DNA of 64,000 nt from Roseovarius sp. EL26 (lineage in GTDB: Bacteria > Pseudomonadota > Alphaproteobacteria > Rhodobacterales > Rhodobacteraceae). The notes beneath the pieces were generated by a model. It made no database searches and had not been told where the DNA came from. It saw nothing but the letters and a program-made list of their open reading frames with translations. Both the position numbers and the translations under genes were made by a program. Below, one piece after another: positions 1 through 64,000 of this stretch. Every line of letters begins with the position of its first letter. Position 1 is the stretch's first letter. The stretch is taken from positions 979,606-1,043,605 of the forward strand of contig NZ_OUMZ01000007.1 in assembly GCF_900327775.1 (NCBI RefSeq). The letters are read 5' to 3'.

Positions 1-11
1 CGGGCGCTTAC

Positions 12-1142
12 TCAGCCTATTATTCCACCAGCATCACCCAGTGAATCATAATGTCGGTGCAACCGTTGAAGGGCTATACGCAGCACAATCTTGCCCGACC
101 GTGCTGACCAACCCATCTTCTTCTCTGCTTTTTCAAGGCCTTCAAGAAAACAACAGCAGCGTAAAACTACATCGCCAAGTCCTGGACCAAGGTCGCGAAA
201 TGCACAAATCACGCGATCCCGAGCATAAGGTGAGCCGGTGTAATTATGTATATCCTCGGGAATGTTTGTAAGAATCTGGCTCCAATTATCTGGCTCTGGC
301 ACTCCAATTTGTGCCAACTCGAAGTCTTCGCGCAATCGCTCCCCTGCCCGGACAAGATCGTCCGATAAAAACCGTGTGCCATCGCGGTCACGGCGGCGGG
401 CTAACATTGCAAGTGGCGTATCAGGCGCACTGTATCGAATTCTTTTTCTGGTGGTGGTATTCGGCGCATCCGTGTCCGTTTCAAGGCCGTGCGAAGTCAC
501 ACCCACCCCCAAAAATGAGGTTTGTGTTTCGGCGAACCCCATGGCGGAATTTTCACGCTCGGCCAATAAAAGGTTAAACGCTGAACGTCCCGATGCGCTG
601 ATACGATAACGGACAATACGCCCGGTACAATTGCTTTCGATCCATCCTTTTAATGCGATCGCTTCTGCCAACTCTCGGTCGATATTGTTGATTGCAACGG
701 TTGCCTGCTCTTTGTCATCACTGACAATAACCGCCTTTTCCATACCAGCGGCAACTGCTAACACCGTGCTGTTCTTCCGCAATTGTTGTAAAACCGGAAA
801 AGCTTCAGCATGAAATTTTTCATCGCTCATAACGACAGGCTTTTCGGGGTTTAACTGATCTGTTGCCATTGGTCTCTCCTTGGATGGGCTTGCAGGTGCA
901 GCACAAGGTCGAACGCAATCTCCTAGGCGATGAAAAGCCTGATCAATCAGCATGTCATCACGGCGCGCTTCGCATCGCCGTACTTGCCTAAGCACAGTTG
1001 AGGCATGGCAACCAACCTGCCGGGCGACAGCCCTGATCGAGACACCTGTTTCCGTATGTATGAGGTAATTCTGGGCTGGTTTTGGGACCCAAGATGGAAA
1101 CGCGTAAATATTAACGGTTTTCACCGCCACATTTTCCATCAT
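12..1142 (-). CDS. DUF6456 domain protein with N-terminal helix-turn-helix
   Basis: The 376-residue protein has a Hin/resolvase-like helix-turn-helix near residues 33-55 (GVSIRAVARQVGCHASTVLR). A variable middle follows, then a conserved C-terminal block from about residue 240 containing the GWSARSGKIVLRIALQRL signature that I associate with DUF6456. DUF6456 proteins are common in Rhodobacterales and their function is not established. The helix-turn-helix suggests DNA binding. Two adjacent ATG codons could start it; GGGAGG upstream is better spaced for the second (position 1139). It is divergent from the DUF6477 gene at 1363, a pairing I recall from related genomes. The family call is from motif memory, not from a search. 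Confidence 0.75.
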   Translation of the reverse strand: MMENVAVKTVNIYAFPSWVPKPAQNYLIHTETGVSIRAVARQVGCHASTVLRQVRRCEARRDDMLIDQAFHRLGDCVRPCAAPASPSKERPMATDQLNPEKPVVMSDEKFHAEAFPVLQQLRKNSTVLAVAAGMEKAVIVSDDKEQATVAINNIDRELAEAIALKGWIESNCTGRIVRYRISASGRSAFNLLLAERENSAMGFAETQTSFLGVGVTSHGLETDTDAPNTTTRKRIRYSAPDTPLAMLARRRDRDGTRFLSDDLVRAGERLREDFELAQIGVPEPDNWSQILTNIPEDIHNYTGSPYARDRVICAFRDLGPGLGDVVLRCCCFLEGLEKAEKKMGWSARSGKIVLRIALQRLHRHYDSLGDAGGIIG

Positions 1143-1362
1143 TGGCCTCCCGGATTTCGTAGCAGACAGCGCATTAGTCTTACTACCTATTAATCTCTCT
1201 CTACCTATGCGTGTTAATCATTGCATTTCGAACTTTTTGGGTCCTGTTAATAATTGTTTTCAAATGTTAATTAAATCTACCCCCTACCGTTCGGTATTCA
1301 TTACATCACGCAACACCCGGTATAGTTGTGCTTCAATGAGAGCCTGCAAATAGGGGATAATA
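1143..1362. promoter_or_regulatory. Divergent intergenic region between DUF6456 and DUF6477 genes
   Basis: This AT-rich 220-base stretch separates the starts of two divergent genes, so it should hold both promoters. The octamer CTACCTAT occurs twice in direct orientation (1183-1190 and 1201-1208, 18 bases apart), and several TTAA tetramers lie around 1215-1275. None has the TTAA-N7-TTAA spacing of a CtrA site. No clear -35/-10 pair can be chosen. Confidence 0.4.
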
Positions 1363-1665
1363 ATGCAAAATTACGCAATTTTACTGAGCAATTTGAAACG
1401 CCCACGGACACTAATACATGCAGCTCGCATTGGCGTGGAGAATTACTGCCGCGAGACACACCTGGCCAGATGCATTACGGACATCCCATTGCCAACGGTG
1501 GATGAGGCAACAGCGCAATTATTGGAATTGGAAGAGAGGGCAAATGCGCAACGCTTGGATGATGATATGACCTATTCTGTCAAACACCATGTCGAAATCC
1601 TGATCGCGCTGATGGGCGAAGCGCGTTTGTTATGCGCTTCGCCAGTGGTTCAGGATCTTAAGTGA
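1363..1665 (+). CDS. DUF6477 family small protein
   Basis: This 100-residue soluble, largely helical protein has no membrane segment or signal peptide. The opening YAILLSNLKRPRTLIHAARIG and the middle LPLPTVDEA-like block match my memory of DUF6477, a Rhodobacteraceae-specific family of unknown function. GGGGATAATA lies just upstream of the ATG as a plausible ribosome-binding site. The gene ends convergently with the methyltransferase gene, overlapping its stop by 8 bases. No biochemical role can be inferred. Divergence from the DUF6456 regulator suggests the two may be functionally linked. Confidence 0.7.
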   Translation: MQNYAILLSNLKRPRTLIHAARIGVENYCRETHLARCITDIPLPTVDEATAQLLELEERANAQRLDDDMTYSVKHHVEILIALMGEARLLCASPVVQDLK

Positions 1666-3202
1666 AAGCATCCGGCATAGAGGCTTTCTTCTCTGCCACA
1701 TAGGCCTCGAGAGCTTCTTCAATCGCCGGATCAATTGCTGGCTTTTCGTAGTTGGCCAGCATTTGCTTCATTTTAATGTTTGCCAATGTCCGTGTGTCAC
1801 GCTCACCTTCTTCGGACCAGGTTTCAAACGGTTTATAGTCCAGCAGATCAGACCGCCAGAACGCCGTTTTGAAATTGGCTTGAGTATGGGCACAACCCAG
1901 ATAGTGACCACCCGGGCCAACTTCGCGGATGGCGTCCATCGCAGGCGCGTCGCCGTCAATAGATACGCCTTTGGCCAGACCGTGCAACACACCCAATTGA
2001 TCAGCATCCATCACGAACTTCTCAAAGTCGGCAACCAGACCACCTTCGAGCCAACCACAAGAGTGCAGCATGAAGTTCACACCCGCCAGCAACCCCATGT
2101 TCAGGCTGTTTGACGTTTCATAAGCCGCCTGCGCATCTGGCAGTTTCGATCCACAGAACGATCCAGCGGAACGGAATGGCAAACCAAGACGACGTGCCAG
2201 CTGACCTGCGCCATATGTCACCATCGATGCCTCAGGTGTCCCAAACGTTGGCGCACCCGAGTTCATATCGATCGAACTCACAAAAGCGCCAAAGATTGCA
2301 GGCGCACCAGGGCGAACCAACTGGTGATAAGCCACACCGGCCATCACTTCAGCCAGAACCTGTGTTAGCGTGCCAGCAACCGAAACCGGCGCCATCGCGC
2401 CACCAACGATAAAGGGTGAAATGATGCAGGCTTGATTGTTCTTGGCATAAACTTCTAACGACCCCATCATCACATCGTCAAATGTCATTGGCGAGTTGAT
2501 GTTGGTCAACGAAGTCATAACAGTGTTGTTCTGTACGAACTCTTTTCCGAATACGATTCCGCACATATCGACAGAGTCTTGCGCACGGCTTGGTTCGGTC
2601 ACCGAACCCATAAACGGTTTATCAGAGAGCAACATATGCGCCTTGAGCATATCAAGGTGGCGCTTGTTTACAGCAATATCTGTTGGCTCACAAACGGTAC
2701 CACCCGAGTGGTGCAGCCATTTGGACATATAGGCCAGTTTCACGAACTTCTCGAAATCATCCATGGTGGCATAACGGCGACCACCATCCAGGTCGCGTAC
2801 GAACGGAGGACCATAAACCGGAGCAAGAACAAGATTGCGGCCACCAACGGTCACTGAACGCTCTGGATTACGGGCGTGCTGAATATATTCACTTGGTGCG
2901 GTTGAGCACAGCTTACGGGCCAAACCACGTGGAATACGAACACGTTCACCGTCAATATCGGCACCGGCATCACGCCAGCGCTCCAATGCCGCTGGGTTAT
3001 CAACGAAGTTCACACCGACCTCGGCCAGAATGGTCTCAGCGTTGGCTTCAATCAGCTCCAGCGCCTCCTCGTTCAGAACCTCAAAGTTCGGAATGTTCCG
3101 TTCAATATACTTGGCGGTTTCAAAACTGACTGTAGTGCGCTCTGCGCGGCGGGCTGCTCCGCCACCTCCGCGACTGCGGCGACGCGATCCTGCTTCGGCC
3201 AT
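1658..3202 (-). CDS. Trimethylamine methyltransferase (MttB) family protein, non-pyrrolysine type
   Basis: The 514-residue protein begins with a basic Gly/Arg-rich tail (SRRRSRGGGGAARR). An MttB-like TIM-barrel follows, ending in the conserved GPGGHYLGCAHTQANF region near residue 440. MttB-superfamily enzymes move methyl groups from quaternary or tertiary amines to a corrinoid protein. The frame is open throughout with no internal amber codon, so it is a non-pyrrolysine homologue, as in glycine-betaine-type members (MtgB). No corrinoid protein, MtbA-like or ramA-like gene lies beside it, so the substrate is unknown. GAGGA sits about 9 bases before the ATG. It is divergent from guaA. The superfamily call is firm; the substrate is not. 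Confidence 0.85.
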   Translation of the reverse strand: MAEAGSRRRSRGGGGAARRAERTTVSFETAKYIERNIPNFEVLNEEALELIEANAETILAEVGVNFVDNPAALERWRDAGADIDGERVRIPRGLARKLCSTAPSEYIQHARNPERSVTVGGRNLVLAPVYGPPFVRDLDGGRRYATMDDFEKFVKLAYMSKWLHHSGGTVCEPTDIAVNKRHLDMLKAHMLLSDKPFMGSVTEPSRAQDSVDMCGIVFGKEFVQNNTVMTSLTNINSPMTFDDVMMGSLEVYAKNNQACIISPFIVGGAMAPVSVAGTLTQVLAEVMAGVAYHQLVRPGAPAIFGAFVSSIDMNSGAPTFGTPEASMVTYGAGQLARRLGLPFRSAGSFCGSKLPDAQAAYETSNSLNMGLLAGVNFMLHSCGWLEGGLVADFEKFVMDADQLGVLHGLAKGVSIDGDAPAMDAIREVGPGGHYLGCAHTQANFKTAFWRSDLLDYKPFETWSEEGERDTRTLANIKMKQMLANYEKPAIDPAIEEALEAYVAEKKASMPDAFT

Positions 3203-3401
3203 ACTGTACTTCCTCTGGTTTTAAATGCACCCCGTAGGGCGCGGCTTAATGTCAGTTTAACCAATCAAAACCGCTCACCCTTGAAGGTTTGCGGCCTTTG
3301 AGGCCCTATAGCGACATCTAACAAAGACAATGGCGACATTTTTTATCGAACAACTCATCGCCTCTCTTGCGTAAATCTACGCCTCGGCCTACTAGGCTTT
3401 T

Positions 3402-4961
3402 ATGACCCAGACATCCCATGACCGCCTTCTTATCATCGACTTCGGCAGCCAGGTTACCCAGCTGATCGCCCGGCGCCTGCGCGAGTTGAATGTTTACTGC
3501 GAAATTCACCCTTATCAGAACGTCACAGCCACGTTTCTAAAGGATTTCGCCCCCAAAGCCGTGATCTTTTCCGGTGGCCCAGACAGCGTGACCCGCGAAG
3601 GGTCCCCGCGCGTGCCACAGGAAATCTTTGCCATGGGCTTACCCATCTTGGGCATTTGTTATGGCCAACAAGTGATGATGCATCAGCTGGGTGGCAAGGT
3701 CGAATCGGGCCATGGAACCGCTGAATTTGGGCGTGCCTTTGTGACACCCGGCGATGATCTGGCGATCTTGCAGGGCTGGTTTGCAGATGGCGACGAACAG
3801 GTTTGGATGTCGCATGGTGACCACGTTAGCGAAATAGCCCCAGGGTTTGAGGTCTACGGCACCTCGCCCAACGCGCCCTATGCCATTACGGCAGATGTCG
3901 CGCGCAATTTTTACGCGGTACAATTTCATCCCGAGGTGCACCACACCCCCAAGGGTGCCACGCTTTATGAAAACTTTGTGCGTCTGGCCGGGTTTTCAGG
4001 TGATTGGACCATGGGTGCCTACCGCGAACAGATGATAGCGACCATTCGCAATCAAGTCGGCGATAAAAAGGTCATCTGTGGCCTTTCAGGTGGTGTCGAT
4101 AGTTCGGTCGCTGCAATCTTGCTTCACGAGGCCATCGGCGATCAGCTTACCTGTGTCTTTGTTGACCACGGCCTATTACGCAAGAATGAGGCCGACGAAG
4201 TCGTCAGTATGTTCCGCGACAATTATAACATCAAACTAATCCATGCAGATGAAAGCGATCTGTTCTTGGGTGAGTTGGATGGTCAAAGTGATCCTGAAAC
4301 CAAACGTAAGATCATCGGCAAGCTGTTCATTGACGTGTTCCAGAAATACGCCGACACGATTGAGAACGCTGAATTCCTTGCTCAGGGCACACTCTATCCT
4401 GATGTGATCGAAAGCGTCTCTTTTTCCGGCGGCCCATCCGTCACGATCAAGTCACACCATAATGTCGGCGGTTTGCCGGAAAAAATGGGCCTGAAGCTGG
4501 TCGAACCGCTGCGCGAGTTGTTCAAGGACGAAGTCCGCGCTTTGGGTCGCGAGTTAGGGCTGCCAGATAGTTTTATTGGCCGCCATCCCTTCCCCGGCCC
4601 CGGCCTGGCAATTCGGTGCCCCGGTGAAATCACCCGTGAAAAGCTGGAGATTCTGCGCGAAGCCGATGCTGTCTATATCGATCAGATTCGTAAGCACGGA
4701 CTTTATGATGAGATCTGGCAGGCATTTGTTGCTATTTTGCCAGTTCGCACCGTTGGTGTGATGGGCGATGGCCGAACCTATGATTTTGCCTGTGCCCTAC
4801 GCGCGGTGACCTCGGTTGATGGGATGACAGCTGATTACTATCCCTATAGTCACGAATTTCTTGGCGAAACTGCAACCCGGATCATCAACGAGGTCAAAGG
4901 CATCAATCGCGTAACCTATGATATCACCTCAAAACCTCCGGGTACAATCGAGTGGGAATAA
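3402..4961 (+). CDS. guaA: GMP synthase (glutamine-hydrolysing)
   Basis: Converts XMP to GMP using ATP and glutamine-derived ammonia, the last step of guanylate synthesis. The 519-residue length is normal. The class I glutamine amidotransferase domain shows the nucleophile C86 in GICYGQQ and the His/Glu pair at H176 and E178 (QFHPEVHH). The ATP pyrophosphatase P-loop SGGVDSS lies at residues 229-235, and the C-terminal dimerisation/XMP domain carries [12 protein letters not shown] and ends KPPGTIEWE. The partner gene guaB lies 48 kb away in the same window on the other strand. The downstream transporter overlaps its last codons. Confidence 0.98.
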
Positions 4962-5851
4962 CACCAGCCCCGACAACGACTGAACCCGCACATATTTTAC
5001 GTGCCGCGGTCTGGATGTTGGGGGCAGTGTTTGCCTTTTCACTCATGGCGATTGCCGGGCGCGCAGTCAGTCTGGAACTCGATACATTCGAGATTATGAT
5101 GTATCGCAGCGTGATCGGGTTGATCACCGTTGTGTGCATCGCTCGTTTAGCTAACACTCACCGCCAAATAACCCTGCGCAATATGCATTTGCAGGCCCTA
5201 CGAAACATCAGTCATTTTGCAGGGCAAAATCTATGGTTCTTCGCCCTCCCCCTGATCCCGTTGGCACAACTCTTTGCATTGGAGTTCACCTCACCAATTT
5301 GGGTGCTGATCTTATCACCGGTTTTTTTGTCTGAACGGCTAACACTGATCAAAAGTATCGCCGCCATCACAGGCTTTTGTGGTGTGCTGATCGTGACACA
5401 GCCCGGAAATAGTGATGCCCTGAACATCGGTACTATTGCTGCGGGCTTAGCTGCGATCGGATTTGCCGGGTCAATTATCTTTACCAAGCTCCTAACCCGA
5501 CGAGAGAGCCTGACTTGTATCTTGTTTTGGATGACCTTATTGCAATCAGTGTTTGGACTAATTTGCGCCGGCTACGATGGTCACATTTCCGGCCTGTCGG
5601 GTGACACGTTGCCATGGCTAATCGTGATTGCGCTTTGTGGTCTTACTGCGCATTTTTGTTTGACCAAAGCAATCAGCATTGCTCCTGCAACTGTTGTGGT
5701 TCCCGTAGACTTCCTACGTTTACCATTGATCGCCTTGATTGGATTCTGGTTTTACCAAGAACCAATCACCTTAACCGTCTTGCTTGGGGCGGCAATTATT
5801 TTTGCAGCAAATTATCTAAATCTTTGGAATGAATCTAAAAATACAATTTAA
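4952..5851 (+). CDS. EamA/DMT-superfamily membrane transporter
   Basis: The 299-residue polytopic inner-membrane protein has about ten hydrophobic segments arranged as two EamA repeats, roughly residues 10-140 and 155-290. That is the drug/metabolite exporter architecture. The only start giving the full first helix is a GTG inside the last codons of guaA, a 10-base overlap that implies translational coupling. Members export amino acids, purines or other small metabolites; coupling to guaA invites but does not prove a purine link. Substrate unknown. Confidence 0.85.
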
Positions 5852-5983
5852 TACAATAACTTAAATGCGGTGATGTCATTGCGCCACACAGAATAAATGA
5901 CAAATTTGTGACGCGGCGTCAAAGATTGACCGGCTCATCCGCCTCTATATTCTGCCTTAAACAGGAAGAGGTATGAGGGTTTT

Positions 5984-7117
5984 ATGAAATATCAAGGTCT
6001 AATAACGGCAACGTTTGCCACAGCAGCGATCGCCAGCATGGCGGACGCGGGCAGCATCGAGAGAGCCGGTGATCCATCGCAAATTTTGTTTGAAGAAGGC
6101 AAAAACTATCTGGAATTCAGCGCAGCTGTGGTGACACCTTATATTAGCGGTACACCAAACGCGACGTCCCCCTCGATGACACCAATCATCTCGGGCGGAG
6201 TTACGGTTGGTGCAGCAGCTGTAGGTGGCACTGGCAACATCACAGATCGCTATATTACCGGAGCCCTAGGATATAAGCATCAACTGAACGATCAAGTTGC
6301 TTTGGCCTTCACGATAGACGAGCCAGTCGGTGCCGATGTAAATTACACAGCCGCAAATGCAGTTTTCGCTGGATCCAATGCAGATGTAAGTTCTCGCGCA
6401 TTTACAGCTTTGGCAAAATACCAAACCTCCGAGAATTTCAGTGTATATGGTGGCCTTCGCCTGCAAACCCTGAGAGGTAATGTTACCGTTGTCGGCTTAA
6501 ACGGTGCGTTGTTTAACTATAATCTTAATGTCGGAAATGATTATAAACTCGGTTACCTTCTCGGTGCTGCATACGAAAAGCCCGAAATTGCACTGCGCGT
6601 TGCACTAACATATGAATCTGCGATTGAACACGACTTCCGCGACAACAATGGCACGGAATTTGATGTGGAAATCCCACAGGCCTTTACCTTGCATGCACAA
6701 ACCGGCATTGCTACGGATACGCTCCTATTTGGCTCAGTCCGCTGGCGTGAATGGAGCAAATTCAATATTGCTCCACCCGACTTCGTATCACTGCCCGGAA
6801 ACCGCACCAACAGCCCAATTGCATCCGAACCCGATGATATCTGGACATATGAACTGGGTCTAGGCCGTCGCTTCAATGAAAATTGGAGCGGTGCTGCCCT
6901 ACTCGGTTATGAATCTGATCACGGCAAACCTGTTGGTAACCTCTCAGGTAAAGATGGTTACATTAGCTATGGGCTTGCTGCCACTTATGAGACCGAAACC
7001 TGGGAAATCACAACAGGTGTTAAATATTTCGACATGGGTAGCGCAGAAACATCAGTGTCTTCATTCTCCGGGAATGATGTTATCGCATTCGGCATGAAGC
7101 TGGGCTTCCGTTTCTAA
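5984..7117 (+). CDS. FadL/OmpP1-type outer membrane transport protein
   Basis: The 377-residue protein has a cleavable signal peptide (about residues 1-22, ending near MADA). The mature region is rich in alternating amphipathic beta strands and ends in an aromatic residue (KLGFRF), the outer-membrane barrel sorting signal. The pattern fits the FadL/TodX family (OmpP1), which admits hydrophobic compounds such as long-chain fatty acids. GAGGG precedes the ATG, and a strong hairpin terminator follows the stop, so it is probably a single-gene unit. Substrate is inferred from family only. Confidence 0.85.
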   Translation: MKYQGLITATFATAAIASMADAGSIERAGDPSQILFEEGKNYLEFSAAVVTPYISGTPNATSPSMTPIISGGVTVGAAAVGGTGNITDRYITGALGYKHQLNDQVALAFTIDEPVGADVNYTAANAVFAGSNADVSSRAFTALAKYQTSENFSVYGGLRLQTLRGNVTVVGLNGALFNYNLNVGNDYKLGYLLGAAYEKPEIALRVALTYESAIEHDFRDNNGTEFDVEIPQAFTLHAQTGIATDTLLFGSVRWREWSKFNIAPPDFVSLPGNRTNSPIASEPDDIWTYELGLGRRFNENWSGAALLGYESDHGKPVGNLSGKDGYISYGLAATYETETWEITTGVKYFDMGSAETSVSSFSGNDVIAFGMKLGFRF

Positions 7118-7143
7118 GGCTCTCCCCTCAAAAACCGTATCTA

Positions 7144-7170
7144 CCCCGCCCCTTTCGGGCGGGGTTTTTT
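7144..7170 (+). terminator. Rho-independent terminator of the FadL-type gene
   Basis: The arms CCCCGCCC (7144-7151) and GGGCGGGG (7157-7164) form a perfect 8-bp stem with a 5-base loop, followed directly by six T residues. It lies 27 bases after the stop codon. Confidence 0.95.
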
Positions 7171-7239
7171 ATTTTCTGCGCTTTCAAATTGACCTCGCTT
7201 CCGGCTCTGGCTACCACAGGCGCGATAAAGGGGCCGATC

Positions 7240-8100
7240 ATGATCTATCAAACAGCCGATGACTGGCGAGCAGCGCCAAACAAACGTATCTTGTTTTATG
7301 GAATGTCTGGCTTGGGCAAGACCCACCTTTCCAGCATACTGCGTGATCAAGGTGAATGGTTTCACTACTCGATCGATTACCGCATAGGCACACGTTACAT
7401 GGGCGAGGTTATCGCTGATAACGCCAAGGCTCACGCCATGCAGGTGCCCTTTCTGCGTGAACTGTTACTGACCGATTCCATTTACATCGGATCCAATATC
7501 ACCTTCAGCAATCTGACCCCAGTTTCGACCTATTTGGGTAAACCCGGCAACCCAGATCAGGGTGGCCTTCCAATCGATGAATACCATCGTCGTCAGGAAC
7601 AATTCCGTCAGGCCGAAATTCGAGCACTGGCCGACACAGCCTATTTTGTCGACCGAGCCGCCCGTTTGTATGACTATCCGAACTTCATATGCGATACCGG
7701 CGGATCAATTTGCGAATGGGCCGACGGTGACGATCCTGATGATCCACTACTGAATGAGCTGTCATCACAATGCCTAATGATTTATCTGCAAGGTAATGAG
7801 GCTCACACACAGGAACTGATCCGCCGGTTTGACCGTTCGCCCAAGCCGATGGCCTACCAGCCCGATTTCCTGCACGCTTGTTGGGAGGAGTATTTGGTCG
7901 AATCTGGTCTGAGCGATGACACGGTTGACCCCGATACTTTCATCCGCTGGACCTATGCCCGCGCACTTGCGCATCGCAAACCACGCTACGAAGCGATGGC
8001 GAAATGGGGTATTACCTTGACCAGCGCAAAAATGGCCACAATCCAAAGCCCTGAGGACTTTGATCACGCCGTCGCGAGCGCCCTTGAGGATCTCAGCTAA
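7240..8100 (+). CDS. P-loop ATPase/kinase-like protein of unknown role
   Basis: A 286-residue cytoplasmic protein with a Walker A motif GMSGLGKT at residues 21-28. Later features include [11 protein letters not shown] and a possible Walker B/acceptor region around [13 protein letters not shown]. The ATG at 7240 is preferred because AAGGGG lies 6 bases upstream; a longer reading from 7189 would start next to the preceding terminator. The fold resembles small P-loop kinases or nucleotide-binding ATPases found in Rhodobacterales, but I cannot assign a substrate. It is followed 41 bases later by metA on the same strand, so the two may be co-transcribed. Confidence 0.7.
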
Positions 8101-8141
8101 CCTTCTTATCTGCAAACAAACAAAACAAAAAGTTCAACATC

Positions 8142-9086
8142 ATGCCCATCAAGATCCCCTCCAACCTTCCCGCCTATGACGTGCTTTCGCGCGAGGGTGT
8201 GATGGTTATGGACGAGGATCAGGCCGCGCGTCAGGATATCAGACCGCTACGGATTGCAATGCTGAATCTGATGCCCAAGAAAATTCAGACGGAAAACCAA
8301 TTTGCGCGGCTGATTGGGGCAACACCTTTGCAAATCGATCTGCACCTGATCCGGATGAGCGAACACCGCACCAAAAACACCGCTGCAGAACACATGGCCA
8401 GCTTTTACCGCCCATTTAGCGAAGTTCTGGCGTCGGACGAGAAATTTGACGGGTTGATCATCACCGGCGCCCCAATTGAGCATCTCGACTTTGAAGCTGT
8501 CACCTATTGGGAAGAACTGCGTCAGATCTTTGAATGGACGCAAACTCATGTGCATTCAACCTTTGGCGTCTGCTGGGGCGGGATGGCGATGATCAACCAT
8601 TTTCACGGCGTGCAGAAACATATGTTACCGCATAAGGCTTTTGGTTGTTTCAAGCACCGGAATATGAAGCCCTCTTCTCCGCTTTTACGTGGTTTTTCAG
8701 ACGAGTGTGTAATTCCCGTGAGCCGGTGGACAGAAATGCGTCAAGATGAAATTGATGCCGCCGATGGTCTGAATACCCTCCTGTATAGCGATGAGGTGGG
8801 CCCTTGCCTCGTATCTGACAGGGCACATCGTGCGCTCTATATATTTAACCATTTTGAGTATGACAGTGACACACTCAAACAAGAGTATGATCGTGATGTC
8901 GCCAATTACACATCCATCAATGTGCCGTGCAATTACTATCCCGATGATGATCCAACCCAGCCGCCGCAAAACCGGTGGCGTAGCCATGCACATTTGCTTT
9001 ATGGCAACTGGATTTCTGAAATATACGAGACAACACCTTACGATATCGACAAAATCGGGATTGAGCAGACAGACCTGCGCGCCTGA
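8142..9086 (+). CDS. metA: Homoserine O-acyltransferase (MetA), predicted acetyl-CoA type
   Basis: First committed step of methionine synthesis: acylation of homoserine. The 314-residue protein has the MetA class I amidotransferase-like fold, with nucleophile C144 in [10 protein letters not shown] and the later HFEYDSDT histidine region. At the position that sets acyl donor choice, the sequence reads ITGAPIE, with Glu113 where E. coli MetA has Gly. In characterised Bacillus MetA the Glu form uses acetyl-CoA, so this is more likely an O-acetyltransferase than a succinyltransferase. No riboswitch fits in the 41-base gap upstream. Confidence 0.93.
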
Positions 9087-9161
9087 TTGATTCACGCCAA
9101 TGTAAGATTGCACCCCACCCGGCGGCACGCCATATTAAATGTAAGTAAAAGGGAGATCAGG

Positions 9162-10031
9162 ATGGATTTACCATTTGGCGGTGCCATTAGTGACTTTTTT
9201 GAAAACGATGCGCCACAGGACATTCGTGATGCCATCCGGCGCGCCGACAAAGGTGAAATTCTCTCTCATACGTATCCCCATTCTGAACGCTTACCACGCA
9301 AAGCCTATGAAAAAGATCTGCACCAGTTGCAAATTGAATTGGTCAAGATGCAGGCATGGGCCCGTCAAAGTGGCGCGCGTGTTGTTGTGGTCTTTGAAGG
9401 GCGAGATGCGGCGGGAAAAGGTGGTACAATCAAACGCTTCCGTGAAAACCTTAACCCAAGAAGTGCCCGAGTTGTAGCGCTTCCCAAACCTTCGGACATA
9501 GAACTATCTCAGTGGTATTTTCAGCGCTACATTGACCACTTACCCTCGGCTGGGGAAATCGTGTTCTTTGATCGTAGCTGGTACAACCGCGGTGTGGTTG
9601 AAAAAGTGTTTGGCTTTTGCTCTGACGCTGATCGCAACCGATTTTTCAATCAGGTTTGTCCATTTGAAAAGATGCTTACTGACGAAGGGATCTACGTTTT
9701 CAAGTTCTGGCTTAATGTCGGCCGTGCTGAACAATTACGACGTTTTCTGAGGCGCGAATCTGACCCCTTAAAGCAGTGGAAGCTAAGTAAAATTGATGCT
9801 GATGGCCTAAAGAAGTGGGATGATTACACCAGAGCCATTCACGAAACGCTAGATCAAAGCCATTCAAGCCATGCACCCTGGACGATTATACGGACCGACG
9901 ATAAACGCCGTGCTCGATTACAAGCCATTCGGCACGTTCTAAACGCTTTGCCTTATGCGTACAAAGACGCTAAGGCCATCGGCGCGATAGATCCTAAGAT
10001 ATGCGCCGGCCCTGAGATCTGGCATGCCTAA
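9162..10031 (+). CDS. ppk2: Polyphosphate kinase 2
   Basis: PPK2 phosphorylates nucleoside diphosphates (usually GDP or ADP) with polyphosphate. The 289-residue, single-domain form shows the Walker A motif GRDAAGKGG at residues 80-88, a Walker B region at about 132-147 ([16 protein letters not shown]) with D137, and the lid arginines around [16 protein letters not shown]. The ATG at 9162 is chosen because GGGAGATCAG precedes it; upstream in-frame codons lie just after metA and lack a ribosome site. The tetR-type gene overlaps its end by 8 bases, suggesting a two-gene operon. Confidence 0.95.
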
Positions 10032-10641
10032 GCGCGGATATCATCATGGCAATCTGCGCCAGGCATTGGTTGATGCTGCACTCAGCCTGATCGAGGCAAA
10101 AGGCCCAACCGGATTTACCTTGTCAGAAGCTGCAAAACAGGCCGGTGTCACCCCTGCAGCTGTCTATCGTCATTTTGCAGGCCGAGAAGACCTAATCGCA
10201 GAAGCCGCCCGTCAGGGATATGAGATTTTCGCCGACCTGATCCAGCACGCTTTTGACCAGGGGCAACCATCCGCTCTTGCCAGCTTTGAAGCCACAGGTC
10301 GCGCCTATTTGGCATTTGCCCGGAAATATCCTGGCTACTATATATCCATGTTCGAATCTGGAATATCAATCAACCGCACACCTGAACTGGCGGCAGTGGC
10401 CACGCGTGCGCGCAATGTGTTGGAACATGCCGCAACCGAGCTGTCAAAACACATCCCCGCAGAAAACCGCCCACCTGCCGCGATGTTTTCCGCACATGTT
10501 TGGGCGCTAAGCCACGGCGTTGTAGAGCTGTTCGCACGCAATTCTCCCGGTACGCAAAGCCCCTTTGCGCCCGAGGATTTGCTGGAATCCGGAATTGGGA
10601 TTTACCTGCGTGGGCTGGGGCTTATCCCACCAGATGAATGA
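10024..10641 (+). CDS. TetR family transcriptional regulator
   Basis: The 205-residue protein has an N-terminal TetR helix-turn-helix at residues 20-60 ([28 protein letters not shown]). The C-terminal ligand-binding domain resembles the WHG/TetR_C_33 type ([16 protein letters not shown]). Its ATG lies inside the last codons of ppk2, so translation is coupled. That arrangement is unusual for a regulator of a divergent gene and suggests it answers to the same condition as polyphosphate use. Ligand and target unknown. Confidence 0.9.
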
Positions 10642-10800
10642 GTTTCATCTCGAAACTATCCACCCTTCAGAGCGTGTGGCAACGCAATAAAATTATTATA
10701 TAAATTCACATTCTACCCCGCGACATTTCGACCGTTGAAGCTGCCCTTAGAATCATTTTAGAGCGCTAATCAAACACATCTGCATCACAGGAGTTTGATG

Positions 10801-11349
10801 ATGAAAGCTGGCGCACAACTGCCCAACGTGACCTTCCACACACGTGTCCGTGACAACGCAATCGAAGGTCCTAATCCGTTCCGTTGGGAAGACAAAACCA
10901 CTGCCGATTATTTCACTGGCAAACGCGTGATACTGTTTTCTCTGCCCGGTGCGTTCACGCCGACCTGCTCGACCTATCAGCTTCCCGGTTTTGAAAACGG
11001 GTTTGACACATTCAAGGACAACGGCATTGATGCGATCTACTGCATGTCCGTAAATGACAGCTTTGTCATGAACAAATGGGCGCAAGATCAAAAACTGTCA
11101 AACGTACATGTCATTCCGGACGGGTCAGGTGAATTCACCCGTAAAATGGGCATGCTGGTCGACAAAGAAAACCTTGGCTTTGGCATGCGGTCGTGGCGTT
11201 ACGCCGCCATCGTCACCGATGGCATTGTTGAAGCATGGTTTGAAGAGCCCGGCTTGATGGATAACTGCCCAGAAGATCCATATGGCGTGTCCTCACCTGA
11301 CAACCTGATGAAACACCTCGAGCAGATCAAAGAGCCTGAACTGGCCTGA
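10801..11349 (+). CDS. Peroxiredoxin of the Prx5/redoxin type
   Basis: A 182-residue thiol peroxidase. The peroxidatic cysteine is C56 in PGAFTPTCSTYQLPG, with the conserved Pro and Thr of the active site. The redoxin domain covers nearly the whole chain, and the YCMSVNDSFVMNKWAQDQ block is typical of Prx5-like enzymes. Three in-frame starts lie close together (10795 TTG, 10798 and 10801 ATG); the spacing from CAGGAG favours 10801. It probably reduces hydrogen peroxide or alkyl hydroperoxides with glutathione/glutaredoxin or thioredoxin. A terminator follows, so it is likely monocistronic. Confidence 0.92.
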   Translation: MKAGAQLPNVTFHTRVRDNAIEGPNPFRWEDKTTADYFTGKRVILFSLPGAFTPTCSTYQLPGFENGFDTFKDNGIDAIYCMSVNDSFVMNKWAQDQKLSNVHVIPDGSGEFTRKMGMLVDKENLGFGMRSWRYAAIVTDGIVEAWFEEPGLMDNCPEDPYGVSSPDNLMKHLEQIKEPELA

Positions 11350-11376
11350 TCGACCACACTTAGCAAAAAACCGAAG

Positions 11377-11399
11377 GCCCGCCACTGGCGGGCTTTTTT
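11377..11399 (+). terminator. Terminator of the peroxiredoxin gene
   Basis: The stem GCCCGCC/GGCGGGC (11377-11383 with 11387-11393) has a 3-base loop and is followed by six T residues. Confidence 0.93.
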
Positions 11400-11448
11400 G
11401 CATTCGCAAACGTGCCCTCGCCGCGAAATCAAACATGTACCCATAACG

Positions 11449-11478
11449 TAAAAAAGGGCCGCCCAAAGGCAGCCCTTT
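11449..11478 (-). terminator. Terminator of the rplM-rpsI operon
   Basis: Read on the minus strand, AAAGGGC plus GGC pairs with GCC plus GCCCTTT across one mismatch and a 4-base loop. It is followed by a run of T residues (the A run at 11449-11455 on the plus strand). It lies 22 bases past the rpsI stop. Confidence 0.9.
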
Positions 11479-11500
11479 CCAAATCCAAATGTCGAAAAGC

Positions 11501-11989
11501 TTAACGCTTCGAGAACTGGAAGCTACGACGCGCTTTACGCTTACCGAACTTCTTACGTTCAACAACACGGCTGTCGCGTGTCAGGAAGCCAGCAGCTTTC
11601 AGAGCGCCACGCAGGCTGGGATCATAAAGCTGCAGTGCTTTTGAAATCCCGTGCTTAACCGCACCGGCCTGACCAGACAGACCGCCACCTTTAACGGTGG
11701 CCATAACGTCAAACTGATCTTCAACGCCTGCAACCGTGAACGGCTGACGCAGGATCATCTGCAGAACCGGACGTGCAAAATATTTGCTCATCTCTTTGCC
11801 GTTGACTGTTACTTTGCCGGAACCTGGTTTGATCCAGACGCGGGAAACCGCATCTTTACGCTTACCAGTGGCATATGAGCGGCCCAGATCATCACGAACT
11901 GGCTCACGTGGGGCTTCGATTTCGATCGCTGGTGCTGTGCCATCGGCAACCGCTTCCAGACCTTCGAGTGTTTTGATATCTTCGCTCAT
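11501..11989 (-). CDS. rpsI: 30S ribosomal protein S9
   Basis: The 162-residue protein contains the S9 core, starting around [17 protein letters not shown], and ends in the family-typical basic tail RSFQFSKR that reaches the ribosomal P site. A roughly 35-residue acidic N-terminal extension ([13 protein letters not shown]) precedes the core, as in other alphaproteobacteria. Its start overlaps the rplM stop by one base (TGATG), the conserved rplM-rpsI operon order. Confidence 0.98.
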
Positions 11990-12453
11990 CAGTAAGCCAC
12001 CCGCGTGTTTTTGGAGTTCATGGATTTCACATCCAGCACTTCAGGCTGTTGTGCATCATGTGGATGATCGGTACCCGCGTAAACGCGCAGGTTTGTCATC
12101 TGTACACGTGACAGGCGGTTGCCTGGCAGCATGCGCTTGACCGCTTGCATCACAACGCGCTCCGGATATTTCCCTTCCAGGATTTCGCCAGTTGTGCGCG
12201 ATTTGATCCCACCTGGGTGGCCAGTGTGCCAATAGTTTGGCTTTTCACGTTTGTTGCCGGTCAGCTGGATTTTGTCGGCATTGATGACGATCACGTTGTC
12301 ACCCATGTCCATGTTTGGCGTAAAGCTGGCTTTGTGTTTGCCACGCAGACGCATCGCAATGATCGAAGCAAGACGGCCCAGAACAACGCCTTCTGCGTCG
12401 ATCAGGATCCATTTCTTGTCGATATCTGCTGGTGTTGCAGAGAATGTCTTCAT
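11989..12453 (-). CDS. rplM: 50S ribosomal protein L13
   Basis: 154 residues, full length. It shows the L13 N-terminal signature ([18 protein letters not shown]), the central [16 protein letters not shown] block and the C-terminal [12 protein letters not shown] region. First gene of the rplM-rpsI operon. The 192-base region upstream is AT-rich and holds its promoter, but no hexamers stand out. Confidence 0.98.
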
Positions 12454-12645
12454 TTTCAGGGATATCCCATTTGTCTGTTGGGCCTGCCAAATGACAAACC
12501 CCGATTGATGGGCGGTTTATACTTGTCTTTTTGCGCCAGTCAATGACACCAAGAAACAAATAAACGTTTAAATACAATAAATTACAATTACGGTATTATT
12601 TTACCCCAATTAAATTTACCGATATTGGACTATGAATCACAGAAT

Positions 12646-14040
12646 TCACAAGTCAACGTTTGTGGGTGGCTGCGCCAATAGCCGTGACATTGTTCGCAAT
12701 GCGCTTTCAAACGTTGCCTGAGAGACATTGGCATTCAACCCCAACCTTACTGCATTTGGCGCATGTCCATCTGGCAAAGCAAACTCATCAGAAGGTTTAA
12801 TCCGCACCCCCTCCGCCTCGCATGCCCGAGCAAAAGTTGACCCCCGCCAGCCCTGCGGAAGCTTAAGCCAAATAAAGGGTACGTCTGGCCGCCAATTGAT
12901 TTCCCATTGACCAAGCACATTCACCGCAATTCGAACACGTTCAAGGATAACCTGCTCCACTTTCAGTCGCACGGCTTCAGCTGTTCCAGACAATATCAGT
13001 TCGGCACAGATATCGAGCGAGGTTTGAGGTAAGCCGTAAAAGGAAGACTGTGCCACCTGCCGCGCCTGCGCTGCTTGTTCACGCGGGCAAGCAACATAGC
13101 CAAACCGCATTGCCGCAGAAACCGATTTGCTGAGTGATGACACATACCATGCTCTTTCCGGGCAAATACCACGGTAACTTGGTGCTTCGGGGCGTGTCAC
13201 ACATAGGCTATCATCTTCGATGATTTGCAACTGATATCGGCGGGCAATTTCGCTTATCTCTTGCCGCCTTTGCAAGCTGGTCCGGCTGGTTGTTGGACTG
13301 TGCACTTCTGAAAAAGTCAGCAACACTTGCCCACCATGCTTGCGCAACGCTTCCTCCAACCGATCAGGGCGCATCCCTTCGTCGTCCATACCAATCCCAA
13401 TCAACTGGGTTCGCAGTAAACGACTCGCGTGTCGCACCCCGGGATAGGCGAGCTCCTCTGTCAAAATCACCGGCGAAGGTCCATGCAAACAGGCTTGAAG
13501 GGCTACGATGACCGTATTTTGCGCTCCAAACCCCAACACAATATCATCTTCGGTTAGTCGCCCTGCTCGTTCCGGCCCAATCCATTGCACTACGGCTTGG
13601 CGCGCCCTTTTATCTGATGCTGAACTTGGAATATCCGTATAATTGCGCTCACTATCACGCGCCAATAGCATCATAATGCGCTGTATCTCTTTGTCTTGCC
13701 CAACATCAGGAACCCGTACGCCACGGAAATCTACGGACCCCGGACTAGGATCATTCAAAAGGGGCTCAGGTTCTGCGTCCTGTGTCACCAATCCTCCAGA
13801 CACAAAGGTCCCTCTTCCCACGCCAGTTTCGACCAAACCTTCCTCTGCTGCCAACCTATAGGCGCGAGCCACTGTTCCCGGTGTGATCCCTAATTGCCAA
13901 GCCAATTCTCGCACTGGCGGCATTTTATGCCCATGGCTCAACACACCGGATCGGATCGCCGCGCGCATTGATTGTACCAGTACAATGTATTTAGGTGAGT
14001 CAATGTTAGCGAAATCAGGATGCCAAATTGTATCGGTCAC
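12646..14040 (-). CDS. MocR-type (GntR/aminotransferase) transcriptional regulator
   Basis: The 464-residue chain fuses a GntR winged helix (residues about 15-80, PPVRELAWQLGITPGTVARAY) to a class I aminotransferase-like domain (about 105-455). The PLP lysine is K305 in SSLSKSVSAA, and D277 in IIEDDSL should contact the pyridine nitrogen. MocR proteins bind PLP and usually regulate a neighbouring gene. This one is divergent from a DUF1127 gene, and the space between carries TTGTAC-based repeats that are good operator candidates. One further copy lies inside its own first codons. The metabolic signal is not evident from the neighbours. Confidence 0.93.
   Translation of the reverse strand: MTDTIWHPDFANIDSPKYIVLVQSMRAAIRSGVLSHGHKMPPVRELAWQLGITPGTVARAYRLAAEEGLVETGVGRGTFVSGGLVTQDAEPEPLLNDPSPGSVDFRGVRVPDVGQDKEIQRIMMLLARDSERNYTDIPSSASDKRARQAVVQWIGPERAGRLTEDDIVLGFGAQNTVIVALQACLHGPSPVILTEELAYPGVRHASRLLRTQLIGIGMDDEGMRPDRLEEALRKHGGQVLLTFSEVHSPTTSRTSLQRRQEISEIARRYQLQIIEDDSLCVTRPEAPSYRGICPERAWYVSSLSKSVSAAMRFGYVACPREQAAQARQVAQSSFYGLPQTSLDICAELILSGTAEAVRLKVEQVILERVRIAVNVLGQWEINWRPDVPFIWLKLPQGWRGSTFARACEAEGVRIKPSDEFALPDGHAPNAVRLGLNANVSQATFESALRTMSRLLAQPPTNVDL
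13971..13986. promoter_or_regulatory. ATTGTAC/GTACAAT palindrome inside the MocR gene start
   Basis: ATTGTACCAGTACAAT is a perfect inverted repeat of 7-base arms around CA, within codons 19-24 of the MocR gene. It matches the intergenic copy at 14100-14115 in 15 of 16 positions. It may be an autoregulatory operator downstream of the promoter, although it also encodes a conserved helix, so coincidence is possible. Confidence 0.5.
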
Positions 14041-14057
14041 AATGTTTTCCTAGCAGA

Positions 14058-14115
14058 ATTGTACTAAACAAGTTACGTATATCCCTACGTAACACATACA
14101 TTGTACCAATACAAT
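14058..14115. promoter_or_regulatory. Operator array in the MocR-DUF1127 divergent promoter
   Basis: Three elements share this region. ATTGTACT lies at 14058-14065. A perfect 8-bp inverted repeat pairs GTTACGTA (14072-14079) with TACGTAAC (14086-14093) across 6 bases. ATTGTACCAATACAAT lies at 14100-14115, just before the DUF1127 ribosome-binding site. The repeated TTGTAC half-site is the likely MocR recognition sequence, placed to control both genes. Confidence 0.7.
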
Positions 14116-14130
14116 ACAGGAGTTAGACCA

Positions 14131-14364
14131 ATGCACGCCTCTATCCTTACAGATCACGCAGATCTTGCGCAGCTTACCGCTCGTCGCGACATGCCTGTTC
14201 TGGCTCAGGTCGCAGTGCGCGCAGCTTATCTCATTACGCTTTGGTCGCTTCGCCATAACACACGAAAACAACTGCAATGGCTCAACCCCAAGCAACTTGA
14301 AGACATCGGGATTTCTCACCGCGATGCCCTGATAGAGTGCAGTAAGCCTTTTTGGCGGCCGTGA
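14131..14364 (+). CDS. DUF1127 small protein
   Basis: A 77-residue protein with a C-terminal DUF1127 motif (LWSLRHNTRKQLQWLNPKQLEDIGISHRDAL), an arginine-rich segment typical of small alphaproteobacterial proteins linked to stress, phosphate and RNA turnover. The ATG at 14131 is preceded by CAGGAG; an upstream TTG reading would run through the operator and is rejected. It is divergent from the MocR regulator, which probably controls it, and is followed by a strong terminator. The molecular role of this member is unknown. Confidence 0.9.
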   Translation: MHASILTDHADLAQLTARRDMPVLAQVAVRAAYLITLWSLRHNTRKQLQWLNPKQLEDIGISHRDALIECSKPFWRP

Positions 14365-14390
14365 CACCCCGTAACGGCCCCTCTTCCCCT

Positions 14391-14418
14391 GGGCCGGAGT
14401 TCGCTCCGGCCCTTTTTT
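14391..14418 (+). terminator. Terminator of the DUF1127 gene
   Basis: A perfect 9-bp stem, GGGCCGGAG (14391-14399) with CTCCGGCCC (14404-14412), encloses the stable tetraloop TTCG and is followed by six T residues. Confidence 0.96.
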
Positions 14419-14427
14419 ATGCGCAAC

Positions 14428-14850
14428 TTATGTTTTGGGTGGGATCGAATAGGTCATACTCGCCCGGGCAACGGGGCGATCATCATTTCCTGAAAAGACT
14501 AACACTTCACCCACGGCCAGAACCCGACCCAATTTCAGCAACCGACATTCCGCGATCAGATCCTGACCCGCGGCAGGTTTACGCATGAAATCCATGGAGC
14601 TGCTTGTGGTCACAGCCAGCCCCTTAGGACCGAGCATGGCAAGAACCACCAAGTAAACAGAAACGTCAGCCAGAGCAAAAATCGAAGGCCCGGACACCGT
14701 ACCACCGGGGCGTAAGTGGCGTTCAGTCACCGCCATGCGAGTCCGAATGCGCATCTCCCCCAGGTCCTCAATGGTGAATTCGCCACGAACCTGAGGGAAT
14801 TCTTTGTCGACGAAAGAGTTCAACTCCTCAATGTTCATCAACAGCTCCAT
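14428..14850 (-). CDS. PaaI-type hotdog-fold thioesterase
   Basis: A 140-residue single hotdog domain related to the PaaI/YdiI thioesterases. The family signature region appears as RHLRPGGTVSGPSIFALADVSVYLVVLA, where the active-site acidic residue lies in the helix after GGTVSGP. The C-terminal half has the SSSMDFMRKPAAGQDLIAEC strand pattern. It likely hydrolyses an acyl-CoA. It is divergent from an ECHDC3-like crotonase gene 58 bases away, fitting an acyl-CoA context. GAGGG precedes the first ATG; an ATG at 14838 with GGAG upstream is an alternative start. Confidence 0.88.
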   Translation of the reverse strand: MELLMNIEELNSFVDKEFPQVRGEFTIEDLGEMRIRTRMAVTERHLRPGGTVSGPSIFALADVSVYLVVLAMLGPKGLAVTTSSSMDFMRKPAAGQDLIAECRLLKLGRVLAVGEVLVFSGNDDRPVARASMTYSIPPKT

Positions 14851-14908
14851 ACTTCCCTCGCTACGATTTCCAACATAAAAGGGAACACATCAGATCGGAG
14901 GACACAAG

Positions 14909-15697
14909 ATGCCAATCCTTGAACGTGTTGACAGCGGCGCCATTACCCGCCTCACCCTTAACACCCCAGAGAAGCTAAACGCATTGTCTGATGCCATGTT
15001 AGCGGCACTGCAATCTGAACTTTTATCAATAGCAGACAGCACTGATATCCGCGTTGTGATCCTTGCTGCAAACGGCAAGGCGTTTTGTGCTGGGCATGAC
15101 CTCAAAGAAATGACTCACGGGCGACAGGCAGCAGATGGTGGAAAAGCCTATTTTGCAGATCTGTTTTCGCGGTGCGCCACCTTAATGACCACCATTCGCG
15201 ACCTTCCACAGCCGGTTATTGCCCAGCCCCATGGCATCGCCACCGCAGCCGGATGCCAACTTGTCGCGACTTGCGATCTGGCCATCGCCGCCGAAGGGAC
15301 ACGCTTTGGCGTAAATGGCGTGAATATCGGATTGTTCTGCTCTACGCCCATGGTCGCGCTCAGCCGCAACATCCCGCGCAAAAAGGCATTTGAGATGCTC
15401 ACCACTGGCCGCTTCATCGACACAAGTCGCGCGATAGAGCTGGGTCTGATCAACGACGCGGTGCCCTATGAAGAGCTTGAACAAGCTACAAACGAGCTCG
15501 CCATAACCATCGCCAGCAAACTCAGCACGGCGGTACGCATCGGTAAACAAGCCTTTTACCGGCAGATCGAAATGCCACTTGATGCAGCCTATGATTACAC
15601 CCGGGATGTCATGGTCGAGAACATGATGGACAGTGACACAGCAGAGGGAATCAGTGCTTTTATCGAAAAACGCCCACCATCTTGGTCAGATTCGTAA
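14909..15697 (+). CDS. Enoyl-CoA hydratase/isomerase family protein, ECHDC3-like, catalytic Glu residues absent
   Basis: The 262-residue crotonase-fold protein has both oxyanion-hole segments (FCAGHDLKEM and GIATAAGCQLVATCD). Compared with classical enoyl-CoA hydratase, the first catalytic Glu (GGGCEL) is Gln here (AAGCQL). The second (FGQPE) falls in FGVNG, with Gly at that position. The VNIGLFCSTPMVALSR block matches the ECHDC3 subgroup, whose chemistry is poorly defined. It probably binds an acyl-CoA but may not be a hydratase. CGGAGGA lies before the ATG. Its neighbour is a divergent hotdog thioesterase. Confidence 0.85.
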   Translation: MPILERVDSGAITRLTLNTPEKLNALSDAMLAALQSELLSIADSTDIRVVILAANGKAFCAGHDLKEMTHGRQAADGGKAYFADLFSRCATLMTTIRDLPQPVIAQPHGIATAAGCQLVATCDLAIAAEGTRFGVNGVNIGLFCSTPMVALSRNIPRKKAFEMLTTGRFIDTSRAIELGLINDAVPYEELEQATNELAITIASKLSTAVRIGKQAFYRQIEMPLDAAYDYTRDVMVENMMDSDTAEGISAFIEKRPPSWSDS

Positions 15698-15893
15698 ACT
15701 CGATTGTTCTCAAATAAGGAACATAACGATCAATTACTTAAAATTGTATAGGTATCAGAAAGTACGTGAGTCACATATATCGGACACAAAATATAATCGA
15801 TCCGATTAAGGGGACATGTTTTGTTGTATTTCCATGAATATAGGCCCCTTGTCCTCACATTGGAAACAAACTGTATCCAGTTGATCACTATAT

Positions 15894-16149
15894 GCTTCAC
15901 CGGTTATTTGATCAAACTGAAGCAGAACCGATATGACGATTAAACAGTAACAACAGTATCAGTGAAACCGGCGAAGAAATAATTAGGAACTCATATCGGT
16001 TCTACGAAAGTGTCAGTAACCAGTGTGTTGGTCATTGCATTAGTTATTAGTTTAGGACGCATGCACGGCTATTAGTGTAAACCGAGTATCAGTTTGCCAT
16101 GCATGCTATTTTTCAAAGCCGGGCCTGACAGCAGTCAGCCCGGTTTTTT
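15894..16149 (+). ncRNA. Candidate structured small RNA with its own terminator
   Basis: Successive inverted repeats can fold on the plus strand. GCTTCA (15894-15899) pairs with TGAAGC (15918-15923). Directly adjoining, AGAACCGATATGA (15924-15936) pairs perfectly over 13 bp with TCATATCGGTTCT (15991-16003). GCATGCACGGC (16059-16069) pairs with GCCATGCATGC (16096-16106) with one mismatch. An intrinsic terminator ends at 16149. The terminator is over 400 bases from the previous gene, so it probably serves its own transcript. It does not match tmRNA, SRP RNA, RNase P or 6S motifs I know. Exact 5' end unknown. Confidence 0.5.
16119..16149 (+). terminator. Strong intrinsic terminator upstream of trmFO
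   Basis: CCGGGC (16119-16124) pairs with GCCCGG (16138-16143). TGAC and GTCA extend the stem past one bulged C around the loop AGCA, and six T residues follow. Confidence 0.93.
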
Positions 16150-16208
16150 ATACGTAGACTGCAAACCTTCCCTTTCCTAATCCGACGTCATCGCCTAAAT
16201 CGCAAGGT

Positions 16209-17573
16209 ATGAGCAAAACACTTCATATCGTCGGCGGCGGCATGGCTGGCTCCGAAGCCGCCTGGCAAGCCGCACAATCTGGCATATCTGTCATTCTTCA
16301 TGAAATGCGCCCACATGTGGGCACCTTCGCCCACCAAAGCGGTGACTTTGGCGAAATGGTCTGTTCCAACTCATTCCGCTCTGACGATAGTGAACAAAAC
16401 GCAGTGGGCCTGCTGCATTGGGAAATGCGGGCGGCCAATGGCCTGATCATGGAAATGGCCGACAAACACCGCCTGCCCGCAGGTGGAGCTTTGGCTGTCG
16501 ATCGTGAGGCCTTTGCCGGATCAATCACAGAACGTCTGCGCAGCCATCCCAACATCACCGTGGACGAGGGAGAAATCACCGCCCTGCCCGATGATGGAAA
16601 CTGGATCTTTGCCACCGGACCGCTGACATCGACCGCCCTTGGTCAGGCGATTGCTGACGTTACAGGCGCTGAATCCCTCGCCTTTTTCGACGCCATCGCA
16701 CCCATCATCTACTTTGACAGCATCGACATGAGCCGCGCCTGGATGCAATCGCGCTACGACAAGGGCGAGACCGAGGAAGAACGTACCGCCTATCTCAATT
16801 GTCCGATGGACCGCGATCAATACGAAGCCTTCATTGATGCCTTGCTAGCCGCAGATAAAACCGAATTTCACGACGGTGAAACAGCGACGTACTTCGATGG
16901 CTGTCTGCCGATCGAGGTGATGGCTGAACGCGGCCGTGAAACACTGCGCTTTGGCCCAATGAAACCTGTTGGACTAACCAATGCCCATGCACCGGATGAC
17001 AAGCCCTATGCCGTGGTACAGTTGCGTCGCGATAATGCATTAGGAACACTATATAACATAGTGGGTTTTCAAACTAAAATGAAATACGGCGCGCAAAACG
17101 AAGTGCTGCGTATGATCCCGGGACTGGAAGACGCCAGCTTTGCCCGTTTGGGTGGAATCCACCGCAACACCTTCCTGAACTCCCCCACCTTACTCGATAG
17201 CCAGATGCGACTACGCTCGCACCCTCATATCCGTTTTGCTGGTCAAATCACCGGGGTTGAGGGCTATGTTGAATCCGCGGCAATGGGCCTTCTGGCCGGG
17301 CGCCTTGCTTCGGCTGAATTGCTGGAGCACCCAATCTCTGATCCCCCACAAGACAGCGCCATGGGTGCACTGATCCATCACATTACAGGCGGAGCCGAGG
17401 CAAAGACATTTCAACCGATGAACGTCAATTTCGGACTGTTCCGCCCGGTAGATGGCCTCAAAGGTGGCCGTCGTGGCCGTAAAGACCGCTACAAGGCCTA
17501 TACTGACCGCGCCAAGAACGCCTGGCAGGGCTGGCTGGATGAAACAGCGCTGGACCCCACACAATCGGTGTGA
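16209..17573 (+). CDS. trmFO: Methylenetetrahydrofolate-tRNA-(uracil-5-)-methyltransferase TrmFO
   Basis: A folate- and FAD-dependent enzyme that makes 5-methyluridine at position 54 of tRNA. The 454-residue length is normal. The GidA-like FAD motif [13 protein letters not shown] opens the protein, [25 protein letters not shown] is the family hallmark, and the C-terminal block contains [14 protein letters not shown]. Some TrmFO homologues outside Gram-positives methylate 23S rRNA instead, so the exact RNA target is inferred. It is followed 12 bases later by a methyltransferase gene and then gluQ, a likely operon with a tRNA-modification theme. Confidence 0.97.
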
Positions 17574-17585
17574 TCTTCTGCCTGC

Positions 17586-18200
17586 ATGACAGAAAAGTTC
17601 TTCGATAAGATTTATGGCGTCTCCTCGCCCGAGGCGACACAAGATATGTATGATAAATGGGCAGCAAGTTATGATGCAGAGGTCGCCGATAATGGTTATG
17701 CCACTCCGGCGCGTGTCGCCAAAGCACTTGCCAAACACCTGCCGGATCACTCTGCTACCATACTGGATTTTGGCTGCGGCACCGGATTGTCGGGTTTAGC
17801 GCTACGTCAAGCTGGATTTAGCCAGGTCGACGGCATGGATCCGAACACCGAAATGTTATCGCGAGCCAGTGAAAAAGACGCCTACCGCACTCTGATCCCA
17901 ATCGATCTCGAAGATGAGACCCCGATCCCGCAAGACAGCTACGCAGCCATCGCCGCTATCGGCGTTATTGGCACCGGGGCGGCCCCAGCCTCTGCACTTC
18001 ATACACTCCTAAAAGCCCTGCCTAAGGGTGGCCATCTGGGCCTGAGCCTAAATGATCATGCGCTGGCCGACCCCAGTTATGAACGCGCTTTGTGTGAATG
18101 GTTGGATTGTGGTGCCGCACTGCTTGTGTTCAAAAAATATGGCCCACACCTGCCTGGTCAAAACATAAAGTCCAACGTCTATATTGTTGAAAAGAAGTGA
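17586..18200 (+). CDS. Class I SAM-dependent methyltransferase
   Basis: A 204-residue Rossmann-fold methyltransferase with motif I ILDFGCGTGLSGLAL (about residues 57-71), the acidic end of strand 2 in VDGMDPNTEML, and a later KGGHLGLSLND strand. N-terminal VSSPEATQDMYDKWAASYDAEV resembles the small-molecule/Williams-Beuren-like methyltransferase subgroup. It sits between trmFO and gluQ, overlapping the latter by 4 bases, so it is probably co-expressed with tRNA-modifying enzymes. The substrate cannot be read from sequence. Confidence 0.88.
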   Translation: MTEKFFDKIYGVSSPEATQDMYDKWAASYDAEVADNGYATPARVAKALAKHLPDHSATILDFGCGTGLSGLALRQAGFSQVDGMDPNTEMLSRASEKDAYRTLIPIDLEDETPIPQDSYAAIAAIGVIGTGAAPASALHTLLKALPKGGHLGLSLNDHALADPSYERALCEWLDCGAALLVFKKYGPHLPGQNIKSNVYIVEKK

Positions 18201-19066
18201 CATTCAAAACCCGCTTTGCACCATCTCCCACAGGCCCTCTGCATCTGGGGCATGCCTATTCGGCGTGCCTTGCCCACGACATGGCACTGGCACAGGATGG
18301 GCAGTTTTACCTTCGTATTGATGATATCGACCAAAGCCGCAGCAAGCCACGATGGGAACAGCAGATCTATGAAGATCTCGCTTGGTTAGGCATAAGCTGG
18401 TCACAGCCCGTTCTGCGCCAATCAGAACGTTTGCCGCGTTATCGCGATACGTTGCAAATCCTCTGGGATCGCGGGCTACTGTACCCGTGTACCTGTTCGC
18501 GTGCAGATGTTCGCGCCGCAGCGTCAGCCCCGCAAGAAGGCATCGCGCTGCATGGTCCAGATGGGTTGGTTTACCCCGGCACATGCCGTCCAGAAACGCC
18601 GCATACAGGCCCGCTGCCCAATTTACCTCTAAGGCTTGATATGGCGCGCGCGATTAAGCTCCTCAACACACCGCTTGAGTTTCTAGAAACCGGCAGCACA
18701 CACACGGGAGAAACCGGTCAGATCCAACCTCAAAACATGGTGAAAACCGTCGGAGATGTCGCTCTGGCACGTCCAGGCATGGGGGCTTCTTATCACCTAT
18801 CAATTGTGTTGGATGACGCGGATCAAGGCATCACCCATGTCATTCGGGGCCAAGACTTGTTTGAGGCCACACAAATCCACGTCTTACTGCAACGCCTGCT
18901 AAATCTGCCAACCCCAACATATCACCATCATGGCCTGATCCGTGATGATGCAGGTAAACGTCTTGCCAAACGCGATGACGCACGTGCCATCTCAAAATAT
19001 CGCAACGAGGGGGCCACAGAAAATGACATCCGCCAAAAAGTCGGGCTTTCGCTTTCACTTGATTAA
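18197..19066 (+). CDS. gluQ: Glutamyl-Q tRNA(Asp) synthetase
   Basis: GluQ-RS attaches glutamate to queuosine at position 34 of tRNA(Asp). The 289-residue protein is a truncated GluRS catalytic domain without an anticodon-binding domain. It has the HIGH-like motif PLHLGHAYS, the KMSKS-like motif KRLAKRD and zinc-ligand cysteines (CTCSRADV, GTC). The start is a GTG overlapping the TGA of the preceding methyltransferase gene (GTGA), a coupled junction. Its end faces hisI on the other strand. Confidence 0.96.
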   Translation: MTFKTRFAPSPTGPLHLGHAYSACLAHDMALAQDGQFYLRIDDIDQSRSKPRWEQQIYEDLAWLGISWSQPVLRQSERLPRYRDTLQILWDRGLLYPCTCSRADVRAAASAPQEGIALHGPDGLVYPGTCRPETPHTGPLPNLPLRLDMARAIKLLNTPLEFLETGSTHTGETGQIQPQNMVKTVGDVALARPGMGASYHLSIVLDDADQGITHVIRGQDLFEATQIHVLLQRLLNLPTPTYHHHGLIRDDAGKRLAKRDDARAISKYRNEGATENDIRQKVGLSLSLD

Positions 19067-19107
19067 AAACATCCTGTACGGACCTGCGAAAGCGAAACCA
19101 CTAGATC

Positions 19108-19470
19108 TTACCCTTCCATAGGCGCCATCAACTCGCATTCATGCCCATCGCGTACTGCCGTATAGAAACAACTCCGCCGATTGGTGTGGCAGGCCGCTCC
19201 TACCTGCTTGATCAGCACCAGAAGGCAATCACGATCACAATCTAACCGGAAATCCACCAATTCCTGAGTATGGCCCGAGGTTTCACCCTTAATCCAGAAC
19301 GCTTGCCGTGACCGGCTCCAATAAGTGACGCGGCCAGTTGCCAGCGTCTGTGCCACGGCTTCTGCATTCATCCACGCCATCATCAGCACATCTCCGGTCT
19401 CGTGATCTTGCGCAATTGCCGGGACCAGCCCTGCCTCGTTGTATTTCAGTGTCTCTGGATCAAATTTCAT
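19108..19470 (-). CDS. hisI: Phosphoribosyl-AMP cyclohydrolase
   Basis: Third step of histidine synthesis, opening the adenine ring of PR-AMP. This is a stand-alone HisI domain of 120 residues without the HisE fusion. Metal-binding residues are seen in [14 protein letters not shown] and [13 protein letters not shown], and the substrate region is [19 protein letters not shown]. The ATG at 19470 is preferred over one six codons upstream because AAAGG is better placed and because homologues begin close to FDPETLKYN. No other his genes are nearby. Divergent from a NifU-like gene. Confidence 0.96.
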
Positions 19471-19536
19471 GTCGAAAACCTTTTGCATCTGACGCTTTGC
19501 CCACTATCTAAGAGACAGCAACACAAAGGAAAAGCC

Positions 19537-19992
19537 ATGAGCGGCGAAACCGACCTCATCAAACTCTATTCTGCCCGCATTCTGGAGCTGGCCGCCGACA
19601 TTCCGCGCCATGGCCGATTGGAATCCCCTGATGCCACAGTAAAGCGCCGCTCGCCGCTGTGCGGTTCAACAGTGACGGTTGATATCAAAGTATCCGATGG
19701 CCGCGTGTCAGGCTATGCCGCTGATGTCAAAGCCTGCGCCTTGGGTCAGGCGGCGGCCAGCATTGTTGGAGCCAATATCATCGGCTGCACACAGGATCAG
19801 GTGATTGCCGCCCGAGATGCGCTCAAATCGATGTTAAAACAGGATGGCCCAGTCCCTGATGCCCCCTTTGATGGGCTCGAGGTTCTTTTGCCTGCGCGTG
19901 ACTATAAAAATCGCCACGAGTCGATTTTGCTAACCCTCAACGCCTCAGTCGAGGCCATGGCTGAGATCAGCGCCGCCAGCAGCTGCGCCTGA
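19537..19992 (+). CDS. NifU-like/IscU-type iron-sulfur cluster scaffold protein
   Basis: A 151-residue protein with the IscU/NifU N-terminal fold and conserved cysteines in SPLCGSTVTVDI, VKACALGQAAASIV and the C-terminal SSCA. The ATG at 19537 is set by AAAGGAAAAGCC upstream; longer in-frame readings run antisense through hisI and are rejected. Such stand-alone scaffold-like proteins are widespread in alphaproteobacteria, usually away from the suf operon, and their specific target is unclear. A small membrane protein gene follows 6 bases later. Confidence 0.88.
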   Translation: MSGETDLIKLYSARILELAADIPRHGRLESPDATVKRRSPLCGSTVTVDIKVSDGRVSGYAADVKACALGQAAASIVGANIIGCTQDQVIAARDALKSMLKQDGPVPDAPFDGLEVLLPARDYKNRHESILLTLNASVEAMAEISAASSCA

Positions 19993-19998
19993 CCTGCT

Positions 19999-20193
19999 AT
20001 GTCACCTCGTAGGGTCTGGGCATATAACTTTACTGGATGGGTTCTCTTTACCCTCTCCGCACTTGGTTTTTTATGGACAACCCTCAAAGCGGGCGATGCC
20101 ATCGGTTGTGTTGCAAGTCTATTGTTCCTGATTGCCTGTTTGGTTTTCATTATACCCGTTTGGAAAATGCGCCCCCGCAAGAACCAAGACTAA
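19999..20193 (+). CDS. Small two-helix membrane protein
   Basis: A 64-residue protein with two predicted transmembrane helices (about residues 12-29 and 36-53) and a basic C-terminal tail KMRPRKNQD, which should face the cytoplasm. It starts 6 bases after the NifU-like scaffold gene on the same strand, so it is almost certainly in the same transcript. No family recognised. Confidence 0.65.
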   Translation: MSPRRVWAYNFTGWVLFTLSALGFLWTTLKAGDAIGCVASLLFLIACLVFIIPVWKMRPRKNQD

Positions 20194-20214
20194 GTTTGCA
20201 TTCTCACCACAGAT

Positions 20215-20248
20215 AAAAAAACCGCCGCGCACCCATAGGGCGGCGGCG
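20215..20248 (-). terminator. Terminator downstream of the SOS-box small protein gene
   Basis: On the minus strand, CCGCCGC...GCGGCGG forms a GC-rich stem, and the A run at 20215-20221 on the plus strand becomes a seven-T tail. It lies about 170 bases past the stop of the gene at 20419, leaving a long 3' untranslated region. Confidence 0.88.
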
Positions 20249-20418
20249 GCAAGTCATGCAAATCCTGGAGATCCAAACTGTGCCTCACGCGGGAAGAGGC
20301 AAAAACCCGCTGACAGGGACAGAAGTCGGGACAAGGGACAGTCGTCTCGGAATATGTGCATCACGCTTGGGACATAAGATGCAAGCACAGCCGGGTCAGG
20401 ATATTGCAGGCAGAAAAC
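20249..20418 (-). other. Long 3' untranslated region with GGGACA repeats
   Basis: About 170 bases between the stop of the 40-residue protein gene and its terminator. GGGACA (plus-strand reading) occurs four times: 20316-20321, 20328-20333, 20335-20340 and 20369-20374. In the transcript these read TGTCCC and stay single-stranded in simple folding by eye. A 3'-derived small RNA is possible. Confidence 0.4.
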
Positions 20419-20541
20419 TTACGTTAATCCAGGCAAGTAAAGTGCCCCGACCAAAATGACCATCAAAGCAACAACACCAAGCGCATCGCTTAGCAGGGTT
20501 TCGCGGGACGTATGGGCAACAGTTTTGATCTGGTGAAGCAT
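20419..20541 (-). CDS. 40-residue membrane protein under a LexA-type operator (candidate SOS small protein)
   Basis: Translation gives a basic N-terminus (MLHQIKTVAHTSRETLLSDA), then one hydrophobic helix (LGVVALMVILVGALYL) and a short tail PGLT. AAGGAG lies about 9 bases before the ATG. A perfect GAAC-N7-GAAC site at 20606-20620 lies 65 bases upstream, and a terminator follows downstream. The frame is below usual length cut-offs and easily missed. Its design recalls Caulobacter SidA, a 29-residue SOS-induced membrane protein that blocks division, but no sequence identity is claimed. It follows recG on the same strand. Confidence 0.72.
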   Translation of the reverse strand: MLHQIKTVAHTSRETLLSDALGVVALMVILVGALYLPGLT

Positions 20542-20605
20542 CGGTGTGGGCTCCTTTTTGATTAACAGTTGCTACTTTGTTCTCATTTTATTCACTCACT
20601 GTAAA

Positions 20606-20620
20606 GAACTTTTTAAGAAC
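20606..20620 (-). promoter_or_regulatory. LexA-type operator (GTTC-N7-GTTC)
   Basis: GAACTTTTTAAGAAC on the plus strand is GTTC-N7-GTTC on the minus strand, the consensus known for alphaproteobacterial LexA. A third GAAC at 20627-20630 extends the array. TTTACA overlaps its downstream edge as a possible -35 for the small-protein gene. The recA box in this window has the same form. Confidence 0.75.
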
Positions 20621-20634
20621 ATTAGTGAACATTT

Positions 20635-20648
20635 ATGGAATCATTCCA

Positions 20649-20649
<1 letters not shown>
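20635..20649. repeat. Palindrome at the recG stop
   Basis: ATGGAAT and ATTCCAT form a perfect 7-bp inverted repeat around one C, touching the recG stop codon. There is no T tail, so it is a poor terminator. It may protect the recG mRNA end or be an operator edge. Confidence 0.5.
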
Positions 20650-24925
<4,276 letters not shown>

Positions 24926-24998
24926 TCAAAGTGATAGGATGCAGCGCGGCAGAGGTCCAGCACTCACATGTTGAACCTCTACCTTTTGGAGGCAGCGA

Positions 24999-25718
24999 TT
25001 ATGCGCCAATCGCCAAGCGATGCCCTTTGTCCAGATCGACAGGTTGTGGGTCACGCAGGACATAACCTCGCCCCCAGACTGTCTCGATGTAGTTATCGCC
25101 TTCAGTGGCCTCTGTTAGTTTCTTACGCAACTTACAGATGAAAACGTCAATGATTTTTAATTCAGGTTCATCCATGCCACCATAGAGGTGATTCAAGAAC
25201 ATTTCCTTGGTTAATGTCGTCCCTTTGCGCAGCGACAAAAGCTCTAGCATCTGATATTCTTTTCCGGTCAGATGAACGGCTTGACCTTCGACATCGACAG
25301 TTTTGGCATCCAAGTTCACATTTATCTGCCCGGTTCTGATCACCGATTGTGAATGGCCTTTAGATCGTCGGATAATCGCGTGAATACGTGCCACCAGCTC
25401 TTCACGATGAAAAGGCTTTGTCATATAATCATCAGCCCCAAACCCGAAGCCTTTGATTTTACTATCAGTATCATCTGTTCCAGATAAAATCAGAATGGGG
25501 GTTTCGATCCGTGCCAATCGGAGCTGGCGCAGCACCTCATGGCCATTCATGTCTGGCAATCCCAGGTCCAGCAAAATCAGATCATAGTCATAAAGTTTGG
25601 CCAGATCGATGCCTTCTTCGCCCATATCCGTTGTATAGACATTTAAATTGGCATGGGTCAGCATCAGTTCGATGCTTTTTGATGTCGTAGGGTCATCTTC
25701 AACGAGCAACACGCGCAT
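24999..25718 (-). CDS. ctrA: Cell-cycle response regulator CtrA
   Basis: OmpR-family master regulator. The 239-residue protein has a receiver domain with the acidic pocket VEDDP and phosphoacceptor D51 ([11 protein letters not shown]). The winged-helix DNA-binding domain (about 125-225) contains [37 protein letters not shown], nearly diagnostic for CtrA. In Rhodobacteraceae it controls motility, gene transfer agent and c-di-GMP genes and is often non-essential. The C-terminus ends LAIGA rather than the Caulobacter double-Ala degron. A CtrA-like site lies upstream, and cckA and sciP are in the same window. Confidence 0.97.
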
Positions 25719-25768
25719 TAGGGTTCTCCGCTATAAAAAGTTCTCCGATTAAGCTTCGGTAAAAATGG

Positions 25769-25783
25769 TTAACTACAGATTAC
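25769..25783. promoter_or_regulatory. Candidate CtrA-binding site upstream of ctrA
   Basis: TTAACTACAGATTAC matches the TTAA-N7-TTAA consensus except for the last base. It lies about 50 bases upstream of the ctrA start and beside the end of sciP, so autoregulation is plausible. Confidence 0.45.
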
Positions 25784-25806
25784 TATAGAAGAACAAATAG
25801 TAAATA

Positions 25807-26100
25807 CTACCTATGGTTGTCTAGCTTTTTTTGCACGGTTTTATGCATTGTGGCTTTTAGCCCCGTTTTTCCAAACTGCTCAAAAGAGGAAACCCATTCG
25901 CAAAACTCTTCATCGCTGAGGCCATATTGCTGCACAGCATCGGATTGAGAAATCAACCCATACAAAACACCCCGCACCACGGCCAGCTTTCTGGAGGCCA
26001 CCCATCGCTTGGTATTTGCTTTGGGCAAATCCGCTTGCGTAAAAACCTGCCCATCCGGCAACGTCACCGCTCGCGGACCGTCGACCTTTTTCAAAAACAT
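25807..26100 (-). CDS. sciP: SciP (DUF1153), CtrA inhibitory protein
   Basis: SciP binds CtrA at target promoters and blocks transcription in Caulobacter. The 97-residue protein is the DUF1153 domain with the hallmark stretches GPRAVTLPDGQVFTQADLP, RWVASRKLAVVRGVLYGLIS and GLSDEEFCEW. The ATG at 26100 is favoured by AAAGGGG 7 bases upstream; an earlier start adds 13 residues. It sits 88 bases upstream of ctrA on the same strand, so the regulator and its inhibitor may be transcribed together. Confidence 0.93.
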   Translation of the reverse strand: MFLKKVDGPRAVTLPDGQVFTQADLPKANTKRWVASRKLAVVRGVLYGLISQSDAVQQYGLSDEEFCEWVSSFEQFGKTGLKATMHKTVQKKLDNHR

Positions 26101-26223
26101 CTCATTCCCCTTTCGCCGCATCCCCAACAGAATTGCCACAGCACGTTAACGACAAGTGAAACTGGCCCTTGAGAGTAGTTAGGATTTTCCTATATTCCGC
26201 AGTATCTGCGTCGGAGACCAACC

Positions 26224-27363
26224 ATGCCCCTTGAGACACCGCTCAATTCCCTTGGCTTTGCTAAAGCCCCTGCCGACACCCGTGTCGTCGTGGCCATGTC
26301 TGGCGGCGTCGATAGCTCCGTTGTGGCTGCGCAACTGGCAGAAGAAGGCTATGATGTCATCGGTGTCACGCTGCAGCTGTATGATCACGGCGCGGCACTC
26401 GCGAAAAAAGGGGCCTGCTGCGCTGGTATCGACATCCATGATGCCCGCCGTGTGGCCGAGGACATGGGCTTCCCCCATTACGTTTTGGATTATGAGAATA
26501 TCTTCAAAGACGCGGTGATTGATGAATTTGCCGACAGCTATCTTGCCGGGGCCACCCCTGTGCCTTGCATCCGATGCAATGAGCGGGTGAAATTCAAAGA
26601 CCTGCTGGAAACCGCCAAAGATCTTGAAGCCGACTGTATGGCCACTGGCCACTATATCCAGCGCAAGATGGGCGCGCGGGGTCCGGAACTGCATAGCGCG
26701 ACTGACGCCAACCGTGATCAAAGCTACTTCCTGTTCTCAACCACACCCGAACAGCTGGATTACCTGCGCTTTCCTCTGGGTCACTTGCCGTCCAAGGATG
26801 CAACGCGTGAACTGGCCTCGAAATACGGCCTGATGGTCGCAGACAAACCTGACAGTCAGGACATCTGTTTTGTCCCTAATGGTAATTACGCCAGCGTGAT
26901 CGAGAAACTGCGCCCCGGCGCCGCCGAACCCGGTAAAATTCTACATGCAGATGGCCGGGTACTGGGCGAACATAACGGCGTGATCCATTACACCATCGGC
27001 CAACGCCGGGGCCTTGGCATTGGTGGCCTGTCAGAACCGATCTACGTGGTGAAACTGGATGTTGATCAAAAGACCGTCACCGTTGGCCCCAAAGAACTCC
27101 TCTCAACCCGGACTGTTCCGGTGCGCGAAATCAACTGGTTGGGTGATGAACCTTTTGACAGCCGAGGCGAATGGCAGGTGTCCGTCAAGGTGCGCTCAAC
27201 CCGCCCCCCGCGTGAGGCGGTCATCAGGCCCTTGTCCCCAACCACAGCCGAAGTTGAACTGATCATCGCCGAAGAGGGTATCAGCCCCGGTCAGGCCTGT
27301 GTGTTTTATGAAAACGACAGCAGCCGCATTTTGGGTGGTGGATGGATCTGGCGTGGGCATTAA
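26224..27363 (+). CDS. mnmA: tRNA-specific 2-thiouridylase MnmA
   Basis: Adds sulfur to U34 of tRNA(Lys/Glu/Gln). The 379-residue protein has the PP-loop [15 protein letters not shown] and catalytic cysteines in [11 protein letters not shown] and GQACVFYE. The central [14 protein letters not shown] block is also typical. GGAG lies 8 bases upstream of the ATG. It is divergent from sciP and convergent with lpxB. Confidence 0.97.
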
Positions 27364-27366
27364 TTC

Positions 27367-28530
27367 TCACGTCTGTGATTTTGTTATCCCGGTCAAAACG
27401 GCCTTAGCTGCACACAGGCCGGGTGCCTCGCCTCCACGACCCAAGCTGTCCATTGTCAGACGCATTGCCGCAATCTGATCATTAGGATTTTTCTGCACCT
27501 CAACCAGTTTATCCGCAATCAGATCGGCGCGACAATTTTCAAACAGGCATTCGGGAACAACCCGTGTGTCGCTGACCAGATTGACCAGCGTCGCGGTATC
27601 AATTAACGCCATACGTTTCATCAAAAACCGCGTAATCAGACTGAAGTCATACGCGATGACCATTGGCGTCTCAACGGCAGCCAGCTCCAGAGATACAGTG
27701 CCCGAGGCTGCAAGTGCCAGATCAGCCGCCCGAAATGCAGCGCGTTTGTACGCTTGTGCGGTTGCCAGATCATAGGCATTGGGGTCAATCACATGCGCGG
27801 AAACGTCCCATTCGCCAATCTGCTCTTTCACCAAATCAGCGACAGCGCCTGCCGCCGGGACAACCACTTCATAGTTCGGGTTTTGGCGTTTAAATTTCGA
27901 AATCGCCGGTCCAAAGATTGGGGATAATCGGCTAACTTCACCACGACGAGAGCCCGGCAAAGCCAGCAACACAGGTCGACTTTCAAGCTGGAATTTGTTA
28001 CGAAATTTCCTTACCTCACAATCACTTGCAAGTGTCTCCTCAACAACTGGATGACCAACAAAATCACACTCCATCCCCGCTGCCTGCATATAGGGCGGCT
28101 CAAAGGGTAATAGTGCCAAAACATGATCAATAACCTTGGCCATTTTATCTGCGCGTTTCGGTCGCCAGGCCCATACCGATGGTGCCACATAGTGCACCGT
28201 CCTGATTGAAGTTTTGGCCTTGACCAGTTTCGCAACACGAAGGCCAAAATCAGGACTATCGATGGTGATTAGAACGTCCGGTTGAACGTCTAATACAGCG
28301 TTTGCCGTTTGATGCAGTCGCCTGCGCAATTCTGGGTACTTTGGCAGCACTTCAGCCAAGCCCATAACACTCAGTTCGTCCATAGGAAACAGGCTTTTCA
28401 GGCCTTCAGCCTGCATCAACGGGCCGCCAACACCATCAAACTCAACATCCGTCAGCGATTTCAAACCGGTCATAAGGGCAGCACCCAGCTTGTCGCCAGA
28501 CGCCTCACCTGCAACCAGAAACACCCGCAT
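27367..28530 (-). CDS. lpxB: Lipid-A-disaccharide synthase
   Basis: Condenses UDP-2,3-diacylglucosamine with lipid X. The 387-residue GT-B-like protein opens with VFLVAGEASGDKLGAALM and contains HYVAPSVWAWRPKRA and LPGSRRGEVSRL, all LpxB hallmarks. Last gene of the envelope run; its ATG overlaps the lpxI stop by one base. Peripheral inner-membrane enzyme. Confidence 0.97.
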   Translation of the reverse strand: MRVFLVAGEASGDKLGAALMTGLKSLTDVEFDGVGGPLMQAEGLKSLFPMDELSVMGLAEVLPKYPELRRRLHQTANAVLDVQPDVLITIDSPDFGLRVAKLVKAKTSIRTVHYVAPSVWAWRPKRADKMAKVIDHVLALLPFEPPYMQAAGMECDFVGHPVVEETLASDCEVRKFRNKFQLESRPVLLALPGSRRGEVSRLSPIFGPAISKFKRQNPNYEVVVPAAGAVADLVKEQIGEWDVSAHVIDPNAYDLATAQAYKRAAFRAADLALAASGTVSLELAAVETPMVIAYDFSLITRFLMKRMALIDTATLVNLVSDTRVVPECLFENCRADLIADKLVEVQKNPNDQIAAMRLTMDSLGRGGEAPGLCAAKAVLTGITKSQT

Positions 28531-29333
28531 CAGAACCTCTGTGCAGAGAGGAAAATGCCAGTGTCGTTAACCGCGTCCAGCGTCTTTTCACGCTCAAGAA
28601 TCATCACACGGCCCGCCTCGATCACGATCCCATCCAACCGCGCGTTTTTGACCGCCTGTATCGTCTTAGGGCCGATCGCAGGCATATCAACCCGCAGGTC
28701 TTGCCCCTGTTTAGGCGCTTTGACCAGCACGCCACCTTTGGCATGACGGGCCTCGTCCGTTTCGGCAACAAATCGCAACAACGCATCAGTGCCTTGTAGG
28801 GTTTCAACACCAAGACATTGTCCATTACCCACGACACAGCCTTGGCCGACATCAAGCGGCGACAGGGCTGTCAGGATTTCTTGCGCCCGGGCGACATCGG
28901 CAACATTGGCCTTGCCAATCTCAGGGCCGATATGAAGGCCTTCTTCTGCTGTCAGCTCTGGCACCAGCTCGTGCGCGCCCAGCATCGTGAAACCCTGCTC
29001 TTCAAAAAATCCGATCACCTGCCTCAACAGCGCATCATCTCCAGCCTGCAAGGCCCCTAGTAAGCGCGGGGCAAAGCCCATAATCACCGGATCAAAATCT
29101 GCCGGGTTCAGCGGGGGGCGCGTCAAGGATCCTGCCAGAACAACACGTTCAACGCCTTGGTCTTTCATGGCAGCAAACAAGCCGCCAATCTTCTCGATCT
29201 GATGCACATCAACATCATTCTCAAGATCATTCGGAACACCCTTCAGACCAAAGCACAGGGCCTCGGGGTGATGCTTGGCGATCAATACCGGCAACACCCC
29301 GGCGCAGGCTATAATCGCAAGATTGTCGCTCAT
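28530..29333 (-). CDS. lpxI: UDP-2,3-diacylglucosamine pyrophosphatase LpxI
   Basis: The 267-residue DUF1009 protein is LpxI, the alphaproteobacterial replacement for LpxH. Signature regions are LAIIACAGVLPVLIA at the N-terminus and the C-terminal LVKAPKQGQDLRVDMPAIGPKTIQ, which carries the catalytic acidic residues. It hydrolyses UDP-2,3-diacylglucosamine to lipid X, the substrate of LpxB next door. It overlaps lpxA by 4 bases. Confidence 0.96.
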   Translation of the reverse strand: MSDNLAIIACAGVLPVLIAKHHPEALCFGLKGVPNDLENDVDVHQIEKIGGLFAAMKDQGVERVVLAGSLTRPPLNPADFDPVIMGFAPRLLGALQAGDDALLRQVIGFFEEQGFTMLGAHELVPELTAEEGLHIGPEIGKANVADVARAQEILTALSPLDVGQGCVVGNGQCLGVETLQGTDALLRFVAETDEARHAKGGVLVKAPKQGQDLRVDMPAIGPKTIQAVKNARLDGIVIEAGRVMILEREKTLDAVNDTGIFLSAQRF

Positions 29334-30154
29334 TTGCGATGCCCGGGTTTTGGCGTCAGGAAAGAGCGGTCTGTTTCGCCAGTGACAAATTCCACAATCT
29401 GTTTGACGTAATCGCTTTGCGCATTTTCCCCCAAGTTTTTCACACGCTCCATGAAAGAGCCGCCCGTATTTCTGGAAAGGTCCTGAAATGCAGCACGCAG
29501 TTCTGAAATATCCACGCGCGAAACACCACGACGTTTGAGACCGACCAAGTTAAGGCCGTCCAGTTCACCCCGGGCGGCCTGAACCAAACCATAAGGGATG
29601 ACATCATTGGTCACCATGGTCACCGCACCGATTATCGCTCCCTGCCCAATACGCACCCATTGATGAATGCCCGACAGGCCGCCGATGATAACGTCATCAC
29701 CAATGATGCAATGGCCAGCCAATGCTGCGTTGTTGACCACAATTACCCGATCACCAACCTGAACATCATGCGCCACATGGCAGCCTGCCATGAACAAGCC
29801 ATCATCGCCCACACGGGTCATACCACCACCGCCTTCGGTGCCGGTGTTCATAGTGACGTGTTCGCGAATGCGGTTACGTGCACCAATCACCAACTTGGTG
29901 TTTTCACCTTTGAATTTCAGATCCTGCGGAATTTCGCCAATGCAGCTGAACGGAAACACAACGGTGTCTTCGCCAATTGTGGTATCCCCTGCGACGACAA
30001 CATGCGATTTAAGCACAACCCCGTCGGCCAAAATGACATCTTCGCCGACATGACAGAACGGGCCAACCTGTACTCCCTGCCCCAACTCGGCGCCGGGCTC
30101 GACAATAGCACTGGGGTGAATTTGAGTATCTGGCCGTATCGCCATATCCATCAT
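29330..30154 (-). CDS. lpxA: UDP-N-acetylglucosamine acyltransferase
   Basis: First step of lipid A synthesis. A left-handed beta-helix of hexapeptide repeats ([22 protein letters not shown] onwards) spans most of the 274 residues, with the catalytic histidine region [12 protein letters not shown] and the C-terminal helical domain. It overlaps fabZ and lpxI, so translation is coupled. A start three codons later (30145) is also possible. Confidence 0.97.
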
Positions 30155-30615
30155 TCCTTGGGTGCGTCGATCATCGCCGCGAATTCAGCTTCGCAGGCCA
30201 CTTCACCGTCGACAGTCGCTACGCCGTGGAATTTCCAAACCTTACCACCCGGGCGACCGCGCATTGTGGTAACCTGAAGTTCAAGCACATCACCCGGCAC
30301 GACCATGCGACGGAATTTGCATTTTTCGACCGACATGAAATAGACCAACAGGCCCGCATCCTCGGCATTTAACCCCATCGACACCAGCACCGCAGAGGTC
30401 TGCGCCATGGCTTCGATGATAGTGACACCTGGCATGATCGGTTTACCCGGGAAATGCCCCTGGAAAAAAGGTTCATTAATGGTGACGTTCTTAATCCCAC
30501 GCGCGGACTTAAAACCATCAATGTCAACGACCTTGTCAAGAAACAAGAACGGATACCGATGAGGAATAAGCCGTTGGATCAGATTGATATCAGCAGATTT
30601 AAGCGGCTCGCTCAT
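30151..30615 (-). CDS. fabZ: 3-hydroxyacyl-[acyl-carrier-protein] dehydratase FabZ
   Basis: A 154-residue hotdog protein with the catalytic His in [20 protein letters not shown] and the N-terminal [14 protein letters not shown]. It dehydrates 3-hydroxyacyl-ACP in fatty acid synthesis and competes with LpxA for the hydroxyacyl pool. In E. coli lpxD lies just upstream of fabZ; here the 70-base gap to ompH leaves no room for it. Confidence 0.97.
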
Positions 30616-30685
30616 CAGGTATCCTTTCGCCTGTCAGTCTTATCTTCGACCCCTAACAATTCACGCGCTCGCGAGCAAGTGACGC

Positions 30686-31282
30686 TCACTCCTGCGGCAC
30701 TGCATTTTCGGGGTCGTTCTTGGTATTTTTCACAACAAAGCCTGTGCCATCACCAATTTTTTGATCAATGCGCGTGATTGCCAAACTGGTAATATCTACG
30801 ACATCGCGTCTGAAGAGAACACTGCGCTTATCCAAAATTACTGCGCCACCGGTTTCGACCATCAGTTCAACCAAAATAGGTTCAACGGTACGCATAAACG
30901 CCACCGGAGCCAGATCTCGGTTACGTTCAAGCTCGCGCACCTTAAGATCACTTGTACGACGCAGTTCCTGAACCTTGGCATCAAAGGCGTCAGCCATACT
31001 TTTGAACTCATACGTGCTGCTCTGCGCACGCAGTTCTGTCAACAACTTTTCCTCAGCCTCAAGTTCGGCCTCGATCTGGCGGTTTTGGGTGCTTAGTTTT
31101 TCACGGGCGGCTTGATATTCAGCAGTCATTTTTTTGCCGAACAGGGTTTCAGCTAAGAGCCGCTCTGTATCCAAGACCAGCAATTCGCTTTGGATCACCC
31201 CTATCGTTTGAGCCTTTGCTGTGCCTGTCAGAAGAATTGACAGGCACAGGATTCTTAACAGCTGCCAAATCATTGGCTTCAT
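30686..31282 (-). CDS. ompH: OmpH/Skp family periplasmic chaperone
   Basis: A 198-residue secreted protein: signal peptide about residues 1-24 (LLRILCLSILLTGTAKA), then a beta-strand start (IGVIQSELLVLDTERLL). A long charged coiled coil (about 55-125) forms the Skp tentacle. It escorts outer-membrane proteins to BamA, whose gene is immediately upstream and overlaps by one base. Confidence 0.93.
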   Translation of the reverse strand: MKPMIWQLLRILCLSILLTGTAKAQTIGVIQSELLVLDTERLLAETLFGKKMTAEYQAAREKLSTQNRQIEAELEAEEKLLTELRAQSSTYEFKSMADAFDAKVQELRRTSDLKVRELERNRDLAPVAFMRTVEPILVELMVETGGAVILDKRSVLFRRDVVDITSLAITRIDQKIGDGTGFVVKNTKNDPENAVPQE

Positions 31283-33630
31283 CAGAAATTCGATCTGACG
31301 GTCAGGTCAAATGTCTGCTCTTCGTCACCGGGTTGGTCGTTGAGTGCACGCGAGAAGTTCATCCGCAGCGGGCCAAAAGGCGATTCCCAGAACACTGAAA
31401 GACCGATTACATGGCGCGCTTCAAAGTCACTTGAATTGACAACGCCAGTTGCGTTCGTTGTATCGATACCCCAGATGGAACCGACATCGTAAAATGCGCC
31501 ACCTGTAATACCATATTCATCAGGCAGGCCCAGCGGGAACTCAGCTTCAAATTTCAAAGCCGCATAAAAATCACCACCCAGATGCTCAGTTCCTTCTATC
31601 GGACCGATGCCATTGGGTTCAAAACCACGGATCACCTGCTGACTAAAGCGGTCAACCGCACGGCTGTTTTGACTATTTAGAAAATGAAGCGCACCACCTT
31701 CCAGCGTGGCCCGAAGCGTGACTTCCTCGGCAAAGGCTAGAGTCTGGCCAACAACCCGAGCTGTGGTTTCAATGAAATCTTGATCACCACCAACGCCATT
31801 GAATTGCTGCCCGAAGGACAGCAAAACACCTGCATTGGGGTTCAAGCCGGTCCGGCGTGTATCATAGGTATAGTTATATCCGATACCGCTGGAAAACAGG
31901 CCATCTCCATTTGTTTCCGCCGCCAGAATACCCGAAGTACCAGTATAGTTACGCATGTCACCATAGCCGAGGCTATAAAACAGACTCAGCCGACCATTTT
32001 CACTGATTGGGAATCCAATACTTGGTGTGAAGTCCGCACTGGTTGTATCAAATAAACTGTTGCGGTCACTGGTTTCAAGCAACGAGGTTGAAATTCCGAA
32101 TTCCAGATCCCGACCTAAAAAGGCCGGTTCCACGAAGTTGAGGCGATAGTTCAGCGTTTCAGCTGACCCCGACACCTGAGCAGACAAACGTTGTCCACGG
32201 CCCAGGAAGTTACGTTCAGAAAAGCCAATACTCAGACCCAAACCATCGTTGGTCGAAAAGCTGGCACCAAAACTGATTGAACCCGTTGTCGTTTCCTCGA
32301 CATCAACGTCAACAATCACCTGATCCGGGCGTGAACCTTCGCGGGCCTCAACATTGACATCCTCAAAGTAATTCAGCACCTCGATCCGATCAGACGCTTC
32401 ACGAATTTGACGTGGATTAAACGGGTCACCTTCGACCACATCGAATTGACGACGGATCACACGATCAAGCGTTGTGGTGTTGCCTTCGATATCGATACGT
32501 TCAACAAAAACGCGCGGTCCTTTGACCAGTGCGAATTCAACATCAAGCGTTAAATCGCGGTCATTGCGGGTGATGCGAGGTTCAACGCGCATAAAGTCAA
32601 CGCCATCCTTGATGCCCTGTCGTTCCATCCGGGCGATCGAGCTTTCGATTAAGGTGGGTGAATAAACAACACCTGAACGCACCTTGAGCGTATCGTCATA
32701 GATCTCCGAATCCAGATTTGGAATTTCACTAACGGTTGTGATCTGACCAAATTTGAATTGCTGACCTTCCTGAATGTTGAATGTCACAAAATATGTATCT
32801 TGCTCACGCGCCAATTCAGCGTTGGTTCCGGTGACCCGGAAATCAACATATCCCCGCGAATTATAAAAATCCCTCAGTACTTGCTTGTCGAATTCCAGAC
32901 GGTCTTCAACAAAGGAATCGCGGCCGATAAAGGCACGCAACAGCCCGGCCTGTTTGCTGCCGATAACGCGGCGCAACCGACGGTCCGAATAGGCACGGTT
33001 CCCGACAAAACTGATGCGCTGCACTTCGATGGCTCCGCCTTCGAACACTTCAAAAACAAGATCCACACGATTGTCACTACGCTTAATAATCTTAGGTGTT
33101 ACACGCGCTGAAGCGCGACCATTTTGCGCATAGGCTTCGGTAATGATGGCCGCATCGCGTTCAGCTTTGGTTGGGCTGAAAACTTGACGGGTCCGGCTTT
33201 CGATGAAGCCAGAAAGGTCGTCATCCTTGAGTTTTTTGTTACCCTCAAAGGCGATCTTATTGATCGTCGGGAATTCTTTAACCTTGATGTTTAGCGTGCT
33301 ACCGCGCGGCTCAAGTTCGACCGCCTCAAACAGTCCACTACCAAGAATGTCCTGATAGGCCTCATTCAACTGGCCTGCAGAAACGGTCTCGCCTTTACTA
33401 ATTCCAGCATAGTTCAGAATCGTATTGGTATCGATCCGCTGATTGCCCTCAACCGCAACGGAATTAAACCGATAAGACTGCGCTTGCGAAACTTGTGGTA
33501 CGGTAAGCGTCGCGATTAAAAACAAAATCGCGATTACTTTTCCAAAAATCTGTGAAAAATGCCCTGCCCGACGTTGTGTCAGACCCTGCCCCCGATGGAA
33601 TTTATGCATTCTTATAACCCAGTAAGACAT
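31282..33630 (-). CDS. bamA: Outer membrane protein assembly factor BamA
   Basis: A 782-residue essential assembly barrel. The signal peptide ends near VSQAQS, followed by about five POTRA domains (residues 50-400, opening YRFNSVAVEGNQRIDTNTIL). A 16-strand barrel contains the VRGF-like loop motif QVIRGFEPNGIGP and ends in phenylalanine (TVRSNF). Methionine 8 (33609) is an alternative start, as no ribosome site clearly favours either. Upstream lies a 307-base gap with a tiny membrane-protein gene, then rseP. Confidence 0.97.
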   Translation of the reverse strand: MSYWVIRMHKFHRGQGLTQRRAGHFSQIFGKVIAILFLIATLTVPQVSQAQSYRFNSVAVEGNQRIDTNTILNYAGISKGETVSAGQLNEAYQDILGSGLFEAVELEPRGSTLNIKVKEFPTINKIAFEGNKKLKDDDLSGFIESRTRQVFSPTKAERDAAIITEAYAQNGRASARVTPKIIKRSDNRVDLVFEVFEGGAIEVQRISFVGNRAYSDRRLRRVIGSKQAGLLRAFIGRDSFVEDRLEFDKQVLRDFYNSRGYVDFRVTGTNAELAREQDTYFVTFNIQEGQQFKFGQITTVSEIPNLDSEIYDDTLKVRSGVVYSPTLIESSIARMERQGIKDGVDFMRVEPRITRNDRDLTLDVEFALVKGPRVFVERIDIEGNTTTLDRVIRRQFDVVEGDPFNPRQIREASDRIEVLNYFEDVNVEAREGSRPDQVIVDVDVEETTTGSISFGASFSTNDGLGLSIGFSERNFLGRGQRLSAQVSGSAETLNYRLNFVEPAFLGRDLEFGISTSLLETSDRNSLFDTTSADFTPSIGFPISENGRLSLFYSLGYGDMRNYTGTSGILAAETNGDGLFSSGIGYNYTYDTRRTGLNPNAGVLLSFGQQFNGVGGDQDFIETTARVVGQTLAFAEEVTLRATLEGGALHFLNSQNSRAVDRFSQQVIRGFEPNGIGPIEGTEHLGGDFYAALKFEAEFPLGLPDEYGITGGAFYDVGSIWGIDTTNATGVVNSSDFEARHVIGLSVFWESPFGPLRMNFSRALNDQPGDEEQTFDLTVRSNF

Positions 33631-33734
33631 CCTATTGGTAAACGTCAGTAAACGGAGTCTGATGCCTTGTCAAAAGACCAATTCAAGGGAGTATCAAACG
33701 GCAGCCAAATGCCGTCGAAATAGCACGGTTTTCG

Positions 33735-33851
33735 TCAGAGCGACCCGACAAATGCACCCACATATAAGGCCACCAAAACAGTCGCCACATAGAGTATTCT
33801 GTCCCAGTTCAAATCGAACAAAAGACCCAATCCATTTGCAACCTGCTTCAT
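33735..33851 (-). CDS. 38-residue single-helix membrane protein
   Basis: Starts MKQVANGLGLLFDLNWDR and continues into one hydrophobic helix (ILYVATVLVALYVGAFVG) ending SL. GTGGGG lies 5-6 bases before the ATG. It sits in the 307-base gap between rseP and bamA on the same strand as both, so it could be part of the envelope operon. The composition is clearly membrane-like rather than random. No family recognised; the rest of the gap (33631-33734 and 33852-33937) shows nothing else. Confidence 0.6.
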   Translation of the reverse strand: MKQVANGLGLLFDLNWDRILYVATVLVALYVGAFVGSL

Positions 33852-33937
33852 AGCAACCCCACTTAATTTGCGAGGATAGTTTAGTAGCTGATTGAGGCAT
33901 TAATCAGTGGCCAATTGCGGCCAAAAAAAGGCATTCC

Positions 33938-35284
33938 TTACGGGCAGAACAGATCGTTCCCAAGGGCAAATACCATCAACCCCAAAACAAACACCAAGCC
34001 AAAGCTCATTAATGCATTAATGATGCGTTCACTTGGGGGGCGTCGAACCACCGCTTCATAAGCGTAAAAGACCAAATGCCCACCATCCAGAATTGGGACC
34101 GGGAACAGATTCATCAACCCAACGGCTGCTGACAGAATAGCGATGAAATTGATAAAGCTGCTTGCGCCTTGGTTTGCCATTGCGCCAGAAACCTGCGCGA
34201 TCCCTAGTGGGCCAGACATATTACAGCTGCTAATCGCTCCAGTGATCATGTGATAGAGGCCAGAAAGTGAGGATTCTATCACAGTCCACAACCGGTTGAC
34301 GCCAGATATCACCGCAGCCCCCGGCCCCGCACCCACGGTTTCCGGCTCAAATGCCAATCCACCTACAATGCCAATCCGCCATTCAGTTTTAAAGCTGCCG
34401 TCGTCTTTGCGTTCATCAGCCCGTTTGGGACTCAGACTTAACTCCAAAATCTCGCCATCACGCCAGATGTCCAGTTTCAACGCCCGCCCGTTTGAACTCT
34501 CTACAACGCCCTTCAATTCGGAAAATGCGGTAACTGCGCTATTGTCAATGCGCGTTATAACATCGCCATTTTCCAATCCGGCCTCATAAGCTGCAGACCG
34601 TGGCGCCAGACCAACAATCACTGGCGGCATTGGGTATGGGCCTACAACGCTTATCGTCTTGCCGTCGCGAATGACGTCGTAATCCAGGGCCTGTTCCAAT
34701 GGCAAGTTCTGAATAAATGCGTCAAAAGCACCACTTTCACCCCACTCTGGAAAATCAAACCCGGCAATGCGAACGATCTGATCACCTGGCTCCAATGTAA
34801 TCTCGGCGACGGGTGACGAGCGTAATTCTCCAACCGAAAAAGGTTCTTTTACTGTGCCCTGCATCATTGCAACGCCGGCAAAAATGATAATAGCAAGTAC
34901 AAAGTTGAAGATCGGCCCCGCCGCAACCGTCGCAGCCCGGGCCCACAAGGGTGCTCCTTGCATCGTTTTGCGGCGCTGTACCGCATCCATTGCCTCAACC
35001 TCATCACTGCTTTGACCGCTGGCCGCAGTGGCATCGCCCAAGAATTTCACATATCCACCAAATGGCAGGGCGGCCAATTGCCATTGTGTGCCATGTTTGT
35101 CGGTCCTGGCAAACAGCACCGGGCCAAATCCCAATGAGAACACCTCGGCTTTGATTCCGCACCAACGCCCAACGATGTAGTGGCCATATTCGTGGATCGC
35201 GACAATCACGGATAGCGCAACAACAAAAGCCAACGCTGTCATAAGAAAGCCGTCAAACTGGGGGATGAAGGATGAAAATTCCAA
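33938..35284 (-). CDS. rseP: Site-2 protease RseP/EcfE
   Basis: A 448-residue intramembrane zinc protease. HEYGH near the N-terminus is the HExxH motif, and NLFPVPILDGGHLVF near the C-terminus is the second active-site segment. A PDZ domain lies between (IVGLAPRSAAYEAGLENGDVITRI). It cleaves anti-sigma factors within the membrane. The gene sits between dxr and the bamA block, its usual place. Confidence 0.96.
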   Translation of the reverse strand: MEFSSFIPQFDGFLMTALAFVVALSVIVAIHEYGHYIVGRWCGIKAEVFSLGFGPVLFARTDKHGTQWQLAALPFGGYVKFLGDATAASGQSSDEVEAMDAVQRRKTMQGAPLWARAATVAAGPIFNFVLAIIIFAGVAMMQGTVKEPFSVGELRSSPVAEITLEPGDQIVRIAGFDFPEWGESGAFDAFIQNLPLEQALDYDVIRDGKTISVVGPYPMPPVIVGLAPRSAAYEAGLENGDVITRIDNSAVTAFSELKGVVESSNGRALKLDIWRDGEILELSLSPKRADERKDDGSFKTEWRIGIVGGLAFEPETVGAGPGAAVISGVNRLWTVIESSLSGLYHMITGAISSCNMSGPLGIAQVSGAMANQGASSFINFIAILSAAVGLMNLFPVPILDGGHLVFYAYEAVVRRPPSERIINALMSFGLVFVLGLMVFALGNDLFCP

Positions 35285-35285
35285 C

Positions 35286-36476
35286 TTAACCTCGTATCAC
35301 TAGTTTTAGGTCGCCATGAACAACAAGCGCATCAATGGCTTCGCGCGCAATCAAATCAATGTGCTGTACGTTATCTAAGGTCACATCGACGTCGATCAAA
35401 TCAGTTGTCGCACAAAGGTCATCAAGAACCGTTTCAACAACTGAGCTCATATCGCAAAATCCAATCTGCCCTGCAATGAAGTAGTCTAGCGCACGCTCTT
35501 TTGCCGCATTAAACACAGTTCCACTTAACCCGCCTTGCTCCATAACCACACGAGCTAAACGTAAAGCGGGATATTTTTGCAGATTTGGAGACTGAAAGTT
35601 CAACTGACCTTGTGAGGCCAGATCCAACATTTCAACGGGCAAAGGTCTCCGATGCGGCCAATTCAACGCATACCCAATGGCATGTCGCATGTCGGGTGCC
35701 CCGACGTGGGCCATCAGCGCACCATCGCAAAACCCGACAAAGGCATGCACAAGGGATTCAGGGTGAACCAATACCTCGATTTGATCAGATCTTAGGTCAA
35801 AAAATTCTTTTGCTTCAATAACCTCTAAGGCTTTATTGAACATAGAAGCACTGTCTATCGTGATCCTTGCCCCCATCGACCAATTTGGGTGTTTCATCGC
35901 TTGTGCGGCTGTGGCCTCCGCCAGTTGCTCAAGCGGCCAATCGCGAAATGCCCCACCGCTTGCAGTCAAAATAACGCGTTTAACCGTTTTGATATCTTCG
36001 CCATTCAGCGCCTGAAACACGGCCGAATGTTCACTATCCACTGGGAGGATCCGCGCCTGATGTTTCTTTGCGGTTTGCATCAAAAGCGGCCCGGCGGTTA
36101 CAAGCGATTCCTTGTTGGCCAGCGCCAATGTCGCGCCCTGCTCAAGTGCGACCAAACCCGGTTTCAGACCTGCGGCACCGACGATAGCAGACATCACCCA
36201 ATCTGCCGGGCGGTTGGCCGCCTCAGCCAAGGCAATTGCTCCAGCTGCAACCTCAATACCGGTTCCTGCCAGCGCCGCGCGCAATTCTGGCAGCTTGTCG
36301 CCATATGCCGTCACCGCAAGTTGCGCTTTCAGCTCGATGGCATCTGCGGCCAGTTGCGCAATATTCGCGCCACCGGTCAGGGCAACAATATCATAAAGCT
36401 CTTTTTCACGCCGGATCAGATCTATCGTGCTTTGCCCGATGGATCCGGTTGCACCAAAAATGGAGATGCGTCTCAT
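35286..36476 (-). CDS. dxr: 1-deoxy-D-xylulose 5-phosphate reductoisomerase
   Basis: Second step of the MEP isoprenoid pathway. The 396-residue protein opens MRRISIFGATGSIGQSTIDL (NADPH site). It carries metal ligands in LPVDSEHSAVFQ and the substrate loop TASGGAFRDWP. The ATG at 36476 overlaps the cdsA stop (ATGA) and has GGGGG just upstream; an earlier start at 36509 would add 11 residues inside cdsA and is less likely. Confidence 0.97.
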   Translation of the reverse strand: MRRISIFGATGSIGQSTIDLIRREKELYDIVALTGGANIAQLAADAIELKAQLAVTAYGDKLPELRAALAGTGIEVAAGAIALAEAANRPADWVMSAIVGAAGLKPGLVALEQGATLALANKESLVTAGPLLMQTAKKHQARILPVDSEHSAVFQALNGEDIKTVKRVILTASGGAFRDWPLEQLAEATAAQAMKHPNWSMGARITIDSASMFNKALEVIEAKEFFDLRSDQIEVLVHPESLVHAFVGFCDGALMAHVGAPDMRHAIGYALNWPHRRPLPVEMLDLASQGQLNFQSPNLQKYPALRLARVVMEQGGLSGTVFNAAKERALDYFIAGQIGFCDMSSVVETVLDDLCATTDLIDVDVTLDNVQHIDLIAREAIDALVVHGDLKLVIRG

Positions 36477-37255
36477 GACGCCCCCGAGCTCAACAACCCG
36501 ATCACCCAAAACAACGCAAACACAACAGAAGCACCCATCATGCCGTCAAAACGGTCCAGAAAACCACCATGACCTGGGATCAGGTTCGAGCTGTCTTTGA
36601 CACCCATCCGCCGTTTAATCGCGCTTTCAGCAATATCGCCCATCTGGCTGCTGAAGCTTAGAACGACCGATACCACCACAAGTCCAAAGCCGGTTCCGGT
36701 CGGCCCGATGAATATTACCCCGACAATGGCCGATACGGCCCAGCCCGCAACCGTTCCAGACCAGGTCTTTTTCGGGCTGATAGCAGGCCAGAATTTTGGC
36801 CCACCCAAAATGCGACCGGCGAAATATCCAGCTATGTCAGTTCCAATCACAATCAAAACCAACCACAGCATCCACGTCAGTGCCGCCTCGTGCCGTAAAA
36901 GAATGAAACCAAAGCAAGCCAACAACACCCACAAGCTAAAACCTATGAATACACCTTTGTCGCGCTCTATATGAGCGGCAGATACAAAGACAGCCGCACC
37001 CAGAATAGGAAGTACAAGAATGGATGGTAAAAGTGCTGACAAAAACACGGCAAAACCACAAAGCACCCCATGCGAGATCGCCTTGGGCGCCATAAACATC
37101 CGCATCACTTCCCAGGTCATTGCGCCAGCGATCATCGCAATCGCCAACGTAAACAGCCAGCCGCCCGTCAAGATGACAATCAATCCAATGGAGGCCATCA
37201 CAAGAGCCGAGATAACCCGCGGCATCAGATCAGACCATTGTGCATTTCCAGACAT
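36473..37255 (-). CDS. cdsA: Phosphatidate cytidylyltransferase
   Basis: Makes CDP-diacylglycerol, precursor of all phospholipids. The 260-residue protein has about eight membrane segments. The CDS signature spans ISPKKTWSGTVAGW and the C-terminal SQMGDIAESAIKRRMGVKDS ... GHGGFLDRFDG. It overlaps uppS by one base and dxr by four. Confidence 0.97.
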   Translation of the reverse strand: MSGNAQWSDLMPRVISALVMASIGLIVILTGGWLFTLAIAMIAGAMTWEVMRMFMAPKAISHGVLCGFAVFLSALLPSILVLPILGAAVFVSAAHIERDKGVFIGFSLWVLLACFGFILLRHEAALTWMLWLVLIVIGTDIAGYFAGRILGGPKFWPAISPKKTWSGTVAGWAVSAIVGVIFIGPTGTGFGLVVVSVVLSFSSQMGDIAESAIKRRMGVKDSSNLIPGHGGFLDRFDGMMGASVVFALFWVIGLLSSGAS

Positions 37256-37974
37256 CAGGACACGGCTCCAAACCGGCGTTCACGTGCGCCATAAGAGGCT
37301 AGGATCTTTGCAAATATTTCTTCGGTGAAATCAGGCCAGAGCGTCTCTACGAACTCGTATTCTGAATAAGCCGACTGCCACAGCAGAAAATTGGAAATCC
37401 TTGCCTCACCACTTGTACGGATTACCAGATCCGGATCAGGTAATACATGGGTATCCAAATATTTTGGCAACGTCTCTTCATTGACGTCATTCGGGTCAAG
37501 CCGTCCGGCGGCGACATCTTGCGCTAAACGCTTTGTCGCACGAGAGACCTCATCCCGTCCCCCGTAATTGAGTGCAACCGTCAAATGGATGCCATCGCAC
37601 CCTTTGGTCAGCTCTTCGGCCTCATCCATTAATATCTGAAGTTTACGATCTAGACGTAACCGATCACCAATAAAACGGACCCGGACGTTTGATTTCACAA
37701 ACTCCTGCATCTCTGATACAATATAGCGGTGGAACAGTTTCATCAGACCAGCAACCTCGGTCTGTGTGCGCTTCCAGTTTTCTGTCGAAAAGGCAAATAT
37801 TGTCAGGTACTTAACGCCCAGTTTCGGGCAAGACTTGACAACATCGCGGACCCGACGCGCACCGGCGTGGTGACCAAACAGGCGCGGACGGCCCCGGGCC
37901 TGCGCCCAACGACCGTTGCCATCCATGATGATCGCGACATGGTTCGGCCCTCGTCCATTAATATCTGTGGCCAT
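37255..37974 (-). CDS. uppS: Undecaprenyl pyrophosphate synthase (cis-prenyltransferase)
   Basis: A 239-residue enzyme making the C55 lipid carrier for peptidoglycan and polysaccharides. Motifs: HVAIIMDGNGRWAQARG with the catalytic Asp, FSTENWKR, and the C-terminal DLVIRTSGEARISNFLLWQ. Sits between frr and cdsA in the standard order. Confidence 0.97.
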   Translation of the reverse strand: MATDINGRGPNHVAIIMDGNGRWAQARGRPRLFGHHAGARRVRDVVKSCPKLGVKYLTIFAFSTENWKRTQTEVAGLMKLFHRYIVSEMQEFVKSNVRVRFIGDRLRLDRKLQILMDEAEELTKGCDGIHLTVALNYGGRDEVSRATKRLAQDVAAGRLDPNDVNEETLPKYLDTHVLPDPDLVIRTSGEARISNFLLWQSAYSEYEFVETLWPDFTEEIFAKILASYGARERRFGAVS

Positions 37975-37991
37975 GCCGCGCCCTCCGGTCC

Positions 37992-38555
37992 TTAGACCTG
38001 CATGATTTCGGCTTGCTTATTTTCAAGCGCGTCATCAACAGCCTTAATAAAGGCATCCGTCAGTTCCTGCACCTCGGTTTCCCAGAACTTCTGGTCATCT
38101 TCTGACATACCGTCGGCCTTGGCCTTCTTAATCTGATCCATACCATCTCGACGCACGTTCCGAACCGCCACACGGCCGTTTTCGGCATATTGCGAAGCAA
38201 CCTTGGTCAATTCACGGCGACGTTCTTCGTTGAGTTCAGGAATTGGAAGCATGATAATTGTGCCGTTGAGTTGAGGGTTGATCCCTAATCCACTCTCACG
38301 GATAGCTTTCTCAACTTTTCCGACCAGTGATTTATCCCAGACATTTACTGTCACCATACGCGGTTCCGGTACATTTACAGTACCCACCTGATTGATCGGC
38401 GTTGGTGAACCGTATGCATCAACCATGATCGGCTCCAGCATGCTGGCCGACGCACGCCCCGTGCGCAATGATGCAAACTCTGTCCGCAAGGACGCAATCG
38501 CGCCTTCCATGCGGCGTTCAATATCGCCGGTGTCCAGTTCGAAATCATCTGCCAT
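37992..38555 (-). CDS. frr: Ribosome recycling factor
   Basis: A 187-residue two-domain protein with [17 protein letters not shown] at the long helix of domain [23 protein letters not shown] in domain II, and a helical C-terminus. Splits post-termination ribosomes with EF-G. Lies 47 bases after pyrH. Confidence 0.98.
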
Positions 38556-38602
38556 GTTACTTATCCTTCTTGCACCTGCCTGTTGGTACAGGTTCTTTAA
38601 CG

Positions 38603-39340
38603 TTAGCCGTGTACTGTTGTATAGGTGCCGCTACCATCCAAAATACTGCGGAACCCGCCCGCTTGATCCAGGCTAAAGACGATAATCGGCAAGTTGTTGT
38701 CACGTGCCAAGGCAATCGCGCTGGCATCCATTACTTTCAGATGCTTGGCCAGCACCTCGTCATAGCTCACTCGGTCATAGCGTTTTGCATCATCATTTCC
38801 GACTGGATCTTTGTCATAGACACCGTCAACCTTGGTCCCTTTGAAGATCGCCTCGCAGGCCATTTCATTGGCCCGCAACGTTGCGGCGGTATCCGTTGTG
38901 AAATAAGGGTTCCCGGTGCCTGCGGCAAAGATGCAAACCCGCTTTTTCTCTAGGTGGCGCACCGCGCGGCGGCGAATGTAAGGCTCGGCCACTTCATCCA
39001 TGCGAATGGCCGAGATCACCCGGCAGAAAACACCCAGTTTCTCCAGCGCGCTTTGCATCGCCAGCGCATTCATCACCGTGGCCAACATGCCCATATAGTC
39101 CGCAGTCGTGCGTTCCATACCTTGCGCGCTGCCAGACAACCCGCGAAAAACATTACCGCCACCAATGACCATGCAGATCTCAACCCCAAGGTCATGAACG
39201 ATCTTCACTTCGCGGGCGATTCTTTCAACCGTTGGCGGGTGCAGGCCAAACCCCTGATCCCCCATCAATGCCTCGCCTGAAATTTTAAGCATAACACGAT
39301 TATACTTGGAGGCAGAAGAATCGGCATCGGACATGGGCAT
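38603..39340 (-). CDS. pyrH: Uridylate kinase
   Basis: A 245-residue UMP kinase of the amino-acid kinase fold: [17 protein letters not shown] (phosphate loop), [11 protein letters not shown], and the C-terminal TTVHG. First gene of the long minus-strand envelope run, divergent from miaA. The expected rpsB-tsf pair is not in the window. Confidence 0.98.
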
Positions 39341-39481
39341 CGCTCCGCAATGGTGATTTGGCTAATTTCGTGCAAAATGTCGGAAATCGCGCCGGGGTTC
39401 AATCGCAGAGTCGGTAAATGCACTCAAAATGCATAAAACAATCTCGCATATCGCGATATTCTCACCTATTGGATAGGATCG

Positions 39482-40363
39482 ATGATAGATATTGCTGCCC
39501 TTCCCACAGATCGTCCGATCCTGATTGCGGGCCCGACGGCTTCGGGCAAGTCCGCCCTTGCGTTGCGCATTGCGCAAAAGCAAGGCGGCGTTATCGTGAA
39601 TGCTGATGCTATTCAGGTTTTTGAAAACTGGCGGATTTTGACTGCACGTCCATCGATCGAAGATGAACATCAAGTTCCGCATTTGCTCTATGGTCATGTG
39701 CCTTATGATGCACCCTATTCCGTTGGCCATTGGCTACGCGAAGTAGCTTCGCTGCTCGAAAGTGGGCCGCGCCCCATTATCATAGGCGGGACAGGCTTGT
39801 ACTTCACTGCGCTGACACAAGGCCTCGCTGAAATCCCGCCTACCCCGGATGATATCCGCCATACAGCGACCGCAAAGCTTGAAAGCGAAGGTATTACCGC
39901 GTTGCTCGCCGATCTGGATCAAGACACAATAGCCCGAATTGACACTCTTAACCCCATGCGGGTTCAACGCGCATGGGAAGTACAGCGCACCACTGGGTGC
40001 AGTCTTGCCAACTGGCATGACAATACACCACCACCACTTTTGCCGCTTTCCCGCGCAACCGGCCTTGTGGTCGAAGTTGAAAAAGAATGGCTAAACAATC
40101 GGATTAAAAAAAGATTTGACTTGATGTTGGATGGCGGTGCGCTTGATGAAGCGCGCCAAAATCTACATTATTGGGACCCGACGCACCTATCTTCAAAGGC
40201 AATTGGAGCACCGGAATTGATTGCCCATCTGAAGGGTGAAATTACATTGGATCAGACACGTGATCTGGCAACCATCGCAACCCGGCAATATGCGAAACGA
40301 CAACGAACTTGGTTTCGCGCACGGATGAAGGATTGGGAAAAAATCCCAGCCGAATCACTTTAA
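39482..40363 (+). CDS. miaA: tRNA dimethylallyltransferase
   Basis: A 293-residue enzyme adding the isopentenyl group to A37 of UNN-reading tRNAs. The P-loop is [25 protein letters not shown] [12 protein letters not shown] and the C-terminal [20 protein letters not shown] are family hallmarks. GGATAGGATCG precedes the ATG. Divergent from pyrH and convergent with the lytic transglycosylase gene. Confidence 0.96.
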
Positions 40364-40374
40364 TTTAGTTGGCT

Positions 40375-40419
40375 AATCTGTTGATATAAAGTCAATATTA
40401 CAAAAATATTGATCAGATT
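40375..40419. repeat. Nested inverted repeat between miaA and the transglycosylase gene
   Basis: TCAATATT (40392-40399) pairs with AATATTGA (40405-40412), and AATCTG (40375-40380) with CAGATT (40414-40419) outside it. It lies between two convergent stops, so it may act as a weak bidirectional terminator; no long T tail is present. Confidence 0.5.
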
Positions 40420-41015
40420 TAACCGCCCCAAATAACCTTCACGTAATTTCGGGTTTCTTTATAAGGCGGCACTCCGCCGTATTTCTTGACCGCCTGAGGC
40501 CCTGCATTGTAGGCCGCCAGTGCCAACCGCCAAGATTTGAATTCACGATATTGTTCTGCCAAATAGCGCGCCCCACCATCCAGATTCTCATATGGATCAT
40601 GCGGGTTCACACCCAAATACCGTGCAGTACTGGGGATCAACTGCGCCAGACCAATCGCTCCCTTGTGTGACTTGGCCCTTGGGTTCCAACCCGATTCTTG
40701 TTGCACCAGCCGTAAAAACAAGTCCTGCGGGATACCATGGCGTTGCGCTGCATCCCGCGCCATGCCCAGATAACGGCCTTTGTATTTGCCTTTATAGCCA
40801 CGCACCAAACCTTCATCGCCCCATTTCGTCGGGGTTCGTACTTTCTGCGGCTTAAGACGGACCGAGCTATTATATTGTTGCTTGGCCCGGGTATCGAGCA
40901 CACCAGTCTGGGACTTAAACAACTTATTGCGGTTTTTGCTCGACAGAACGTCCGCCGCCCCCACGCTTGGGAGCAGCAAGCCCAAAGCCATTGCTGCAAT
41001 AGTTAACGAACGCAT
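40419..41015 (-). CDS. Lytic transglycosylase (SLT domain)
   Basis: A 198-residue periplasmic muramidase. The ATG at 41015 gives a clean signal peptide ([21 protein letters not shown]). The SLT domain occupies the C-terminal 120 residues, with catalytic Glu in [13 protein letters not shown] and the supporting [20 protein letters not shown] and AYNAGPQAV motifs. It cleaves peptidoglycan to anhydromuropeptides. An upstream start at 41066 would spoil the signal peptide. Its specific job (turnover or secretion-system support) is unknown. Confidence 0.92.
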
Positions 41016-41202
41016 ACCTGTCACCGCCACCCTAAATTTTGGCAAACTATAAATTGTTTCATTCAAATATCCAGCAAGATGCGCATCTTCGGCAAATTCC
41101 TGCGGTCAAATGGCCCAATATTTACAATTTTAATCTTTCCTTCATGCCCGTAGAGTGTTGTAAGCCACAGATAACGAAAATGACAATCGCAAGGAGGTCG
41201 CA

Positions 41203-41718
41203 ATGGCCGGTTCCGTCAACAAGGTAATCCTCATCGGCAATCTGGGTCGCGACCCCGAAGTGCGTACGTTCCAAAACGGTGGGAAAGTCTGCAACATTCG
41301 TATTGCGACGTCGGAAAACTGGAAAGATCGTAACACCGGTGAACGACGCGAACGCACCGAATGGCACTCTGTCGCGATTTTCAACGAAGGTCTTGTCCGT
41401 GTGGCTGAGCAATACTTGCGCAAAGGCTCCAAGGTCTACATCGAAGGCCAGCTGCAAACCCGCAAATGGCAAGATCAGAGCGGCAATGACCGCTATAGCA
41501 CCGAAGTGGTGCTTCAAGGCTTTGGCAGCACTTTGACCATGCTGGATGGTCGCGGCGAAGGTGGTGGCGGTGGTGGTGGCCAAGGCGGCGGCTATGGCGG
41601 CGGATACGGTGGCGGTGGCCAAGGTGGCGGCTACGACTCTGGCCCATCCCAAGGCGGCCAGAGCAGCCAAGGTGGCGGCGGTGGACGTCAGGATTACGAC
41701 GACGAAATCCCGTTCTAA
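41203..41718 (+). CDS. ssb: Single-stranded DNA-binding protein
   Basis: A 171-residue SSB: OB fold in residues 1-115 ([18 protein letters not shown]), a Gly/Gln-rich flexible linker (about 116-160) and the acidic tip DDEIPF that recruits repair proteins. AAGGAGG sits before the ATG. No GTTC-N7-GTTC box was seen in the upstream 130 bases. Confidence 0.98.
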
Positions 41719-41742
41719 GTCTCAAACGATACCGACAACAAC

Positions 41743-41776
41743 AACGGCCGCCAAAGAGTGGCCGTTTCTGTTTTTT
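41743..41776 (+). terminator. Terminator of ssb
   Basis: AACGGCC (41743-41749) and GGCCGTT (41760-41766) form a 7-bp stem with a 10-base loop, followed by TCTG and six T residues. Confidence 0.88.
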
Positions 41777-41899
41777 GCCCCATGCTGATATAAAGGCCAT
41801 CAGTCCACGCAAAGCCGCCATGCATCAAGAATTGCCTCTGGCCTTTTCGTGCCTGCCCGTATAGGGCGCGGGGAAACTCAAATCAGGAAAGCTTTTCAG

Positions 41900-43723
41900 A
41901 TGGATCTGCGCAACATCGCCATCATCGCTCACGTTGACCACGGCAAAACAACGCTGGTCGATGAGCTGCTCAAACAATCGGGTGCCTTTCGCGCCAATCA
42001 GGCCGTTGATGAACGCGCCATGGACAGCAATGATCTTGAACGCGAACGCGGGATCACCATCTTTGCCAAACCCACATCGGTGGAATGGAAAGGCACCCGT
42101 ATCAACATCGTTGACACCCCCGGTCACGCCGATTTTGGTGGCGAGGTTGAGCGGATCTTGAGCATGGTTGACGGTGTGGTTCTGCTGGTTGACGCAGCCG
42201 AAGGCCCGATGCCACAAACCAAGTTTGTAACCTCCAAGGCGCTTGCTCTGGGTCTGCGCCCTATTGTGGTTCTCAACAAGGTCGACAAACCCGATGCCGA
42301 GCCTGATCGCGCATTGGACGAGTGTTTTGACCTGTTCGCCAGCCTCGACGCTAACGATGATCAGCTTGACTTCCCACACATGTATGCCTCAGGCCGTTCC
42401 GGCTGGGCCGACCACGAGCTTGACGGTCCTCGCTCTGATCTGTCTGCAATGTTCGACCTGATCGTTAATCACGTCCCTGCCCCCAAGCAGCTGAACCGTG
42501 TTGACGAAGATTTCCGCATGCTGGCAACCACTTTGGGTTCTGACCCGTTTGTGGGCCGTATCCTGACGGGCCGCGTTGAATCCGGTCGTCTCAAGGTTGG
42601 CGCCACAGTTCAGGCGTTGTCGCGCGTTGGTCAAAAAATTGAACAATTCCGCGTCACCAAAATCCAAGCCTTCCGCGGTCTGCAAACCCAAGACATTGAA
42701 GAGGCAACCGCCGGTGACATCGTCAGCCTTGCCGGCATGTCAAAATCAACCGTGGCCGATACCATCTGCGCCTTGGCAGTAGACGTTCCGCTGGAAGCGC
42801 AGCCAATTGACCCGCCAACCATTACGGTCACTTTCGGTATCAACGACAGCCCACTGGCCGGCCGCGAAGGCAAAAAGGTGCAATCGCGGGTTATTCGTGA
42901 ACGCCTAATGAAAGAAGCGGAATCAAACGTCGCCATTCGCATCACCGATACCCCAGGTGGCGAAGCTTTTGAGGTCGCCGGTCGCGGTGAACTTCAGATG
43001 GGCGTTTTGATCGAAAACATGCGCCGCGAAGGCTTTGAGCTGTCAATCTCGCGCCCTCAGGTTCTGCTGCGTGACGGCGAAGATGGCAAAAAGCTAGAGC
43101 CAATTGAAGAAGTCACCGTCGACGTCGATGACGAGTACTCCGGTGCCGTGATCGAAAAGCTGACCAGCACACGCAAGGGTGAACTGACTGAGATGAAACC
43201 AGCTGGGGCTGGCAAAACCCGCATCATGGCGTTGGTACCCTCACGTGGCCTGATTGGCTATCACGGCGAGTTTCTGACCGATACCCGTGGTACTGGCGTT
43301 CTGAACCGTGTGTTCCATTCTTGGGCCCCGCATAAGGGTGCAATTCCTGGCCGTCGCGCTGGCGTTCTGATTTCGATGGAAAACGGTGAATCCGTGGCCT
43401 ACGCCCTGTGGAACCTGGAAGATCGCGGCAAGATGTTCATTGGCGCACAAGCCAAGATCTACACGGGCATGATCATTGGTGAGCATTCACGCGAAAACGA
43501 TCTCGAGGTGAACCCGCTCAAAGGCAAGAAACTGACTAACGTTCGCGCCTCCGGCACCGACGAAGCAGTTCGCCTGACCACACCAATCACCCTGTCGCTG
43601 GAAGAGGCCATCGCCTACATCGACAACGATGAGCTGGTCGAGGTCACACCGGAATCGATCCGCCTGCGTAAGCGTTATCTTGACCCACATGAGCGTAAGC
43701 GCAACGCCAAGTCTCTGTCATAA
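41900..43723 (+). CDS. typA: Ribosome-associated GTPase TypA/BipA
   Basis: A 607-residue translational GTPase of normal length. G1 is [15 protein letters not shown]3 is [12 protein letters not shown], and the unique C-terminal domain contains [14 protein letters not shown] sequence and ends [10 protein letters not shown]. The ATG at 41900 is preceded by CAGGAAAG; an in-frame reading from 41849 has no support. BipA helps 50S assembly and growth at low temperature and under stress. Its end is convergent with the MOSC gene. Confidence 0.97.
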
Positions 43724-43730
43724 GGCAGGC

Positions 43731-44204
43731 TTAATCGCGGATTACTTCCAGCGTATCCCCAATCGCGATGCGCCCGGGTTTCAAAATCTGGGCGCACCAC
43801 CCTCCATGCCCGCGCATGGCGTTATAGCCACCTTTGCCAAGGGCTGCCTCCATCCGGGAACACGGTGCGCAAGGTGCGGTAAATTCAATCTCGCATGGTC
43901 CAAGTCGCAACCTGTTGTGGCGCAGCGCTGTCAGATTGATACCGCTGATCACGACATTACGGCGCAACACCTCTGGCAAAATCACTTCATGCCCACAAAG
44001 CGCTGCAATCACCGGGAAATGCTCTGCTTGAATTAACGTAAGGGCGCGCTTACCCGGCCGCGCATGATCCCCGGCCAAGCCATCCAATTCAACGTTAGCG
44101 TTCTCAACCGATCGTAAATCGGCCTTGCGTTCAGATCGCAAGCCAATCCATTCAATGCGCCCCGGTGCCGAATGCGTTTTTAGCAATTCAGCAAAGCCCT
44201 GCAT
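43731..44204 (-). CDS. MOSC domain protein
   Basis: A 157-residue single MOSC domain, the C-terminal fold of molybdenum cofactor sulfurases. It contains LDGLAGDHARPGKRALTLIQ and the conserved Cys in EFTAPCAPCSRME. MOSC proteins bind sulfur or Moco-linked substrates; some confer resistance to N-hydroxylated bases. Its ATG shares a base with the stop of the DUF1330 gene (TAATG), so the two are co-translated. Confidence 0.88.
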   Translation of the reverse strand: MQGFAELLKTHSAPGRIEWIGLRSERKADLRSVENANVELDGLAGDHARPGKRALTLIQAEHFPVIAALCGHEVILPEVLRRNVVISGINLTALRHNRLRLGPCEIEFTAPCAPCSRMEAALGKGGYNAMRGHGGWCAQILKPGRIAIGDTLEVIRD

Positions 44205-44491
44205 TATTCTGTCGTTTCCACGATCAACAATTCACGCTCGGATGCATCGCGCGCATGGCTTAACGCCTCTTGGTACTCTGCACTGTGATAGCAGGTTTCC
44301 GCGGCTTCAACGCTAGGAAACTTGGCCACAACATTGCGCGGACGCTCTTTGCCTTCCAGCTGGACGTAACGCCCGGCACGGGCAATAAAATACCCCCCGT
44401 GCTTTTCAATAGCAGGCCCCGCTAGCTTGGCGTATTTGCCATAAGACTCATCGTCGGTCACCGTGACATGTGCAATCCAAAGTGCTGGCAT
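44204..44491 (-). CDS. DUF1330 family protein
   Basis: A 95-residue dimeric alpha-beta barrel type protein: ALWIAHVTVTDDESYGKYAKLAGPAIEKHGGYFIARAG... The conserved GGYFIARAG and FPSVEAAETCYHSAEYQ blocks define DUF1330. Function unknown; the fold is shared with small monooxygenase-like proteins. It lies 3 bases downstream of alaS and overlaps the MOSC gene, suggesting a read-through operon. Confidence 0.9.
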   Translation of the reverse strand: MPALWIAHVTVTDDESYGKYAKLAGPAIEKHGGYFIARAGRYVQLEGKERPRNVVAKFPSVEAAETCYHSAEYQEALSHARDASERELLIVETTE

Positions 44492-44494
44492 CTG

Positions 44495-47155
44495 TTATCC
44501 CTCCAATACCGCTTCGGCCGCTTTGATCGCAGCCTCAGCATTGCTGGCATCCCGGCCACCGCCTTGTGCCATATCCGGGCGGCCTCCGCCCCCTTTGCCA
44601 CCCAGCTCGGGCGTCACGGCGCGCACCAGGTCCACGGCCGACACTTTGTCGGTCATGTCTTTGGTCACACCAGCCGCCACAGCCGCTTTGCCATCTGCAT
44701 CCGCAATCAACAACACCGCGCCTGATCCCAGACGGTTCTTGTGCTCGTCAATCAGCGCGGGCAGATCCCTGCCAGACACGCCGCTCAATACTTGTGACAA
44801 GAACTGCACGCCATTGATTTCGCGCGCCTCAGGGCCTGCCGCCTGACCGGCTCCGCCAGCCATAGCCAGCTCGCGTCGTAACTGCGCAACCTCGTTGCTC
44901 AGGGCCTTGCGCTCGTCGCTCATTGCTTTGATCCGGTCTGCCAGTTCCTCAGGCTTGGCTTTCAGGTCTGCCGCAATTTCCGAGACCCGCCGTGCCTGTG
45001 CACTCAGATGCGCAAAACCAGACTCGCCTGTCAATGCCTCGATCCGGCGCACACCTGAACTGGATGCACTTTCCCCGACCAACGCAAAAACACCGATATC
45101 ACCGGTCTGACGCACATGCGTACCACCACAGAGTTCGATCGAATAAGTCTGACCGTCCATCCCCTTGCCTGAAGACGCATCAGTGCCCATCGACACCACA
45201 CGCACTTCGTCGCCGTATTTTTCACCAAAGAGTGCCTGCGCCCCAAGATCGCGTGCGTCATCAGGCGTCATAATCCGCGTCTCGACCGGTGTGTTCTGGC
45301 GAATATAGGCGTTTACTTCGGTTTCAACTCGTCTCAGTTCTTCAGCGCTCATCGCCTTGGAATGGCTGAAATCGAACCTCAAACGGTCCGCCGCATTCAA
45401 CGATCCTCGCTGCGCCACGTGTTCGCCCAATGCCCCGCGCAGGGCCTCATGCAACAAGTGCGCCGCCGAGTGGTTCGCCCGGATTGCCGTGCGGCGGGCG
45501 TGGCCAACTTCTAATTGAGCCGCCTGCCCTTTGGTAATGTCGCCCTCAATCACCTCGCCAATGTGAATGAACACGCCCGCGGTTTTTTTGGTGTCAGTGA
45601 CCTGAACCCGGCCCGTTTCTGTTTTCAACTCGCCATTGTCGCCAACCTGTCCACCAGATTCGGCATAAAAAGGAGTCTGGTTCAGGATGACCTGCACTTT
45701 TTCACCTTTCGCAGCGGCATCGGTTGTGGCCCCGTCTTGCACAAGGGTCAGAATTTGACCTTCAGCTACCTCAGTGTCGTAGCCAAGGAAATCGGTCGTG
45801 CCATTCTCTTCTGCAATATCAAACCAGATTGTGGCATCCGCCGCCTCACCAGATCCGGACCAGGCCGCGCGTGCCTTGGCTTTTTGCTCGGCCATAGCCG
45901 CATCAAAACCATCTGTGTCGACTTCACGGCCCTGCTCGCGCAGCGCATCCTGTGTCAAATCAAGCGGAAAACCATAGGTGTCATAGAGCTTAAAGGCCGT
46001 TTGCCCCGGCAATGCAGCACCTTCGCCTAAGCCATCCAGCTCATCATCCAACAGTCGCAAGCCCCGCTCAAGCGTTTGTTTAAACCTGGTTTCTTCCAAC
46101 AGCAGCGTTTCTTCAATCATCGCCTGCGCACGGCCCAACTCAGAATACGCCGCGCCCATTTGGGCCACCAGAGAAGGAACCAATCGATACATGACCGGGT
46201 CTTTTGCACCCAGCAGATGCGCATGCCGCATTGCCCGGCGCATGATCCGGCGAAGAACGTACCCACGTCCGTCATTCGATGGCATCACCCCATCCGCAAT
46301 CAAGAAAGAGGTTGATCGCAAGTGATCTGCAATCACACGGTGATGTACGTTCTGATCCCCATAAGGGTCTACATTGGTGGCATTGGCCGACGCCTCGATC
46401 AGCGCCTTGAACAGATCCGTGTCATAGTTGTCATGGCTGCCTTGCAGCAAAGCACCAATCCGTTCCAACCCCATGCCGGTATCGATCGACTGCATGTCCA
46501 ACGCCTTCATCGATCCATCTTCGAATTGTTCGTTTTGCATGAAAACAACGTTCCAGATCTCAATGAACCGGTCGCCATCTTCCTCGGCTGAGCCCGGAGG
46601 ACCGCCCCAGATGTGATCGCCGTGATCATAAAAAATCTCGGTGCATGGACCGCATGGCCCTGTGGGGCCCATTTGCCAAAAATTGTCACTGGTTGCGATG
46701 CGAATGATCCGGTCCTCTGGCACGCCCAATTTCTTCCAGATCTCAAACGCCTCATCATCAGTGTGATATACTGTGGTCAGCAGGCGGTTTTTATCGATTC
46801 CAAATTCTTTGGTGATCAGTTCCCAAGCAAAAGGGATCGCCTCATTCTTGAAATAATCTCCGAATGAAAAATTCCCCAGCATTTCAAAAAAAGTATGGTG
46901 ACGCGCCGTATAGCCAACGTTGTCCAGATCGTTGTGTTTACCACCGGCGCGGACGCATTTTTGCGACGTTGTGGCGCGGGTGTAATCACGGGTTTCAACA
47001 CCGGTGAACAGGTTTTTGAATTGTACCATCCCTGAGTTGACGAACATCAGCGTTGGGTCATTGCGCGGTACCAGCGGCGAGCTGTCCACGATCTGGTGAC
47101 CGTTTTTGTCAAAGTAATTCAGAAATGTGGAACGAATTTCATTCAGCGTCGGCAT
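44495..47155 (-). CDS. alaS: Alanyl-tRNA synthetase
   Basis: An 886-residue class II synthetase, standard length from the ATG at 47155 ([15 protein letters not shown]). It has the aminoacylation core with the [18 protein letters not shown] region, and the editing domain with zinc-type motifs [11 protein letters not shown] and ELCGGTHV. The C-terminal DHHA1 domain ends in a Gly-rich segment [16 protein letters not shown]. The in-frame ATG 14 codons upstream lacks a ribosome site. Confidence 0.97.
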
Positions 47156-47235
47156 CAGTGTCTCTTTTCGGGCTTCAGGGCGCAGGGCGTCCTGCATGAT
47201 TTAGCCGCGCTGCAGCGTCATGTCTACAACAAGAA

Positions 47236-47260
47236 AACCCGGGCCATTACAGCCCGGGTT
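47236..47260 (-). terminator. Terminator of recA
   Basis: AACCCGGGC and GCCCGGGTT (47236-47244 with 47252-47260) form a 9-bp stem with a 7-base loop. On the minus strand it ends in TTTTC. It lies 25 bases beyond the recA stop and separates recA from alaS. Confidence 0.88.
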
Positions 47261-47284
47261 CCAAAATCTCTGTCACGTACAGAC

Positions 47285-48364
47285 TTACGCCTCGAGGATG
47301 TCATCCTCATCTTTACTGGGCATCTCGGGCATATCGAAATCCAGACCATGTGCAGCCCTGATTTTATCTTCGATCTCAAGCGCGGTGCGGGTGTTTTCCT
47401 TGAGGAAGTTTTTCGCGTTTTCGCGGCCCTGACCGATACGCTCGTCACCGTAACTGAACCAGCTGCCGGATTTATCGACAACGCCAGCTTTGACACCCAG
47501 ATCCAGCAGTTCGCCCATCTTGGAAATACCTTCGCCATACATGATATCAAACTCGACCTGTTTGAACGGCGGTGCCACTTTGTTCTTAACCACTTTCACG
47601 CGTGTCGCATTGCCAACCACCTCATCACGGTCTTTGATCGCGCCAATACGGCGGATATCCAGACGGACCGAGCTGTAGAATTTCAATGCGTTACCACCGG
47701 TTGTGGTTTCAGGGCTGCCGAACATCACACCAATTTTCATCCGGATTTGGTTGATGAACACAACTGTGCATTTGCTACGGCTGATTGATCCGGTCAATTT
47801 GCGCATCGCTTGGCTCATCAGGCGGGCCTGAACACCAACGTTGCTGTCGCCCATGTCGCCTTCCAACTCGGATTTCGGTGTCAACGCCGCAACCGAATCG
47901 ACAACAACCATGCTGACTGCGCCAGAGCGCACCAAGGTATCAACGATTTCCAGCGACTGCTCACCTGTGTCGGGTTGCGAGATCAACAATTCATCCAGAT
48001 CGACGCCCAATTTCTTGGCATAGCCCGGATCCAGCGCATGTTCGGCATCAACAAAGGCACAAACACCGCCTTTTTTCTGCTCTTCTGCGATGCAGTGCAG
48101 GGTCAGCGTGGTTTTACCAGAACTTTCCGGGCCATAAATCTCAACAATCCGGCCTTTAGGCAGACCACCAATACCCAAGGCAATATCCAGCCCCAGAGAA
48201 CCGGTCGATGTCGCCTCAATATCCTGCGCAGGATTATCCGCGCCCAGTTTCATGATCGAGCCCTTGCCAAACTGCCGTTCAATCTGCGCCAAAGCGCTAT
48301 CGAGCGCCTTTTGCTTGTCTGCGTTCTTCTTGCTGTCCATTGATAAAAGATCTGCCGTTGCCAT
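47285..48364 (-). CDS. recA: Recombinase RecA
   Basis: A 359-residue recombinase and LexA coprotease. Walker A is [12 protein letters not shown], loop L2 and the [20 protein letters not shown] region are canonical, and the acidic tail ends [12 protein letters not shown]. It has its own promoter and LexA box upstream, so it is SOS-induced, and its own terminator. ACTTCC upstream of the start reads GGAAGT on the coding strand. Confidence 0.99.
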
Positions 48365-48415
48365 TATTTCACTTCCTTATTCCATACCCTGCCGCAAGCG
48401 GCAATCGCTGCAATT

Positions 48416-48430
48416 GTTCCCGTCTTGTTC
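48416..48430 (-). promoter_or_regulatory. LexA operator of recA
   Basis: GTTCCCGTCTTGTTC is a perfect GTTC-N7-GTTC box (GAAC-N7-GAAC on the recA strand). It lies directly downstream of the predicted -10, where LexA would block RNA polymerase. A near-copy, GAAC-N7-GAAA, overlaps the -35 at about 48454-48468. Confidence 0.88.
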
Positions 48431-48435
48431 TTTTT

Positions 48436-48464
48436 CTTATGTGGACAAAATGAGAACATTGCAA
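48436..48464 (-). promoter_or_regulatory. Predicted sigma-70 promoter of recA
   Basis: On the minus strand, TTGCAA (48459-48464) and CATAAG (48436-48441) are separated by exactly 17 bases. The LexA box follows 5 bases later. Confidence 0.65.
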
Positions 48465-48557
48465 GAAAATTGTTTGTATCTTCACTTTTACCCAGAACAG
48501 TTAAAGAGTAGTTTAAATTATACGGACCCAATCACCGGCCTAAAAGGAATCCCGAAA

Positions 48558-49193
48558 TTGCTTGTGTTTTCAAAGGCGAAGCTCGTTTTTTTATCCGCAC
48601 CAAAAACCGGCAGCACAGCTTATCAAGCCGCCCTTGCACCTCTCGCAGCACTCGTTGTTCACGACCCGCCAGAACTGAAACATTCCCCGGTTTTTCGCTA
48701 CAATCGGTTTTTCCGCCCCATGCTGGAAAAATTTGTTGGCGAAGATTTCGAGATTCTTGCCGTCATGCGCGAACCTATCGACTGGCTCGGAAGCTGGTAT
48801 CGCTATCGCCAACGTCCGGATTGCGCAGGCTTACCATCCAGCACGCAAGGCATCACATTTGATACCTTCGTTGACGCCTATACACGTGGTGAACAACCTG
48901 CCTATGCTAACGTGGGATCCCAATCAAAATTTCTGGAACCACAGCGCAATGGAACCGCTGTCACCCATCTTTTTCGCTACGACGATCAAGCCGGTCTGCA
49001 CAGTTTCCTTGAAAATCGGCTTGGAACATCCTTCACCACAACAGCCCACAACGTTTCACCAGCTGGCGACTTAACTCTATCGGAAAAAACCCGACATAAG
49101 TTCGAACGTAAATGCGCCGCGGATCTCGCACTATGGAATGGTATTGGATCAAATGGCCACTATCATCCCCTGCCCTCACGCCCTAAGCCCTAA
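48558..49193 (+). CDS. Sulfotransferase-like P-loop protein (often labelled gamma-glutamyl kinase in roseobacters)
   Basis: A 211-residue protein whose N-terminus LVFSKAKLVFLSAPKTGSTAYQAAL carries the PKTGST loop of PAPS-dependent sulfotransferases. The DPPELKHSPVFRYNRFFRPMLEK and EILAVMREPIDWLGSWYRYR blocks match a Rhodobacteraceae family that databases often misname gamma-glutamyl kinase. The TTG at 48558 is chosen because AAAAGGAAT lies 9 bases upstream and family members begin at this residue. A longer ATG reading from 48450 would translate the promoter region. It ends convergently, overlapping cckA by 11 bases. Acceptor substrate unknown. Confidence 0.75.
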   Translation: MLVFSKAKLVFLSAPKTGSTAYQAALAPLAALVVHDPPELKHSPVFRYNRFFRPMLEKFVGEDFEILAVMREPIDWLGSWYRYRQRPDCAGLPSSTQGITFDTFVDAYTRGEQPAYANVGSQSKFLEPQRNGTAVTHLFRYDDQAGLHSFLENRLGTSFTTTAHNVSPAGDLTLSEKTRHKFERKCAADLALWNGIGSNGHYHPLPSRPKP

Positions 49194-51522
49194 GCCCTGA
49201 GCTGATTAACAGACGTTGTTGATGCAATTGCTGACCCACAACATCGGTGAGCTCAACCAGAGAAAACGGCTTTTGTAAAAACACAGAATGGGCAATGCGT
49301 GATTGTTTATCACCAAAGGAATCTTCGGCGTATCCAGAAACAAAGACCGTCGTGGTTTGCGGGCGTGCAAGCAGGGCTTTACGCACCCATGTCGGCCCAT
49401 CAATCCCCGGCATGATCACATCAGTAACGAACACATCGATATGCAAGTTTGCATCTTGCAACACAGTTAACGCCTTTTCACCAGATTCCGCCTCGATCAC
49501 GGTGAAACCACGCATCTGTAATGCACGGCAGGCAAAGGCACGAACCGGGGCTTCATCCTCGACCAGCAGCACAACGCCGCCAGTAACGTGGCTTTCCTCA
49601 GGCGCAGCCACAATGTCCTCTTGGATAATATTTTCCCGGTCATATGCAGGTAACAACAGGGTAAATGTTGTGCCGCACCCAAGTTGACTGTCCACAAATA
49701 TGAACCCACCGGTTTGTTTGATAATCCCGTAAGCCATCGACAAGCCCAACCCAGTGCCCTCGCCAGTGCGTTTGGTGGTAAAAAACGGCTCAAAAACCTT
49801 CTGGATTTTGCCAGGGGTGATCCCGCACCCTTCATCCGTGACCTTGACCCGTACATACCGCCCCGGTGCTATAACCGCGCGATCACGTTCCATTGGCTGA
49901 TCAAGAACAAGATTGGCGGTCTCAATGACGATCTCACCTCCGTCAGGCATTGCATCGCGCGCATTCACCACCAAGTTCATCAACACTTGTTCCAGCTGTC
50001 TTTGGTCTGCACGAATGGCCCAAAGGTCCTGCGCATGTGATAGTGACACTGATACCGTTTCCCCGACCAAGCGGTTCAAAAGATGCGCGAGATCTGACAG
50101 TGTTTCACGCATTTCGATCACTTTGGGTTTCAATGTTTGCTTGCGTGAAAACGCCAGCAATTGGTTAACCAAAGCCGCAGCACGATTGGCATTTTGACTG
50201 ATCTGCATCAGGTCCGCATATTCGGTTTCTTCCGCATCATGACGCAAAAGCAACAAGTCGCAATGGCCTGTTATCGCGGTTAATAAGTTATTGAAATCAT
50301 GTGCAACACCGCCAGCCAACTGGCCGATGGCTTGCATTTTTTGACTTTGCATAAATTGTGCTTCCAGCGACTTTAATTCTGTCGCGTCATTCAAAACCGC
50401 AATGAGACGCGCGCCCTCAGGTTCATTAACCCTGTTCAAAGCAACCTGAATAAACACTTCTTGCTCATCGTCTCTTAGCCTAAGAAACTCGGAATGTGTC
50501 CCGCCTCGCCCCGCGATGGCATCCTCCAGCCAATCCACGATCGAGCGCCCCAAACCCTCCAGCAGATCTTCCAGCATCATTCCCGGTTTTGCCGGATTTC
50601 CCAACAATCGGCGCGCCGAATAATTTATCAATACGATTTCACCATCAGGCTCCAGTTTAAGTAAGGGAACAGGCAGATCTTCAAAAAAAGCCCACCCATT
50701 TCCCTGATCGGCCGCAATATCCGGTTTAGGATACAAAAATAGCCGACGATGACCTTCCGGCACATCATTTTGGTCTATAAAGGCCAGACAGGGCACCACA
50801 TCATTTGCTGTATGGACATCATGATATTGCCCAGAAACGAAAGGCAAGTTGTCGCAAATCTGATCAAGTCCTAACACGTTGTTTCCAAGCAATGTAATTG
50901 CAGCGAAATTCATAGATAGAACGTCATTTCTTGCCCCAATCAACAAGGCTGGTATTGGAAACGTATCACCCAAAATGCCCGACTCGGAATACGCTTCATC
51001 AAGTCGCCAAGAATAGAAACCCTGCCCAACATGAGAAACATACAAGTGCAATGTTCTACCCGGGTTTTTTATTTTGTCGTTCGCGGTTCCATATGACAGG
51101 GCTTGTTGATGCAGATGTTTCACAATGCCCGCAGGATCTGCACAATAGTCTTGTAAGATCGACGTCATCATACCCGACAAGGTTTCGCCAAATGAGATTT
51201 CTGCTGCAGCGTTGGTTTCTACAATTTCGCCATTTTGTAATGTCAACACACTGGGCAATGGATCGGCTTGGCTGATCTGGTTCATCAGTCGCCTGAAGCG
51301 ACGGCGTTGCCAACCTTTTTCTAAACGCAACACACACAGGATAGAGGCACATAAGAGGCATAAAACTCCAGCGGATAGCACCGTCAACTTCGGCGCGCCG
51401 GGCAGCATTACCAAACCCGCCGCTATGAGCCCCGTTGCCGCGACAACGATTACCCAAGTTCCAGCGCCCAAGCGCAGTGCCATATGGGAAACGGGCACAA
51501 TTACCGATGAATGCAAAGCCAA
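49183..51522 (-). CDS. cckA: Hybrid histidine kinase CckA
   Basis: The 779-residue membrane kinase has two N-terminal helices (about 20-42 and 46-66) and PAS-like domains (about 190-380). The dimerisation domain carries H408 in GGVAHDFNNLLTAITGHCD, followed by a HATPase domain (GEGTGLGLSMAYGII) and a C-terminal receiver (VLLVEDEAPVR, VTDVIMPGIDG, KPF). This layout and the GHCDLLLLRH stretch identify CckA, which phosphorylates ChpT and through it CtrA; ctrA and sciP lie 24 kb away, chpT is not in the window. Confidence 0.95.
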   Translation of the reverse strand: MALHSSVIVPVSHMALRLGAGTWVIVVAATGLIAAGLVMLPGAPKLTVLSAGVLCLLCASILCVLRLEKGWQRRRFRRLMNQISQADPLPSVLTLQNGEIVETNAAAEISFGETLSGMMTSILQDYCADPAGIVKHLHQQALSYGTANDKIKNPGRTLHLYVSHVGQGFYSWRLDEAYSESGILGDTFPIPALLIGARNDVLSMNFAAITLLGNNVLGLDQICDNLPFVSGQYHDVHTANDVVPCLAFIDQNDVPEGHRRLFLYPKPDIAADQGNGWAFFEDLPVPLLKLEPDGEIVLINYSARRLLGNPAKPGMMLEDLLEGLGRSIVDWLEDAIAGRGGTHSEFLRLRDDEQEVFIQVALNRVNEPEGARLIAVLNDATELKSLEAQFMQSQKMQAIGQLAGGVAHDFNNLLTAITGHCDLLLLRHDAEETEYADLMQISQNANRAAALVNQLLAFSRKQTLKPKVIEMRETLSDLAHLLNRLVGETVSVSLSHAQDLWAIRADQRQLEQVLMNLVVNARDAMPDGGEIVIETANLVLDQPMERDRAVIAPGRYVRVKVTDEGCGITPGKIQKVFEPFFTTKRTGEGTGLGLSMAYGIIKQTGGFIFVDSQLGCGTTFTLLLPAYDRENIIQEDIVAAPEESHVTGGVVLLVEDEAPVRAFACRALQMRGFTVIEAESGEKALTVLQDANLHIDVFVTDVIMPGIDGPTWVRKALLARPQTTTVFVSGYAEDSFGDKQSRIAHSVFLQKPFSLVELTDVVGQQLHQQRLLISSGLRA

Positions 51523-51615
51523 ACCAAGCCCCTGATGCGAAACCTCAGAGACAGTCTGCGTTGCAAAACCTTAATTGATGGTTACCAAAAGATAAATTGT
51601 ACGGCGAAACCCCAT

Positions 51616-52772
51616 TTACCCGTCCGCCCGCTGCAAACAAGTCAGGAAAAACCCATCCCCCTCAGGGTGAACTGGCCAACGGGTCTGTTGCGTCACACTC
51701 CAACCGTCATTGCGCTGCAAGAAATTAGTGATCTGGTTTTCATTTTCCTGATTCAGAACTGAACATGTTGCATAGGCCAATACCCCATTGGGGCTTACCA
51801 TACTTGCAGCCATCCCCAGTATTTCTGCCTGCACATTAATCAGATCACCCAGATGCGCTGACGTGAACCGCCATTTCGCATCAGGGGCACGCCTCCAAGT
51901 TCCGCTACCAGAACACGGCACATCACACAGCACCAAATCAAACTGCCGACCCTGTAACTGCTCTGTATCCAGAACCTGCACAGCAACGCCAGCGCGCTCG
52001 GCCCGAATGGGAAGATCGCGCAAGCGGGCGGGGTTCGCATCATGGGCGAAATACTGCGCCTTGACCCGCGCGGCCATGGCCAGGGTTTTACCACCACCGC
52101 CAGCGCAATAATCCAGCACCCGCATATCCGGCTCCAAAGGCAAAAGGTCCATCGCCGCCTGACTAGAGCCATCCTGCAATTCAACCAACCCATCTCGATA
52201 GGCGCTTGATCCGGCAACGCGCCGCGCGCCCTCTACTACGATCAAAGCCGTTGGCGACATCGACGATTCCCGCACAACAATGCCTTCGGGTGCTAAGGAC
52301 TCAATCACGGCACCGACCTCTGCTTTAATCAGATTAAGGCGCAAAGAGACCGGCGCACGCTGCCCCAGATACTGAACTGTCTGATCGAACTCTGCGCCAA
52401 GTGCGGCCTGCATGTGCGACACAATCCAATCTGGAAGGTCAATGGCATGTTCTGTTTCTGGCTGGTTGCTTTCTGCTGCATCCAGTGCTTCAGGCGCATA
52501 TCCCGCACCGGTGAACACCTCTTCCAGATCTATGCCCTGCAACCGCAACGAACCAATCATAAGCTGCCGTCCGGACGTGCCTCCACCTTGCATGGCACAG
52601 CTATTTTTCTGGCGCAGCACATCAAAAACATGGTCTCGTACTGCCGAACGATCCTTTGATCCGGCAAACCGGCTACGTCGCGCCCAGCCCGTCAGTACCT
52701 TTTCAGCCGGTGTCCCGGACTGGATCTCGTCCAGCAATTCAATTGCGGTCTGAACTCGCGCGGCGGGTGTCA

Positions 52773-52773
<1 letters not shown>
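51616..52773 (-). CDS. RsmB/NOP-family rRNA cytosine-C5 methyltransferase
   Basis: A 385-residue protein with an N-terminal NusB-like RNA-binding part and a C-terminal SAM-dependent m5C methyltransferase. Motif I lies in MRVLDYCAGGGGKTLAMAA, the two catalytic cysteines in CDVPCSGSGTWRR (motif IV) and AYATCSVLNQENE (motif VI). It probably methylates 16S rRNA. Its ATG shares one base with the guaB stop, so it is co-expressed with guaB. Confidence 0.93.
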
Positions 52774-54692
<1,919 letters not shown>

Positions 54693-55319
54693 ATGGCTAA
54701 GAATGATCCCTTCGGTTTTGACATGTCTGTCTCAACAGCAAAAAAGAAAAACCCGCGTGGCCGCCGCGGCATGTCCGGCGAATCCACAACCTCAACCCGC
54801 CAGTGTGAGCACGAAGGCTGTACCGAGGATGGTAAGTACCGTGCCCCCAAAGCGCCCGACGTGCTGGATGAATTTTTTTGGTTCTGCAAGGATCACATTC
54901 GCGAATATAACCTGAAATGGAATTTCTTCGACGGCACGACCGAGGCCGAGATGAACGCCCAGATGTCCAAGGATAAGGTTTGGGAACGCGAAACCAAATC
55001 CTTTGCCAATCCCGAGGCGCGCGCATGGGCGCGTCTGGGTATTGAAGACGCACATCAGGTACTGGGTGGCAACGCCACACAAAACCCCGGCAAAACCCGT
55101 GGCGGCAATTCCCGCAAGCTACCCCCGACCGAGCGCCGCGCAATCGACATTCTGCAAGCCGAGGACACCTGGTCCAAGGCCGAGATTCGCAAAGCATATA
55201 AAAAGCTGATCAAAGTCCTCCACCCCGACATGAACGGCGGCGACCGCTCTCAAGAAGAACAGCTACAAGAAGCCGTCTGGGCCTGGGATCAGATCAAACA
55301 AAGCAAGAGCTTTAAATAG
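54693..55319 (+). CDS. J-domain (DnaJ-like) protein
   Basis: A 208-residue protein with the J-domain at the C-terminus (about 150-205). It carries the HPD tripeptide in LIKVLHPDMNGGD, and the preceding helix is KAEIRKAYKKL. The N-terminal half has cysteines (RQCEHEGCTEDG ... FWFCKDHI) that may bind zinc. The ATG at 54693 is set by AGAGG upstream. In related genomes this gene lies immediately before cobS; here an arylsulfatase/AraC pair intervenes. It should stimulate DnaK; the client is unknown. Confidence 0.92.
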   Translation: MAKNDPFGFDMSVSTAKKKNPRGRRGMSGESTTSTRQCEHEGCTEDGKYRAPKAPDVLDEFFWFCKDHIREYNLKWNFFDGTTEAEMNAQMSKDKVWERETKSFANPEARAWARLGIEDAHQVLGGNATQNPGKTRGGNSRKLPPTERRAIDILQAEDTWSKAEIRKAYKKLIKVLHPDMNGGDRSQEEQLQEAVWAWDQIKQSKSFK

Positions 55320-55322
55320 GAA

Positions 55323-55346
55323 AAAGGCGCCAAATCTGGCGCCTTT
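55323..55346. terminator. Bidirectional terminator between J-domain and arylsulfatase genes
   Basis: AAAGGCGCCA (55323-55332) and TGGCGCCTTT (55337-55346) form a perfect 10-bp stem with a 4-base loop. On the minus strand it is followed by T residues. It sits between two convergent genes. Confidence 0.88.
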
Positions 55347-55369
55347 CTCATTTCAAGAAGCTCTCATCG

Positions 55370-56914
55370 CTAACCGCCTTGGTTGCTCTGCAACGTTGAC
55401 AAAACCTGATCAATTGAAAAGCTGGCCGGCTTCTGACGCGGTGGATAATCTTGGAACGTGCTTAAGAATTTGCCGACAAAAGCCTGCGCAGGCACCAAAA
55501 GATATAGACGCTCTAGCCGCCAAGCAGCGTATCCTGCAGCTTCTTCCGGGGCCCGCTCAAAGGGATCACTATATAAATCAAGGATCTTTGGCAGGCGTAA
55601 AAACGTCAACGGCTCTTCCCAGACGTCAAAGCCTTCTGCGCGCTGCTCTGCAAAGACCACTTTCCAACGGTTGTAACGCAGGTTCACCAGATCTCCACCA
55701 TCCGAAAAGTAAAAGAACTCTCTGCGTGGCCCCTCCTCGGTCTCACCCGAAAAGAACGGCAGGAAATTATATCCGTCCAAATGCACCTTGCTGTTGTCTT
55801 CACCAAATTGCGGTCCTTCCAACATCTTCTCTTTCATATCCGGATCGCCCAACGCGGCCATGAAGGTTGGAAACCAGTCCAGATGGCTGATGATTTCGCT
55901 GGTTCTGCTGCCAGCATCGATAACTCCCGGCCACTTGAGCATCATTGGAACGCGGTAACCGCCTTCCCAATTATCGTTCTTTTCGCCGCGGAATGGTGTT
56001 GTACCACCGTCTGGCCAACTAAACACCTCTGCCCCGTTATCCGTGGAATACATCACAACGGTATTGTCGGCTATACCCAGCTCTTCAAGCTTATCAAGTA
56101 ACTCACCCACCATGCCATCATGTTCCACCATACCGTCCGGATATACCCCCAGACCTGTCACTCCCTGACTTTCTTCTTTGAGATGGGTGTTGATGTGCAT
56201 ACGAGTCGAATTATACCATAGAAAGAAAGGCTTATCCTGAGAGGTTGCGCGATCCATAAAATCAAGCGCACCAGCGGTCACCTCTTCGTCAATGGTTTCC
56301 ATACGCTTACGATTCAGCGGCCCAGTATCTTCGATTGCACCATCTGAAGATGAGCGAATGACCCCACGGGGCCCAAACTTCTCCTTAAATTCTGGATCCT
56401 TGGGATAATCGACACTCTCCGGCTCTTCTTCCGCATTTAAATGATAAAGATTGCCAAAAAATTCATCAAATCCGTGGTTTGTAGGTAGATGTTCATCACG
56501 ATCCCCCAGATGATTTTTCCCATACTGGCCAGTCATGTAACCTTTAGACTTCATGTATTCTGCGATCGTTGGATCTTTCTCAGACATCCCTTCTTTTGCG
56601 CCTGGAAGGCCAACTTTGAGCAGCCCAGTTCGAAACCCACTTTGGCCGGTTACAAACGAGGCGCGCCCCGCGGTGCAGGATTGTTCGCCGTAGGCATGAC
56701 TAAACAACATGCCATCACTTGCGATCCGGTCGATGTTGGGGGTCTCATACCCCATCATACCCTGATTATAAGCACTAATGTTCCACATCCCGATGTCATC
56801 ACCCCAAATCACTAGGAAATTCATCGGCTTATCCTGTGCCATAGCTGCATCCGAAAGCCCGAATATCGCACCCCCGCAAGTCAACCCAACATATAAAACC
56901 TGCCTTAGTCTCAT
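55370..56914 (-). CDS. Secreted arylsulfatase
   Basis: A 514-residue periplasmic sulfatase. The ATG at 56914 (AAGGA 8 bases upstream) gives a clean signal peptide MRLRQVLYVGL...DAAMAQD. The formylglycine motif is SCTAGRASFVTGQ, a C-x-A-x-R variant with the modified Cys first. Metal and substrate residues include VIWGDDIGMWN, GKNHLGD and YSTDNGAE. A maturation enzyme is not in the window. It is divergent from an AraC regulator 133 bases away, which probably controls it. Substrate could be a sulfated polysaccharide or small ester. Confidence 0.93.
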   Translation of the reverse strand: MRLRQVLYVGLTCGGAIFGLSDAAMAQDKPMNFLVIWGDDIGMWNISAYNQGMMGYETPNIDRIASDGMLFSHAYGEQSCTAGRASFVTGQSGFRTGLLKVGLPGAKEGMSEKDPTIAEYMKSKGYMTGQYGKNHLGDRDEHLPTNHGFDEFFGNLYHLNAEEEPESVDYPKDPEFKEKFGPRGVIRSSSDGAIEDTGPLNRKRMETIDEEVTAGALDFMDRATSQDKPFFLWYNSTRMHINTHLKEESQGVTGLGVYPDGMVEHDGMVGELLDKLEELGIADNTVVMYSTDNGAEVFSWPDGGTTPFRGEKNDNWEGGYRVPMMLKWPGVIDAGSRTSEIISHLDWFPTFMAALGDPDMKEKMLEGPQFGEDNSKVHLDGYNFLPFFSGETEEGPRREFFYFSDGGDLVNLRYNRWKVVFAEQRAEGFDVWEEPLTFLRLPKILDLYSDPFERAPEEAAGYAAWRLERLYLLVPAQAFVGKFLSTFQDYPPRQKPASFSIDQVLSTLQSNQGG

Positions 56915-57046
56915 CACAAATTCCTTTTTCGAATTACCTGGCCTCATCGAAAAGGCCAAAGCGCTTGACCCATTTGATGCCTATCGACAGTATAAATCCC
57001 CAAAGGGGGTGCGCTTGTCATTTCCTGTCAGCACAAGGGGTATCGC

Positions 57047-58072
57047 TTGGCGTTTGTTCCTATGACCAAGGCAACTGGGCTCGGTCCGTTGCCAGTACTT
57101 CTCGAAAAAAGAGCAGGCTTTGGCCCCTTAAGAAAGGTGTTTGAAGCCAATGCTGTACCGCTCGGCGTTATAGAAGACAGGCAAACGGCGATCCCTTTGC
57201 GTTCTATGTGCGGCCTGTTTGACATGGCCGCCCTAAGCGCCGGGGATCGATGCTTTGGCCTTGATGTGGGGCAAAACATGTCCCCCAAGGAATTTGGCTT
57301 ATGGCTCCAGTATTGCGCCCAAGGCCGAACTCTATCTGAAGCATTACAACGCGCCAGTCGCACGTCGAACAGTCAGCAAACCGGCAGCCGATTGTTCCTG
57401 CATCAACAAGGTGAACGGTCCGCATGGTGCTACAAACGCCCGCCTGACAGCGCCTTTGGCCCACATCATACGGACCATCTGGTTGGGGCAATGACACGGT
57501 TTCTGCGCCACTATCTGGGCGCAGCTTGGCAACCAATAAGAATTGATCTGGACTACCCAAAAGATCCTGATGCATCCCGCCTTGCTGCCGCACTAGAGAG
57601 CCCTGCCTTTTTTGCGCAGCCTTGTCTGGCGCTTTGGTTTAATACCTCCAGCCTATGCAATGCATCAATAGCCCCTCCTCAGGCCAGAAATCCGCTGACC
57701 TACGAAATGATTGCCGCTTCGACGCACAACGATAAACCAAACGATCCGATTGCATCTATTCAGCAAATCATCACCATGCGCCTGCTGGACAATCTGTCTG
57801 ATATTGACGGCGTCGCCCAGCACTGCGGGTTAGGCGTGCAAGGCCTGCAACGGCTTTTACGCAAACATGGACTGACCTATCGGCAATTGCGAAATCAGGT
57901 GATTATGACGCGCGCTCAAAACCTGCTCATTGAAAGCCATCTATCAGTTACACAAATTGCTGTATCACTTGGCTATTCCGACCACGCCAACTTCACCCGT
58001 GCCTTTCGTAAACACAGCCAATTAAGCCCATCCCAATACCGCCGTCAAAATGATTTGGACCTTTGTTTGTGA
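57047..58072 (+). CDS. AraC family transcriptional regulator
   Basis: A 341-residue regulator with an N-terminal Arabinose_bd-type domain and a C-terminal AraC double helix-turn-helix (about 240-335). The second helix-turn-helix appears as LSVTQIAVSLGYSDHANFTRAFRKHSQLSPSQYR. A TTG start at 57047 has AAGGGG 6 bases upstream; the ATG at 57062 lacks such a site but is also possible. Divergence from the arylsulfatase suggests it activates that gene. Confidence 0.9.
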   Translation: MAFVPMTKATGLGPLPVLLEKRAGFGPLRKVFEANAVPLGVIEDRQTAIPLRSMCGLFDMAALSAGDRCFGLDVGQNMSPKEFGLWLQYCAQGRTLSEALQRASRTSNSQQTGSRLFLHQQGERSAWCYKRPPDSAFGPHHTDHLVGAMTRFLRHYLGAAWQPIRIDLDYPKDPDASRLAAALESPAFFAQPCLALWFNTSSLCNASIAPPQARNPLTYEMIAASTHNDKPNDPIASIQQIITMRLLDNLSDIDGVAQHCGLGVQGLQRLLRKHGLTYRQLRNQVIMTRAQNLLIESHLSVTQIAVSLGYSDHANFTRAFRKHSQLSPSQYRRQNDLDLCL

Positions 58073-58212
58073 TCACTAGACACATCAAAAAGGCTGTTTA
58101 ATCCCTGCTTTGACTGCACAAACAAGCATAGATCTGCCTAAAGTCACTCATTTTGACCACGCCTATTTGACCTAACCATTTTAAAAGCCTTTCAATCTGG
58201 CCTTATAAAACT

Positions 58213-58230
58213 CCTGATCATATGATCAGG
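58213..58230. promoter_or_regulatory. Perfect 18-bp palindrome upstream of cobS
   Basis: CCTGATCATATGATCAGG is fully self-complementary and lies about 85 bases before the cobS start. It could bind a dimeric regulator or fold as a hairpin. About 45 bases further upstream TTTGACC occurs twice (58152-58158 and 58166-58172, 14 bases apart). Confidence 0.5.
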
Positions 58231-58315
58231 AAATCCCGTCATTCCCCTTGTCCTTTTGGTCAATTTGTTGCACCACATTCTGAATTGCCGACACATGATT
58301 TGAGAAGGGTCTGAA

Positions 58316-59302
58316 ATGGCTGACGGAAACCTGGATATGAACGCAAAACCGAACGAAGAGATTTCCGTCCGCGACGTGTTTGGAATAGATACGGATATGA
58401 CGATCAAAGGCTTTGCTGAGCCCTCAGATCGCGTGCCAGAGATCGACAGCACTTATAAATTTGACCCAGATACCACCCTCGCGATTTTGGCCGGCTTTTC
58501 GCATAACCGCCGCGTCATGGTTCAGGGCTATCACGGCACGGGCAAGTCCACCCATATCGAACAAGTCGCTGCCCGCCTGAACTGGCCCTGTGTCCGCGTG
58601 AACCTTGACAGCCACATCAGCCGGATCGACCTGATCGGCAAAGACGCTATCAAACTGCGCGACGGCAAGCAGGTCACCGAATTCCACGAGGGCATCCTGC
58701 CTTGGGCCCTGCGCAACCCTGTGGCTATCGTGTTCGATGAATATGATGCCGGTCGCGCTGACGTGATGTTCGTGATCCAGCGTGTTCTGGAAACCGACGG
58801 CAAACTGACCCTGATGGATCAAAACGAGATCATCACGCCGAACCCGAACTTCCGTCTGTTCGCCACCGCCAACACAGTTGGTCTGGGTGACACCACCGGG
58901 CTGTATCACGGCACCCAACAAATCAACCAGGCCCAGATGGACCGTTGGTCACTGGTCGCCACGCTGAACTACCTCAGCCACGACGCCGAAACCAATATCG
59001 TGCTGTCCAAGGCGCCTTTGTTCAACACCGCCGAAGGCCGCGACACCATCAGCCAGATGGTTACCGTTGCCGATCTGACGCGGACGGCGTTTATGAATGG
59101 CGATCTGTCGACTGTGATGAGCCCACGAACCGTGATCAACTGGGCGCAAAACAGCCACATCTTCCGCGATGTCGGCTATGCCTTCCGCCTCAGCTTCCTC
59201 AACAAATGTGACGAGCTGGAACGTCAGACCGTGGCCGAGTTCTATCAGCGTTGCTTTGACGAAGAACTGCCCGAAAGCGCTGCCAGCATGAGCCTGGGGT
59301 GA
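58316..59302 (+). CDS. cobS: Aerobic cobaltochelatase subunit CobS
   Basis: AAA+ ATPase subunit that drives cobalt insertion into hydrogenobyrinate a,c-diamide with CobN and CobT. 328 residues: Walker [11 protein letters not shown], Walker [15 protein letters not shown], arginine-finger region and a [19 protein letters not shown] sensor block. AGAAGGG lies before the ATG. Followed by cobT; cobN is not in the window. Confidence 0.97.
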
Positions 59303-59310
59303 TGTCAGCA

Positions 59311-59343
59311 GGGAATAGGATGACCTCTAAAGATCCTATTCCC
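59311..59343 (+). repeat. Perfect 11-bp hairpin between cobS and cobT
   Basis: GGGAATAGGAT (59311-59321) pairs with ATCCTATTCCC (59333-59343) around an 11-base loop. No T run follows, so it is not a standard terminator. It may stabilise cobS mRNA or set the cobS:cobT ratio by partial attenuation or processing. Confidence 0.75.
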
Positions 59344-59375
59344 AGACTTGTATACCTGATGGAACGGATCCGACC

Positions 59376-61253
59376 ATGAGAAAACCATCTGATAGCCCTG
59401 CTGATCCGTTCAAGAAAGCCCTTGCTGAGGCCACCAAAGTAATGGCCGACAACAGTGAGTTGAAGATCACCTATACCGTTGATCCGTCAGGCGTGTCCGG
59501 CGATGCGATGCGCTTGCCTCAGGTTAGCCGCCGGATGAGCCGTGATGAGGTCCTGCAAGCACGCGGCACCGCGGATGCGCTTGCCCTGAAACACAAATAT
59601 CACAACAACAAGCTAGACGCCCGCTATTCTCCTCCCGGTGAAATGGCGCGAGAGCTTTATGATGCCATGGAAACTGCGCGTTGTGAGGCGCTGGGCGCAC
59701 GTCATATGCCCGGCACTGCAGGCAACATCGATGCCAAAATCGGCGCCGAGGCGCAACGCCGTGGCTATGATCAGATCCGCGAGGCCTCGGATGCGCCATT
59801 GCCTGTGGCCGCTGGCTATCTGATCCGCCATCTGGCCACAGGGCGTGATCTGCCACCCGCTGCGCAAAACGTGATGGAGCTGTGGCAAGGTTTCATCGAA
59901 GATCAGGCCGGCGGAACACTTGAAGATCTGCAAGCAAAGCTTTCAGATCAAAGTGAATTTGCCAAATTTGCACGCCAGATTATCGATGATCTGGGTTACG
60001 GTGATCAATTGGGCGATGATCCCGACGCGCTGGATGAAGACCAACAAGACGAGGCCGAAGAAGACAGCGAAGATCAAGAAGATCCTGATAGCACCGGTGA
60101 AGACCAAGGCGAGGAAGAAGAATCCGACGCCGACCCAGAGCAAAGTCAGGAAGAACAGCAAGACCAGTCTCAGGCGCAGGTCAGCCTCGACGAGATGGCT
60201 GAACAGGAAGACGGTGAAGAGCAGGAATTGCCAGAAGGCGAAGCCCCGCTCGAGCCACCTGCACCGCAGAATATCTCGGATGCTGATCCTGAATATAACG
60301 TCTACACCACTGAATTCGATGAAGAAATTCACGCAATCGACTTGGCAGAGCAAGCCGAGCTGGAACGCCTGCGTGCCTATCTGGATCAACAACTTGAGCC
60401 CCTCAAAGGTGCTGTCAGTCGACTGGCCAACAAATTACAACGTCGCCTACAAGCCCAGCAAAACCGCAGTTGGGAATTCGATCTGGAAGAGGGCACGCTT
60501 GATGCGGGCCGTCTGGCGCGAGTTGTCGCCAACCCGACCACGCCACTCAGCTTCAAGGTCGAAAAAGACACCGAATTCCGCGACACCGTCGTGACCCTTT
60601 TGCTAGACAACTCTGGTTCTATGCGCGGCCGCCCGATCTCGATCGCTGCAATCTGCGCCGATGTTCTGGCTCGCACGCTGGAACGCTGCAACGTCAAGGT
60701 CGAGATCCTTGGCTTCACCACTCGTGCGTGGAAAGGTGGCCAAAGCCGTGAAAACTGGCTCAATGAGGGTCGCCCACAGCTGCCCGGGCGCCTGAATGAT
60801 CTGCGCCATATCATCTATAAATCGGCTGACGCCCCGATGCGGCGCAACCGCGCCAATCTGGGTCTGATGATGAAAGAAGGCCTGCTCAAAGAAAACATCG
60901 ATGGCGAAGCGCTCGAATGGGCCCACCGCCGTACCGTTGCCCGTCAGGAGGCCCGAAAGATCCTGATGGTGATCTCGGATGGTGCCCCGGTGGACGATAG
61001 CACTTTGTCCGTTAACCCCGCAAATTACTTGGAAAAGCACCTGCGCGACGTCATCGCCATGGTCGAAAAACGCAAGCAGGTTGAACTGCTGGCCATCGGC
61101 ATCGGTCATGACGTGACGCGCTATTATCAACGTGCGGTCACCATCACAGATGCCGAACAACTGGCCGGCGCGATGACCGAACAATTGGCCGCCCTGTTTG
61201 ACAACGACCCCCGCGCCCGCGCTCGTGTGATGGGGATGCGGCGCGCGATTTAG
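59376..61253 (+). CDS. cobT: Cobaltochelatase subunit CobT
   Basis: A 625-residue protein. The N-terminal helical part is followed by a very acidic Glu/Asp/Gln-rich linker (about residues 215-300) and a C-terminal von Willebrand A domain with the MIDAS motif [11 protein letters not shown]. CobT forms the ring complex with CobS for cobalt insertion. It lies 73 bases downstream of cobS, with a perfect hairpin between. Confidence 0.97.
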
Positions 61254-61369
61254 CCAAGGCGAGCCAATCCTTCACGTGCGCTATGCGGGACTTTGCTGCC
61301 ATTGATTTGATGGGGGTGTTTGGCCAATCACCCGCAAACGGTTAGCACATGCAAGGCCATACTGGCTTA

Positions 61370-62152
61370 CTATTCTACACGATGAACTACCCAAACATTT
61401 GGCTCCACGTATCGCCCGACGTTTTGATCAGTATCAATTTCAATTGGATTAAGGGCGCCGGGAACAACATAGCTACCCGATCCGGGAAATTTCTGACCTG
61501 TCCAGCTTTCCCAGTCGGAAATGGTTCCGGGGATGCTCATTGATTTGTGACACACATTGATTGTTTCACCACCCAAACGTTGATGAACTCGCAGCCAACC
61601 GTCAAAGGGATGCCCCGCCGGAGTCGTCCATTTGATGTATTGATCCATGGGGATCAGCGGGTAATTTTGTTTATCGTTAGGTCGAATGGGCAGCACAACG
61701 TACTCAAGTCCCGCTCGTTTTGCGTGTTCAACCATCTCATTTGCTGCTGATATGCTGAGTTTCTGCCCACGGAACGATTTTCCAACAACGACTTGCAGGC
61801 CCATCAACGCGTTTGGTGGCGTTCCATTTTCATGATCCAGCACCGATTTCTCTACACCCCAATCCACACCTCTATCAGGCAATTTGGTTAGATCACCTTC
61901 GACGCAAAGGGGAACCATATTAACAACCGCAGCAATTTGATCCTCGATCACGAGAGAAAGTTGATCGTTAGAAAAATAGCTCATCATCTTGTCCCAGTTT
62001 GCTATTGCAACCGGATCATGAACCATGAACTCAGGCCATGCTGAGCCACCTACGTTTTGATGTTCATCAAAAAGTTCAGGACGTTCTAATAATGTGAAAA
62101 TAGTGTAATTTTTGCTTGCGTGGCGCGCAGCCGAATTGGAATCGGAAGACAT
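61370..62152 (-). CDS. GNAT-like transferase protein
   Basis: A 260-residue soluble protein with an acetyl-CoA-binding-like segment ALMGLQVVVGKSFRGQKLSISAANEMVEHAKRAGLEYVVLPIRP, which resembles GNAT motif A (fRGqklS in place of the Q/RxxGxG/A loop). The C-terminal part (TISDWESWTGQKFPGSGSYVVPGALNPI) is unfamiliar. AGGAG is 7 bases before the ATG. It lies alone, convergent with cobT. Substrate unknown. Confidence 0.6.
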   Translation of the reverse strand: MSSDSNSAARHASKNYTIFTLLERPELFDEHQNVGGSAWPEFMVHDPVAIANWDKMMSYFSNDQLSLVIEDQIAAVVNMVPLCVEGDLTKLPDRGVDWGVEKSVLDHENGTPPNALMGLQVVVGKSFRGQKLSISAANEMVEHAKRAGLEYVVLPIRPNDKQNYPLIPMDQYIKWTTPAGHPFDGWLRVHQRLGGETINVCHKSMSIPGTISDWESWTGQKFPGSGSYVVPGALNPIEIDTDQNVGRYVEPNVWVVHRVE

Positions 62153-62435
62153 GATTGTTCTCCTGTGAGCATAGTAAAAGATTCAGATTTTGCTCAGTTG
62201 AACTTCATGTACCCGGTTATCCTATCCAGTTTTCAGACATTGAATTGCTATCAAATTCCAGTTCAAATTGCAATTTGACTTGGTACCTAAGGGTTCAAAG
62301 CTGGTATTGAATCGAAACATCAACCATGAGTAAGGCCTTAAATCCTCTGCTAATTTCATACTTCAGCACCATCTCCTCTGGACATTTCTCCAACGCCTCA
62401 GCACGGTATCCCCAACACAGACCAAGAGGATCAGC
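62153..62435. other. Divergent intergenic region before the aminopeptidase gene
   Basis: 283 bases, AT-rich in the left half, holding the promoters of the GNAT-like gene and the aminopeptidase gene. No hairpin, repeat or small gene with a good ribosome site was seen. Confidence 0.5.
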
Positions 62436-64000
62436 ATGTTCCAAAACTTCCATGACACCGCCAGCCCTCAACAAGGCCCTCCTCGTCTGGCGCAACTCCG
62501 CGAAGAGATGGTCAAGGATGGCCTCGGCGGATTCATGATCCCGCGCGCGGATGCCCATCAGGGTGAATATGTCGCGGCCTGTGATGAACGTCTGGCCTAT
62601 CTGACCGGCTTTACAGGCTCCGCCGGGTTTTGCATCGCGCTGGCAGACATTGCCGGTATCTTTATTGACGGGCGTTACACCGTACAGGTCAAGATGCAAG
62701 TCGATGAGGATCATTTCACCCCCGTCGACTGGCCTGAGAACCTGCCCGCCGATTGGTTGCGCTCGCAAATGCCCAATGGTGGCGTCCTGGGTTACGATCC
62801 TCTGCACTACACGCCGTCGCAGATCAAAGCGATTGAGAAAGGGCTTGAAAGCAGCGCCATCAGCCTGAAACCGCATGACAATCTGATTGACCGCATTTGG
62901 ACCGATCAGCCCGCACCGCCCCAAGGCAAAGTTTCAGTTTACCCAGATGAATTTGCCGGCGACTCCCACGAAGACAAACGTGCCCGCCTCGCGACTGATC
63001 TCAAAACCGCGGGTCAAGAATCCGCCATTCTCACCCTGCCCGACTCCATCGCATGGCTTTTGAATATCCGGGGGTGTGATATCCCCCGCAATCCCGTGGC
63101 CCATGCCTTTGCCATCCTGCACGACACCGGCCACCTCACGCTCTTTATCGAAGACGCAAAACTTGACGACACGGTTAAAACCCACCTCGGTGCGGACATC
63201 ACCATTCGCCCGCCCCACGCCTTTGGCCCTGCCCTGCGCAGCCTGACCGGTCCTGTGCGATTGGATGACACCAGCGCCCCGCTGTGGATCGTGCAAGAGC
63301 TGGAAGCCTCAGAGGTGCCTTACGCGTTTGCACCCGATCCCTGCGTTCTGCCCAAGGCATGCAAAACTGAGGCCGAGATCAACGCCACCCGGACGGCACA
63401 TCTACGCGATGGTGCGGCGGTCTGTGAATTTTTATGCTGGTTTGACGCACAGCCCCCAGACACAATCTCCGAGATCGACGTGGTCACCAAGATCGAAGGT
63501 TGTCGCGCCGCAACTGGCAAGCTGCTGGATATCAGTTTTGATACCATCGCCGGCACCGGCCCGCATGGGGCAATGTCGCATTACCGGGTCAGCCACAGCT
63601 CAAACCGCACCTTGCAAGACGGCGAATTACTGGTGCTGGATGGCGGCGGGCAATATCTGGATGGCACCACCGACATCACCCGCACATTGCCAGTGGGCAA
63701 AGTCGGTGACGATGAAAAACAGGCTTTTACCCGTGTCCTGCAAGGCATGATCGCCATTTCCCGCCTGCGCTTCCCTGTTGGGCTCGCGGGCCGTGATCTC
63801 GACGCCATTGCGCGTTATCCACTGTGGCTGGTTGATCAGGACTACAATCACGGTACTGGCCACGGCGTCGGTGTGCATCTTTGCGTGCACGAAGGGCCAC
63901 AACGTCTGTCCAAGGTTAGCCATGTCCCGTTTGAACCCGGTATGATCGTCTCAAATGAGCCGGGCTATTACCGCGAGGGTGCCTTTGGCATCCGCATCGA
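62436..64000 (+). CDS. Aminopeptidase P family Xaa-Pro aminopeptidase (3' end cut by the window)
   Basis: An open frame from the ATG at 62436 (AAGAGGA upstream) to the window edge, 521 residues visible of an expected ~600. Two creatinase N-domains (QLREEMVKDGLGGFMIPRAD, AYLTGFTGSAGF) precede the metallopeptidase domain. It shows the metal ligands LDGGGQYLDGTTDITRT (two Asp), GTGHGVGVHLCVHE (His) and NEPGYYREGAFGIRI (Glu). The last Glu ligand is split by the window end. It removes N-terminal residues before proline. Confidence 0.95.
   Translation, partial: MFQNFHDTASPQQGPPRLAQLREEMVKDGLGGFMIPRADAHQGEYVAACDERLAYLTGFTGSAGFCIALADIAGIFIDGRYTVQVKMQVDEDHFTPVDWPENLPADWLRSQMPNGGVLGYDPLHYTPSQIKAIEKGLESSAISLKPHDNLIDRIWTDQPAPPQGKVSVYPDEFAGDSHEDKRARLATDLKTAGQESAILTLPDSIAWLLNIRGCDIPRNPVAHAFAILHDTGHLTLFIEDAKLDDTVKTHLGADITIRPPHAFGPALRSLTGPVRLDDTSAPLWIVQELEASEVPYAFAPDPCVLPKACKTEAEINATRTAHLRDGAAVCEFLCWFDAQPPDTISEIDVVTKIEGCRAATGKLLDISFDTIAGTGPHGAMSHYRVSHSSNRTLQDGELLVLDGGGQYLDGTTDITRTLPVGKVGDDEKQAFTRVLQGMIAISRLRFPVGLAGRDLDAIARYPLWLVDQDYNHGTGHGVGVHLCVHEGPQRLSKVSHVPFEPGMIVSNEPGYYREGAFGIRI

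Follow-up and report, generated by a model that had tools for sequence, protein, structure and literature searches.

Downstream of recG in Roseovarius sp. EL26, within the 64,000-nucleotide stretch of contig NZ_OUMZ01000007.1 that we analysed (hereafter the window), lies a gene for a 40-residue membrane peptide that is conserved across the Rhodobacteraceae, stands behind a near-invariant promoter with LexA-type operators and is followed by a conserved structured RNA. The peptide gene, its conservation, the operators and the conserved RNA fold are established here by comparison of sequences. We read the locus, with about even confidence for and against, as the source of a LexA-repressed checkpoint transcript of the Rhodobacteraceae, in which a SidA-like membrane peptide is combined with a regulatory 3' untranslated region (UTR) RNA. 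Two unclassified families, one of peptides and one of RNAs, would here share one transcript under a near-invariant SOS-type promoter, conserved across the Rhodobacteraceae, and the locus makes the question of how these bacteria hold division after DNA damage directly testable. In the parts of the open-licence PubMed Central literature consulted, we found no account of such a division hold in Rhodobacteraceae and no paper naming the peptide gene. A preliminary description of this DNA had recognised the frame and its upstream box; it overlooked a second, inverted box as well as the structured RNA, likewise conserved, that follows the stop codon.

A conserved peptide gene downstream of recG

The peptide gene runs from ATG to TAA on the minus strand (20419..20541) and encodes 40 residues with a basic N-terminus and one transmembrane helix (approximately residues 20-37), the N-terminus being predicted to be cytoplasmic. 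A Shine-Dalgarno sequence, AAGGAG (20551..20556, minus strand), stands 9 nt 5' of the ATG. Frame and ribosome site are present as the preliminary description had them, as is the position of the gene behind recG, which lies upstream on the same strand (20649..22739) and ends at 20649; the recG C-terminus is found upstream of the peptide gene in 156 of 159 loci. From the other side two plus-strand frames approach. One, of 64 residues with two hydrophobic stretches (19999-20193), is convergent with the peptide gene and ends beside its terminator; the other, NifU-like as read by eye (19402-19992), converges on the peptide-gene transcript, and a relative lies no more than 1.5 kb downstream of the peptide gene in 117 of the 146 loci with enough room. 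A mobile origin was rejected: phages gave no match, and a single weak match fell on a 1.58-Mb Pseudorhodobacter plasmid record.

A search with the single peptide sequence found the peptide in 22 of the genus's 24 genomes, the window's own included (all at E <= 7.7e-7), and, at E <= 0.01, in 264 of 394 from the family. A profile built from 42 members matched 117 of 121 high-quality genomes in a sample of the order, all 121 of which belong to the window's family (4 matched weakly, E 0.0016-0.0074), and 115 of the 117 had a single match each. When the same search was applied to a sample of the class (n = 385), strong matches (E <= 4.2e-15) appeared in 5 genomes, all of the window's family and including the window's own; matches in 22 class-sample genomes outside the family (E 0.0015-0.097) were taken as noise, nearly all of them lying within frames of more than 100 aa.

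For closer comparison we used the 50 best-scoring loci, a set that leans to close relatives and from which the weak matches L023-L025 were left out. The frame starts with ATG in all 50, and comprises 40 codons in 49 and 36 codons in one (L046), which rules out a spurious frame; D19, G22, L34 and P37 are invariant across the 49 loci with 40-codon frames. The preliminary description had made the gene depend on conservation of the frame in close relatives and on coding constraint. Conservation is borne out by the profile search above. As to constraint, 31, 22 and 47% of the differences fall on codon positions 1, 2 and 3, and the median dN/dS of 0.45 is only moderately low (483 of 1176 pairs, those with pS < 0.6), values that lend moderate support to constraint on the coding frame. 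Shortened peptides of 31-34 residues occur in L219 (Paracoccus saliphilus), L281 and L305, where D..G and L..P are kept and most of the N-terminal helix is missing. Neither Pfam nor NCBIfam gave any match to the peptide up to E 10, and PHROG gave only one, at E 0.22. The peptide is an unclassified family, and its gene is real as judged by conservation.

Character of the peptide

Over 150 distinct sequences, residues 1-18 carry a mean charge of +1.3, with 119 of the sequences reaching +1 or more there, no K or R follows D19, and hydropathy is maximal in 19-residue windows beginning at residues 15-22, which points naturally to a single-pass protein whose N-terminus is inside. AlphaFold2 predicts helices at residues 2-11 and 13-39 with a mean pLDDT of 88. 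By hydropathy, charge and helix model, the peptide is thus predicted to share the form of SidA-type inhibitors, a very short protein with one transmembrane helix. Conservation is concentrated on one helix face by permutation, both for residues 15-37 (P = 0.009) and for residues 3-18 (P = 0.03), in a test on these sequences, 109 of which had been picked with a pattern fixing four of the positions; for residues 21-36 alone the concentration is not significant (P = 0.12, permutation). A single conserved face suggests that the helix has a helix partner in the membrane.

A near-invariant promoter with LexA-type operators

Operator 1 (GTTCTTAAAAAGTTC, 20606..20620, minus strand) reads GTTC-N7-GTTC in 50 of 50 loci and begins 71-110 nt 5' of the ATG in every one of them; an extra GTTC half-site 10 bp upstream (20627..20630, minus strand) retains G in 45, T in 49, T in 46 and C in 47 of the 50. 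Both elements had been picked out in the preliminary description, which proposed looking for a conserved GTTC-N7-GTTC in relatives and pointed to the likeness with the recA box of the window. That likeness holds: recA (47285-48364, minus strand) has GAAC-N7-GAAC at 48416-48430, which is the same box seen from the other strand. Closer to the start codon stands box 2 (GAACAAAGTAGCAAC, 20568..20582, minus strand), an inverted, operator-like GAAC-N7-CAAC whose GAAC positions are kept in 48-50 and whose CAAC positions are kept in 43-50 of the 50 loci; it departs once from the GAAC-N7-GAAC form of recA and lexA and may be a further LexA site. The whole promoter is near-invariant in the 50 loci, consisting of GTTC, N6, GTTC, TYAAAAA, GTTC, TTTAC, approximately 12 more variable bases, TGAGAACAAA and GCAAC.

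As a yardstick, we examined recA and lexA in 30 genomes chosen among carriers of the peptide gene, taking an operator in the promoter as the mark of the LexA regulon. The same box was found in the other orientation at recA in 29 of 30 and at lexA in 30 of 30 genomes, to be set beside 50 of 50 loci for the peptide gene; the sole boxless recA locus, L143, is cut on one side, and the fixed offset may have missed its start. At lexA itself, the promoter in this set is TTGACA-N17-TAGAAC, and the box overlaps it. In the peptide-gene region, a scan returned no sigma-70 consensus promoter and no clear -35/-10 pair was seen by eye.

Within the window alone operator 1 would pass for a chance box, as GTTC-N7-GTTC occurs twice against a mean of 2.0 in shuffles, 57 of 100 of which hold two or more; genome-wide, the pattern occurs 86 times versus 162 for a reversed control pattern. 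A chance box is nevertheless ruled out, because operator 1 is conserved in all 50 loci. Searching species genomes with the promoter pattern alone yielded at least 118 stretches; among those listed, 109 carry the frame, 6 carry a diverged frame (judged by eye) and 3 end too early, and no gene other than the peptide frame was found behind the pattern, which was itself derived from the peptide gene, so that its matches had to include that gene. Records of Roseovarius marisflavi, Ruegeria lacuscaerulensis and Sulfitobacter dubius are among those that carry the promoter. Conservation of this kind supports the view that a gene for a single-helix membrane protein, equipped with a conserved LexA-type operator, stands behind recG.

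Other copies of the box were encountered in passing. An extra GTTC-N7-GTTC accompanies the conserved one in L039, L051 and L316, and in L039 and L051 the two share one GTTC. Twenty of the 86 genome boxes were inspected, chosen for A/T-rich spacers, and three of these precede frames read from sequence as lexA, Y-family polymerase-like and UvrD-like; the boxes before the Y-family DNA polymerase-like and UvrD-like frames (L331 and L337, in the window's genome) likely mark more LexA targets.

A conserved structured RNA in the 3' UTR

The intrinsic terminator that the preliminary description placed behind the frame is real (GCCGCCGCCGCCC-TAT-GGGTGCGCGGCGG followed by seven T, 20215..20250, minus strand), with two-sided changes in 8 of 12 stem pairs over 39 sequences, but it does not follow the frame directly, standing about 170 nt past the stop codon; a simple terminator scan did not list it. 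The intervening stretch of about 170 nt is conserved and includes a long-range stem. It holds a structured RNA domain (20250..20416, minus strand; window coordinates converted from L001 and the genome contig), delineated by two models, R1 and R2, and by covariation, and comprising a 5' UUUCUGCCUGC, a long-range closing stem and the C-rich motifs CUGCCU, CUGUCC and UGCCUC.

Aligned over 39 of the 50 loci, the tails present an invariant CUGCC, followed by blocks of CUGUCC/CUGCCUG, by small hairpins and finally by the terminator (alignment A2, omitting L042 and L051, which have no T6 run, the near-copies L003, L012 and L017, and L015, L034, L035, L039, L045 and L049). Several motifs are strongly kept. 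CTGCC lies no more than 60 nt past the stop in 48 of 50 tails (the exceptions being L045 and L051) and in 90 of 104, with 0.34 per tail expected from later bases, and CTGCC[TA]GC lies no more than 80 nt past the stop in 99 of 154 tails versus 6 occurrences in 27720 later bases. Among the 50 tails, TGTCCC is found in 48, TGCCTG in 46 and CTGCCT in 45.

RNAalifold applied to the 39-tail alignment recovered the terminator alone, because the hairpins differ in length and misalign. With the terminator removed, the tails fold more stably than their shuffles: the median folding z is -2.16 and 28 of 48 tails fall below -2, some of them having been shortened by the cutting rule; the window's whole UTR including the terminator has a folding z of -3.66. 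Model R1, built on 16 close sequences from 24 first considered, picks up 52 of 97 further loci (E <= 0.01), including the window (E 3e-4 in 563 kb). Across all 88 non-founder matches to E 10, its 17 pairs are 89.1% paired versus 33-51% after a shift of 1-3 columns, and 16 pairs vary on both sides. A further set was drawn from 75 loci that were chosen largely for an earlier match and include the founders; its 72 matches are 91.8% paired versus 30-54% after shifting, with two-sided changes in 15 of 17. Both counts come from alignments fitted to the structure, which favours the structure. Among the founders (n = 16), variation is wholly absent from 7 of 11 closing-stem pairs, and the two-sided changes in later matches are therefore new evidence.

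In the window's whole genome, model R2 has a single match at E <= 1, which lies immediately 3' of the frame and has E 4.1e-6; under strict filters the model finds a match (E <= 1) in 73 of 149 genomes of the family. All 50 of its matches at E <= 1e-3 in the 149 genomes lie just 3' of the peptide frame (34 placed by coordinates, 16 by fetched sequence). The possibility that the RNA occurs without the frame was ruled out at 16 RNA matches (4 in genomes without a single-sequence protein match, 12 in genomes where the place of the protein was unlisted), frame and box being present in 16 of 16. Rfam has no such RNA family, its two matches being far below the gathering score (E 0.0054 and 0.27). We conclude that the 3' UTR is a conserved structured RNA of an unclassified family, and that the gene has one trait of the DinR type, a structured 3' end with its own terminator on an mRNA under LexA-type control.

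Division-gene leaders as candidate RNA targets

Following the DinR precedent (PMC10907235), ftsZ and ftsW of 30 genomes were picked as possible targets before their leaders were inspected. The commonest 6-mers in the ftsW leaders are AGGCAG and GAGGCA, the complements of CTGCCT and TGCCTC in the UTR (21 of 30 each). In the ftsZ leaders, for several of which the simple rule set the start codon too far upstream, AGGCAG (complement of CUGCCU) occurs in 11 of 30 and GGACAG (complement of CUGUCC) in 15 of 30, versus 36 and 21, respectively, of 1098 crude background leaders. AGGCAG is found in 6 of 29 recA leaders, 2 of 29 lexA leaders and 5 of 324 background leaders of the window's genome; elsewhere in the division and cell-wall cluster each gene has it in 0-2 leaders, 1-16 leaders per gene being readable by crude gene calls, and a ddl-like gene has GAGGCA in 7 of its 16 leaders. 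At least one complement of the 15 commonest UTR 6-mers is present in 28 of 30 ftsW, 25 of 30 ftsZ, 16 of 29 recA, 11 of 29 lexA and 279 of 1098 background leaders. AGGCAG and AGGCGG could be mere Shine-Dalgarno variants. In many ftsW leaders (L392-L421), a small hairpin like CCCCGAAAAGGGG and then GAGGCAG stand near the start codon and form a conserved element of the leader.

In the window's genome, the duplex energy of the 5' UTR segment places ftsZ at rank 2 and ftsW at rank 5 of 321 leaders, and the other three UTR segments give ranks of 12, 4 and 166 for ftsZ and 53, 57 and 134 for ftsW. Like ftsW, 9 of the 320 background leaders contain 8 nt complementary to the 5' segment; for the whole UTR the number is 65 of the 320. 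Duplex energies of the whole UTR relative to shuffled leaders are weak (median z -1.0 for ftsW, -0.62 for ftsZ, -0.48 for recA and 0.55 for lexA). So are the ranks that the 5' segment gives in 20 genomes, with a median percentile of 0.42 for ftsW (top tenth in 2 of 20) and of 0.27 for ftsZ (top tenth in 6 of 20). We therefore treat pairing with division mRNAs as a lead and not as a result. Targets were also sought through the exact 10-mer GCAGGCAGAA, which occurs at 20 places in the genome including the UTR itself, none of them convincing.

Proposed mechanism and alternative readings

For the checkpoint transcript that we favour, we infer that LexA binds the promoter, that the transcript is induced, where it starts and ends, that division is its target and that the RNA acts in trans. 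RecA would remove LexA from the promoter, allowing synthesis of an mRNA of approximately 330-370 nt, and this would be translated into a 40-residue single-pass inner-membrane peptide with a cytoplasmic N-terminus. The peptide most likely binds an intramembrane partner through the helix face formed by T15, D19, G22, L26, L30, L34 and P37, and would slow septation as SidA does on FtsW. The folded 3' UTR is most likely an RNA regulator, probably released past the stop codon, which would expose CUGCCU and CUGUCC. In a more specific version that we regard as doubtful, division would be stopped twice, by the peptide acting on the FtsW complex and by the UTR RNA pairing through CUGCCU/CUGUCC with AGGCAG/GGACAG in the ftsW and ftsZ leaders; were it true, the locus would constitute a general SOS checkpoint of the Rhodobacteraceae, a dual-output SOS gene conserved family-wide.

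The weak energies of UTR complementarity to division genes would sit more easily with a LexA-controlled division inhibitor that consists of the peptide only, and whose conserved 3' UTR merely stabilises the mRNA without a trans target; SidA and YneA, which act as proteins on the divisome, are precedents (PMC4211646, PMC13396833). We consider this possible without thinking it probable, as mere stabilisation of the mRNA hardly explains why the UTR motifs (TGTCCC, TGCCTG, CTGCCT and the CTGCC near the stop) are so strongly kept.

A small hydrophobic peptide, a LexA-type promoter and a structured RNA in the transcript also fit a peptide like TisB or DinQ, which under LexA control would act on the membrane (depolarisation, slow growth, persistence), with the UTR or an unseen antisense RNA limiting its translation as in a type I toxin-antitoxin pair. 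The stacked operators, which suggest tight repression, speak for it, and DinQ and the type I toxins provide precedents (PMC3567139, PMC8309996). The conserved helix face with its invariant D, G, L and P, however, fits a specific partner better than bulk action on the membrane, and no signal of pairing between the UTR and its own leader or ribosome site was found in the 25 of 50 loci searched (every second locus). Nor is the peptide gene, with its single match per genome in 115 of 117 genomes, distributed like most type I toxins. We judge this reading unlikely.

That some regulator other than LexA binds the box, leaving the peptide gene outside the SOS response, is highly improbable: the recA and lexA boxes read GAAC-N7-GAAC towards their gene and operator 1 reads GTTC-N7-GTTC with an A-rich spacer unlike theirs, but the motif is identical on the other strand, box 2 has the recA/lexA orientation and is close to the recA box (GAACAAAGAGGCAAC versus GAACAAGAGGCGAAC), and the predicted LexA sites of Dinoroseobacter shibae fall into GTTC and GAAC groups (PMC6473078).

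Comparison with known systems

Several characterised systems resemble parts of the proposed checkpoint transcript. Two E. coli type I toxins, TisB and DinQ, are alike in being SOS-controlled single-helix peptides. TisB has an antisense RNA partner. For DinQ, too, an antisense RNA partner is known (PMC3567139), which may set these toxins apart from the gene described here.

DinI/DinR of Klebsiella is a LexA-controlled mRNA whose 3' end is released as a small RNA against ftsZ (PMC10907235), and it shares with our locus a short mRNA under LexA-type control, a regulatory-looking 3' end and a division mRNA as a possible target. It differs in that DinI modulates RecA filaments and that the pairing stretch of DinR is Klebsiella-specific, whereas the UTR here is family-wide (PMC10907235). 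In other phyla, YneA, SosA and ChiZ are likewise small damage-induced membrane proteins on the septal synthesis complex, YneA acting on FtsW and SosA and ChiZ doing likewise by low-confidence models (PMC13396833); they have extra domains or regions, and the sections of that source consulted mention no structured UTR for them (PMC13396833).

Within the Alphaproteobacteria, a survey of LexA sites in Dinoroseobacter shibae makes no mention of recG or SidA in the portions of its main text consulted (PMC6473078). SidA of Caulobacter crescentus is an SOS-induced 29-residue inner-membrane division inhibitor that binds FtsW (PMC4211646), and the filamentation of a Caulobacter lexA deletion is due to sidA (PMC12700426). 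Our peptide is similar in being a very short membrane protein of an alphaproteobacterial host with a LexA-type operator, where SidA is under LexA control. It differs in its 40 residues, in D19, G22, L34 and P37, invariant in 49 loci, in its linkage to recG and in its conserved structured 3' UTR. We liken it to SidA and YneA by description, not by sequence, and without claiming membership, and suggest that it plausibly works as that kind of peptide does.
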